Part shown: piece after piece, positions 1 through 53,776 of the stretch
How the letters are laid out: each line of letters begins with the position of its first letter
Numbering within the stretch: the stretch's first letter is position 1
Assembly: GCA_002689455.1 (NCBI GenBank)
Contig: NZGE01000015.1
Coordinates: forward strand, 1 to 53,776
Direction of reading: 5' to 3'
Origin: Magnetococcales bacterium
GTDB taxonomy: Bacteria; Pseudomonadota; Alphaproteobacteria; UBA2136
DNA: 53,776 nt
The notes under the pieces: generated by a model
What the model saw: the letters and a program-made list of their open reading frames with translations, nothing else
What the model was told of the DNA's origin: nothing
The model's database searches: none
Translations under genes and position numbers: made by a program

Positions 1-11
1 ATATATTAAAT

Positions 12-623
12 TTATTTTTCAGAAGATTCAGGACGTTGAACAAGAACCTCATCCACTAAGCCATATTTCTTAGCTTCTTCTGCTGTCATGAAGTAATCGC
101 GGTCCGTATCTCTAGAAATATCTTTCAATGATTTACCTGTGTTTTCAGACATAATTTTATTCAAACGTTCACGTAGTTCCAAAATTTCTTTTGCATGAAT
201 TTCAATATCAGAAGCCTGACCTTGGAAACCACCAAGTGGTTGGTGAATCATGATACGGGCACTTTCAAGTGCATAACGCTTACCTTTTGTACCAGCACTT
301 AATAAAAATGCGCCCATTGAACATGCCTGCCCCATGCAAATAGTTGCAATATTCGGACGAATATAACGCATTGTATCAAAAATAGCCAAACCAGCTGTTA
401 CGGAACCGCCTGGGCTGTTAATATATACAGAGATATCGGCTTTAGGGTCTTCAGACTCAAGAAAAAGAAGCTGAGCTACAATTAAGTTAGCCATATTATC
501 TTCAACCTGCCCGTTTAGGAAAATTACACGTTCCTTTAACAGTCTTGAAAAAATATCGTAAGATCTTTCACCTTTTGCTGTTTGTTCAACAACCATTGGA
601 ATTAAAGATGATTGAATTGTCAT
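12..623 (-). CDS. clpP: ATP-dependent Clp protease proteolytic subunit ClpP
   Basis: Translation has ClpP hallmarks: [32 protein letters not shown] (catalytic Ser), RIMIHQP (catalytic His). Confidence 0.97.
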
Positions 624-729
624 AAACCCGAACTTTCTTTTTATTTAAATAACGAAAATAACATAACAGAATTACACCAATTGATACAACATAAACACAA
701 CTTATCAAGGCGTCTCATGTGTCATTAAA

Positions 730-762
730 GCAAAAAAACCTCCCATTGGGAGGTTTTTAATA
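730..762. terminator. Rho-independent bidirectional terminator
   Basis: AAAAAACCTCCC-ATT-GGGAGGTTTTTT hairpin with flanking A/T tracts. Confidence 0.8.
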
Positions 763-773
763 AATTACAAACA

Positions 774-968
774 CTACATAATGCGTGCACGACCTTCATC
801 AGCTTCTTGCACTTCATGCATTTTAACATGGCTCATATTATCCAGCATAGAATTTGGTGATTTTAATTTTTGCTCATACTCACCAAACTCTCCCATATTG
901 TACTGCAAAGAAGAACCGTTTGCTTTAGCAAGCGCTTTTGGTAGTTTTACTTGAGTTAAAATATCCAT
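774..968 (-). CDS. Hypothetical small protein (64 aa); start revised from ORF track (774..1097)
   Basis: Internal ATG at 968-966 is preceded by AAAGGTGATGAA (SD-like) on the minus strand; the upstream part of the longer ORF lacks such a signal. Confidence 0.5.
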   Translation of the reverse strand: MDILTQVKLPKALAKANGSSLQYNMGEFGEYEQKLKSPNSMLDNMSHVKMHEVQEADEGRARIM

Positions 969-1097
969 TTCATCACCTTTTAATGGTTTAAATTTCTTAT
1001 ATAATGTTCCAATTGTAGTTTTGTATACGAACTTTTGCAAGGACATTACGCTATTTTTTTTCAATAACGAACATACAGAATATAGACCGTGGCACAA

Positions 1098-1946
1098 TTA
1101 GCGCATGTTTTCTCTATATTTTGCAAAAGCATAGCACCCAACAACATCAATTGAATTTGTATGACTTTTAAGCTTATTTAAAGCTTCAATCATAGGCTTT
1201 TTCTGTGTATGCCCTTCTACATCTATAATAAAATGTGCTGTTTTAAAGTTTGAAGAATCCGTGTAGCTCTCAAGTTTCAGAAGGTTTAAACCCTTATCTG
1301 CAAAAACCTTCAAACAATCCAACAATGCAGAAGGTTTATTACTTACATCAAAAAGCAGTGTTGTTATATATTTTCCATTTTCGTTATAAGGCTGAAAATC
1401 CATTGTTTTCTTAAGAACAACAAACCGAGTTGTATTATTTTCTAAATCCTGAAAACCTTCTTTTAAAATTTCCATATCATATTCTTGTGCAGCATATGAT
1501 GATGCAATCGCAGCACATTCCATATTATCCATTTTTTTTACTTTGGTAACTGCCCCACCCGTATCGGCTGTAGACACACGAGAAAATCCGTGTTCATAAA
1601 CATTGTGTTCACATTGCATCAATGCTTGAGGATGTGAATATACAGTTTTAATATCATGAATATTAGCCCCCTTTAAACCTATTAAACAATGTTGAATGGG
1701 CAAAAAATCCTCAGCTACAATATAAAGAGGTTTACTTTTAAGAAGCAAATGTACATCTGCAACTCGACCCGCCGTTGAGTTTTCAATAGGGATCATAGCA
1801 CAGTCACATTCTTCGCTTATAACAGCATCAAAAGCTGCTTGAAATGAATCACAAGCAATTGCACTGACACTTTCACCAAAAAGTTCCTTAGATGCAATAT
1901 AAGAGTAAGCACCTTTAACACCTTGAAATGCAACCTTCATACTCAA
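1098..1946 (-). CDS. pheA: Prephenate dehydratase with C-terminal ACT domain
   Basis: VAFQGVKGAYSYIASKELFG, PIENSTAGRV, NNTTRFVVL, and ACT region NKPSALLDCLKVFADKGLNLLKLES. Confidence 0.93.
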   Translation of the reverse strand: MSMKVAFQGVKGAYSYIASKELFGESVSAIACDSFQAAFDAVISEECDCAMIPIENSTAGRVADVHLLLKSKPLYIVAEDFLPIQHCLIGLKGANIHDIKTVYSHPQALMQCEHNVYEHGFSRVSTADTGGAVTKVKKMDNMECAAIASSYAAQEYDMEILKEGFQDLENNTTRFVVLKKTMDFQPYNENGKYITTLLFDVSNKPSALLDCLKVFADKGLNLLKLESYTDSSNFKTAHFIIDVEGHTQKKPMIEALNKLKSHTNSIDVVGCYAFAKYRENMR

Positions 1947-1959
1947 GTCCTTTTTGCGA

Positions 1960-4470
1960 TTAGAATAGCTCTGCTATTTTTTCTGGTCTATTAGGTTTAC
2001 CAAGTGCAAATCCTTGCACGTTTTCTATACCAATATTCTGAAGGAACCTAATCTGGTCTTCAGTTTCAACACCTTTAGCAATAAGGTCAATATTTAATTT
2101 ATCTGCAAGTTTTGCTAACGATAAAAGAGTATTTTTATCTTCATTACTATTCATAGCGCTTTGAACAATTGCATTTGAAACCTTAAACCCGGATAATGGA
2201 ATATCACCCAACTGCTGAAGCGATGTATGACCTGCCCCCAAATCATCAATATAAATCAAGAAACCTAGGTTTGAGAGTTGTTTAAGTTTTTCTATCATGC
2301 TTTCATCTGCATCCACTATCATAGACTCTGGCAATTCAAGCGCTACAGACGAAGCGGGTATATTTCCATGCTCAAAAGCCTTAACAACACGTTTTACAAG
2401 ACTTTCATCCTTTAACTGCCTTGGTGATAGGTTCATTGAAAACACAACTTTATCCGATGACATCTCTTGCCACTTTTTAGCTCTCGTTGCAATTGTTCCT
2501 AAAACAAATTCACCAATTGGCAAGATCATACCTGTATTTTCTGCAATACTTAAAAACTGCCTAGGCTGCAGAAGACCTGCTTGAGGGTGCTTCCACCTTA
2601 CTAACGATTCAACACTTTTAACCGTTTTAGTTTTTAAGTTCATCACAGGCTGTAAAAATACTTCAATTTCATCTTTTTGAAGTGCAGTTCGAATATGGCT
2701 CTCAAGTTCACGCTGTGTAACACCTGTACCATTAGCATCAACAGACTCTGGTTTATGAAGCTCCCCAGCTTCAGCTTGAGCATTCTTTTCATCGGTATAA
2801 AAATTCGCTTGGTTTTTACCACCTTCTTTAGACCAGTACATAGCTGTATCAGCTTTTTTCATAAGCTCGGCACTAGTACTACCATCAGTTGGATACATAC
2901 TAATACCAATACTTGTAGAAACGTAAACATCGTGGTTTCCAAGTTTAAACACTTCGTTAATACTCTTAATAATTTTTTGTGCAACGTGCATTGCATCTTC
3001 TTCAGAATTAACACCATTTAAAATAACTGTGAACTCATCACCACCTAGTCGAGCAATTGTATCTGTATCACGCACACAAGCTTTCAACCTTGTGGCAACT
3101 TCTTTAAGCAGCATGTCCCCAATGTCGTGACCCAAGTTATCGTTAATACCCTTAAATCCGTCCAAATCAAGGAAAAAAAGTGCGACTTTACCTAAGTTCC
3201 TGTATGCATGCGCTAGTGACATTGTTAAACGGTCATAAAATAGCTGACGGTTTGGTAAACCTGTTAAAATATCGTGGTAAGCAAGCTTATGCTCACGCTC
3301 ACGTTGTTGTTCAATCTTCTCTTTATCGTGATGTAATTCAGTAATAATTGTCGCATACATCACAAAACCTTGAATTTTGTCGCCCACACCCCAAGGTGAA
3401 AGTTCCCACTGAACCATTTCATCTTTGCCATTTAAATGGAATGGCATTCCTTCACTTCTAACCACTTTACCTTCAACAAGCTGACCCTCTAGTGCAGGCC
3501 ACTTACCTGGTAACCGTGGAAGTAATGCTTTATGATTTTGACCAACCAATGTTTCACCTTTCATCATAAAGGCTTCTTTCCATTGTTTAGTAACCATTAG
3601 GTAGTTCCACTGTCTATCCATAATTGCAATAGCAAATGGGGAAGATTCTGAAAGTGATGAAACCATTGCATCACTCATTTTACGAAGGTTTTCAGGTGTT
3701 TTATCGGCTGTAATATCACGCATATAAACATATGCTGTATCACCCCCTGTTGGATAAACACGCACCTGAATCCATCTGTTAATACTTTCAAAATGAAGTT
3801 CTTTTTGCCATGTTAATTTTTTAGATATTGCATCTTGCACACAAAGCGATAAACCAGAAGCATGATAATCTGGAATAAACGCCTCAACTGGTTGCTGTGA
3901 ATAATGCCTTAATGATTTTGGTGTTTTATTCCATTTTGCCAGAAACTGAACCGCAACACGATTAAGATGGTGGAACCTCTCATCTTTGTTAATCACCATA
4001 AAACCTTCAGTCAATTGATCATGCATCTGATTTAAATGATCTTCAGATTTTTCAAGCTGCATTAAAGCATCTTTTTTACGTTGACGCTCTTGAAGAATCA
4101 CACGACGACCCTGTTCAACACGATCAATCAAGTCCTTCACCATAATTCGACGACTAAAAGCCATAATCCATACTAAAAAAACAGAAAATATAAAAACAGG
4201 AATAGATAAAAATGATTTATCTTGCGAGAGAATTTTCATGTAAAGGTCATACTTGACATAAGCCTTACTAAGAATATTTTTATCGGTTAAACGATCAAGC
4301 TGTAAATGATAATCTTCAACAGCAAGCTTTTGAACCTGTGTAGGATTCACTAAAGCAACTTCAATTGAGGTAACAAGCCCTGCAATACTTGCAATAATCC
4401 CAATCACAAAAAAAAGTGCCAGCATAAACCCGCTTGCTTTGCGTACAGAAACCTCTTTAACCTTTGACAT
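1960..4470 (-). CDS. Membrane-anchored PAS/GGDEF/EAL domain protein (cyclic-di-GMP signalling)
   Basis: N-terminal TM segments, PAS-like region, GGDEF motif RLGGDEFTVIL, C-terminal EAL-type domain (ESLVRWKHP, DDLGAGHTSL). Confidence 0.92.
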   Translation of the reverse strand: MSKVKEVSVRKASGFMLALFFVIGIIASIAGLVTSIEVALVNPTQVQKLAVEDYHLQLDRLTDKNILSKAYVKYDLYMKILSQDKSFLSIPVFIFSVFLVWIMAFSRRIMVKDLIDRVEQGRRVILQERQRKKDALMQLEKSEDHLNQMHDQLTEGFMVINKDERFHHLNRVAVQFLAKWNKTPKSLRHYSQQPVEAFIPDYHASGLSLCVQDAISKKLTWQKELHFESINRWIQVRVYPTGGDTAYVYMRDITADKTPENLRKMSDAMVSSLSESSPFAIAIMDRQWNYLMVTKQWKEAFMMKGETLVGQNHKALLPRLPGKWPALEGQLVEGKVVRSEGMPFHLNGKDEMVQWELSPWGVGDKIQGFVMYATIITELHHDKEKIEQQREREHKLAYHDILTGLPNRQLFYDRLTMSLAHAYRNLGKVALFFLDLDGFKGINDNLGHDIGDMLLKEVATRLKACVRDTDTIARLGGDEFTVILNGVNSEEDAMHVAQKIIKSINEVFKLGNHDVYVSTSIGISMYPTDGSTSAELMKKADTAMYWSKEGGKNQANFYTDEKNAQAEAGELHKPESVDANGTGVTQRELESHIRTALQKDEIEVFLQPVMNLKTKTVKSVESLVRWKHPQAGLLQPRQFLSIAENTGMILPIGEFVLGTIATRAKKWQEMSSDKVVFSMNLSPRQLKDESLVKRVVKAFEHGNIPASSVALELPESMIVDADESMIEKLKQLSNLGFLIYIDDLGAGHTSLQQLGDIPLSGFKVSNAIVQSAMNSNEDKNTLLSLAKLADKLNIDLIAKGVETEDQIRFLQNIGIENVQGFALGKPNRPEKIAELF

Positions 4471-4617
4471 TTTGGCTACCTACCCTTGTCTTTTTTATTG
4501 TTTTTCACCAATTCTTTTATACAATTCACACGAATTAGCTGGTAAGAACTCTAAAAACATCTTACATTATATTAATGTAAAGTGCCACGAAGAAACACAT
4601 AGGAAAATAAAAATAAT

Positions 4618-6723
4618 ATGTTTAAAAACCTAAAACTACTTTGGCTTTTTGTTTTAACACAAATATTTATCACCACAGGGTCAGCACATGCGTTTGACCC
4701 AACAGCACACCTTCAAGCTGAAATTGTAAGCAAGCAAGAAACGCTTCATACGTCGGAACCGTTTGAAATTGGTGTAGCATTCCGCATTGATCCAGGCTGG
4801 CACATATACTGGGATAATGCAGGTGATTCAGGTTATAAAACAAGCATCGAATGGACCTTTGATAAAAAAGTTAAAATCCTAAAAGAAAACGTAACACCAA
4901 CCCCTGAAGTGTTTAACAGTGACGGTATTGTGGACTATGGTTTTAAACGTAACGTACTATATAGCACAACAGCCCAATTAGAAGATGACCCAAAAGCCTT
5001 TTCAATTTTCGTAGAAGCCGATATTAAATACCTTATTTGTAAAGACATTTGTCTACCAGGTGAAACCAAAATTTCAAAAGCATTCACACTTGGTACAGAC
5101 AATGAACCTTCTATAAATGCAGGTATGTTCCTGATTCAAGAAGAGCGTTTAGCCAAAGAAGATGAAAGCTTAACCATTTCCTCAATCGTTGAAGGTGATA
5201 ACTACAAAATTCTCATTGACGGTTTAACCAACCCAGAAAAAATTCACTTCATTCCTCAACACGAAGGCATGATTGTTGATAGTGCAGAGCAAGCGTTATC
5301 AACATCAGGTACAACCACAGTCCTTTCAATTGAAAAAGATACTAAAAGTAAAAAAGAATTTACCGAACTTGAAGGTATTTTAAATGTTGATGAAAAACAT
5401 TTTGTAAAAGTAAAAACCACACCCGAATTCAAACAAGAAATCACAGTAACCCTTCCAACTGAAGTGTCACCAACTGAAGTTAAAACATATACAGTTGAAG
5501 AGGTTAAAACAGACAAAACACTTCAATTAACCCTTCTGTTTGCATTTTTAGGTGGTTTAGTCCTTAACTTAATGCCATGCGTATTACCTGTACTATCATT
5601 AAAAGCCCTAAGCTTACTACACCATGCAAACCATAAGCTAAGTTGGTGGTATGGTTTAGTTTACACCGCAGGTATTATGGCTACCTTTATAGGCTTTGCC
5701 TTTATTATGGTATTTTTCAAACAAAATGGCCACGAAGTAGGTTGGGGCTTCCAGCTTCAGTCTCCTGTTTTTGTTGCAACCCTTTCACTCATTATTATGA
5801 TGGTAGGTTTACAGCTTTCAGGCGTGTTCCATATTGGAACGTCACTCGGTCGCTTACAAAACCTTGTTTCAGGCCATGGTACAATTTCAACATTGTTTAG
5901 CGGTATGCTTATTACATTAGTTGCAACACCATGCACAGCACCGTTTATGGCAGCCGCAGTTGCATTCGCCTTAACCCAACCAAGTGAAATTACTTACCTT
6001 ACCTTTGGTGCCATGGGATTAGGTTTAGCATTTCCTTACCTTGCAATGACATTCATGCCATTTTTACTACGCTTATTGCCAAAACCTGGCGCTTGGGAAA
6101 TCACCTTCCAAAATTTCCTTGCATTCCCAATGTATGCTACTGTTTTATGGTTGGTTTGGGTTTATGGTCAACAAACCTCTATGATAGACCTTTTTAAACT
6201 TATTATTGCTTTATTTGTTGTAAGTTTTGGTGTTTGGGTTTTTGGAAAAACAAATGTTTTAAGCGCACGCTTTATTAAAAAAATTGTTGGATATCTATTC
6301 CTGATTGCAAGCTTACTTTACTTTTACTTTAACGCCGGTGTGTTTGATGAATATGTTAAAAAGTACATCCCTCAATCAAACATCAGCATTGAATGGAACG
6401 AGTGGTCTATTCATGAAATTGAGAAAGGATTGTCTGAAGGTCGCCCTGTATTTGTTAACTTTACTGCCGATTGGTGTATCACATGTAAAGTAAACGAACT
6501 TACAACATTTAAAAGCGAAGCTGCTGCAAAATTTGTAGAGTCAAAAGGTATTTTAATGCTGAAAGCGGATTGGACAATGAAAGATGAGAGCATCCGTAAG
6601 GAACTTCAAAAGCATGGTCGTTACGGTGTACCGTTATATTTAATGTACACACCAGAAAACCCTGCAACACCAAAAGTTTTGGAGCAAGTTCTTACATTAG
6701 ATAAATTCAAAAAGTCACTGTAA
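4618..6723 (+). CDS. DsbD/ScsB-family thiol:disulfide interchange protein
   Basis: Signal peptide, N-terminal domain with CKDICLPGE, central TM domain (LMPCVLPVLSLK, ATPCTAPFM), C-terminal thioredoxin-like FTADWCITCKVNE. Confidence 0.92.
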   Translation: MFKNLKLLWLFVLTQIFITTGSAHAFDPTAHLQAEIVSKQETLHTSEPFEIGVAFRIDPGWHIYWDNAGDSGYKTSIEWTFDKKVKILKENVTPTPEVFNSDGIVDYGFKRNVLYSTTAQLEDDPKAFSIFVEADIKYLICKDICLPGETKISKAFTLGTDNEPSINAGMFLIQEERLAKEDESLTISSIVEGDNYKILIDGLTNPEKIHFIPQHEGMIVDSAEQALSTSGTTTVLSIEKDTKSKKEFTELEGILNVDEKHFVKVKTTPEFKQEITVTLPTEVSPTEVKTYTVEEVKTDKTLQLTLLFAFLGGLVLNLMPCVLPVLSLKALSLLHHANHKLSWWYGLVYTAGIMATFIGFAFIMVFFKQNGHEVGWGFQLQSPVFVATLSLIIMMVGLQLSGVFHIGTSLGRLQNLVSGHGTISTLFSGMLITLVATPCTAPFMAAAVAFALTQPSEITYLTFGAMGLGLAFPYLAMTFMPFLLRLLPKPGAWEITFQNFLAFPMYATVLWLVWVYGQQTSMIDLFKLIIALFVVSFGVWVFGKTNVLSARFIKKIVGYLFLIASLLYFYFNAGVFDEYVKKYIPQSNISIEWNEWSIHEIEKGLSEGRPVFVNFTADWCITCKVNELTTFKSEAAAKFVESKGILMLKADWTMKDESIRKELQKHGRYGVPLYLMYTPENPATPKVLEQVLTLDKFKKSL

Positions 6724-6751
6724 TAATTAAAAAATTATACGGGCAAACAAT

Positions 6752-6795
6752 AAGTGCTTATGCCTATTTTTTAGGCATGGCACTTGTCTTTTATC
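6752..6795 (+). terminator. Rho-independent terminator-like hairpin after dsbD-like gene
   Basis: AAGTGC..ATGCCTA-tttt-TAGGCAT..GCACTT stem followed by a T-rich tract. Confidence 0.65.
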
Positions 6796-6855
6796 ATACT
6801 TTTTGTTTACCATAGCAGACGCAAAATATATTAAAAACAAATCACAGGTGTATTT

Positions 6856-8274
6856 ATGAAAGAATTTGAATCGCAGCTATTAAGCTTTTTTGGTGAGATT
6901 AGTGCCTTTTTATGGGGATGGCCACTACTTTTACCTTTAGTTATAACGGGTATTATTTACACCATTGGCTTAAAAGGGATTCAATTCACAGGCTTAAAAA
7001 AAGCCCTCACACTTACATTTTTCAGTAAAAAAGGTGACAGCTCAGACGGTGACGGTGACATTTCCCACTTTCAAGCACTAATGACAGCTTTAAGTGCCAC
7101 AGTAGGTACAGGTAACATTGCAGGTGTTGCAACAGCTGTAACAATGGGTGGTCCCGGGGCAATTTTTTGGATGTGGTTGACAGGATTAATTGGTATGGCG
7201 ACAAAATATGCCGAAGCAACACTGGGTGTACACTACCGTGAAAAACATGCAAACGGTGAATATTCAGGTGGTCCAATGTACTATATCGTCCACGGACTTT
7301 CTAAAAAGTGGCATATACTCGCTTACGCATTTGCATTCTTTTTATTTATTGCTGCCCTTGGTATTGGCAACATGGTTCAAAGTAATTCAATTGCAGATGT
7401 GATGGAATCAACCTTCCATATACAACCTTGGATCACAGGTGTAGCAGTTGCTTTATTTGCAGGATTGGTGGTTTTAGGTGGAATTAAGCGTATTGCGGAT
7501 GTTGCGTCTAAAATCGTTCCTTCTATGATTGTTATCTACGTAACTGCTGGTATTACAATTTTAGTGATGAATGCCGACATGATTGACGATGTATTCGCCC
7601 TTATTTTTAACGACGCTTTTGATAGTATTGATGCGCTTTTAGGTGGTGTTATTGGCGATGTTGTAAGTAAAGGTGTAGGTAGGGGAGTATTCTCAAATGA
7701 ATCAGGTCTTGGTAGTGCCCCTATTGTTGCCGCAGCAGCTAAAACCGACCACCCTGTATCGCAAGCACTTGTATCAATGACTCAAACATTCATCGACACA
7801 ATTATTGTATGTACATTCACAGGGCTTATTATTGTTATGTCAGGTGAAGCTGCAAATGTAGATGTGGGTGGCGCTGCCCTAACAGGTTCCGCCTTTAGTG
7901 CTGGCTTTAACCATGCAATGTTTATGGGGTATGAAATTGGTGAGCTTATCATTAGTATCACACTTATGTTCTTTGTATTCTCAACCATTATTGGCTGGTA
8001 TTACTATGGTGAAAAAGGCTTTGCATTCTTATTTAAAGATGAAAAAATTGTTTACTACAAGGTGCTATTCCTTGCGATTAGTTTCTTTGGTGCCATTATT
8101 ACAGTTGAACTTGCATGGACACTTGCAGAAGTCTTCACAGCCCTTATGATTTTACCAAACGTGATTGCGCTGATTATGTTGAATGGTAAAGTAAGACAAC
8201 TTACAACAGATTACTTTAAGAACCATCTAAGTGGTGGAAAATATGAAGTAAAACCTTTCCATAATGAAAATTAA
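6856..8274 (+). CDS. Sodium:alanine/glycine symporter, AGCS family
   Basis: GTGNIAGVATAVTMGGPGAIFWMW, GVGRGVFSNESGLGSAPI, multi-TM protein. Confidence 0.94.
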   Translation: MKEFESQLLSFFGEISAFLWGWPLLLPLVITGIIYTIGLKGIQFTGLKKALTLTFFSKKGDSSDGDGDISHFQALMTALSATVGTGNIAGVATAVTMGGPGAIFWMWLTGLIGMATKYAEATLGVHYREKHANGEYSGGPMYYIVHGLSKKWHILAYAFAFFLFIAALGIGNMVQSNSIADVMESTFHIQPWITGVAVALFAGLVVLGGIKRIADVASKIVPSMIVIYVTAGITILVMNADMIDDVFALIFNDAFDSIDALLGGVIGDVVSKGVGRGVFSNESGLGSAPIVAAAAKTDHPVSQALVSMTQTFIDTIIVCTFTGLIIVMSGEAANVDVGGAALTGSAFSAGFNHAMFMGYEIGELIISITLMFFVFSTIIGWYYYGEKGFAFLFKDEKIVYYKVLFLAISFFGAIITVELAWTLAEVFTALMILPNVIALIMLNGKVRQLTTDYFKNHLSGGKYEVKPFHNEN

Positions 8275-8275
8275 A

Positions 8276-8304
8276 ACTAGCCTCCGTTTGGAGGCTTTTT
8301 ATTT
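8276..8304. terminator. Rho-independent terminator between convergent genes
   Basis: AGCCTCC-gttt-GGAGGCTTTTTATTTT. Confidence 0.8.
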
Positions 8305-8610
8305 TAAGAAAATAACCGTTTCATTTTTATGAACACGTGGTAGGTTTTTTCTGATTTGTTCATCTAAATAATCGGGGTCAAAGCTTTCAGCCTTTAACCG
8401 TTTAATTTTAACATCTGTAAGACTTACTTGCTCGGCTAACGCATTATTTTGCGTTTCAATGTCCCTTACTTGCGTTTTAAGGTCATACCAAACCATAGCA
8501 CCATGGTTACCTGTCATCATTTGGTAATAACTGTAAAATAAAATCAGCAAAAATATAAAGGGAACCAGAAGCTTGTGAAAGCGATTCTTAAGTTCCCTAA
8601 ATAAACGCAT
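8299..8610 (-). CDS. ftsB: Septum formation initiator (FtsB/DivIC-like)
   Basis: ~100 aa, single TM plus coiled coil, located next to eno as in many proteobacteria. Confidence 0.75.
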   Translation of the reverse strand: MRLFRELKNRFHKLLVPFIFLLILFYSYYQMMTGNHGAMVWYDLKTQVRDIETQNNALAEQVSLTDVKIKRLKAESFDPDYLDEQIRKNLPRVHKNETVIFLK

Positions 8611-8631
8611 TTATATATTACCTTTATAAGT

Positions 8632-10805
<2,174 letters not shown>

Positions 10806-10844
10806 TTTTAATATCCTTTACCTTATAAAAAAATTATAGCGAAC

Positions 10845-11435
10845 TTATGCTTCACCTACAAAACCTGAATAATTATTAAAATCAAAGCCCATGGTTTCAG
10901 CTGCGGCTCCAAACCTTTCATCTACTGGTGTATCGAAGAGAACTTCTGTTGTTGCAGGCACAACAATCCAGTCATGTTCAGCAATTTCCTCTTCCAGCTG
11001 AAGCGGGCTCCAACCACTATATCCCATACAAAGGTTGTATTTTTTAGGACCTTTGCCTTTGCAAATATCTTCAATAATTTTAGCCGTAGAACTTAAATAA
11101 AAATCGGGTGTTAATTCTATTGTACCTTCTGCTTTATAGTCATTTGAATGGAGAACTAGGCCTTTTTCAATTTCCACAGGCCCACCCGCAAGCAAACTTG
11201 GCCATTCTTTAACATCTTCTGTTTTAATATGAATTTCGTTAAATAGGCTATCCAAAATATCATCAAAACTCATTTCAATCATCTCTTGGTTTACAACCAA
11301 ACCTAATGTCATATCAGGTTCATGTGTACAAATAAAAACCAAGGCATCTTCAAAGTAGCTATCTGCCAAATTTTCTGTCGCCATAACAAAATGGCCAGAC
11401 AAGTTACTAATTACTCTATTTGATTTTTCAGTCAT
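10845..11435 (-). CDS. YqgE/AlgH family protein
   Basis: LSGHFVMATENLADSYFEDALVFICTHEPDMTLGLVVNQ, GGPVEIEKGLVLHS, MGYSGWSPLQLEEEI. Confidence 0.93.
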   Translation of the reverse strand: MTEKSNRVISNLSGHFVMATENLADSYFEDALVFICTHEPDMTLGLVVNQEMIEMSFDDILDSLFNEIHIKTEDVKEWPSLLAGGPVEIEKGLVLHSNDYKAEGTIELTPDFYLSSTAKIIEDICKGKGPKKYNLCMGYSGWSPLQLEEEIAEHDWIVVPATTEVLFDTPVDERFGAAAETMGFDFNNYSGFVGEA

Positions 11436-11881
11436 TATATATTTTCTACTTTTAATTTCGCTTCCTCTGAACCTTTAACGGCTAATGAGTCTGCACGCTC
11501 ATTCCCTTCAATACCACTATGACCTTTAACCCATTGCCACGATACTGAGTGTTTAGCAAGTTCAGCGTCTAACTCTTGCCAAAGGTCAGCATTTTTTAAA
11601 CCGCCCTTTTTGGTCCAACCCTTTTTCTTCCAACCTTCCATCCATTGCATGGCACCATCCATTACATACTTCGAGTCGGTATATATTTCAACAGGCATAT
11701 GCCTTGTAATCGCTTTCAAACCTTCAATAACAGCTTTTAGCTCCATGCGATTATTCGTTGTTTCTGTTTCACTTCCATAAAGTTCTTTTTCATGCCCTTT
11801 ATAACTTAAAACAACGCCCCAACCACCTGGGCCTGGGTTACCACTACATGCACCATCTGTATATAGAATCACTTTGTTCAA
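11435..11881 (-). CDS. rnhA: Ribonuclease HI
   Basis: [50 protein letters not shown]. Confidence 0.97.
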
Positions 11882-11896
11882 CGTTAGCCTTATATC

Positions 11897-12838
11897 TTAA
11901 AGTTGTTGGTGGTAACTTAGGCGTTTTTGCCAATTTTGAAAAGGTCTTTGTGCTCCCAAATTCTTTTTATCGCCCTTGATTTCATCATAAAGTCTTGTAG
12001 CCATAAAGCGAAGCGCTGCAAGCCTAAGCATATCAGGCAATGCCTTTCTTTCTAATTCGGTCAATTCTCGTCTATGCAAATAACCTTCTAAAAAGCTGTT
12101 ATAATGTACTTCTGAAAACTCACCTTTTATAAAACCCCAAGCATTTAAAGCAATAGCAAGATCATAAACAAAGTAATCGACACAAGAAAACCAAAAGTCT
12201 ATCACACCACTTACAAAATTCTCGGTAAACAATACATTATCTTTAAAATAATCCGCGTGAATAAAGCCTGTTGGCAAGCCTTTATGGTATAAACTTTTTT
12301 GATATTGAATTTCTTCATTGACCATTTTAACTGCATGCTTGTGGTCATCTGTCAGGTTTTCTGATTTAATCTCATAAATCAATTCACAAATGCTGGGTAA
12401 ATCAACAGCATTGTCAATTTGAGGCGTTTGAATTGTTAATGAAGTTGTGTGAATATTCGCTAAAGTTTTACCCGCTGAAAAGCATTGTAAGTCAGAAGGT
12501 TCGTCAATATCATCACCGTCCATAAATGTTTGTAAAATACATGTTTTACCATTTTCAAGCTTAAAGCGTCTTTGCCCTGTGTGCGCCGCAATAATACGCG
12601 GGCAAATAATATTTTCTTCTGAAAGCCTGCACATCATATCCAATATAAATGGGATACTTTCTTGTTCTACACGCCCTTCAAATATCGTTAAAATATATTT
12701 TTCTTTATCTGTTTCAATAAAGTAATTTGTATTTTCAGTGCCTTTGTGAATGCCTATAGCTTGTTTTAATGAAGAAATAGAAAAATGAGAAAGAATTTCC
12801 ACAATTTCAGATTCCGTCAACTGAGTAAAAACCGCCAT
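11897..12838 (-). CDS. thrB: Homoserine kinase (APH-fold, ThrB type II)
   Basis: MAVFTQLTESEIVEIL, GTENTNYFIET, GFIHADYFKDNVLF; adjacency to rnhA as in alphaproteobacteria. Confidence 0.88.
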   Translation of the reverse strand: MAVFTQLTESEIVEILSHFSISSLKQAIGIHKGTENTNYFIETDKEKYILTIFEGRVEQESIPFILDMMCRLSEENIICPRIIAAHTGQRRFKLENGKTCILQTFMDGDDIDEPSDLQCFSAGKTLANIHTTSLTIQTPQIDNAVDLPSICELIYEIKSENLTDDHKHAVKMVNEEIQYQKSLYHKGLPTGFIHADYFKDNVLFTENFVSGVIDFWFSCVDYFVYDLAIALNAWGFIKGEFSEVHYNSFLEGYLHRRELTELERKALPDMLRLAALRFMATRLYDEIKGDKKNLGAQRPFQNWQKRLSYHQQL

Positions 12839-13030
12839 TTCAAGTGCTTAACCTATATTCAATTTATGAGTTATTTACTATAACTTAAACCACCTTCTTA
12901 TGCCACCCTTAAATACATTAAATACGCTAAAAACCCATAAGAATATTAGCTTATAGATTAATTAAAGTTAACATTGCAAAAATACGCATATTTTGGCATA
13001 TTCTAAGCATTAAAACGAAAGAAGTAGAAA

Positions 13031-14350
13031 ATGATTCCTGAATTTGCACAACAAAACGTAAAACGAACAAAAGGTCGCTATGATGTTAGCAATCAGCTTT
13101 TTTCACGTGCTGAAGAATTGATGCCAGGAGGTGTAAATTCGCCTGTACGTGCTTTTAATGGTGTTGGTGGAAAACCTGTTTTCATTGCAGGTGCATCAGG
13201 TGCAATTATTCAAGATATGGATGAAAACCAATACATCGACTATGTGCTTTCTTGGGGACCAATGATTTTAGGACATGCTCATCCGCATGTTATTAAATCG
13301 GTAACTGAACGATTAGCACTCGGAACATCCTTCGGCGCACCAACAGATATGGAAACATATCTCGCTGATATTTTATGTACAAGACATAAAAGCGTGGAAC
13401 AAGTTCGACTTGTAAACTCGGGTACTGAAGCAACTATGAGCGCCATTCGTTTAGCACGTGGTTTTACAGGTAAGAAAGGCATTATTAAGTGTGATGGCTG
13501 TTACCATGGCCATGCAGACTCGCTACTTGTAAGCGCAGGGTCAGGCCTAGCCACTGGTGGGAACCCAAGCAGTGCAGGTGTGCCTGAAGAAATTGCTAAA
13601 CTTACACACGTTATTCCATTTAACGACAGTGAAGCTTTAGAAACTTTAATTAAAGAAAACCAAGATATTGCATGCTTCATTTTAGAACCCATTGCAGGTA
13701 ACATGGGGTGCATTCCTCCACAAAATGGATACCTTACAAAGGTGCGTGAAATTTGCACGAAATATAATGTTGTGCTGATTATTGATGAAGTAATGACAGG
13801 GTGTCGTGTAGCCTATGGTTCTGCTCAGGAAATTTATAATGTAGAAGCGGACATCACCTGCTTTGGTAAAGTTATTGGTGGCGGTATGCCACTGGCTGCA
13901 TATGGTGGTAAAAAAGAAATTATGCAAAAACTTGCACCTGTGGGTGATGTTTATCAAGCAGGTACATTATCCGGTAACCCACTTGCCGTTTCGGCAGGTT
14001 GTGCAACACTTGAAATGTTACCTAAAGAAGCATACACAAAATTGAACGACATCAGTGTTACAATTGTAAAAGAAATAAGTAATATTTTAACACATCATAA
14101 TATCGTTCACAGCACCACACAAGTTGGTGGAATGTTCAGCGTTTTCTTCCAAGAAAATGCACCAAAAAACTTCCAAGAAATCAGCAAGCTTCACGTTGCA
14201 AAATACAGCAAATTCTTCCATAAACTATTGGATAACGGCGTTTACATTGCACCTTCAGCATACGAAACATGTTTTACATCGCTGGCGCATGATGCTGACA
14301 TGTTAAACTTAACATTCAAAGCAGTTGAATTAGCTGCAAAGGAGCTGTAA
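13031..14350 (+). CDS. hemL: Glutamate-1-semialdehyde 2,1-aminomutase
   Basis: LFSRAEELMPGGVNSPVRAF, LVNSGTEATMSAIRLARG, CYHGHADSLLV, FGKVIGGGMPLAAYGG. Confidence 0.97.
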   Translation: MIPEFAQQNVKRTKGRYDVSNQLFSRAEELMPGGVNSPVRAFNGVGGKPVFIAGASGAIIQDMDENQYIDYVLSWGPMILGHAHPHVIKSVTERLALGTSFGAPTDMETYLADILCTRHKSVEQVRLVNSGTEATMSAIRLARGFTGKKGIIKCDGCYHGHADSLLVSAGSGLATGGNPSSAGVPEEIAKLTHVIPFNDSEALETLIKENQDIACFILEPIAGNMGCIPPQNGYLTKVREICTKYNVVLIIDEVMTGCRVAYGSAQEIYNVEADITCFGKVIGGGMPLAAYGGKKEIMQKLAPVGDVYQAGTLSGNPLAVSAGCATLEMLPKEAYTKLNDISVTIVKEISNILTHHNIVHSTTQVGGMFSVFFQENAPKNFQEISKLHVAKYSKFFHKLLDNGVYIAPSAYETCFTSLAHDADMLNLTFKAVELAAKEL

Positions 14351-14360
14351 GGATTAAATT

Positions 14361-15044
14361 ATGACAGATAAAAAACGTCAAATTATTGGTGGAAAAACAA
14401 AGTTTAAAAGCCAGCTTTCAAAGTCCTCTAAGGAATATTTATTAAGGCAGGCAAAAGACCCTTACGTTAAAAAAGCCATTAAAGAAGGCTACCATTCTCG
14501 TGCGGCCTTCAAGCTAAAGGAAATTAACGATAAACATAAAATTATTCGCCCAGGCATGGTTGTTGTTGACCTTGGCGCAGCGCCTGGTGGTTGGTGTCAG
14601 GTTGTGAAAGAAGAAATGGCTAAAGGTGGCCGTGGCCTTGGTGGTGGTAAAATTTTTGGACTTGATAAAATTTGGATGGAAGACGTTGAAGAAGTAACCT
14701 TTATTAAGGGCGACTTTACAGAAAATGAAGTTTATGAAAAGCTTCTAGCCGAATGCCCAGAAAAAGTAAACGTTGTACTTTCGGACATGGCACCAGAAAC
14801 CAGCGGACACGACGGAACAGACCACTTGCGTATTATGGGGTTGGTTGAAATGGCAGCCGACTTTGCATTGAACATGCTTAAACCCAAAGGTGCTTTTTTA
14901 ACGAAGATTTTTCAAGGTGGTGAAGAAATTAAGTTCCGTGAAGAGATGCGTAAGCATTTTGATAAGGTTCAGTTCATAAAACCGAATTCATCACGTAAAG
15001 AGTCTCGCGAAGTTTTCCTACTTTGTACTGGTTTTAAAGGATAA
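14361..15044 (+). CDS. rlmE: 23S rRNA (uridine-2'-O)-methyltransferase RlmE/FtsJ
   Basis: YHSRAAFKLKEINDKHKIIRPGMVVVDLGAAPGGWCQV, VLSDMAPETSGHDGTDH, KIFQGGE. Confidence 0.95.
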   Translation: MTDKKRQIIGGKTKFKSQLSKSSKEYLLRQAKDPYVKKAIKEGYHSRAAFKLKEINDKHKIIRPGMVVVDLGAAPGGWCQVVKEEMAKGGRGLGGGKIFGLDKIWMEDVEEVTFIKGDFTENEVYEKLLAECPEKVNVVLSDMAPETSGHDGTDHLRIMGLVEMAADFALNMLKPKGAFLTKIFQGGEEIKFREEMRKHFDKVQFIKPNSSRKESREVFLLCTGFKG

Positions 15045-15058
15045 AACGAAAACATTAA

Positions 15059-15092
15059 AAAAGCCTCACCAAAATGGTGAGGCTTTTTTTCG
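15059..15092. terminator. Rho-independent terminator
   Basis: AAGCCTCACC-aaaat-GGTGAGGCTTTTTTT. Confidence 0.85.
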
Positions 15093-15095
15093 TTT

Positions 15096-15551
15096 TTAAG
15101 CAGAAGCGCCAGGAATAGCCTGACAAGTATTCAAGCTAATGAAGCCTTTATAATAGTATGGGCTTCCTTCTTTTTTAATTGAAGAAATAACTTCACCAAT
15201 GGCTGAAGCTGTTTCAGCAACATTCAAAATAAATGAATTGGGCAATTGTTCATCCGATTCCTTTTCACTGCAAAGCACAGCAAACAATTTATTGCCCAGC
15301 GCCTTTTTAAGAAGCGTTACCAGCTCATCACTGTCTTGTTTAAACCATACAGTTTGATGTTCAGCACCTGAACCATTTTGTTTAGCTGTATAAGCTTCAA
15401 CATCGGAAGCTTTATGAAAAGTGCGTAACTTATTTTGGTCCGTTACAACAACGGCAACAACATTTTTACCTGTAATTTTTTTAAAAAAACTTTTTACATC
15501 TTTTAGAAACTGATTGGACGACATAGACATCTCCTTGAATTCAGATCGCAT
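15096..15551 (-). CDS. Hypothetical protein
   Basis: ORF of 151 aa; no family recognised; a later start (MSMSSN...) is possible. Confidence 0.55.
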   Translation of the reverse strand: MRSEFKEMSMSSNQFLKDVKSFFKKITGKNVVAVVVTDQNKLRTFHKASDVEAYTAKQNGSGAEHQTVWFKQDSDELVTLLKKALGNKLFAVLCSEKESDEQLPNSFILNVAETASAIGEVISSIKKEGSPYYYKGFISLNTCQAIPGASA

Positions 15552-15631
15552 AAAAGCATAGGTGTTTTGTTACAAGTGTTGGTATACAAGAAAGAAGTTA
15601 TAAAATCAACCCTTAGCTTAAAGAAAAAGCG

Positions 15632-15658
15632 CAAGAATTAACCCTTGCGCTTTTCACA
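15632..15658. terminator. Rho-independent terminator
   Basis: AAAAGCGCAAG-aattaac-CCTTGCGCTTTT hairpin. Confidence 0.7.
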
Positions 15659-15674
15659 TTAAAAAACCGGACTC

Positions 15675-16304
15675 TTAAAAACCTAAGTTCTCTTCAACCA
15701 ATGCACACAGCATGTGTAAAAATGTAATGTGACATTCTTGAATGTGTGCTGTAGTTGGGTATTCTACACAGAAGTTATAGTCGCATAAACCGTGCAATGT
15801 ACCACCCTTTTTACCTGTTAAGCTTACCGTTTGAATACCTAACTGTTTAGCGCTTGCAACGGCTTTAATAATGTTAGCACTGTTGCCTGATGTTGAAATG
15901 GCAATTAACACGTCACCTGTTTTACCCAAACCTTCCACTTGGCGAGAGAATACTTCATCATAGCCATAATCATTACCAACAGCTGTTAAAATAGAAGTGT
16001 CGGTTGTAAGAGCGATGGAAGCCAATGCACGGCGGTTATTCACAAAACGCCCCACAAATTCAGCTGCAATGTGTTGTGCATCGGAAGCACTGCCACCATT
16101 ACCACAAAGTAAAACCTTGTTACCATTATTAATCGCTTTTGAAACTGTTAAAGCTAACGCTTCAAGCTGAGTAGCATTTTGCATAAAGAAGCCATTCACC
16201 GCTTCAATGTGCGCATCCACCATAGATTGGATCATTCCCTGCTTCGAATCACCTTTTGTCATACTTGCGCATGGGTTCATCGTTTCAATTACATTTTCCT
16301 GCAT
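15675..16304 (-). CDS. SIS-domain sedoheptulose-7-phosphate isomerase-like protein (GmhA/DiaA family)
   Basis: LLCGNGGSASDAQHIAAEFVGRF, ISTSGNSANIIKAV, VSLTGKKGG, HIQECHITFLHMLCALVE. Confidence 0.9.
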   Translation of the reverse strand: MQENVIETMNPCASMTKGDSKQGMIQSMVDAHIEAVNGFFMQNATQLEALALTVSKAINNGNKVLLCGNGGSASDAQHIAAEFVGRFVNNRRALASIALTTDTSILTAVGNDYGYDEVFSRQVEGLGKTGDVLIAISTSGNSANIIKAVASAKQLGIQTVSLTGKKGGTLHGLCDYNFCVEYPTTAHIQECHITFLHMLCALVEENLGF

Positions 16305-16323
16305 ATTGCCATACCACTTTTCA

Positions 16324-18195
16324 TTAATTTTCTATGAACATATTAATCCACAACTCAATCACAAGCAAGGATAATATTGTATACGAACCATCTGTCTTAC
16401 CTGTCTTAGTATTCTCTAAAAGTTTTTTCACAGTAGCAGCATTAAACAACCCACGTATCATTGCCTGCTTTGAAAATAAAACACTGCGAACAAATTCTTC
16501 TTCTTTTAAAAGCCAATGCCTTACTGGTGCACCAAAACCAGCTTTAGAACGGTATAAAATTTCAGGAGACAACCTTTTTTCGAATGCCTTTTTAAGCAAC
16601 CACTTGGCCTCACGCCCTTGCACTTTTTGGTGTAACGGCAATTTAAAGGCAAAATCAATTATTTTTTTAGATGTAAAAGGTGTGCGCACTTCCACGCCTG
16701 AAGCCATAGACATTTTGTCTGTATAGTTTAAATTATGGTCTGGTAAAAAACCATGAAGCTCCAAATTCAACTGACGATCCAAACTTGAAAAGTCTTTTGA
16801 GCTTTCCAACACTTTCTCCAAATAATCAGCTGTTTGGTGGTCATAAGCTTGCTTTAATTCCGCCCCTAAAAGGGAGTATAGTACTTTAGGTTCTGTATAG
16901 TAAAACGCATGTAACAAGCGCTTATCTTTTGGCGATTTCAAAATTTCGTGCAACTTCGATAAACGGCGTTTTAAATATTTTTTATGAGCTAGATTTTTAA
17001 GCACACCCACTGCCAAGGTTTGCAATTTTTCTGGTATAAAGTCATATTTTTCAAGCATAGCTGTTACTTGATGTCGGCGGTACCCAGAAAAAACATCATC
17101 ACCACCAGAGCCTGAAAGCATGACTTTAACGCCCTTTTTTTTGGCTTCTTTACAAATACGTTTTACAAACAACGGTGCAGGGTCGGCTTGTGGTTCATCT
17201 AAGTTATAAACCATGTCTTTTAGGTCATGTACAAAGTTTTCTTGAATGGTAATGTGGTGCAAGTTCACACCTGTTTGTTTTGCAACTTGGTTGGCATAAA
17301 AAGCGTCATTGCTAAAACCTTCTTCTGCCATTTCTTCACCTTCAAAACCAATACAAAATGTATCAAAAGGTTCGCCTAAATGCTTTTTCATGGATGTTAC
17401 AATGGCACTTGAATCGACTCCACCTGACAAAAAAGCACCCACAGGCACATCGCTCACCGTTTGGTCGGCAACAACTTCATCAAACAAGCTTAAAAGCTCT
17501 TCCGGTGTCTTCTCTTCATGGTTTTGGGTAAGTGGCACGTCATACCATTTTGAAATCAGGCATAAGCAGTCTTCACTCACAGTCATAAAATGTCCTGGTA
17601 AAAGCTTTTTAACACCTTTAAGCATAGTGTGTTCACCCGCACACCATAAGTAGCGTACATAGGAAAGCACAGCTTCATGGTCAATTTCCCTTTCAAGCTG
17701 TTCTATTTCAAGCAATGCTTTTAATTCAGATGAAAAAACAAACCCTTTGGAGGTTTCAGCATAATAAAAGGGCTTCATCCCCAAATGATCACGTGCGGCA
17801 AACAAACTTTTTTCTTGCTTATCCCAAATAGCAAAGGCAAAAATACCATCTAATTTATGTACCATACTTTCGCCGTAAGCATCATAAAGTGGGGCTAAAA
17901 TTGCGGTATCGGAATTTTCATTAAAAACATAGCCTTTGTCTTTAAGGTCGGCAGCAAGAGCTTTAAAGTTATAAATCTCACCGTTAAAAACAATTTGATA
18001 ACGCCCTTCAACCGCTTCCATAGGCTGTGATGCCTGCTCTGATAAATCAATAATAGATAACCGACGGTGCCCTAACCCAGCTTCTTGGCACACCCAATGA
18101 CCAGAACCATCAGGCCCACGGTGTGCAATTTTATCGGTCATCTTTTTCAAGATGCTTTCGTTAAAATTACCAACGTAGCCTGCAATTCCGCACAT
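16324..18195 (-). CDS. asnB: Asparagine synthase (glutamine-hydrolysing)
   Basis: N-terminal MCGIAGYVG (catalytic Cys2), HRGPDGSG, VFNGEIYNF, synthetase motif LSGGVDSSAIV. Confidence 0.95.
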   Translation of the reverse strand: MCGIAGYVGNFNESILKKMTDKIAHRGPDGSGHWVCQEAGLGHRRLSIIDLSEQASQPMEAVEGRYQIVFNGEIYNFKALAADLKDKGYVFNENSDTAILAPLYDAYGESMVHKLDGIFAFAIWDKQEKSLFAARDHLGMKPFYYAETSKGFVFSSELKALLEIEQLEREIDHEAVLSYVRYLWCAGEHTMLKGVKKLLPGHFMTVSEDCLCLISKWYDVPLTQNHEEKTPEELLSLFDEVVADQTVSDVPVGAFLSGGVDSSAIVTSMKKHLGEPFDTFCIGFEGEEMAEEGFSNDAFYANQVAKQTGVNLHHITIQENFVHDLKDMVYNLDEPQADPAPLFVKRICKEAKKKGVKVMLSGSGGDDVFSGYRRHQVTAMLEKYDFIPEKLQTLAVGVLKNLAHKKYLKRRLSKLHEILKSPKDKRLLHAFYYTEPKVLYSLLGAELKQAYDHQTADYLEKVLESSKDFSSLDRQLNLELHGFLPDHNLNYTDKMSMASGVEVRTPFTSKKIIDFAFKLPLHQKVQGREAKWLLKKAFEKRLSPEILYRSKAGFGAPVRHWLLKEEEFVRSVLFSKQAMIRGLFNAATVKKLLENTKTGKTDGSYTILSLLVIELWINMFIEN

Positions 18196-18223
18196 ATGCC
18201 TAACAATTCCCTATCGGTTTAAG

Positions 18224-20377
18224 TTAAAAGTTTACCTTTAAAGGTTTGCCTTCCACCATACTTTGAGAAGCTAAAAGTGTTAAACGACTTGTTTTAAACA
18301 TACCTTCAACATCAAGCTGATTATTGCCTGAAACAGCACCAACAAATTCTGCAAGTTCATTATTGTGCCCTTTATCCTGAGAGCCACCTAAGAAACCATT
18401 TTTCACGCGAATTTTACGGCGCTTGCCATTTGAAATAATAGACGCTTTACGGAAGTTATCAATCACTGCAACGCTTCCACCTGCGTATACTTCAACAAGT
18501 TCTTTAGAGAATGAGCTATCTCCTTCTGATGTGTAAAGTAATGTGGCTGTACTACCGTTTTCAAAACGGATAACAATATTGTAAACATCTTGACCTTCGC
18601 CTGCGGTTGCATAAACTTCAGTGGGTACTGAACCGGCTAAATAAAGTGCAAGGTCAATAAAGTGACAAGCTTCACCCACCAAGCGTCCGCCACCTGTTTT
18701 AGGGTCATTTTGCCAGTTATCACTTTCAAGTTTACCAGCATTAACACGAATCATCACTTGGCGTGGTGTTAGAATTCTTTCAAAATGGTCATTTATTGCC
18801 ATTGCATATGGTGAATAACGGCGGTTAAAGCCAACCATAAGAACTTTGTTACTGTTGCGGTATTCACGTTCCACCATATCAAGTTCTTCAAAGGTCATAC
18901 CCAAAGGTTTTTCAACAAAAACGTGTTTACCTGCTTGCAAGGCTTGCCCGACTAAGTTTGCATGTGTGTTATGTTGCGTTGCAATAGCAACCGCATGAGT
19001 TGAAGCGTCGTTAATAATTTCGTTTTCGTTACCTGCAACATAATTAAAACCAAATTTATCACCTGCTAAACGCGCACTAACACCACCTTTTGATACAATA
19101 CCCGTTAAGTCCACTTCATCTGCACCTTTTAGTGCTGGTAACAGAACCCCACGTGCAAAACTGCCTGCACCAATAAAGCTTAAGCCAACTTTACCAGTTA
19201 CAATTTCAGTTGGACGTAAGTTCATACGTGACTTTAAGCGTTCTTCAAACGGCGACTTATATTCAAGTACCACACCCATGCTTGGAATGTCCTTTGAAAG
19301 GACAAGTGCGTAAGCATCCTTCGCTTCTTCAATTGGGAAACTGTGTGAAATAAGCTGTTCAATGTTCAAAGCGCCAGTGCTCATTAAATGAAGGGCTTCT
19401 TTTAAGTTTTCACGCTCACACCAACGCACAAAACCAATTGGGTAGTCTTTGCCACGTTCTTCATATTCTTTATCGTAACGACCTGGGCCATATGAACGAG
19501 AAATAATAAAGTTCAGTTCTTTTTTCATAAAGTCCGCATATGGAATGTTACTGCCAACTTTACCTGTCATAACAATATTTGCTTTATCACGTGCAAATTG
19601 AATAGCTTGTTCGATTGGGTCATTAGAGTCGGTTGCAGCGCAAATAATTACACTGTCAAAACCATTGCTTTCCGTAAATGACTTCACCAAGCTTTCAGTA
19701 TTACCAGCACTTAAAGCGTGCACCATATCGGCACCTGTTTCTTCAGCTAATTTAATACGCTCTGCATCAAAGTCTACTGCAAAAACCTTACAGCCAGCAG
19801 CTTTTAAAAGTTGAACAGTAAGCTGACCCACAAGTCCAAGCCCCATCACCATCACACGGTCACCTAAAGTAACTTTTGCATTGCGAACACCTTGCATGGC
19901 AATTGAAACCAATGTTGCAAAAGATGCATGGTTATCTGGCACATTTTCAGGAATTTTAGCCACCAAATTTTTAGGAACAGAATTCACTTCAGCGTGGTTT
20001 GCAAAACCAGCACCAGCCATTGCAACACGTTCACCTACTTGGAACTGTCCTTTTAAATTTTCGCCCACTGCTAAAATTTCACCAGCAGCACTATAGCCCA
20101 GTGGCAAAGGCTCCTCTAATTTTGAAAACACCGATGAAAGCGTTGCTGACAAACCGTCACGTTGCATTTTATCAAGCACTTTTTGAACAAGGTCAGGACG
20201 TTCTTGCGCTTTAGACAGAAGCGACTTTTTCGCAAAATCGATTAACATTTTTTCTGTACCTGCGCTAATGAGAGATGCTTTAGTTGCAACCAAAACCTCC
20301 CCTTTTCCAACTTGTGGAGCAGGTACATCTGTTAAATTCATTTGACCGTTTTTAACGCTTTGTAAAACTTGTTTCAT
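18224..20377 (-). CDS. Bi-domain oxidoreductase (MDR/alcohol dehydrogenase-like + Gfo/Idh/MocA)
   Basis: N-terminal MDR fold with VMVMGLGLVGQLTVQLLKAAG; C-terminal GLSFIGAGSFARGVLLPAL...VEKPLGMTFEELD...GFNRRYSPYA. Confidence 0.9.
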   Translation of the reverse strand: MKQVLQSVKNGQMNLTDVPAPQVGKGEVLVATKASLISAGTEKMLIDFAKKSLLSKAQERPDLVQKVLDKMQRDGLSATLSSVFSKLEEPLPLGYSAAGEILAVGENLKGQFQVGERVAMAGAGFANHAEVNSVPKNLVAKIPENVPDNHASFATLVSIAMQGVRNAKVTLGDRVMVMGLGLVGQLTVQLLKAAGCKVFAVDFDAERIKLAEETGADMVHALSAGNTESLVKSFTESNGFDSVIICAATDSNDPIEQAIQFARDKANIVMTGKVGSNIPYADFMKKELNFIISRSYGPGRYDKEYEERGKDYPIGFVRWCERENLKEALHLMSTGALNIEQLISHSFPIEEAKDAYALVLSKDIPSMGVVLEYKSPFEERLKSRMNLRPTEIVTGKVGLSFIGAGSFARGVLLPALKGADEVDLTGIVSKGGVSARLAGDKFGFNYVAGNENEIINDASTHAVAIATQHNTHANLVGQALQAGKHVFVEKPLGMTFEELDMVEREYRNSNKVLMVGFNRRYSPYAMAINDHFERILTPRQVMIRVNAGKLESDNWQNDPKTGGGRLVGEACHFIDLALYLAGSVPTEVYATAGEGQDVYNIVIRFENGSTATLLYTSEGDSSFSKELVEVYAGGSVAVIDNFRKASIISNGKRRKIRVKNGFLGGSQDKGHNNELAEFVGAVSGNNQLDVEGMFKTSRLTLLASQSMVEGKPLKVNF

Positions 20378-20426
20378 TCGTGAATTTCTTTTCTATTTCT
20401 ATATTTATTTTATAAATTAAAGCCAA

Positions 20427-20825
20427 TTAATTTTCTTTATATTTATTATATGAAAGAACGCGGTTTCTAAAATCGGCTGGCGTGTTTTTAATAGTTGGGT
20501 TTGGTACCAAAACATAGTCATAGTACTCAAGCATTTTTTCAATACGTTTAGGGTCGGTGCTTTCCATTAAGGCAATGTAACTTGTCATAAAACGGCCTTT
20601 GCAAGCTTCTTTAAAAATGGATAAATCTTTTTCGCTTAGCGGGCGCAAGCGAATGTCAAAAACTATTTCACATTCCTTGGGTATATCATCCCCTGGACAC
20701 CATAACCTTACACCATGCTTACCAAGGTTCAGTGTACCCACCTGCCCTGCAAATGCACGCTCCAAATTTAATTCAGACGGTTCATTGCTGACATTAATAA
20801 CAAGTTTTTGTTTTTCAGAGAACAT
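20427..20825 (-). CDS. Hypothetical protein, possibly divergent PilZ-like
   Basis: VGTLNLGKHGVRLWCPGDDIPKECEIVFDI resembles a PilZ beta-barrel, but no clear RxxxR motif was seen. Confidence 0.4.
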   Translation of the reverse strand: MFSEKQKLVINVSNEPSELNLERAFAGQVGTLNLGKHGVRLWCPGDDIPKECEIVFDIRLRPLSEKDLSIFKEACKGRFMTSYIALMESTDPKRIEKMLEYYDYVLVPNPTIKNTPADFRNRVLSYNKYKEN

Positions 20826-22033
20826 TAGTTAATAGACCCTCTTGTATCGATTAATTGTTTACCCTTTAAATTTTCTAAAGTAATTGTTTTAAAAGCGTCA
20901 TGGTCGGTTAGCATTACTAGAACATCCGCTTTTTCTAAAATTTCTTCTTGGCTTACAAGTGTAAAACCTTCCAATTCTTCAACATAAGGCTCGCAAGCAA
21001 TAATATTAGCTTTAAGGGCCGATTTTAAAAGGCTAGCAACTTTTAAAGATGGGGATTCACGCAGATCATCCACATTTGGTTTAAAAGCTAAACCAAGTAA
21101 ACCAACGGTTGGGTTTTCTTTATTTGTTTTGGCAACCGCTTCAACAACTTTTCCAACAACCCAGTGCGGCTTACCATCATTAATTTCACGTGCTTGCTTC
21201 ATAAGCTTTGCATTGCCAGCCTTTGATGCTGCAACAATAAACCAAGGGTCAATGGCAATACAGTGCCCACCTACACCAGGGCCTGGCTGTAAAATGTTTA
21301 CACGTGGGTGGTGGTTGGCTAAACGAATAACATCCCAAACGTTAATCCCCAATTCGTCACACACAATTGAAAGTTCATTGGCATAAGCAATGTTCACATC
21401 ACGAAATGCGTTTTCTGACAGTTTAACCATTTCGGCAACTTTATCGTCTGCTGGTAAAATAGCACCTTTTATAAATGTGCTGTAAAAAGCCACTGCTTTT
21501 TCGGTTGATGCTTCGTTAACACCGCCAACAACACGGTCATTATGAATCAATTCATACAGCGTGTTTCCAGGAATGGCACGTTCTGGGCAAAAGGCATAAT
21601 GAACTTTACCCTTCAATTCTGGGCGCGTTTTTTCAATAACCGCCATCACATCTTGTCGTGTAGCACCTAGTGCGGAAGTAGATTCCAGAACAACTAAATT
21701 CCCTTCTTCTAAAACAGGCGCTAAATTTTCGCACGCACTGTGCACATAGGACATATCGGCTGATTTATCTTCTTCAATAAAAGGTGTTGGTACAATAATA
21801 AGATGAACGTCGGCCTTTTGTGGAGATTGAGATGCCTTAAGCAAACCAGAACCAACGGATTCCTCCACCAAATTCTTCAAACCTTTTTCTTCAAAGTGTG
21901 GTAACCCTGCGTTAATTTTATCAACCACTTCCGCTTGAACGTCTACCCCTAAAACTTGGTGACCTGCCTGTGCTAAAAGACCTGCAGTTGGTAGGCCTAT
22001 ATAACCTAAACCAATAACATTTACTTGTGCCAA
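20825..22033 (-). CDS. wecC: UDP-N-acetyl-D-mannosaminuronate dehydrogenase-like nucleotide-sugar dehydrogenase
   Basis: VIGLGYIGLPTAGLLAQAGHQVLGVDV, GPGVGGHCIAIDPWF, GLAFKPNVDDLRESPSL. Confidence 0.9.
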   Translation of the reverse strand: MAQVNVIGLGYIGLPTAGLLAQAGHQVLGVDVQAEVVDKINAGLPHFEEKGLKNLVEESVGSGLLKASQSPQKADVHLIIVPTPFIEEDKSADMSYVHSACENLAPVLEEGNLVVLESTSALGATRQDVMAVIEKTRPELKGKVHYAFCPERAIPGNTLYELIHNDRVVGGVNEASTEKAVAFYSTFIKGAILPADDKVAEMVKLSENAFRDVNIAYANELSIVCDELGINVWDVIRLANHHPRVNILQPGPGVGGHCIAIDPWFIVAASKAGNAKLMKQAREINDGKPHWVVGKVVEAVAKTNKENPTVGLLGLAFKPNVDDLRESPSLKVASLLKSALKANIIACEPYVEELEGFTLVSQEEILEKADVLVMLTDHDAFKTITLENLKGKQLIDTRGSIN

Positions 22034-22116
22034 AATGAATACCTTTAATTTCTAATAATTATTAGTTTCAAGTTATATATCTATATGTTTAAAAGGTCAA
22101 CGAAAAGGCTTTATTT

Positions 22117-24147
22117 TTATTCATCCCAAATACGCAAAGTGGATGGTGTAAAAGTTTGATATTTCATCGAACCTTTACTTAGAAATATCTTTTGCGCAAC
22201 TGCACCTTCGTTATTTTTGAAAAATGTTTTACAAGTTCCATTAAAACTTTCATCTCCAATAACCATTGATGCTATTTGACAATCTTCAAGTGACGGTTCC
22301 ACACCTGCATGAAGTAGTAAAACTTTATGATTATTCCGTTCCACCACACAACCAACAGAATCACAGGGGAAATGTTTTTCATAACCTGTTTCATGCGCTT
22401 TGTAATGTTCGAATATGTGCTTTTCACCAACCGAACCATCTTGCTTAAAAACATAATAACCATCACCAGCCTTTCCTAAAAGAATGGTTTTCCCATTTTG
22501 TAGCCAAATAATATCCGCCACAGGTACACTTGCATAAGTTATCCAAATAGAAACAGATGTTAATAAAGCAAAAGACAATTTACAAAAACGTTTAAAATAA
22601 AGTGAAGAAATAAACAGAAAACAAGCCATACTCAAGTAAACAACTTCCGACTTTTCAACCACAAAATGTCCATAAGGTAAAGCGCTTCCCAAGTAAGCAA
22701 TATCATTTAAAATATCCACACCATATAGCGCCACTTTAAAAAACAAAGAATGCAAACCGAATGGCATAAATAACAACCCTAAAAAAGCAAAAGGCATTAC
22801 CACAAAACCAGTCACAGGAATTGCCAACACATTCACAATAAAGCCTGCAAAATGAATTTCACCAAAATGCCAAGCGGCAACAGGCATTGTGGCAGCCCCC
22901 GCCACCAGCGATGTTAAGAAAACGCCTTTGGTGTATGTCATACCTTGTATGATTTTAATTTTAGAGCGCACTTCTTTTTCTTTAATTTCATTAAAAAGTG
23001 TAAGTGCAAAAACAGCCACGAAAGACATCTGAAAAGAAGCTGTAATAATACTTTCTGGCCATATAAAAAGCACCAATATTAAAGTAAGCATAAGAATGCG
23101 CAATGTATTATGTAAACGCCCTAATAAAAGTGCGAAGAAAATAAAGCTAACCATTAAAAAGGCACGTAAAGTTGGTAACGTTGCCCCTGCAATGGCTGTG
23201 TAAAACAAACAAGCGAACACTGCTAAAATAGCAGCAGGCATTTTTAAATTATAATTTAAGGCTAAAAACGGCGAAAAGGCTAAAACTTTTCGCAAACCAA
23301 AAAAAACAAAACCTGCCACCAAACCAATATGCAAACCTGAAATGGCTAATAAATGTGCCAAGCCACTGCTGCGGTAAGCATTATAAATTTCTTCCGTTAA
23401 ATATGTGCGCTTTCCTGCCAACAAAGCCACCAAAACAGATTCACTTTCACCAACCTCATCTGTTTCATTTTTATAAACCACTTTACTAGAAATGTTGGTT
23501 CGTAATTTTTGAAGCCAGTAACTGTTATGCTTAAAACCTTCTGGCCAACTTGTTTTATAAATACTTCCCATCACAAAGCCTGTGGCACCAATTTCATGCA
23601 TCCAGTAATACTGCCTTAGGTTAAAGTCCTCCTCAAAGCTTTGCGCTTTTGGTGAAAACAATTTAGCCTCTAAAGATATCCAGTCCCCCACAAAAAAATC
23701 CGACAATCGCCCCTCACTGCTGGAAATACGAATTTTCTTAGGCGTTAAAGTTTCATCAACGCCGTATATTTTCACATTTTCAAGCGTTACTTTATCGCGT
23801 CCGTCATACGTCGCACTTTTAGCAATTTGCCCCACAACCCAGTGCCGACCCTGTTCATATTTTCGGGGTAGAAAAACAGTTTCTTTGTTTTGCACAACGT
23901 AAGCAGTATTGGTTAAAAAAACACAAGAAGAACTGAACAAAACAAAGATTAAAAACACCTTAAAATAAAAACGTGTGAAATAGCTAATCACAAGCGAAAC
24001 TATTGACAATAATAGAAAGAAAGGTACACTCACCTCAAACGGCAAGTAAAAGTATAAAAATGTACCAATCAATGCACCCAGCGCCATAAATAACGGCACT
24101 GCATAACTTTCAAATTGAGTTTTAGGTTGTACATTTTCAAATAACAT
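22117..24147 (-). CDS. comEC: ComEC/Rec2 family competence membrane protein
   Basis: SGLAHLLAISGLHIGLVAG, ATLPTLRAFLM, SFQMSFVAVFAL, 676 aa multi-TM. Confidence 0.92.
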   Translation of the reverse strand: MLFENVQPKTQFESYAVPLFMALGALIGTFLYFYLPFEVSVPFFLLLSIVSLVISYFTRFYFKVFLIFVLFSSSCVFLTNTAYVVQNKETVFLPRKYEQGRHWVVGQIAKSATYDGRDKVTLENVKIYGVDETLTPKKIRISSSEGRLSDFFVGDWISLEAKLFSPKAQSFEEDFNLRQYYWMHEIGATGFVMGSIYKTSWPEGFKHNSYWLQKLRTNISSKVVYKNETDEVGESESVLVALLAGKRTYLTEEIYNAYRSSGLAHLLAISGLHIGLVAGFVFFGLRKVLAFSPFLALNYNLKMPAAILAVFACLFYTAIAGATLPTLRAFLMVSFIFFALLLGRLHNTLRILMLTLILVLFIWPESIITASFQMSFVAVFALTLFNEIKEKEVRSKIKIIQGMTYTKGVFLTSLVAGAATMPVAAWHFGEIHFAGFIVNVLAIPVTGFVVMPFAFLGLLFMPFGLHSLFFKVALYGVDILNDIAYLGSALPYGHFVVEKSEVVYLSMACFLFISSLYFKRFCKLSFALLTSVSIWITYASVPVADIIWLQNGKTILLGKAGDGYYVFKQDGSVGEKHIFEHYKAHETGYEKHFPCDSVGCVVERNNHKVLLLHAGVEPSLEDCQIASMVIGDESFNGTCKTFFKNNEGAVAQKIFLSKGSMKYQTFTPSTLRIWDE

Positions 24148-24183
24148 ATACTGCCATATTGTAATGAAATTAAAGGTTTGTAA

Positions 24184-25605
24184 ATGACGAAAATGGTAAA
24201 AACACGTTTTGCGCCTTCCCCAACAGGCATGCTACACATTGGCGGAGCAAGAACTGCGCTATTCAATTATTTATTCGCAAAGGCGAACGGTGGTGAATAC
24301 CTGCTGCGCATTGAAGACACAGACCAAGAGCGTTCCACAGAAGAAAACAAAGAAATTATTAGAGAAGGCTTGGATTGGCTTGGCCTTGGCCCAACAGACG
24401 GTAAATGGGTGTTACAGACTGACAGTTTGGAGCGTCACAAACAAGCGGTTCAAAAACTTTTAGATGAAGGCAAAGCATATGAATGCTTTACATCAAAAGA
24501 AGAACTTGAAGCCATGCGTGAAGCACAAAAAGAAAAAGGCGAAACCATTCGCTACGATGGTCGACACCGCAACCTCACTGAAGAACAAAAACAAGCCTTC
24601 CGTGATGAAGGTCGTGTAGCGGTTATTCGCTTAAAAGTTGAAGAAGAAGGTACAACTTCTTGGGACGATGCCGTACAAGGCACTATTAAAGTACCAAACT
24701 ACACACTGGATGACTTTATTATTATGCGTGCAGACGGTTACCCAACCTATAACTTTGTGGTTGCACTTGACGACCATGACATGGGCATTACACATGTTAT
24801 TCGTGGCGACGACCACATAAACAACACCCCGAAACAAATGTTTGTTTACCAAGCTATGGGCTATGAACTTCCAATTTTTGCCCACGTACCAATGATTCAC
24901 GGTAAAAACGGTAAAATGTCCAAACGTGACGGGGCAACAAACGTCCTTGAATATAAAGAAGCCGGTTTCTTACCAGAAGCATTAAACAACTACCTTATGC
25001 GTCTAGGTTGGTCCCTTGGTGATGAAGAAGTTATTTCCATGGAACGTGCAACAGAACACTTTGACATTAACAACGTTAACAAAAGCGCATCTGTTTTTGA
25101 CCAAGTAAAACTAGAATGGTTTAACGCACAATACATTCGTGAATTAAACGCTGAACAGCTTTTAACACATCTTGAATACTTCTTTACTAAAGAAGGCTTA
25201 ACACTGAACGATACCATTCGTGGTTATTTATTAAACGGCGGCATTAACGCTGTTAAAAACAAAGCGAAAAAATTACCGGACCTTGTTAAAGCATTAGAAT
25301 TTTTCTTTAAAGCACCACCATTTAACTTTGAAGAAAAAGAAGTTTCCATACTAGAAACAGATGGTTACAAAAACAACCTACAGCTTTTTGTGAACAAAGC
25401 ACAAAACATTGAAGGAACAGTAAACCACGACACTGTTTCAGAAATTGTGAGCGAATTGTGTGAGGAAACCGGTTTGAAATTTAAAGATTTTGGCATGCCA
25501 CTGCGTGTTGCTCTAACAGGTACAACACAAGCACCAGGTGTTGGCGATATTGTTGAAATTTTTGGTAAGGATGAAAGCATAAAGCGTATTCAAAGCGCCT
25601 TATAA
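24184..25605 (+). CDS. gltX: Glutamyl-tRNA synthetase
   Basis: RFAPSPTGMLHIGGARTALFNYLFA, RIEDTDQERST, KMSKRDGATNV. Confidence 0.98.
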   Translation: MTKMVKTRFAPSPTGMLHIGGARTALFNYLFAKANGGEYLLRIEDTDQERSTEENKEIIREGLDWLGLGPTDGKWVLQTDSLERHKQAVQKLLDEGKAYECFTSKEELEAMREAQKEKGETIRYDGRHRNLTEEQKQAFRDEGRVAVIRLKVEEEGTTSWDDAVQGTIKVPNYTLDDFIIMRADGYPTYNFVVALDDHDMGITHVIRGDDHINNTPKQMFVYQAMGYELPIFAHVPMIHGKNGKMSKRDGATNVLEYKEAGFLPEALNNYLMRLGWSLGDEEVISMERATEHFDINNVNKSASVFDQVKLEWFNAQYIRELNAEQLLTHLEYFFTKEGLTLNDTIRGYLLNGGINAVKNKAKKLPDLVKALEFFFKAPPFNFEEKEVSILETDGYKNNLQLFVNKAQNIEGTVNHDTVSEIVSELCEETGLKFKDFGMPLRVALTGTTQAPGVGDIVEIFGKDESIKRIQSAL

Positions 25606-25629
25606 AAACATCCAACCTCAAACAATAAA

Positions 25630-25664
25630 TAAAAAAGCCCTGCTTATGCAGGGCTTTTCTCGTT
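25630..25664. terminator. Rho-independent terminator
   Basis: AAAAGCCCTGC-ttat-GCAGGGCTTTTCTCG. Confidence 0.85.
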
Positions 25665-25676
25665 TATTAATTCAGC

Positions 25677-26111
25677 TTATTCGGCCAATTCAGTAGCTTC
25701 TGCTTGAGGCGGGAATAAAACATCTCCAATTTTGTCCAGCACAATGGCCAAACCTTTAAAAGACAGAACTGCAACAACAAGCAGCGCCAGCATTGAAACA
25801 ATGGTCAGCAACATTTTAGCGCCAAAGAAAACAGCAACGCCAATAATCAAACCAAGCACACCGCCAAAGGCCGCATATGTAAAGCCACTGGCTTTTTGCC
25901 ACGATTCGTTGGCTTCATATTTCATTTCAAACAGGCCGTACGAACACAAAATTGCCAAAACAGGCACAATCACGCTCAGCGCCATGTTAATGTCCAGACC
26001 ATCCAGTAAACCAAAGCCAGCAACAACCAACAGCGCCACAGCACCAAGTATAGAGTAAACAAGTTTAGACATAATGTCTCCTTGAAATGTAAAAGGAAAA
26101 AGAAGTGTCAT
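25677..26111 (-). CDS. Hypothetical membrane protein
   Basis: Several hydrophobic segments; likely start is MSKLVYSILGAVALLVVAGFGLLDG (about 26072) preceded by AAGGAGACATTATG. Confidence 0.7.
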   Translation of the reverse strand: MTLLFPFTFQGDIMSKLVYSILGAVALLVVAGFGLLDGLDINMALSVIVPVLAILCSYGLFEMKYEANESWQKASGFTYAAFGGVLGLIIGVAVFFGAKMLLTIVSMLALLVVAVLSFKGLAIVLDKIGDVLFPPQAEATELAE

Positions 26112-26223
26112 TTGACGGACTATATGTATGAAATTAATGATAAATTGTCAAGTTATTGACAAAACAAATTCAAATTATTTGAAAAAATAAAGCAAAGTGG
26201 TTGTCAAAGTGGTTGTCAAAGTG
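26107..26223. promoter_or_regulatory. Divergent intergenic region with repeated TTGTCAA sites and a 12-bp tandem repeat
   Basis: GTCA-TT-TGAC (26107-26116); TTGTCAA-GTTA-TTGACAA (26145-26162); CAAAGTGGTTGT x2.6 (26193-26223), each carrying TTGTCAA. Confidence 0.55.
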
Positions 26224-26319
26224 AATTTTAATACTTAAACTATTAGTAACAAATACTTTAACGTTTATCTTTAAACACTGTGCAATCCATTTGCACCTCA
26301 ACACCTTACAGGTACTCCC

Positions 26320-26685
26320 TTGATCAAAAAAACAACTTTTAAGTATGGCACATTGGCACGCCAACTTATTCCAACAGCCCGTACTGTTCATAGCAAAATA
26401 AAAAAGGCCAACACACGTAGTGAAGCTGAATCAGTCTTAAACATGTCCCTTTTTTCGCTGTTGCAAATGATTAGTCAAATGCAATCACTGAAGGATGAAG
26501 AATCATCGCTGGGAAATGAAAAAGGACAAGAGTGCATGTTCTTTGAAACAGCACTTATTTGCGCAGGTTTGGCTGTGCGATTCATGCAAATGCGTGTTGT
26601 TACACCAGAAAACAAGCCCGAGCTTTTAAAGCTTACAGCTGGTGTTTACGAGCATCTTAAAAAGTCTGCAAAAACAATCGAGTAA
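26320..26685 (+). CDS. Hypothetical protein
   Basis: 121-aa ORF with a terminator directly downstream; family not recognised. Confidence 0.65.
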   Translation: MIKKTTFKYGTLARQLIPTARTVHSKIKKANTRSEAESVLNMSLFSLLQMISQMQSLKDEESSLGNEKGQECMFFETALICAGLAVRFMQMRVVTPENKPELLKLTAGVYEHLKKSAKTIE

Positions 26686-26716
26686 AAAAAGCCCGCATTT
26701 GCGGGCTTTTTTTACT
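26685..26716. terminator. Rho-independent terminator
   Basis: AAAAAAAGCCCGC-attt-GCGGGCTTTTTTTAC. Confidence 0.9.
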
Positions 26717-28375
26717 TTAAGAAGCTAACAACTTGGCAGCGGCGGCTTTTGCCTCAGCCGTAACATCACGCCCTGATATCATGCGTGATAATTCATCCAA
26801 ACGCTCCTCGTCTGAAAGTTGAACAAGCGTTGTTCTGGTTGCCTCACCATCGGATTTTTTAAATATTTTAACGTGCCTATGCCCTTTTGAAGCCACCTGC
26901 GCTAAATGCGTTATTGAAAAAACTTGATGCTTTTCAGACAAGTTCTTCATAGCAAGCCCCATGGCTTCAGCCACATGGCCACCTACCCCCGTATCAATCT
27001 CATCAAACACAAGGCTTGTTGCAGCAATGTCTTTATAAAACACTTGTTTTAAAGCAAGCATTAACCTAGACACCTCACCACCAGAAGCAACTTTAACAAG
27101 GGGCGCTAGCGGTTGCCCTTTATTGGTAGCCACCATAAACTCAACACGTTCAGCACCTTTATCGTTCCAGTCTTCACTGGCAAGCGGTAACAAATGTGCT
27201 TCAAACCTTGTTTCAGGCATTTCAAGAAAGGCAAGCGACTTTTCAACTTCTTTTGAGATATCCTTCGCCACTTTTTGACGTGAGGCTGTAAGTTTTTGGC
27301 AAACCTCTTCATAGGATACACGCAAAGCCATGACTTCATGTTCTAAAGAAGAAATATCACCTTGCAAGTTATTCAATCCTTCCAACCTCTCCTGCATTTC
27401 TGATAGTTTTTCAGGAAGCTCATCAATGGTAATGTTATGTTTACGTGCAATGTCCTTTAAAGCAAACAAACGGTCATCCACCTCTTTCAAACGTTCTGGG
27501 TTAGATTCCATATTTTCACCCAAACGCTCAACATCGTTTACCAGCTCTGAAACCTCAAGTGAAACACTTGAAAAACGTTCACAAAGATTATTCATCTCAG
27601 AAGAAACCTCTGCAAGTGGTGAAAGTGCCGACTCTGCATGACGCAAAGCAGATGCAATATCAAAATCTCCCGAAAGAACACCAAGCGCTTCATTTAAAGC
27701 TATTGTCATTTTTTCAGATGACATTAAAAGCTTGCGCTCATCCGCCAGCTTTTCAGCCTCCCCTACTTCAACATTTAATTTTTCAAGCTCATCAATGTAA
27801 GCACTCAGTAAAATTTGCTCATCGGCTTGGTTTTTAATGCGCTCTTGGGCATCTAGTAATTTATTATAGCTCGAACGCCAAGCGTTATAGGCTTTTAAAA
27901 CAGCGCTACGTTCAGTTTTTAACCCACCGAATTGATCTAACATGTTCACATGATTTACAGGCTTTAAAATCAGCTGACCATCATATTGCCCATGAATATC
28001 AACCAACTTTTCACCTAAAGACTGCAACTGTGTTTGTGTAACTTGCGCACCATTGACAAAAGCACGGCTTTTATCACGACTTAACACACGGCGCAAGAAA
28101 AGCTCACCATCTTCAAGTTCTAGGCCATAGTCGGATAAAATATCACAAACAGGGTGTTTTTCATCAAGTGAAAAGCGAACTTCAATAGAAGCTTTTTCAG
28201 CACCATGGCGAATTAAAGAAGTGTCAGCTCTTGCACCTAACCCAAGTGAAAGCGCATCAATGAGCATAGATTTACCAGCACCTGTTTCACCCGTAATAAT
28301 GGTAAAACCTTCTTTAAAGGTAACCGAGCATTGCTCAATTAAGCCGACATTGTGAATGTTTAAATGCGCTAGCAT
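26717..28375 (-). CDS. recN: DNA repair protein RecN
   Basis: MLAHLNIHNVGLIEQCSVTFKEGFTIITGETGAGKSMLIDAL, DIHGQYDGQ, GGEVSRLMLALK, FDEIDTGVGG. Confidence 0.97.
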   Translation of the reverse strand: MLAHLNIHNVGLIEQCSVTFKEGFTIITGETGAGKSMLIDALSLGLGARADTSLIRHGAEKASIEVRFSLDEKHPVCDILSDYGLELEDGELFLRRVLSRDKSRAFVNGAQVTQTQLQSLGEKLVDIHGQYDGQLILKPVNHVNMLDQFGGLKTERSAVLKAYNAWRSSYNKLLDAQERIKNQADEQILLSAYIDELEKLNVEVGEAEKLADERKLLMSSEKMTIALNEALGVLSGDFDIASALRHAESALSPLAEVSSEMNNLCERFSSVSLEVSELVNDVERLGENMESNPERLKEVDDRLFALKDIARKHNITIDELPEKLSEMQERLEGLNNLQGDISSLEHEVMALRVSYEEVCQKLTASRQKVAKDISKEVEKSLAFLEMPETRFEAHLLPLASEDWNDKGAERVEFMVATNKGQPLAPLVKVASGGEVSRLMLALKQVFYKDIAATSLVFDEIDTGVGGHVAEAMGLAMKNLSEKHQVFSITHLAQVASKGHRHVKIFKKSDGEATRTTLVQLSDEERLDELSRMISGRDVTAEAKAAAAKLLAS

Positions 28376-28387
28376 TCCAAGTAAACC

Positions 28388-29221
28388 TTAGTTATGTTGT
28401 TCAGAAACGGAACTTTTAATACCTTTCCAGATAGAGCCTAACCATGAAGTTTCTTCTACCTGTGTTGGTACTTTAAGGTTACGTTCACCCAGCAAGGCAT
28501 ATGCCTTCGCATACCAAGAAGAACTTGGGTAGTTGTAACCTAAAACAGCTGCTGATTCAGTGGCTTCGTCTTCAATACCAAGCGCTAAATAGCTTTCAGT
28601 AATACGGTATAAAGCTTCTGGTGTTTGGCTTGTTGTTTGGTAATTTTCAATAACCGTACGGAAACGATTAATGGCAGCCATATAACGTTCATCTTTTTGG
28701 TAATAACGACCCACCATCATTTCTTTGCCTGCCAAGTGGTCTAAGCATAGTGTAATTTTAAGTTTAGCGTCTTTGGCATAGTCAGAAGCAGGGTAACGCT
28801 CTGTCAGCTCATTAAACGCTTTAAGCGCCTCTTCCGTAAATTGCTGGTCACGACGTACATCGCTAATACGGTTATAGTGTGACATACCCTTTAAATATAG
28901 CATGTATGAAATATCTTTATGACCAGGGTGTGATGCGATAAAACGGTCCGCAGCTGGAACAGCTTCGTCATAACGTTCGCTGGTGTAAAGAGCAAAAACA
29001 ACCATCATTTGTGCGCGCGTAGCCCAGCCCGAATATGGATGTTGACGCTCTAGTTCTTCAAAAGCGTGAATAGACTCACCATAAGAGCCTTCAGATAAAT
29101 AATCCATTCCTTGGTTATAAAGTAGTTCAACTTCACCCACCAATTCTTTGTTTTCAGTCGTTGAAGAACAAGCGGTAAGAGCCATAGATGCAACGATTAC
29201 TGATAGCTTAAGGAATTTCAT
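28388..29221 (-). CDS. bamD: Outer membrane assembly lipoprotein BamD
   Basis: Lipobox LTACSS, YNQGMDYLSEGSYGESIHAFEELERQHPYSGWATRAQMM. Confidence 0.94.
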   Translation of the reverse strand: MKFLKLSVIVASMALTACSSTTENKELVGEVELLYNQGMDYLSEGSYGESIHAFEELERQHPYSGWATRAQMMVVFALYTSERYDEAVPAADRFIASHPGHKDISYMLYLKGMSHYNRISDVRRDQQFTEEALKAFNELTERYPASDYAKDAKLKITLCLDHLAGKEMMVGRYYQKDERYMAAINRFRTVIENYQTTSQTPEALYRITESYLALGIEDEATESAAVLGYNYPSSSWYAKAYALLGERNLKVPTQVEETSWLGSIWKGIKSSVSEQHN

Positions 29222-29430
29222 ATTATAACCTTTATTTTTTATGATTTTTAAACCTCACAAAATTAACATTTTTAAAAACGGTTTTCCACTTTAAAAACAA
29301 ATTTTAATGACTTTACATCCTTTAGGGCTTGTTAAATTAAATTGATAAGCATATATAGTAACTTAACTGGGATTAAACCCTTTACTTTACATGCCTTTCA
29401 ACTGCTACCAAATGTAGCTAAGGACCTTTT

Positions 29431-30003
29431 ATGCATTGCCCCCAATGCCTTGCCCTTGAAGATGAGTTAAACAAAGCTTATGTCGAAATTGAACAACTAA
29501 AGGCGGAACTATTAAAGGTTAAACGTACGAACCCTCTAACAGGTCTACCGAACAAAGTTGCATTAAATGAGAAGCTAAGAGAAGCCCTGGCACAGTCAAA
29601 ACGTGGCCGTAAAACATACATTCTATTCATTGATTTAGATAATTTCAAAGAACTGAATGATACTTACAGCCATGAACTGGGTGACGAAGCGCTTAAAGCT
29701 GTTGCACTAACTTTAAAAAACACTGTTCGTTTGACTGATACTGTTTTTCACATGAGTGGTGATGAATTCGCGGTGATGGCAGAGACAAAGAATGTTTCCG
29801 CTGTTCTCTATAAAATTATAGATGCAATACAGAATACATCCGTACAAGTAAATGAAAAAAATATCATTAACTTAGGCGCATCTATAGGTTTTAACCTTAT
29901 TGAGGGGCCTGATGTACGCACTGTTTTAGAAGGGGCTGATAAATCCCTTCAATCCGACAAGCACATGCGTGAAATTCAAGGTTTTCGACACAAACGTGTT
30001 TAA
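29431..30003 (+). CDS. GGDEF-domain protein (putative diguanylate cyclase), short, with N-terminal CPQC motif
   Basis: NPLTGLPNKVALNEKL, FIDLDNFKELNDTYSHELGDEAL, MSGDEFAVMAE. Confidence 0.9.
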   Translation: MHCPQCLALEDELNKAYVEIEQLKAELLKVKRTNPLTGLPNKVALNEKLREALAQSKRGRKTYILFIDLDNFKELNDTYSHELGDEALKAVALTLKNTVRLTDTVFHMSGDEFAVMAETKNVSAVLYKIIDAIQNTSVQVNEKNIINLGASIGFNLIEGPDVRTVLEGADKSLQSDKHMREIQGFRHKRV

Positions 30004-30025
30004 ATTTACGCCCACCATCGAAATA

Positions 30026-30060
30026 TAAAAAAAACACCCTCAAAATGAGGGTGTTTTTAT
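30026..30060. terminator. Rho-independent terminator
   Basis: AAAAAACACCCTC-aaaat-GAGGGTGTTTTTATT. Confidence 0.85.
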
Positions 30061-30078
30061 TCGATACATAGTTAATAA

Positions 30079-30456
30079 TTACCAGAACCCGAGGGATTGC
30101 CCCATATAATAGCCTGAAATAAGAAGAATCATCCCAACAACACCAATGGTTATCCCTTTCACACTTAAAAAAGGTTTATCATTTTTTGTTTTTTCATCTG
30201 AAACTTCAACATCACGTTCCGCATAGTCTTTCGGCGCTTGTGGTTCTACTTCTTGCGCCTGAACTTTGGGTGCTGAATCTCTTTTGGCATCCAGCTCCAT
30301 AGCTGCCGATGCCGCTTCTGGCTGGCATGACGACGTTTCTTCAGCTTTCGTTGCGCTTTCGTTTGCATTTGAACCATCCTGTTTTTGCTTTGCTTTACGG
30401 CTTCGCATTTGACGTTTTCTTTGAGACTGCTTACGGTTATATGAATTTGACATCAT
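30079..30456 (-). CDS. Hypothetical protein: basic N-terminus, disordered middle, single C-terminal TM
   Basis: NRKQSQRKRQMRSRKAKQKQ followed by low-complexity acidic stretch and GITIGVVGMILLISGYYMGQSLGFW. Confidence 0.6.
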   Translation of the reverse strand: MMSNSYNRKQSQRKRQMRSRKAKQKQDGSNANESATKAEETSSCQPEAASAAMELDAKRDSAPKVQAQEVEPQAPKDYAERDVEVSDEKTKNDKPFLSVKGITIGVVGMILLISGYYMGQSLGFW

Positions 30457-30594
30457 AATCTCCTAAGGAAAGAAAAAAGCAAAAGATATTTTGCTTTTAA
30501 GGTCAATGCCTAATGTCATCATTAGGCTATAAAAAATAAAGTATCTAAATATGTATACATAATTTATACACGCACAATCTCAAACATTCAAGAA

Positions 30595-31446
30595 TTATTT
30601 TTTAGATGCTTTTGAAGGCTTTTTAGCTGTTTTAGCTTTTATCTTTTTTTCAGCAGCTTTTTCAGATGCAATACGCTGAGCAGTTATAGCCTTAGCTTCT
30701 TTCACATCTTTACTTGTAACTTTTGGCACAATCACATTTTCACGGTCTTGTTTTTTCTGTTCTTTTTGTAAAGCGTCGTAACCTTCAGCTGTGGTAGGAG
30801 TAATAATACCTGCTGAAATCACCATTTTAACACCTTGCTCCACAGTCATATGCAGAGGCTTTAATTCAGACCTTGGCACAAACAATAAAAAACCTGAAGT
30901 TGGGTTTGGCGTTGTTGGTAAAAACACGTTCACTAAATCACATTTTTGACTACGCCCCACTTCACCCTTTGTTTCCCCTGTTACAAAAGCAATAGCCCAA
31001 AGCCCTGGGCGCGGGTATTCAACCATCACAACCTCACGAAATGAAGAAGAATTTGAAACAGAGACTGTATCAATCACCTGTTTAACTGCACCATAAATAG
31101 AACGCACGCCTGGAATGCTTGTAACAATATTTTCAGCCCATTTCACAAGCTTTGCACCCACAAAGTTACGTACAGAAATACCAATAAACACAAGCGCTAA
31201 AACACCCATAAACAACTCAACACCGGGGATATCATATGGCAAGAAATTGCTTGGTGCAAAACGTGGTGGGAAGAAAGATTCCGCAACATTATTCACAACA
31301 CTCACTGTAAACTTAATAATATAAAAAGTAATAATAATTGGTAAAACAACCAATAAACCTGTTAAAAAGCAACCACGCAACCAAGACAAAAACCCTGGTT
31401 TTTTAGTTTGTGTATTTTTACTAGATTTTTTTTGTTTTTTCGCCAT
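30595..31446 (-). CDS. DUF502 family membrane protein
   Basis: GCFLTGLLVVLPIIITFYIIKFTV, IPGVRSIYGAVKQVIDTVS, VNVFLPTTPNPTSGFLLFVP. Confidence 0.92.
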   Translation of the reverse strand: MAKKQKKSSKNTQTKKPGFLSWLRGCFLTGLLVVLPIIITFYIIKFTVSVVNNVAESFFPPRFAPSNFLPYDIPGVELFMGVLALVFIGISVRNFVGAKLVKWAENIVTSIPGVRSIYGAVKQVIDTVSVSNSSSFREVVMVEYPRPGLWAIAFVTGETKGEVGRSQKCDLVNVFLPTTPNPTSGFLLFVPRSELKPLHMTVEQGVKMVISAGIITPTTAEGYDALQKEQKKQDRENVIVPKVTSKDVKEAKAITAQRIASEKAAEKKIKAKTAKKPSKASKK

Positions 31447-31522
31447 TTTTTTTACCCTGTTTTATATTGCAATAGAACTATAAAGCACAAACAAGTTTAC
31501 GACAATCATTACTTTAAAACGA

Positions 31523-32425
31523 TTATACATGCGGTGCAATGTAATGTGGCACAATACCCGTTTTCTCAATATACTCTTTTGCTAAACCACCCGTAAAAAT
31601 CCCGCTTTCAACAAGCAAAGTTTTAAAACCCATATTCAAACCACCTAAAATGTCGGTGTGTAAGCTATCGCCCACCATCAACACATTTTCAGGCTTACCT
31701 TTATAATCCATAAAATCCAATGCATATTGGAAAATTTTAGCATCAGGCTTACCTAGAAGTGTTGGCTTTTTACTAAAGCCCGTCCGCATATAAAAGTCGT
31801 GCATGTAAAGGCCAGGTGTTGGCACAAAAACACTGCCACTTGGCGCGCCCACATCGGGGTTTGCAATCAACACTTCTTCTAATTTTTTAGCAGATGTAAC
31901 TAAATTGTCTTGCCAATTTTTTTGCCAACCAGCACCCACCAAATACATTAGTCTTTTAACATCAGCATGCAATAAACCTTCCGTTGCATTCAGGTTATGT
32001 ATTTTAGGAAAATCGTCTTGAATTGGGTTTTGACCATAACAAGTTGCCGCAATGTTTTCATGACTATCTGTATTTTTAAGGTAATGTTCTGTCACATCTA
32101 AGCTAGTTACAATTTCTGATTTTTTAAAACCAAATCCAAGTTTTTGATACTTCCCTTCCACCGTACGCCAACCATTCATACTGTCATTTGAAACAATGCA
32201 AAAAGGAATATTTTTTTTGCGTAACATATCAATCGCATGTAAAGCTTCATGAATAACTTCTGGCCCACGGCATAGCACACCGTAAGAATCAAGAAGCACC
32301 AATTCCACACCATCTAAACAGCCTTCTAAAGAAGGTACTTCTCTGGATAACTTTGGCATTTCACTTGGGTATTCATACCAATGTTTACTTGTTTCATATA
32401 CGCTTATAATATCATCTAACTGCAT
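31523..32425 (-). CDS. HAD-superfamily (class IIA) hydrolase
   Basis: LLDSYGVLCRGPEVIHEAL, CIVSNDS, GKPDAKIFQYALDF, MVGDSLHTDILGGLNMGFKTLLVESGI. Confidence 0.88.
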   Translation of the reverse strand: MQLDDIISVYETSKHWYEYPSEMPKLSREVPSLEGCLDGVELVLLDSYGVLCRGPEVIHEALHAIDMLRKKNIPFCIVSNDSMNGWRTVEGKYQKLGFGFKKSEIVTSLDVTEHYLKNTDSHENIAATCYGQNPIQDDFPKIHNLNATEGLLHADVKRLMYLVGAGWQKNWQDNLVTSAKKLEEVLIANPDVGAPSGSVFVPTPGLYMHDFYMRTGFSKKPTLLGKPDAKIFQYALDFMDYKGKPENVLMVGDSLHTDILGGLNMGFKTLLVESGIFTGGLAKEYIEKTGIVPHYIAPHV

Positions 32426-32436
32426 GATACATTCCC

Positions 32437-33426
32437 TTATATTTGTACAAACAATGGTTCGTGTAAGTTTGCCATTTGCTCTTTAAGGTCAAGCAAGTGA
32501 CGGTTCCAAAAATCAATATCTTGAAAAAATGGAAAACTGCGTGGAAAAGCTTTATCTTCCCACCTTTTAGAAATCCACGCCGTGTAATGAATCATACGCA
32601 ATGTACGAAGGGCTTCAACCAATTGAAGCTCACTGTAATCAAAGTCTCGAATTTGGGTATATCCCTCTAACAGCAAACCAAACTGCTTCGCCATTTCAGC
32701 CCTATCTCCATTAACGAACAACCATAAGTCTTGCACAGCAGGCCCACTCATAGAATCATCTAGGTCCACGAAGAAAATATCACCATTATCTAAAATATTC
32801 CCAAGGTGTGCGTCTCCGTGCAAACGAAGGTTAAACTGTCTATCACCCCAAATGGCGTCTAGATGGGTTAAAATATTTGTAACAGTTACATCGTAATTTG
32901 TTAACATATCCGCTGGTATGTGACCACTTTTGCGTAAGTGAACCAAATTGTCCCACCCCATAGACTTAACCGTAAGTGCAGGACGGTGGGAATAATGATC
33001 CCATGAACCAACGGTATGGATACGTGCAATTAAACGCCCCATATGACGAAAGTCTTCCTCTGTTTTTAGCTCAATGGAACGACCGCCACGTTTAGGATAA
33101 AGGCTAAACAAATAACCTTCATATTCAAATATAGTTTCACCATCAATTTCCATAGGTGCAACCACAGGCACTTCATGTTCTTCTAATTGTAAAGCAAATC
33201 GATGCTCTTCTAACAACTGGTCTTTGCTCCACCTAAAAGGGCGATAAAATTTTACAATAACATTTTCATGGTCTTCAATTCCTACATCATACACCCTATT
33301 TTCATAAGAATTTAATGTGAAAAAGTTCCCTGTACATTCAAAACCTAAAGACTCCACAGCGTTTAAAACCATCTCTGGAGAAAGGTTGCCATAAGGCTCG
33401 GAAATATTTAAAGCTTGTTTTTGCAT
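32437..33426 (-). CDS. srkA: Stress-response Ser/Thr protein kinase (SrkA/YihE-like)
   Basis: GNFFTLNSYENRVYDVGIED, VIVKFYRPFRWSKDQLLEEH, LHGDAHLGNILDNGDIFFVDLDDSMSGPAVQDLWLF. Confidence 0.93.
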   Translation of the reverse strand: MQKQALNISEPYGNLSPEMVLNAVESLGFECTGNFFTLNSYENRVYDVGIEDHENVIVKFYRPFRWSKDQLLEEHRFALQLEEHEVPVVAPMEIDGETIFEYEGYLFSLYPKRGGRSIELKTEEDFRHMGRLIARIHTVGSWDHYSHRPALTVKSMGWDNLVHLRKSGHIPADMLTNYDVTVTNILTHLDAIWGDRQFNLRLHGDAHLGNILDNGDIFFVDLDDSMSGPAVQDLWLFVNGDRAEMAKQFGLLLEGYTQIRDFDYSELQLVEALRTLRMIHYTAWISKRWEDKAFPRSFPFFQDIDFWNRHLLDLKEQMANLHEPLFVQI

Positions 33427-33527
33427 AGGTTACATCTTAGTCAGAATTCATAATTTTCACAAAAGATTAATGAAAACCATTTGCATTTGTTGTATTATAT
33501 TTAAGCATTAAATAATAAGGATATTCC

Positions 33528-34865
33528 ATGAAGGACTTTGCAAAATTACACCCACAGCTTAATGAACTTCTTTCACAAGTGTATGTATATTTTCCCGAAT
33601 TTACAAAATACAACAAGCAAATTGAAGCATTAACACCGTATGCCATTCAAGCATTTGCTATTTTTATTCTTTTTATTGTTGCCAAAGCACTTTCAAAAGG
33701 AACAAGCAACTTTGCCTTAAACCATAAAGCAACCTTTTTTAAATACTTAGGTGCCTTAAACACATCTAGTTTTGCTGTTGCGCTCTTATTACTTTTAAGT
33801 GCTACACTTAAATACATTGATTTTGGTGCCAGCTTAGTGGATGCATCCATTTTAATCCTAGCAATCCGCGCTTTACCAAACATGGTCAACCACACAAACC
33901 TAAAGGATGTTTCCAAAAGAAGGTTTGTTATTTTTGGATGGATTATTTTAGCCCTTTTACTCACCAAAAGCATGACCCCTATTATTGACTTTTTAGACAC
34001 TGCCAAATTCGGCGTAGGAGAAAAGAACATTTCTGTTTGGGCCATTATTAAAGCTGTTATTATTTTTGTGATGTTGATTTGGTCTGTTGGAAAAATCACA
34101 ACAATTGTTGAAAGAAACTACCTAAGGAACAACCGTAAAATTTCACCTTCTGCACGCACTTTAATTGTTAAAATAACCCATATTTCAGGGCTTGTTATTG
34201 CCTTTATGATGACCCTTGACATTATTGGTATAGACTTAGCAGCCTTTGCATTCTTTGGTGGTGCTTTAGGTATTGGTATTGGTTTTGGTTTACAAAAAGT
34301 TGTAGGTAACCTTATTAGTGGCATGATCCTTATTATGGATAAATCTATCAAGCCAGGTGATGTTATTACATTGGCTGATACATATGGTGAAGTAACCGCT
34401 TTACATGCCCGCTACGTTGTTGTGCGTAAGCGTAACGGCACAGAAGTTCTTATTCCCAACGAAACATTAATGACCAATGAAGTAATTAACTGGAGTTACG
34501 AAAACAAAAACGTACGTATTGTGGTTGAAGTGGGTGTTAGCTATGACAGTGACCTTGAACGTGTGCAACAAATTTTACACGATGTAGCCGTTGAATGCCC
34601 ACGCGTGCTAAACGAACCCGACCCGAAAGCCTTCATCACATCTTTTGGAGACAGCGGCATTAACTTTGAAATTCGCTTCTGGGTAAACGACCCTGAAGCA
34701 GGCATTGGTGCCATTCGTAGCGAGATTTTCATGCAGGTGTGGAAACGCTTTAAAGCTGAGGGCATTGAAATCCCATTCCCACAGCGTGTGGTGCATATGG
34801 CCGATGATACCAAAAAAGAAAAAGCACTTAAAACGCTTACCATCAAAACAGAAGGTGAAGCATAA
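33528..34865 (+). CDS. Mechanosensitive ion channel (MscS family)
   Basis: AFFGGALGIGIGFGLQKVVGNLISGMILIMDKSIKPGDVI, RKRNGTEVLIPNETLMTNEVINWSY. Confidence 0.95.
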   Translation: MKDFAKLHPQLNELLSQVYVYFPEFTKYNKQIEALTPYAIQAFAIFILFIVAKALSKGTSNFALNHKATFFKYLGALNTSSFAVALLLLLSATLKYIDFGASLVDASILILAIRALPNMVNHTNLKDVSKRRFVIFGWIILALLLTKSMTPIIDFLDTAKFGVGEKNISVWAIIKAVIIFVMLIWSVGKITTIVERNYLRNNRKISPSARTLIVKITHISGLVIAFMMTLDIIGIDLAAFAFFGGALGIGIGFGLQKVVGNLISGMILIMDKSIKPGDVITLADTYGEVTALHARYVVVRKRNGTEVLIPNETLMTNEVINWSYENKNVRIVVEVGVSYDSDLERVQQILHDVAVECPRVLNEPDPKAFITSFGDSGINFEIRFWVNDPEAGIGAIRSEIFMQVWKRFKAEGIEIPFPQRVVHMADDTKKEKALKTLTIKTEGEA

Positions 34866-34895
34866 AAAAAGCCCTCCACATGGAGGGCTTTTCAT
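34863..34895. terminator. Rho-independent terminator
   Basis: AAAAAAAGCCCTCC-acat-GGAGGGCTTTTC. Confidence 0.85.
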
Positions 34896-34911
34896 TCGAT
34901 GGCTTAAACCT

Positions 34912-35340
34912 TTAAAACCAAGGTTTTCTTTTGACATACGTGTAAAACTCTTTTATTTCTGCGCGCCATGTGTACATGTAAAAGGCAATACAACTCCATA
35001 CGACCAGGTGAGCAATTGATATCCGAAAGTCAAATATAGTATCAAAAATAAAGCTCAAAGATAAAACTGTCATAATGCACTGCAATATAACCGAAAAAAG
35101 ATAAAACTTGCACCCTATTGCATAAAGCATTAGCTCTCGCCTGCAACACTGTACAAAAATTAAGAAGATACTCATTAATGACAAGAATGTCGCAATATTG
35201 GTCAAACTCAAGACAAGCAAAACTGCGTTAATAATGCTGTTGTTAAACGCAATTTGTTCTTTCTGCTCTTCCGTCTCTGGGAAGTTCCAGCGCAATTCGC
35301 CAGTGAATGTTTTATCAGTAAATGGAATTTTAATTTCCAT
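34912..35340 (-). CDS. Hypothetical membrane protein
   Basis: 142-aa ORF with four hydrophobic stretches; TTTAGGAGGAATATC SD upstream. Confidence 0.7.
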   Translation of the reverse strand: MEIKIPFTDKTFTGELRWNFPETEEQKEQIAFNNSIINAVLLVLSLTNIATFLSLMSIFLIFVQCCRRELMLYAIGCKFYLFSVILQCIMTVLSLSFIFDTIFDFRISIAHLVVWSCIAFYMYTWRAEIKEFYTYVKRKPWF

Positions 35341-35756
35341 GATATTCCTCCTAAAGGAAAAAAGGGAATAATGTGAATATATCCAATATTATGTAAGCAT
35401 AAACACCCTTTATTTCAACATCCTAACAACAATTAAAAGCACAATGTATACATGTGGTATATTTATTTAGACAAAAAAACATCACACCCACCCTATATTG
35501 TGTTTTTTTGTGTTGATGAATACAATTTATTAAGGGATAATTCACTTACCTTATCGGGTGATTGCGATGACCTGAGCTCACGTTTCGAAGCTCATTATCT
35601 GTTTATACGTTCTGGATTAAACCTGCAAAAATAATAATAAAAATTAACGTTTGTAGGCTGTAAAGCATAAATGTAATAATAATAAAAACATTTGAAACAC
35701 CTATGAGAATAGGTTTGAGGGAAGCTTTATAGAAAACCAACTTCAAGCGACTTAAA

Positions 35757-35800
35757 GGAATCACTTTTACCCAGAAAAAAAGTGGTTCTTTTTTATTTTC
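35757..35800. terminator. Terminator-like hairpin
   Basis: GAATCACTTTT...AAAAAGTGGTTC followed by TTTTTTATTTT. Confidence 0.55.
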
Positions 35801-36152
35801 CTTTAGGCGTACCTTGATGAAAAATTATCTGCCATTTACCACCTTCAAACTTCCATAAAGAACTGCGAAGAGCTTCTTTTACAATATTCTTTTTTATATC
35901 AGTTGTTTTAGTTTCAAACAAAACCCGTACCAAACCCTCTGTCAAAACTTTCACAGAAAAGTTAAAAGCTTCAATATCCACAGTTTTCGAGGTACTTAAT
36001 CCCTTTAAAGCGTCTAACTTTTTATATGTCGTACCACTTTGTGTAATCTCCATAAAATCGTCGTGTAAAAGCTCATTTAATTTTTCACGCGACATACGAA
36101 TTTCATCGATTATCAGCTCTTTTTAAAGATCAATAAACTTCTGCATTTCCAT
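35793..36152 (-). pseudogene. DUF4440/SnoaL-like (NTF2 fold) protein gene with an in-frame TAA at codon 10
   Basis: SD GAGGGAGAG then ATG (36152-36150): MEMQKFIDL*KELIIDEIRMSREKLNELLHDDFMEITQSG..., continuous frame except TAA at 36123-36125. Confidence 0.55.
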
Positions 36153-36254
36153 TTTGAACTCTCCCTCATCTTATAAAGGCATTATATAACAATGTATATA
36201 AAACTGATAAATGGTAATTGCTATAAATTGAACACCTAAGGATTTTATAAATGA

Positions 36255-39200
36255 TTAGAGAATCTCAACACCTGCGATAGATTCCAGCTGATACATCAAA
36301 CGCTTACCTGCTTGTACAGGACGGTTTAAACCAACCACCACCTCACCAACATTCGGTGCATTGTAAGTAACCTTACACTCTGTTTGACCACTTTCTTGCC
36401 CTGCCCAAATTTCCTTTAGTTTTTCAATTGCACTTACATCTTTAAGGTGAATGTGCAATGAATTTTCTGAAGAAAGTGTACTTTCAAGGTCTGACATATC
36501 TTCCACATTCATGCGTACACGCTCCCCATCCACACCAAGTGAAATTTTCATAAAGACAGGGCGTCCCTTATCAATTGTTTCTTCAAACTTAATATAATCT
36601 TTCGGGAACACAGCCACCTCTTCTTGCCCTGATGTATCAGAAATAAGAAGAATCGCCATACGGTCGCCACGTTTGGTTTTAAGCTCACGTTTTTCGTGAA
36701 TAATAGCCGCAATTTTTGCTTTTTTAATATCATCTAAAGCAAGGGCATTCAAGTTTGCGACTTCCTTTAAATCTCGCTTCGCGCGAAGTTCGGCATCATA
36801 AATATTTAATGGATGTGAAGACAAATAAAAACCAATAGCTTGCTGTTCCCTATCCAAAGCTTCAAACGGGTCCCATTTATCCACATCTAAGCGTAGTTTC
36901 GGACGCTCCAATATCACTTCACCACCACCAAACAAGCCAATTTGGTCACTGTTTTTTTCTTTATGGTAGGTTTGCATATAAGCCAGTAAAATATCGGTAT
37001 TTTTAAACAACACTGAACGCTCATAGCCCATCGCATCGAAAGCACCTGCTTTAATAAGAACTTCCAACTGCCTGCGGTTCATATACTCAGGTGGAATACG
37101 TTCCATAAAATCATAAATGTCTTTATACTCACCGTTTTCTTGACGCTCTTTTTCAATAAACGCAACAGCGTCTTCACCACTTCCCTTTAATGCCGCAAGT
37201 GCAAAGCGAACAGAATCACCATTTTCAACACGAAACTCTAGACCAGACTTATTAATATCAGGGTTTAGAAGCGGCACTTTCATACGTTCTAGTTCACGTT
37301 TAAACTTAAGAACCTTATCGCTGTTACCACGGTCAAGCGTCATGGAAGCTGCCATAAATTCAAGCGGAAAATGTGCTTTTAAATAAGCCGTTTGATACGA
37401 CACCCACCCATAAGCAACGGTGTGCGCTTTGTTAAAACCATAACCCGCAAAGTTAGCCATTAGGTCGAAAATAGCGTCAGATTCTTCGCGCTTTAAATTA
37501 TGTAACTTTGCAGATCCTTCAGCAAAAATTTCACGGTGTTTTGCCATTTCAGATGGTTTTTTCTTACCCATAGCACGGCGCAACATATCGGCCCCACCAA
37601 GGCTGTAACCTGCCATAACCTGCGCCATACGCATCACTTGCTCTTGATAAACAGGCACACCGAATGTTTCACCAAGAATCGGTTCTAACGCTGGGTGTGG
37701 GTATTTAGCCTCCTGCCTACCGTGCCTACATTCAATAAAGTCATCTGTCATACCTGACTCTAAAGGTCCCGGCCTGTAAAGTGCTACAACATCTGAAAGG
37801 TATGAGAATTTATCAGGTTCCATACGTACAAGGAAGTCTTTCATCCCTTTACTTTCCACCTGAAACACACCAATTGTATGCCCAGCTTTTAACAGGTCGA
37901 AAGTTGCCTTATCTTCCATAGAAATAAGGTTGATATCGAAGTTATATTCAGGTTCGTCGCCACGTTCACGAATAAAGCGCATGGCTGTTTGAATAACGGT
38001 TAACGTTTTAAGCCCCAAGAAATCAAACTTTACAAGCCCCGCAGGTTCAGCGTCATTCATATTTAACTGAATAGCTGGCATTGGAGATGACGGATCTTTA
38101 TAAAGCGGGCAAATTTCGTCAATAGAACGGTCTGCAATAATAACACCGGCTGCATGGAGTGATGTATGACGGTAAGCCCCTTCTAACTGCATGGCAGTAT
38201 CAAGAACGGCTTTAATATCTTCATCATCATCGTAAAGGGCACGTAAGCGTTCATCATCTTCCATTACACCTTCAATGGTAAAGTTCCCCGGTCCTTCTGG
38301 TACAAAAGCTGCCACACGGTTAACCTGTGAATAAGGCATTTCCATCACACGCCCTACATCACGAATACAAGCCTTTGCTTTCAGAGTACCGAAAGTTACA
38401 ATTTGCGATACTGCTGGGTCGCCATATTTTCGGCGCACATAGTCAATCACCTCACCACGACGATCACGACAAAAATCAATATCAAAATCGGGCATAGAAA
38501 CACGTTCTGGATTCAAGAAACGTTCAAAATACAAATCAAATGGAATAGGGTCAATGTCGGTAATATCTAAACACCAAGCCACCAAAGACCCCGCACCAGA
38601 ACCACGCCCTGGCCCAACTGGAATGTCATTTTTTTTAGCCCAGCGAATAAAGTCGGAAGTAATTAAAAAGTAACCTGGGAAACCCATGCCCGTAATAATG
38701 CCAATTTCATAGTCTAATCGCTCATTATATTCTTTCCATTTTGCTTCAATTTCCTCTTCACCATCGCAGGTTGGTTTAACAAAAGTTTCAAAGCGGGGTT
38801 TCAAACCTTCTTTGGCTTCATCAATCATAATTTGGTCAACGGTGCGTTCATCGCCATCTTCTTTAAACCATTGCGGCATATAATATGTACCTAGCGGCAC
38901 TTTAAAGGCACAACGCTTCGCAATTTCTAAGGTGTTTTCTGTTGCTTCAGGCAGGTCCTTAAAAAGTTCCAGCATCTCTTCTGGTGACTTGAAGTAATGT
39001 TCAGCTGTAAATTTACGGCGGTTTGGATTGGAAACCGTTGTTCCATCCCCAATGCCCAACATAACATTAAAAGCCTCTTCGTTTTCCTTTTTCAAAAAGC
39101 GAACATCGTTGGTGGCAACAAGTGGAATATTATGTTGATATGCCCAGTCTAACAGATATGGTTCAGCCTTTATTTCTTCTTCCATACCATGACGTTGAAG

Positions 39201-39752
39201 CTCTATATACAATCGGTTTTTATCGAAAATACTTTTTAAAGTTTGAATAAATTTTTCAGCATTTTCAAACTGGTCTTTACCAATAAGCTTACCTACAAAA
39301 CCTTCACGTGCACTGGCTGTTAAACAAATAAGGCCTTCAGAATATTGCTTTAAAGTTTTAATTGAAATTTGAGGCGTGCCCAACTTATCCCCATTTAAAG
39401 AACCAATAGAAGAAATTTTTGTTAAGTTACGCCAACCTTTTTCATTTTGAATAAGAAGGGTAATAAGGCCTGTTTCAGCAACCAACTGGTTTGGGTCGTC
39501 TTTTTCCATGGTAATGGAAACACCAGAACCAATAATTGGTTGCACGCCAAAATCTGGAATTTTTTCACCGATTTCAACCGAACCGAACAAGTTATTTGTA
39601 TCTGCCACACCAATAGCAGGCATGCTATATTCAGCCGCTTTTTTACCAAGCGCTTTAACCGAAGGAATAGCTTCTAACAAAGAATAGCTAGAATGTGCAT
39701 TTAAATGCACAAATTTTGCCATTGGTGGTTTCGGTGTCGTTTCATCACTCAT
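36255..39752 (-). CDS. dnaE: DNA polymerase III subunit alpha
   Basis: PHP domain VHLNAHSSYSLLEAI, VGPGRGSGAGSLVAWCLDITDIDPI, PDFDIDFCRDRRGEVI, NKAHTVAYGWVSYQTAYLKAHFPLEFMAA. Confidence 0.97.
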   Translation of the reverse strand: MSDETTPKPPMAKFVHLNAHSSYSLLEAIPSVKALGKKAAEYSMPAIGVADTNNLFGSVEIGEKIPDFGVQPIIGSGVSITMEKDDPNQLVAETGLITLLIQNEKGWRNLTKISSIGSLNGDKLGTPQISIKTLKQYSEGLICLTASAREGFVGKLIGKDQFENAEKFIQTLKSIFDKNRLYIELQRHGMEEEIKAEPYLLDWAYQHNIPLVATNDVRFLKKENEEAFNVMLGIGDGTTVSNPNRRKFTAEHYFKSPEEMLELFKDLPEATENTLEIAKRCAFKVPLGTYYMPQWFKEDGDERTVDQIMIDEAKEGLKPRFETFVKPTCDGEEEIEAKWKEYNERLDYEIGIITGMGFPGYFLITSDFIRWAKKNDIPVGPGRGSGAGSLVAWCLDITDIDPIPFDLYFERFLNPERVSMPDFDIDFCRDRRGEVIDYVRRKYGDPAVSQIVTFGTLKAKACIRDVGRVMEMPYSQVNRVAAFVPEGPGNFTIEGVMEDDERLRALYDDDEDIKAVLDTAMQLEGAYRHTSLHAAGVIIADRSIDEICPLYKDPSSPMPAIQLNMNDAEPAGLVKFDFLGLKTLTVIQTAMRFIRERGDEPEYNFDINLISMEDKATFDLLKAGHTIGVFQVESKGMKDFLVRMEPDKFSYLSDVVALYRPGPLESGMTDDFIECRHGRQEAKYPHPALEPILGETFGVPVYQEQVMRMAQVMAGYSLGGADMLRRAMGKKKPSEMAKHREIFAEGSAKLHNLKREESDAIFDLMANFAGYGFNKAHTVAYGWVSYQTAYLKAHFPLEFMAASMTLDRGNSDKVLKFKRELERMKVPLLNPDINKSGLEFRVENGDSVRFALAALKGSGEDAVAFIEKERQENGEYKDIYDFMERIPPEYMNRRQLEVLIKAGAFDAMGYERSVLFKNTDILLAYMQTYHKEKNSDQIGLFGGGEVILERPKLRLDVDKWDPFEALDREQQAIGFYLSSHPLNIYDAELRAKRDLKEVANLNALALDDIKKAKIAAIIHEKRELKTKRGDRMAILLISDTSGQEEVAVFPKDYIKFEETIDKGRPVFMKISLGVDGERVRMNVEDMSDLESTLSSENSLHIHLKDVSAIEKLKEIWAGQESGQTECKVTYNAPNVGEVVVGLNRPVQAGKRLMYQLESIAGVEIL

Positions 39753-40422
39753 GACTTAACACACCTTTTTCCATGGTAAACACTTTATCCATCCCCTTAG
39801 CCATTTCATGGTTGTGCGTAACCATTAAAATAGAAAGACCTTCTGCATCCACCAAGCCCTTCAACAGTTTTGAAACGTCCATTGCTGTTTGCGGGTCAAG
39901 GTTACCTGTGGGTTCATCTGCAAGCAAAAGCATAGGCTTATTCATTAACGCACGAGCAATAGCTACACGCTGTTGTTCACCGCCACTCATTTGTGAAGGA
40001 AAATGACCTTGACGATCCAAAAGCCCAACCTTTTCAAGTAAGGACAATGCATACTCTTTATCCTCAGGTGACACTCGTCCTTTAATTTTAGCAGGAATAA
40101 GCACATTTTCCAGTGCTGTAAAATCGCCAAGTAAATGATGACTTTGATAAACGAAACCAAATTTTTCCAGACGCACATTTGACTTTTCGCGGTCGGACAT
40201 TTTAGAAGCATCTAAACCTTCCACATAAATGTCGCCCGATGTAGGGGAGTCAAGAAGACCAGCAATTTGTAAAAATGTACTTTTACCGCTTCCGCTTTGA
40301 CCAATAATGGCAATTTGTTCACCCTTACCAACCGTAAGGTTCACACCCTCAAGCACATTTAAAGTTTCAGCGCCCGAAGTAAAGGACTTATGTAAGTTTT
40401 CAATTTTTAAAAGGTTACTCAC
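39745..40422 (-). CDS. lolD: Lipoprotein-releasing ABC transporter ATP-binding protein LolD (GTG start revised from 40458)
   Basis: IIGQSGSGKSTFLQIAGLLD, MSGGEQQRVAIARALMNKPMLLLADEPTGNLD; GTGAGTAAC overlaps the upstream stop codon (AGTGAGTAA). Confidence 0.9.
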   Translation of the reverse strand: MSNLLKIENLHKSFTSGAETLNVLEGVNLTVGKGEQIAIIGQSGSGKSTFLQIAGLLDSPTSGDIYVEGLDASKMSDREKSNVRLEKFGFVYQSHHLLGDFTALENVLIPAKIKGRVSPEDKEYALSLLEKVGLLDRQGHFPSQMSGGEQQRVAIARALMNKPMLLLADEPTGNLDPQTAMDVSKLLKGLVDAEGLSILMVTHNHEMAKGMDKVFTMEKGVLSHE

Positions 40423-41650
40423 TACGCAACACCTCCACAGGGTCAAGTTTTGCAGCACGGCGCGCAGGCTCTAAAGCGGCAGCCACAGAAAGAACCATTG
40501 AAATAATAATTGTTAATCCAATATCGTTCCAATTAACAGCGGTTGGTAGTTCTTCTAAAAAGTAAGCTTCCCCACTGAAAATAGAAACTCCGAAAATGCC
40601 CTCTAAAACGCTTACAATGCTTTGCAAGTTATAAACAATAACCAAGCCCGAAACAACGCCAAGGGTTGTACCAATAAGCCCAATAATAGAACCGCCAAAT
40701 GCAAACACTTTTAAAATATCGTGCTTACCAGCCCCCATACTTCTTAAAATAGCAATTTCACCACGCTTGCCGTTTACGCTCATCATTTGACCTGTTAAAA
40801 CATTAAAAGATGCAAGCGCAACCAAGAGCGATAGAATAATAAACATTGAGACCTTTTCAACCTCTAGGGCTTCAAAGAACTGCTGGTTGCTGTCCTTCCA
40901 AGTCATCACATAAGCGCTTGGATTTCCAATTTCCCTTTCAAGCAATGCACGGTACGTTGAAATTTTCATCGGGTCAGTAACCTTTAGTTCAATTCCTGTT
41001 ACGTTATCCCCCATTTTAAGGAATTTTTGTGCTGTGGGCATGGACGTGTAAACCCACGTTTCATTGTAAAGATTCATCCCAACATCATAAACTGCAACAA
41101 CTTTAACTTTAACCATACGCGGAATAAAACCAAATGGCGTGGTAGAGCCTTGTGGCGCCACCAAGTTAATAACAGAGCCAACACCGGCTTGAATTTTATG
41201 GGACAATTCTTTACCAATTGCAATGGTATTCATTTCTGAAAGCTTTGAAAGGTCTCCCGCCAGTAAAAAATTATCTTTAAAGACAAAGTTTTTACGTTTT
41301 TCAGGGTCAATTCCACGTAGTAAAACACCAGAAGCGGAACCACGATTCATAACCAACGCTTGTCCTTGAACAAAAACCTCAGCTTTTTGTGTAAAATCTA
41401 ATTTTTCCAAACCAGTGGCAAGTTTTTCAGCTTCTGCTGTTTGAGCATAAGGAACATGCGCTGTGGCATGCCCACTCATCCCCAAAATTTTACCCATTAA
41501 CTCCCCACGAAATCCATTCATAACCGACATAACAATAATAAGTGCAGCAACACCCAAAGTAATACCAATGAGTGAGAATGTTGACACAACCGATACAAAC
41601 CCCTTACGAGCCCTAAAGTATCGCCATGCCATGTAGGTGTGAAATGACAT
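40415..41650 (-). CDS. Lipoprotein-releasing ABC transporter permease LolC/LolE
   Basis: YMAWRYFRARKGFVSVVSTFSLIGITLGVAALIIVMSVMNGFR, GKRGEIAILRSMGA, AALEPARRAAKLDPVEVLR. Confidence 0.95.
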   Translation of the reverse strand: MSFHTYMAWRYFRARKGFVSVVSTFSLIGITLGVAALIIVMSVMNGFRGELMGKILGMSGHATAHVPYAQTAEAEKLATGLEKLDFTQKAEVFVQGQALVMNRGSASGVLLRGIDPEKRKNFVFKDNFLLAGDLSKLSEMNTIAIGKELSHKIQAGVGSVINLVAPQGSTTPFGFIPRMVKVKVVAVYDVGMNLYNETWVYTSMPTAQKFLKMGDNVTGIELKVTDPMKISTYRALLEREIGNPSAYVMTWKDSNQQFFEALEVEKVSMFIILSLLVALASFNVLTGQMMSVNGKRGEIAILRSMGAGKHDILKVFAFGGSIIGLIGTTLGVVSGLVIVYNLQSIVSVLEGIFGVSIFSGEAYFLEELPTAVNWNDIGLTIIISMVLSVAAALEPARRAAKLDPVEVLRSE

Positions 41651-42906
41651 TAAGCCGCTTTACCTATAGTTACAGTAAAAGATTGTGGTAATTCCCCAAG
41701 TGGTAGTTCCATTTTTTCACCTGTTTTACGATTCTTCCATTCCATAACGCCATTTTCAAGCCCTTTTGGCCCAATAACACATTGCCAAGGTAAACCAATA
41801 AGATCCATTTCATTAAACTTTTGACCTGGCGAAACATCACGGTCATCTAATAAAACTTCAATACCTTGAGATTGCAAGTCGGCATATAGCTTTTCAGCGG
41901 CTTCCTTAACATCGTCGTTTTTCATTTTCATTGCAATGATACCCACTTTAAACGGCGCAATTGAATCTGGCCAAACAATACCATTTTCATCGAAGTTTTG
42001 TTCAATAGCTGCCGCTACTAAACGAGAAACACCAATACCATAGCACCCCATTACAACGGGAACAGGTTTACCGTCTTGAGCAACAACTGTTGCGTTCATT
42101 GGTTTAGAATAAACATCTTCAAGCAAGAAAATGTGCCCTACTTCAATACCTTTTTTCTGTTCAAGCTGATCTTTAGGTTTTGGTGCTTCGGCTTCAACAT
42201 ATTTTTCAACGTTTACAGCATAGTCACCTGTTGGGTCGAACAATAAATCATCTTCACCTGTTTCCGCCAAAACGTGAAACTCGTGTGAGTAATTACCGCC
42301 AATAGCACCTGTATCGGCTAAAACTTGACGATACTCCAAGCCTAAACGTTTAAAAATAGCATGATAAGCTAAACGCATTTTTTCATATGACTCTAATGCA
42401 CTTTCGCGGCTAACATCAAAGCTGTAGCAGTCTTTCATCATAAATTCACGGCCACGCATTAAACCAAAACGCGGACGAATTTCATCGCGGAATTTCGTTT
42501 GAATTTGATAAAGCATTACAGGTAACTGCTTGTAGCTTTGAATGTTATTACGGTACAGGTCTGTCACCACTTCTTCGTGTGTTGGGCCAAGGCAGAAATC
42601 ACGGTCGTGACGGTCCTTAATGCGGCAAAGTTCTGCGTCCATTTTATCCCAACGGCCTGTTTCTTGCCAAAATTCAGCAGGTTGAATCATTGGCATCAAA
42701 ATTTCTTGTGCGCCTGCACGGTTCATTTCTTCACGCACTATATTTTGAACATTTTGTAAAACTTTTAAACCAAGCGGCAACCAGTTATAAACACCACTTG
42801 TTACTTGACGGATCATACCCGCACGCAGTAGTAAACGATGCGACGGAACCTGAGCCTCAGCTGGGTTTTCTTTTAAAGTTGGTAAAAATGTTTGTGAAAG
42901 GCGCAT
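41650..42906 (-). CDS. proS: Prolyl-tRNA synthetase
   Basis: [58 protein letters not shown]; short form (418 aa). Confidence 0.97.
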
Positions 42907-43123
42907 AGAACCTATTTCCTTATATAAAATTATTTAGCATATGACCGACAATGTCATAACAAATAACAGCATAGAGAAACAGCCCAAAAAGTCAACGCAT
43001 TTAGCGTTAAAAATGCACTTAAAAAAACACAAAAATGAACCATAAAGCAACTTTATTCAAACAAGTCACACCCGCAACAATACAAACCAACATGAGTTTT
43101 TTTATTTTTGTGCATAAACACTA

Positions 43124-43151
43124 TTGACAAGAAAAATTTTCAGGTTATGAT
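43124..43151 (+). promoter_or_regulatory. sigma70-type promoter for tRNA-Met
   Basis: TTGACA (43124-43129), 16-nt spacer, TATGAT (43146-43151). Confidence 0.7.
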
Positions 43152-43168
43152 GCAAAACGTTCATACAT

Positions 43169-43245
43169 GGCGCTTTAGCTCAGTTGGTTAGAGCAGTGGA
43201 ATCATAATCCAAAGGTCCGGGGTTCAAGTCCCTGAAGCGCCACCA
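43169..43245 (+). tRNA. tRNA-Met (CAT), CCA encoded
   Basis: GGCGCTT/AAGCGCC acceptor, D arm AGCTCAGTTGGTTAGAGC, anticodon loop ATCATAA, T arm CCGGGGTTCAAGTCCCTG. Confidence 0.93.
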
Positions 43246-43417
43246 TTTTCCCAATTAAATTAAATTTTAAACACCTCATAAATTTACACGCAATCCGTGT
43301 ACACACGCTCTTACTATATACCCCTTAAGAGATACAAGGTATTGTTTTTCTTGATATTCAAGTTTAATTTACACATAATAAAAAAAGGGTTATTAGGGTA
43401 GTTTTAAAGGGGTAAAT

Positions 43418-43735
43418 ATGATTCGTTGTACATTTAGCGACGCTTTAAAAATTAAAGAAGACGCTATTACACGCAACGTTGTTGTTAATTTTGAACACGG
43501 TTTTCGTGTAAACATTGACGTACACATTGCGCAAACTGAAGAAAATAAAATTGGCTGGCGCATTAATATGCATGGTAACAGCGAAGTTATTAAAGCCGCC
43601 AAGAAAGAACTTTTCGAACACACAGTACACTACCTTGAAAAACGCCTACGCAAAACTTTAAACACAATTTCGTTTGAAGACATTATACTTCTCACACAGG
43701 CAAAGCCCATTAAATCTGTATCAAGGAATGACTAA
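43418..43735 (+). CDS. Hypothetical protein (105 aa)
   Basis: SD AAAGGGGTAAAT upstream; stop overlaps the next start (TAATG). Confidence 0.7.
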   Translation: MIRCTFSDALKIKEDAITRNVVVNFEHGFRVNIDVHIAQTEENKIGWRINMHGNSEVIKAAKKELFEHTVHYLEKRLRKTLNTISFEDIILLTQAKPIKSVSRND

Positions 43736-44142
43736 TGATTTTACAAAACCTCGTAACGCATGATTCACGTAATATTAAAACCGTTATGGATAACATCACC
43801 ATTTATGATGTTGCAGACATCATATTTAAACAAGGATTATCGTCTGTTCTTGTTTTAAACAAAGCAAAAAAATCAATTGGCATTGTGACTGAGCAAGATG
43901 TTGTTTTAGCCATTAAAACATTTAAACAAAAAATTTTAGAGCTCAAAATCACTGAAATTATGTCCGTTGATTTGATGGCCTGCCACCCTGACGAAGCAAT
44001 TGACGAAGCTGTAAGGGTTATGGGAGCATATAAAATAAGAAACTTACCCATCATCACCGAAAGTGGAAATTTATCAGGATTTATTGACCTAAACACCATT
44101 GCACGTGCCCAACTTTCTCACATTATTCAGCGCTGGGGCTAA
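43735..44142 (+). CDS. CBS-domain pair protein
   Basis: VADIIFKQGLSSVLVLNKAKKSIGIVTEQDVVLAI and ITEIMSVDLMACHPDEAIDEAVRVMGAYKIRNLPIITESGNLSGFIDL. Confidence 0.88.
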   Translation: MILQNLVTHDSRNIKTVMDNITIYDVADIIFKQGLSSVLVLNKAKKSIGIVTEQDVVLAIKTFKQKILELKITEIMSVDLMACHPDEAIDEAVRVMGAYKIRNLPIITESGNLSGFIDLNTIARAQLSHIIQRWG

Positions 44143-44157
44143 ACCTTTAAATTTATT

Positions 44158-44194
44158 CAAAAAAGCACACCTTTTAAAAGTGTGCTTTTTTTAC
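44158..44194. terminator. Rho-independent terminator
   Basis: AAAAAAGCACACTTTT-type stem: GCACACCTTTTAAAAGTGTGCTTTTTTT. Confidence 0.85.
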
Positions 44195-44338
44195 ATCAAA
44201 CCCAAAAATAACAAACTTTTAACTATGAATTTGTATGATAAATAACATATTGATTTTTAATAACATGTTTATTTTTTAGCCAATCTGTGAAAATGTGTCT
44301 ATTGTATCAAAATTAAAAGGTCTTTATATTCACCTTCC

Positions 44339-44464
44339 ATGAAATGGATAACTCGTACAGCTGCGCCTTACTTATTAATCACATGGGTGGTTACATCTTT
44401 TGTTATTTGGATGTCGCAATACGGGTCTGTTATCGAAAATATTATGAACACCTTATTACACTGA
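44339..44464 (+). CDS. Putative small membrane protein (41 aa)
   Basis: MKWITRTAAPYLLITWVVTSFVIWMSQYGSVIENIMNTLLH*, one TM segment, 28 bp upstream of the next gene; not in the ORF track. Confidence 0.45.
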   Translation: MKWITRTAAPYLLITWVVTSFVIWMSQYGSVIENIMNTLLH

Positions 44465-44492
44465 ATTACATAATAATAACAAGGTCTACGCA

Positions 44493-46397
44493 GTGGAATT
44501 TTTACAACTAATGCTCATTTTACCGTGGGTTTTTGCATTTGTTTTAACAGGCAGGTTTACGCTTCGCTTTTTTGGTATTACACATTTAAAGGGTATTTCG
44601 TCTTTCACCTTTAACTACTGGGCAGGCTTTTCAATCATCAGCCTTATTCTTTTCATATACACAAGCTTATTTACATTGAATCTAACCGCAGTTACTTCTA
44701 TATTTTCAATTGCATTTCTTGGCTTCTTACCAAGTAAAACACAAACAATGAAAAGCCACTTTAAGTCATTTGATCAAGGTCATTTGCTTAGTTCTTTATT
44801 TGTGCTTGCATGCCTTATCACCCTACCTGCAGCCATGACAGCCCCACTAGCTGGCTCAAGCCTAGAATATCACCTAGCCATTCCCAAAGCTATCGCTGAA
44901 ACAGGCGAAATGTCACTAACAATGGATAGTTTTATTCAATCAGGCCCCCTATTATCACATAACATAAGCGCCGCTGCATATTTAGCAGGCGGTGAAAAGT
45001 TGATGATGTTACATGGCTGGTCACTATTCTTACTTTCTGGGTTAGCTGTTTTCACATTGGCACGCCGCCGTTTACGTGTGGGTTCTTCATGGATTTTCAC
45101 ATCATTGGTTATGAGCTTACCCGCATTAACTTACAGTGCAGGAAGTGGCATTATAGAACCAAGACTTTTAGGGCTTGTAACACTGGCTGCTTTTTCTCTT
45201 ATTTACTACGCACGCAGTGAAAAGCTTTCATGGCTTGTTTTAAGCGCATTGTTTATTGGTACAGCAGCGCAAATGCATATTATTGGTATATTTACCTACA
45301 TGGCCTTTTTAATAACCGCCATCTTAATCCAAAAAGACTTTGGCCTTAAAAAAGGTCTTAGTCACTTTGCATTATTTACCATTTTATGCACATTTATTTC
45401 AGCACCTTTTTATCTTTGGGCGTACTCTGAAACGGGTAAAGTTCTTATTCCGTTTATGAACGACCTTTCAGGTATGACAGGCTGGAGCGATATGCAACAA
45501 GCTTTATATAACCAAGAAGCTTTAACGCAATCAAACTTTGTAGAGCGCACAAAGTCAAACTGGCTATTCACTTACCCACTTGCAATGACCCTAAAAGCCA
45601 AAGAATGGGGCACAAGCCACCTTGGATTGGGACCCTTATTTTTAATGTCGCTTATACCTGGCCTTATCCTTGTATTTAAAAGGTTTTCATACATCAGTCC
45701 AATAGCTAAACCAATAGGCACACTTGAGCTTCACGTTTACCTATTCATGACCTTTTATGCACTTTGGTTCTTTTATGGCATGTCTATGGAACCACAAAGC
45801 CTGATACCAATGCTACCTCTACTTATGCTTCCAGCATGGGTTATGGCGGAAACACTCATTGCACGCAGCTCATTTGCCATTCGAAGCAGCATTATCACAG
45901 CAACCTTTGCAATCATGGCTGTACAATATGGTATTTCATCTAAGTTAAACCAACCTGCCATAGCGCTTTTCTTTAAAAAAATACCTTTAGAAACTTACAT
46001 TGCATATAACATGCCTGAAGTAAACGTAGCTCAATATTTAAAGCGCACCATGAATGATGGCGATAAAGTACTCTACACGCAAAACGGTAAAATGAACTAT
46101 GTGCTTGGACGTAAAGGGTTTTATGCCCCAGCCGTATTCCAAGAAAAAATCCCAGTTGCATTTGGCACAAGCACCGATATTATCAACAGTGCTTTAAGTG
46201 AAAATATAACCATGTGGGTTACTGAAAATGATGCGACAAACCCAAGCTACGACAGTGACTTTAACGCACACAAACACCTAAGAAAACTTATAAATTACGG
46301 CTGCTTTAGAGAAGACGGTTACATTGAACCTGTCCCGAATAAAAGTTTTTACGTGTATAGGTTTATTCACAATTGCCAAGGCCGTGCAACGTTATAA
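44493..46397 (+). CDS. Multi-TM protein, probable GT-C-fold glycosyltransferase-like
   Basis: 634 aa with >10 hydrophobic segments; LEYHLAIPKAIAETG resembles the first-loop motif of GT-C/GT39-like proteins; GTG start with AAGG SD. Confidence 0.6.
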   Translation: MEFLQLMLILPWVFAFVLTGRFTLRFFGITHLKGISSFTFNYWAGFSIISLILFIYTSLFTLNLTAVTSIFSIAFLGFLPSKTQTMKSHFKSFDQGHLLSSLFVLACLITLPAAMTAPLAGSSLEYHLAIPKAIAETGEMSLTMDSFIQSGPLLSHNISAAAYLAGGEKLMMLHGWSLFLLSGLAVFTLARRRLRVGSSWIFTSLVMSLPALTYSAGSGIIEPRLLGLVTLAAFSLIYYARSEKLSWLVLSALFIGTAAQMHIIGIFTYMAFLITAILIQKDFGLKKGLSHFALFTILCTFISAPFYLWAYSETGKVLIPFMNDLSGMTGWSDMQQALYNQEALTQSNFVERTKSNWLFTYPLAMTLKAKEWGTSHLGLGPLFLMSLIPGLILVFKRFSYISPIAKPIGTLELHVYLFMTFYALWFFYGMSMEPQSLIPMLPLLMLPAWVMAETLIARSSFAIRSSIITATFAIMAVQYGISSKLNQPAIALFFKKIPLETYIAYNMPEVNVAQYLKRTMNDGDKVLYTQNGKMNYVLGRKGFYAPAVFQEKIPVAFGTSTDIINSALSENITMWVTENDATNPSYDSDFNAHKHLRKLINYGCFREDGYIEPVPNKSFYVYRFIHNCQGRATL

Positions 46398-46496
46398 AAT
46401 CATACAAAAGGGGCAAAACATTTAAAACAAACAATAGCTTATTTCATATAGGATTTTTTTAGAAAATAATTATTGTTTTAGGGTTGAAGTTTATCC

Positions 46497-46515
46497 ATTA
46501 TTTTCATATATGAAA
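46497..46515. promoter_or_regulatory. Putative operator copy 1: ATTATTTTCATATATGAAA
   Basis: Contains perfect palindrome TTTCATATATGAAA (46502-46515); 19 bp identical to 48257-48275; overlaps the annotated ATG at 46510. Confidence 0.6.
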
Positions 46516-48153
46516 GTAACAGACAAAAAAAACCCATACATGAAACCGGACCTAAAAATGGATACATTATTCAGAAATATTGCCAAACAGCTAAAAAAAG
46601 CAATTGAAGAAAAAGATATTTCTATTTCAGAACTTGCTAAAAAAGCAGATGTATCCGATGCCACACTAAGCCGTATTTTATCAGGTGAGGCCAACCCTTC
46701 TTTTGATAAAATTGTACGTATTGCAAAGTCCTTAGAAATAAGCCTAGACAAACTAACGGGCTTACCTATTAAGGAAGTGGAAAGTAACGCCCCCACCCTT
46801 GAGCAAGAGGATTATTCAAATGAAACCGACATTCTAGCCAGTTTTGAAATAAGCGATACAGACTTAACACCTTCCCAAGCATCTCGTATGCTTACAAGCG
46901 CTGCCAACGGCACATGGATAGCGCACCCACACGACAGTTTGATTAAAGAAAACACACCGCGTGTTAAGCCTATTTTTTGCATGCAAACTGGCACACGTAA
47001 AATATGTGTGGATTTAGCATTCCCACACACCTACGTTGAAGAAGGTTCCATTGCCAGCCTTATTGGTGTTATTGGTTCAGCCCTTGCAGGTACACAAGCC
47101 AAACTTATGGATATTCGCATACCTACAGCGTTGGTGCGCACCTTTAAAGCCCCTTTTAATGGCAGACAATCTATTTTGGAAAAAATGTCTGAAACCCCCC
47201 GCCCGTTGCTAAGCGTGACCATGCGCCCTATGACAGGCTTAACACCACAGCACTATGCAGATACTGTATATAAATTGCTAAAAAACGGTGTTGACTTCAC
47301 ATGCGACCCCACCATGATGCATTCACTTCCTGAACACGACTTTCGTGAGCGTGTAAACCGCATTGCAGAAGTAATCAATGAGCTAAAATATGAAGAGTCA
47401 CTTCGAAATAAGCACCACATGGTGAATGTAAGTGCAGCCACCACAGAAGAAGTGATTGACCGTGCACGCCATGCTGTTTATGCAGGGTTAAAATACCTAT
47501 TAATCGACACCTCCGCAACGGGCTTTAGCACACTACAAAGCCTACGTAAATTTGCAGAAGAACATGACGTTATTATTGCAGCCATGGGCGCCCGTGGCAT
47601 GCAAACAGCCACCATGAGCGAACAAGTTATTGCAAAACTTTTACGCTTTGCAGGGGCAGATATTGTAAGTATTCCAAGCCCGCTAGGGGAAAGCTTTCAA
47701 AACTCACGCCGTCAAGTTAAAGGAACTATTTTATCCCTTATCGGTGATGACCCAATTGCGCAAGACCACTTAGGCCTTTCCTTCGACCAACCAACACTTT
47801 GCATGAAACAATCCATTCCAGCAGTTGGTGGTGGGCACAACCCATGGCACTTTCCACGCATTATAGACACGGTAGGCGCAGGCTGCATTATTCAATGTGG
47901 CGCCAATGTTATGAGCCATCCAAACGGCATTGAAGCAGGTGCAAAAGCAAATATTGCAGCCGTTACAGCGCTGATGGAAGCATCCAAAAAGGGCCAAAGC
48001 CTTGCCGTTGAAGGAAAGAAGATATTGCAAGAATCCGCAAGACACAATGAAGCCTTAAAAGAAGCCTTAAAACATTGGAGCGAAGGCGCATTTCTATTTG
48101 GGGTTATTGAAGGCGACAAAACCAACATATCAGGCACCATTAAGGTCGTATAA
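46510..48153 (+). CDS. XRE-family HTH domain fused to a RuBisCO-like (Form IV-type, catalytically degenerate) large-subunit domain; putative transcriptional regulator
   Basis: HTH: DISISELAKKADVSDATLSRILSGEANPSFDKIVRIAKSLEISLDKL. RLP: TDILASFEISDTDLTPSQASRMLTSAANGTW; VEEGSIASLIGVIGS; DIRIPTALVRTFKAPFNG; RPLLSVTMRPMTGL; NGVDFTCD; VGGGHNPWHFPRII; IQCGANVMSHPNGIEAGAKANIAAVTALMEASKKGQSLAVEGKKILQESARHNEALKEALKHW. Confidence 0.9.
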   Translation: MKVTDKKNPYMKPDLKMDTLFRNIAKQLKKAIEEKDISISELAKKADVSDATLSRILSGEANPSFDKIVRIAKSLEISLDKLTGLPIKEVESNAPTLEQEDYSNETDILASFEISDTDLTPSQASRMLTSAANGTWIAHPHDSLIKENTPRVKPIFCMQTGTRKICVDLAFPHTYVEEGSIASLIGVIGSALAGTQAKLMDIRIPTALVRTFKAPFNGRQSILEKMSETPRPLLSVTMRPMTGLTPQHYADTVYKLLKNGVDFTCDPTMMHSLPEHDFRERVNRIAEVINELKYEESLRNKHHMVNVSAATTEEVIDRARHAVYAGLKYLLIDTSATGFSTLQSLRKFAEEHDVIIAAMGARGMQTATMSEQVIAKLLRFAGADIVSIPSPLGESFQNSRRQVKGTILSLIGDDPIAQDHLGLSFDQPTLCMKQSIPAVGGGHNPWHFPRIIDTVGAGCIIQCGANVMSHPNGIEAGAKANIAAVTALMEASKKGQSLAVEGKKILQESARHNEALKEALKHWSEGAFLFGVIEGDKTNISGTIKVV

Positions 48154-48163
48154 ATCTTAAAAA

Positions 48164-48250
48164 TTTGATGCGTATCATACGCATATCATACGAAAAAAAG
48201 GTGCATCACCAACGTATCGGTGCGTTCAATACGCATCAAATACGCATCAC
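48164..48250. repeat. Nested inverted repeat built from ATGCGTAT/ATACGCAT units
   Basis: TTTGATGCGTAT (48164-48175) / ATACGCATCAAA (48229-48240); inner ACGCA/TGCGT, ATACG/CGTAT and GGTG-CAT-CACC; plus an extra direct copy ATACGCATCAC (48240-48250). Confidence 0.75.
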
Positions 48251-48256
48251 GGACAA

Positions 48257-48275
48257 ATTATTTTCATATATGAAA
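48257..48275. promoter_or_regulatory. Putative operator copy 2: ATTATTTTCATATATGAAA
   Basis: Identical 19 bp to 46497-46515; here a perfect 16-bp palindrome TTTTCATATATGAAAA (48261-48276). Confidence 0.55.
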
Positions 48276-48373
48276 ATTAATACGAAACATATGGCGTATG
48301 AAACCTGCACAAAGCACCAATGATAAAGAAACGGAAAAGATATTGTATTTACAGATTCTTTCTTAAAGCCAAT

Positions 48374-48404
48374 AAAAAAGGAGGCTAATCGCCTCCTTTT
48401 TTAT
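48374..48404. terminator. Bidirectional Rho-independent terminator between convergent genes
   Basis: AAAAAAGGAGGC-taatc-GCCTCCTTTTTTATT. Confidence 0.88.
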
Positions 48405-49224
48405 TTTCCTGTGGTAACTCTGGAATAATCTTCAAGCGGTTTTCTGGTTCTTCCAACAGTCGCTTTAATGCTTTAACCTTGGTAACACCACTGTCGCCCA
48501 ACCTATCCACCGTTTGCAGAAAGCTTTGGTATGCAAAAGGTGTTAAAAGAGAAGATAAATATTCTGCGTAAATTTCATTGCTTAAAGGCTCTACTTCTTT
48601 ATGCAACTTATGCTTTTTAAGGCTTTTATCATCACGCAAAGTTTCTACCGTAAAATCACTTCGATCAAGCAGGCTATATGAATGTAAAGGCATTCCCATT
48701 AAACTACCAACCGCCTTTGAAACCACATGCACCGAACAAGGGTTTGACAACTTCTGCCCTGTTATATGTGCCAGTGCAATGTTAATTCGTGAAATATCTG
48801 TCATATTAAAATGCATTTTTTCACCTAATTTTTGTGAAGCAAACACCTCTTTACAGTCAACTTCATTGGTGGAAAGCCCCCAGCTGTGCGTATCGAACCC
48901 TATAAACATTTTGTCACGCCCTGGGTTGCGTGAAAAACGAGCTTTAGGTAACGAACGTTCTAAAGGTACAACGTTAAAGCTATATGCTTTTTCGTAATCT
49001 TCTTTGGTAAAAATAAACTGCGCCTTGCGAGTGTCGTAGTAATATTCACCCTTTAAAGGTAAACCAGAAAGCTTCGCCACACCTTCATCATCTACTTCAA
49101 TGTAAAATGTTAAATATGCGTCCTTAATTTTCATGCCGTATCCAGCAAAAGCCTCACTTACAAAAAAAAGTGAAGATAAAAGCATAAAAAAGATTGTTTT
49201 TTTAATGTTGGCAGTTGATTTCAT
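48385..49224 (-). CDS. Hypothetical exported protein
   Basis: Signal peptide MKSTANIKKTIFFMLLSSLFFVSEAFA; no family recognised. Confidence 0.7.
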   Translation of the reverse strand: MKSTANIKKTIFFMLLSSLFFVSEAFAGYGMKIKDAYLTFYIEVDDEGVAKLSGLPLKGEYYYDTRKAQFIFTKEDYEKAYSFNVVPLERSLPKARFSRNPGRDKMFIGFDTHSWGLSTNEVDCKEVFASQKLGEKMHFNMTDISRINIALAHITGQKLSNPCSVHVVSKAVGSLMGMPLHSYSLLDRSDFTVETLRDDKSLKKHKLHKEVEPLSNEIYAEYLSSLLTPFAYQSFLQTVDRLGDSGVTKVKALKRLLEEPENRLKIIPELPQENKKGGD

Positions 49225-49280
49225 AAACGTCTATTGCTACTTTGTCTTTTATATTTCTAAACTATTTAAGGATGACATCC

Positions 49281-49844
49281 ATGAGAATTAATGGCAACCA
49301 AATTCGCCCAGGTATGGTACTTGAGCACCAAGGCCGTTTGTGGCGTGTTGCAAAGATTTCGCACACTCAGCCTGGTAAAGGTGGCGCATACACCCAAGCC
49401 GAAATGAAAGACATTGTTTCTGGCACAAAACTAAACGAGCGTTTCCGTTCTTCTGAAACAGTTGAACGTGCACGTTTAGAGCAAGTTGAAATGCAGTACC
49501 TATACGACGATGGCATGGCCTTAAACTTCATGAACACAGAGAACTATGAACAAGTTGCCCTAAACTATGACATGGTGGGCGACCTTAAAGTTTGGCTACA
49601 AGAAAACATGATGGTTCAAATTGAGTTTTATGAAGACAAAGCCATTGGCATTGAACTTCCTGAAAAAATTGTTATGGAAATTACAGAAGCTGAAGCTACT
49701 GTTAAAGGCCAAACACAATCATCTTCATTTAAACCTGCGGTTGTTGAAAACGGTGAAACCGTTATGGTTCCACAGTTCATCAGCTCGGGTGAAAAAATTG
49801 TCATCAACACAACCGATGGCTCTTACGTAGAGCGTGCAAAGTAA
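49281..49844 (+). CDS. efp: Elongation factor P (start revised from 49242)
   Basis: MRINGNQIRPGMVLEHQGRLWRVAKISHTQPGKGGAYTQAEMKDI...KLNERFRSSETVE; AAGGATGACATCCATG upstream. Confidence 0.96.
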   Translation: MRINGNQIRPGMVLEHQGRLWRVAKISHTQPGKGGAYTQAEMKDIVSGTKLNERFRSSETVERARLEQVEMQYLYDDGMALNFMNTENYEQVALNYDMVGDLKVWLQENMMVQIEFYEDKAIGIELPEKIVMEITEAEATVKGQTQSSSFKPAVVENGETVMVPQFISSGEKIVINTTDGSYVERAK

Positions 49845-49891
49845 AAGAAACATCTTTTCACTTGCAACATTGCATACAATACATTACAACA

Positions 49892-49917
49892 CCCTTAAAC
49901 CCTAACCGGTTTAAGGG
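49892..49917. terminator. Terminator-like hairpin after efp
   Basis: CCCTTAAACC-ctaacc-GGTTTAAGGG; weak U tract. Confidence 0.5.
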
Positions 49918-49994
49918 ATGTTAATAGACCATTTTGGCAGTTATCGTTATAATAACCGTCAAATAAACAAATTTACAAAAGGCTCTTTGATAAT

Positions 49995-50819
49995 ATGAAA
50001 CAGAACATGAAGCAAAGTCGTGAACGTACCATGGCTTTTTCGGACAACGCCCAACTTAACATTATGGAGCGTATGGCAAGACGTAGCGCTAAACCATTTA
50101 AATTAGCGTTTGTTGACATTGAACGTAAACTTGTAACCAAAGATGGCGCTGCCAACTTAACAAGCGAAACGCTTTCTAAAATGGAGCGATTCTACACACA
50201 AGATATCACCGAAAAAGCACCTGACGATGCTTTAGTATTCACAACAGGCAGCAGCTTACCAACAGAAGGTAGCGCTTGGCTAGTAAACACATGTGGTAGT
50301 GCTATTAACTTAGCCCACGGCCACGAACCTGTGAACGTTTCATTTGCTTACATGGTAGACGGCGTTATTCAATGCGCCCTTGTTTATTACCCACTAACAG
50401 ATGAAATTTTTGCCATTGAGCACGGTAAAGGTGCTTACAGCCATGAAGGTCGCTTACGCGTTTCGGGCAAAGACCTTGTTGAAAACAGCCTTGTTTCTAT
50501 TTTCTCACCAGTGACAAACACACAAGACGAAGATACATACTTCAACCTTGTAAAACTTGCACGTAAAAACAACTGCCACGTACGTACTTCTGGCAACCTA
50601 ATTCACGATGCAATTACGCACTGTAAAGGTAAACTAGACAGCATTATTTCCATCAACCAAAAACCTGTTGATGTTTTCATCAGCCAATTCATTATTCGTG
50701 AATCTGGTGGTTCTGCATGCGAACTAGGCAGTAAAGCCATTGAACTTGGCAGCACAGAAATTTTAGCTGCAAACAGCAAACTTCAAGGTAAATGGTTGCG
50801 TTTATTAGCTGCTAAATAA
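49995..50819 (+). CDS. Inositol monophosphatase family protein (HisN/SuhB/CysQ-like)
   Basis: KLAFVDIERKLVTKDGAANLTSET, CALVYYPLTDEIFAIEHGKGAY, GKLDSIISINQKPVDVFISQFIIRESGGSACELG. Confidence 0.75.
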   Translation: MKQNMKQSRERTMAFSDNAQLNIMERMARRSAKPFKLAFVDIERKLVTKDGAANLTSETLSKMERFYTQDITEKAPDDALVFTTGSSLPTEGSAWLVNTCGSAINLAHGHEPVNVSFAYMVDGVIQCALVYYPLTDEIFAIEHGKGAYSHEGRLRVSGKDLVENSLVSIFSPVTNTQDEDTYFNLVKLARKNNCHVRTSGNLIHDAITHCKGKLDSIISINQKPVDVFISQFIIRESGGSACELGSKAIELGSTEILAANSKLQGKWLRLLAAK

Positions 50820-50826
50820 CCTGTTT

Positions 50827-50868
50827 CAAAAAAAGAAAAAGGAGGCTTTCACCTCCTTTTTCTTTTTA
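50827..50868. terminator. Rho-independent terminator
   Basis: AAAAAAGAAAAAGGAGG-ctttca-CCTCCTTTTTCTTTTT. Confidence 0.85.
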
Positions 50869-50871
50869 AAT

Positions 50872-51771
50872 TCATTCTTCAAACACACTCATAACAGTTG
50901 GCTTAAACCATTTAGATTGAGGACTAAATCGGTGTGACTTCATAAAATAAAGCTTACCTTTTTCTATATCACCCACAACGTAATATGCTGTTGTTCCATC
51001 TTTGGAAAGCGAAACTTCAGCATGGTACATATTCACTCCTAAATTTTCTGGTTTACTACCAACCCAACCTTCGCCTTCTTTGTATATAGCTAGCATATTT
51101 CCTGCCGTATTATCACGGCTAAAACGTAGTTCATTGCGCCATACAAAGGGCTGGTCTTCCTTGGCAGATGTATTCACATCTCCTTTAACTTTTTCAGGTT
51201 TGCCCCATGTGGAGTCATTTATTCTTTTACTTTGCCAAATATCAAAACCCCCACTTCGGTTAGATGACCAATATAAAATTTTGCTTTCGGCATCATAATG
51301 AGGGTTAGTGTCAATTTTTTCACTATTAATGTTTAATGCCTCACCTTTACCCCATTCACCTTTTACATATTCAGCCTTATAGATATTAGACTCATATTGA
51401 TAAAAAATTTCATTTTCAGAGATCATTGCACAACAGTTTGCCTTGCCGTCATTTAGTGGAAAGTTAATCGCCTTGCTCCAATTACCATTTGCATCCTTAT
51501 ATTTAAAATAAAGATCACTATCACTCCACGGGTTTACATTATTTTTATGGTGCCCTTTAGGTCTAAAACCTGTCACTTTTAAATCATCTTTTCCCAGTAT
51601 GACCGAATTAAAAAAGTTATACCTTGTGTACATAAAAAGCATCATGTCTTCATTCGGTGAAACCCATAAGCTGTCAACCATACCACCTTTTAAAAATGAA
51701 TCATCACCCGCATAAACGCCTTGCGGGATGACACTTATAAGAGCTGTTAATGCAAGTTTAAACATGCTCAC
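50872..51771 (-). CDS. Exported PD40/WD40-like beta-propeller protein
   Basis: Signal peptide; repeats such as NPHYDAESKILYWSSNRSGGFDIWQSKRINDSTWGKPEKV. Confidence 0.75.
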   Translation of the reverse strand: MSMFKLALTALISVIPQGVYAGDDSFLKGGMVDSLWVSPNEDMMLFMYTRYNFFNSVILGKDDLKVTGFRPKGHHKNNVNPWSDSDLYFKYKDANGNWSKAINFPLNDGKANCCAMISENEIFYQYESNIYKAEYVKGEWGKGEALNINSEKIDTNPHYDAESKILYWSSNRSGGFDIWQSKRINDSTWGKPEKVKGDVNTSAKEDQPFVWRNELRFSRDNTAGNMLAIYKEGEGWVGSKPENLGVNMYHAEVSLSKDGTTAYYVVGDIEKGKLYFMKSHRFSPQSKWFKPTVMSVFEE

Positions 51772-52319
51772 TTTTTAAATACCTTATTCACCAAGTCATG
51801 CAAATTCTGAAAATAAGGTGCGCCTGTGGCAGCATATTCTTCGCTGGTGTGTTTACCAAGGTCATTCGGCACAAATGCAAAGTCTAGTTGTGCATTCTGC
51901 GCCGCGTAAAAGTCCCTTAAACTGTCTCCTACAACCAAAACATCATCTGGGTTTAAATTATGTTCTTTCATGCAATCAAACAACATGCCTGGCTTGGGTT
52001 TTGAGCAAGCACACTCAGCATCAACCAAATGCGGGCAGTGATAAAAAGCATCAATCGCTGCGTTTTCGCCTAACAAAGCATTCAATTTTTTATGAATTTC
52101 GGTTAATTCTTCCTCAGTTAAAAGCCCTTTGCCAATACAACGCTGTTGAGTAAAAACATACAGTTTCAGCCCCTTGTCCTTTAGCTTTTTCAAGCTTTCT
52201 TGAACAAATGGCAGCAGCGTTAAGTCATCAGCACATAAAACATAGCCTCCTTCACTTCGGCTCGTTGCATTTAGGGTACCGTCACGGTCAAAAATAATAG
52301 CTTTATATGTTTTGTTCAT
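51768..52319 (-). CDS. HAD-IIIA phosphatase, GmhB-like (D,D-heptose 1,7-bisphosphate phosphatase)
   Basis: IIFDRDGTLNATSRSEGGYV, FTQQRCIGKGLLTEEEL, HCPHLVDAECACSKPKPGM (Zn-loop cysteines), VVGDSLRDFYAAQNA. Confidence 0.85.
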   Translation of the reverse strand: MNKTYKAIIFDRDGTLNATSRSEGGYVLCADDLTLLPFVQESLKKLKDKGLKLYVFTQQRCIGKGLLTEEELTEIHKKLNALLGENAAIDAFYHCPHLVDAECACSKPKPGMLFDCMKEHNLNPDDVLVVGDSLRDFYAAQNAQLDFAFVPNDLGKHTSEEYAATGAPYFQNLHDLVNKVFKK

Positions 52320-52355
52320 GTTCTTACTTGCGCTTTAGCTTTATTTAAATTCATA

Positions 52356-53300
52356 ATGTCAGGATATAAAAAGAACAACAATAAGGCAATTTTTGAATTC
52401 ATGGACGCTTTGTTTATTGGCCATAACTACACCGATGTAACCTTCGTAACCGATTATATTCCAACAGGTGATGAAAAATACGTTGGCGATGATTACGCAT
52501 TTGGTGTGGGTGGTAACGCAGTTGTAGCAGCCTTTACCTGTGCAAAGTTTGGTTTAGATGCAGGGCTTATTACCCAAGTTGCCGACGACCGTTTAGGCGA
52601 CATTTTCCTACAACGGGCAGCAAGGCACGGTATTCGCATTTTTCCACGCACAGTAAATAAAAGCTCTTTATCACTTATTTTACCCAATGGCGGTGATAAA
52701 CGCGCTATTTTGCGTTGCCGTGATACGGACTATCTGACAAAACCGCATCAAGTACGTTTAAAAAACGTGGATGCTATTCATGTAGACGGTCACATGCCAC
52801 GCGTCGCTTTAGATGTTTTAAAAAAAGCACGCGACAAAGGCATTCTAACATCCTTAGATGGTGGCGCAGACCGCCCTTTAATTGATGATATTTTAGAATA
52901 TATAGACATTGCTGTGATGAGCGAAGATTTTTCTAAACAAAAGAAAATGACTGAAGAAGAAACCTTTGAATTTTTAAAAGGTAAAGGCGTTAAAGTTGCT
53001 GCCATCACCTATGGTTCCAAAGGTGTAAACGTTTACGAATTCGAAACAGGTAATCAATATCACATTGGATCAGTTCCTGTACCCCTCGAAAAAATAGTGG
53101 ACACCACAGGCGCAGGCGATGTTTTTCACGGTAGTTATTTATATTCTTACATTGAAAACCCTGAAAAACCTTGGGTTGAACACTTTAAATTTGCACGATG
53201 CGCTTCAGCACTTTGCATTCAACGTATGGGAGCAGAACCTGGCATTCCATTGCTTACAGAAGTGCAAGAGCTTTACGCCGAAACGGCAGACCTACCTTAA
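52356..53300 (+). CDS. PfkB-family carbohydrate kinase
   Basis: YAFGVGGNAVVAAFTCAKFG, ITYGSKGVNVYE, VDTTGAGDVFHGSYLYSY. Confidence 0.92.
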   Translation: MSGYKKNNNKAIFEFMDALFIGHNYTDVTFVTDYIPTGDEKYVGDDYAFGVGGNAVVAAFTCAKFGLDAGLITQVADDRLGDIFLQRAARHGIRIFPRTVNKSSLSLILPNGGDKRAILRCRDTDYLTKPHQVRLKNVDAIHVDGHMPRVALDVLKKARDKGILTSLDGGADRPLIDDILEYIDIAVMSEDFSKQKKMTEEETFEFLKGKGVKVAAITYGSKGVNVYEFETGNQYHIGSVPVPLEKIVDTTGAGDVFHGSYLYSYIENPEKPWVEHFKFARCASALCIQRMGAEPGIPLLTEVQELYAETADLP

Positions 53301-53370
53301 GTATTACAACACCTTACAAACCGAACGCCACCCTTTTGTGCAATTTATTCAAAAAAGGGTTAAAATTCGC

Positions 53371-53399
53371 TTGCAAAGACAAAATAACACCGTTATATT
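53371..53399 (+). promoter_or_regulatory. sigma70-type promoter for tRNA-Phe
   Basis: TTGCAA (53371-53376), 17-nt spacer, TATATT (53394-53399). Confidence 0.6.
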
Positions 53400-53429
53400 C
53401 CCCATTACCGATAACCAACGGTTTCCTGG

Positions 53430-53505
53430 GGGCAGGTAGCTCAGTTGGTAGAGCAAAGGATTGAAGCTCCTTGTGTCGGGGGTTCGATTCCCTCCCTGCC
53501 CACCA
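53430..53505 (+). tRNA. tRNA-Phe (GAA), CCA encoded
   Basis: GGGCAGG/CCTGCCC acceptor, AGCTCAGTTGGTAGAGC D arm, anticodon loop TTGAAGC, T arm TCGGGGGTTCGATTCCCTC. Confidence 0.95.
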
Positions 53506-53776
53506 TTCTTTATTAAATCAAACAGTTAAAAGTAAACTTACCTAAGTGAGACAAAAAGGTGAGACAAACTTGGCTTTTAATCCTACGTACATATGTCCAT
53601 AGTCACTGGCTATGAAATAATATCTAATCGTATAAACCATTCTTACACCCCTTATTTAATATAATAAAAATATTCATCCAATAATTTTTTTTTCAGAATC
53701 GCTATAAACACTAATTAATACCGATGTATTACTGATTAATGAATCGGAAGAGCAACTGTAACGCTTCTGCTTTGGG

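Follow-up and report, generated by a model that had tools for sequence, protein, structure and literature searches.

The window, a 53,776-nucleotide stretch of DNA from a Magnetococcales bacterium, carries on its forward strand an unbroken reading frame of 547 codons (46510–48153) that contains a helix-turn-helix domain of the HTH_3 family and a near-complete RuBisCO large subunit. We refer to the product as HTH-RbcL. The reading frame opens at 46510, and this first ATG falls within a perfect palindrome (46502–46515). In an alignment, the homolog from the same genus (L002, 75% identical) begins at the position equivalent to 46558. So, the true start of the protein is probably at 46558 or 46540, which puts the palindrome upstream of the protein. 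We take 46558 as the probable start and 46540 as a possible one, and we annotate the fusion protein at 46558–48150 (forward strand, with the stop codon at 48151–48153).

The preliminary description of this DNA had claimed that an HTH and a RuBisCO-like protein share one open reading frame, and Pfam, a sequence search of the PDB, and a predicted structure all confirm this. The XRE/Cro-CI helix-turn-helix domain (46591–46755, forward strand) matches PF01381 at residues 28–82 of the fusion (E = 8.5e-14, 51.8 bits versus a curated cut-off of 23), and its helices lie at residues 5–24, 29–35, 40–47, and 55–64 of the structural model. It is followed by a variable, fast-evolving linker (46756–46815), which is predicted to be disordered (pLDDT below 50 at model residues 76–92). 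The RuBisCO large-subunit-like region (46795–48108) has an N-terminal domain at about 46810–47130 and a TIM-barrel domain at about 47173–48078. RuBisCO_large matches residues 222–523 (E = 5.7e-42) and RuBisCO_large_N matches residues 101–207 (E = 4e-4, 20.9 bits, barely above the cut-off of 20.7), so the HTH and RuBisCO families are both above their cut-offs in the same reading frame. A phmmer search of the PDB aligned residues 96–533 with Form I large subunits, and the best match (E = 2.2e-58) was 7qsw, an ancestral reconstruction of a RuBisCO that has small subunits. Among the RuBisCO models of NCBIfam, the general large-subunit model (PRK04208) scored highest, with 256 bits, ahead of Form III (184), the methionine-salvage enolase models (121 and 95), and Form II (65), but every one of these scores is below the model's curated cut-off.

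The AlphaFold model (mean pLDDT 83.5, pTM 0.75) consists of an HTH bundle, the disordered linker, and a RuBisCO fold. Foldseek placed the C-terminal region in the RuBisCO fold, and among the 50 PDB matches listed, nearly all were Form I RuBisCOs (TM-score by target of 0.80–0.88, E values down to 7e-35). HTH-RbcL is a member of the RuBisCO superfamily, with an N-terminal ferredoxin-like domain and a TIM barrel that match along almost the whole length.

The fusion is not an assembly error, because its architecture is conserved in every homolog that we aligned. The hosts are Alphaproteobacteria with small genomes, from a lineage about which little is known. The window's genome has one copy of the gene, full-length homologs that include the HTH are present in 16 of 17 relatives from the same order (36–75% identical), and 3 of 6 genomes from a second order also have the fusion. 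These 20 aligned members (the window's genome, 16 from its order, and 3 from the second order) are the family that we analyze below. On the question of whether the two parts could be separate genes, the homologs show one gene: the reading frame is open and full-length in all 20. We scanned 386 genomes of the class and found that full-length matches with high scores were confined to the two orders, and the remaining matches were ordinary RbcL proteins that begin after the HTH or were weaker and partial. When we scanned 85,462 species genomes with peptides from the family, we obtained 18 loci, all from uncultured bacteria that are labeled as Proteobacteria, Alphaproteobacteria, or similar (one is labeled as Pseudomonadaceae). 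Two scans of viral contigs found no relatives of the fusion, and we rejected a viral origin.

Among close pairs with a finite dS, dN/dS was about 0.05–0.12 for the RuBisCO part and 0.03–0.28 for the HTH, with dS close to saturation in several of these pairs. Judging from these ratios, both domains are under purifying selection, with the HTH mostly evolving faster than the RuBisCO part. An artefact of assembly or frameshifting, or else a decaying pseudogene, is hardly credible as an explanation: the window does come from a draft assembly of 75 contigs, but the same fusion is open in 20 genomes and dN/dS is far below 1 in both domains.

The gene lies between proS and genes resembling efp and inositol monophosphatase (41650–50819), and in several relatives it also lies near proS or efp. 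This shared location suggests vertical inheritance in these lineages. No metabolic gene is a constant neighbor across the family; the recurrent neighbors are housekeeping genes of the proS and efp type. The upstream neighbor in the window (44493–46397) encodes a predicted membrane protein of 634 amino acids that has no Pfam match and that adjoins the gene in the congener as well. Downstream of the HTH-RbcL gene, the congener has three tandem paralogous reading frames (L055, 5919–8541), each of which starts with MPLPKNDPHA; they are not at the corresponding place in the window.

The preliminary description had framed the RuBisCO part as a Form IV RuBisCO-like protein (RLP), and phylogeny contradicts this. 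We built two maximum-likelihood trees with reference sequences from genomes of the class, plasmids, and PDB alignments; the second tree retained Form III alone as the outgroup. The family forms a single clade (100/100) in both trees, and its stem, which is long (about 1.3 changes per site), joins the tree at the base of Form I; in the first tree, a 100/100 branch unites the family with Form I against Forms II, III, and IV. With the sample of the second tree, there was no preference between a placement inside Form I and a position as sister to all of Form I (p-AU = 0.435). In 18 of the 20 members (all of those outside the window's genus), the HTH-RbcL gene is followed immediately by the small-subunit gene (rbcS). 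From the trees and the adjoining rbcS, we conclude that HTH-RbcL is a Form I derivative and not a Form IV protein.

The two members that are missing rbcS are those of the window's genome and of its congener, and a search with the family profile found no remnant of it at either locus. HTH-RbcL in these two genomes also has no C-terminal tail with a TPF-like motif at its end, which most of the other members have. In this genus, as seen at 48154–48384 in the window and in L055 of the congener, it is possible that rbcS and the tail were lost jointly.

To describe the active site, we mapped the 20 members to spinach RuBisCO, whose numbering we use (all codons below are on the forward strand). The catalytic Lys175 is replaced by Arg (47224–47226), His327 by Ser, and Ser379 by Gly in all 20 members. 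The codons that align with the carbamate Lys201, Asp202, and Asp203 (47302–47310) encode Cys, Asp, and Pro in the window, so the Mg-carbamate center is lost. Across the family, Lys201 is replaced by Cys, Ala, or Val, Asp203 by Pro or Ala, Glu204 by Thr or Ala, and His294 by Gly, Ser, Ala, Thr, or Asn. The loop-6 Lys334 is Gly in 18 of the 20 and is Glu in the window (47689–47691). Because residues 175, 201, 203, 204, 327, and 334 are replaced in every member, HTH-RbcL cannot be a carboxylase. Part of the phosphate-binding frame stays, however. Arg295 (47593–47595) and Gly380, Gly381, and Gly403 are retained in all 20 members and Gly404 in 16, and the phosphate loop at 379–381 reads Gly-Gly-Gly (47827–47835). 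Other pocket residues are fixed in a family-specific way (Arg175, Ser327, Gly379, and His-Asn at 382–383). Overall, conservation is higher in the active-site columns than in columns drawn at random (mean entropy of 0.72 versus 1.27, P about 0.001), which suggests that the old RuBP pocket has been put to a new use.

Also, among 18 genomes of the order, none has a phosphoribulokinase match that passes the family cut-off (for the window's genome, completeness is 86%), so we do not expect a Calvin cycle in this order. Taken with the replaced catalytic and metal-binding residues, this led us to reject an active RuBisCO. The eight Form IV sequences that we aligned retain Lys201 and Asp203, unlike the HTH-RbcL family, so the residue patterns as well as the trees speak against a Form IV protein. 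It is thus very improbable that HTH-RbcL is a still-working RuBisCO, or a Form IV enzyme of methionine salvage or the isoapionate pathway, with an added HTH: it has the overall fold and length of RuBisCO, and its relatives have rbcS, but all seven of the residues described above that act in catalysis or metal binding (175, 201, 203, 204, 294, 327, and 334) are replaced, the order has no phosphoribulokinase match, and the family branches with Form I.

What the HTH might bind is suggested by the palindrome at the start of the reading frame (TTTCATATATGAAA, 46502–46515), which we propose as an operator (site 1). The window has exactly two copies of this sequence, one on each side of the gene (at 46502 and 48262), as compared to 0.04 expected occurrences with one mismatch allowed. 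The downstream copy (48262–48275) is a possible looping site. A weaker, imperfect copy (TTTCATATAGGA, 46442–46453) lies 60 bp upstream of site 1. Between the end of the gene and the second perfect palindrome, there are nested inverted and direct repeats (48163–48250, GATGCGTATCATACGCAT and similar), which may be a terminator or a REP-like element. Our promoter scan gave no sigma-70 promoter that both points toward the gene and overlaps site 1. (TTGAAG-17-TATATG can be read by eye over site 1, but it fails the scan and we do not claim it.)

Across the family, the dyad TTNCA-N4-TGNAA is present with all 8 of 8 positions upstream of 12 of the 20 genes, as compared to 0 of 77 control genes that we took from these loci. 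The other 8 upstream regions have imperfect sites only, and some relatives have two sites upstream of the gene. The summed dyad score upstream of the 20 genes was 150, versus a mean of 117 (standard deviation 2.8) for shuffled sequences, but this statistic is partly circular because the motif was first read off members of the family; the comparison to control genes is cleaner. The conserved palindrome before its own gene suggests that HTH-RbcL is a self-controlled DNA-binding protein.

We also searched for a wider regulon. In the window's genome, the only exact matches to TTYCATATATGRAA that we found were the pair that flanks the HTH-RbcL gene, and most of the matches with one mismatch were within genes. 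In searches of this genome and 18 relatives, the matches were mostly inside coding regions and included no recurring second target, and we rejected a wider regulon. In one relative (G075), an intergenic palindrome (L100, position 968) lies between a gene similar to cyclic-nucleotide-binding regulators and a transporter-like gene; it may be a second target there.

Given these patterns of sequence conservation, the explanation that we favor, with moderate confidence, is that HTH-RbcL is an autoregulated DNA-binding protein in which a dead Form I RuBisCO acts as a ligand sensor and oligomer. A Form I large subunit lost its Mg-carbamate center and catalytic lysines and acquired an N-terminal XRE-type HTH, and the dead RuBisCO part would have become an oligomeric ligand-binding module. 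In most species, the small subunit encoded by the neighboring gene would be part of the assembly, and in the window's genus HTH-RbcL would assemble without one. The HTH would bind TTNCA-N4-TGNAA in its own promoter region to repress or tune its operon. The affinity for DNA would change once the conserved pocket is occupied by a ligand, which would probably be a phosphorylated metabolite. The octameric Form I scaffold could bring DNA sites together. The preliminary description had proposed a one-component regulator, and this holds in part: the XRE-type HTH on a RuBisCO fold, the lost catalytic residues, and the palindrome in its own promoter region are consistent with it, at least as an autoregulator, and the genome-wide palindrome searches gave no recurring second target to suggest that it regulates anything else. 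The imperfect sites in 8 of the 20 members and the lack of a scan-passing sigma-70 promoter over site 1 bear against autoregulation.

A regulator that has only itself as a target would need some further function, and this is another point against our reading. Separately, we propose tentatively that the whole dead L8S8 holoenzyme is a transcription factor: its eight HTHs would bridge palindromes, such as the pair that flanks the gene, under the control of a phosphometabolite in the old RuBP pocket. If so, the small subunit survives as part of a gene regulator.

The main rival to autoregulation by a dead RuBisCO is that HTH-RbcL is an enzyme with new chemistry (an isomerase, enolase, or lyase without the Mg-carbamate center) whose HTH serves only to control the synthesis of the enzyme itself, or in other words, a "trigger enzyme" like PutA or BirA. 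As the HTH is mostly the faster-evolving part, a main job in the RuBisCO part would fit. The strongly conserved pocket with its fixed residues, the retention of the small subunit, and the lack of other recurring palindrome targets in the genome would fit as well. Nevertheless, we consider this rather unlikely because the metal ligands Lys201, Asp203, and Glu204 are gone from all 20 members, while the eight aligned Form IV sequences keep the first two, and because the gene's recurrent neighbors are housekeeping genes instead of a constant metabolic partner.

Another possibility is a structural or nucleoid-type role for HTH-RbcL as a DNA-binding oligomer. As Form I RuBisCO forms octamers, the RuBisCO part could cluster eight HTHs without sensing any ligand, and the two perfect palindromes that flank the gene, or the two upstream sites in some relatives, might be bound in this way. 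This is improbable because a mere scaffold has no need of a conserved pocket and because the genome is not rich in copies of the palindrome.

Returning to the dead RuBisCO as a sensor, its closest mechanistic precedent is BzdR, in which an XRE-type HTH is fused to a shikimate-kinase-like domain that has no enzyme activity and that binds the effector benzoyl-CoA (Durante-Rodriguez 2013, PMC3602430). Both proteins have an N-terminal XRE-type HTH, a linker, and a C-terminal domain that derives from a metabolic enzyme whose activity was lost. In contrast to BzdR, HTH-RbcL has a RuBisCO fold, is much larger, is probably oligomeric with a small subunit, and has no adjoining catabolic operon, and the one site that recurs is located at the promoter of its own gene. 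HTH-RbcL does not belong to the BzdR family proper: it has no shikimate-kinase-like domain, and PRK08154 matches residues 13–84 (the HTH) only, with 23.9 bits versus a cut-off of 204.

HTH-RbcL resembles Form I RuBisCO (RbcL/RbcS, L8S8) in its sequence, its predicted fold, its position at the base of Form I, and the adjacent rbcS of most members. It differs in its replaced catalytic lysines and Mg ligands, its extra HTH, the lack of phosphoribulokinase in the order, and, in the window's genus, the lack of rbcS. Form IV RLPs (MtnW, OiaX, and others) are also RuBisCO homologs that cannot fix CO2, but they lie elsewhere in the tree and those that we aligned keep Lys201 and Asp203; to our knowledge, they have neither a small subunit nor an HTH. 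One-component regulators of the SorC/DeoR, ROK (NagC), and RpiR families combine an HTH with a sensor domain that derives from enzymes of sugars or sugar phosphates, and in joining an HTH to an enzyme-derived domain they are similar to HTH-RbcL. However, we know of none with a RuBisCO fold, and as far as we know, their HTH classes are different.

The principle of an enzyme that turned into a regulator is thus known. A literature search, with subscription papers mostly outside its reach, found no earlier description of an HTH-RuBisCO fusion, and within that search a RuBisCO-based case with a retained small subunit is apparently undescribed. Alongside BzdR and other regulators that derive from enzymes, HTH-RbcL would be a case with a large and probably multivalent fold. 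There is also a practical consequence: automatic annotation could label these genes as RuBisCO, which would be a false hint of CO2 fixation in these genomes. Few enzymes have been studied as well as RuBisCO, and those of its relatives that are known not to carboxylate (Form IV) act as enzymes and have no small subunit. A dead Form I RuBisCO with a small subunit and an HTH would, if our reading is correct, be a new fate for the superfamily, and with HTH-RbcL the role of the small subunit apart from catalysis becomes testable.
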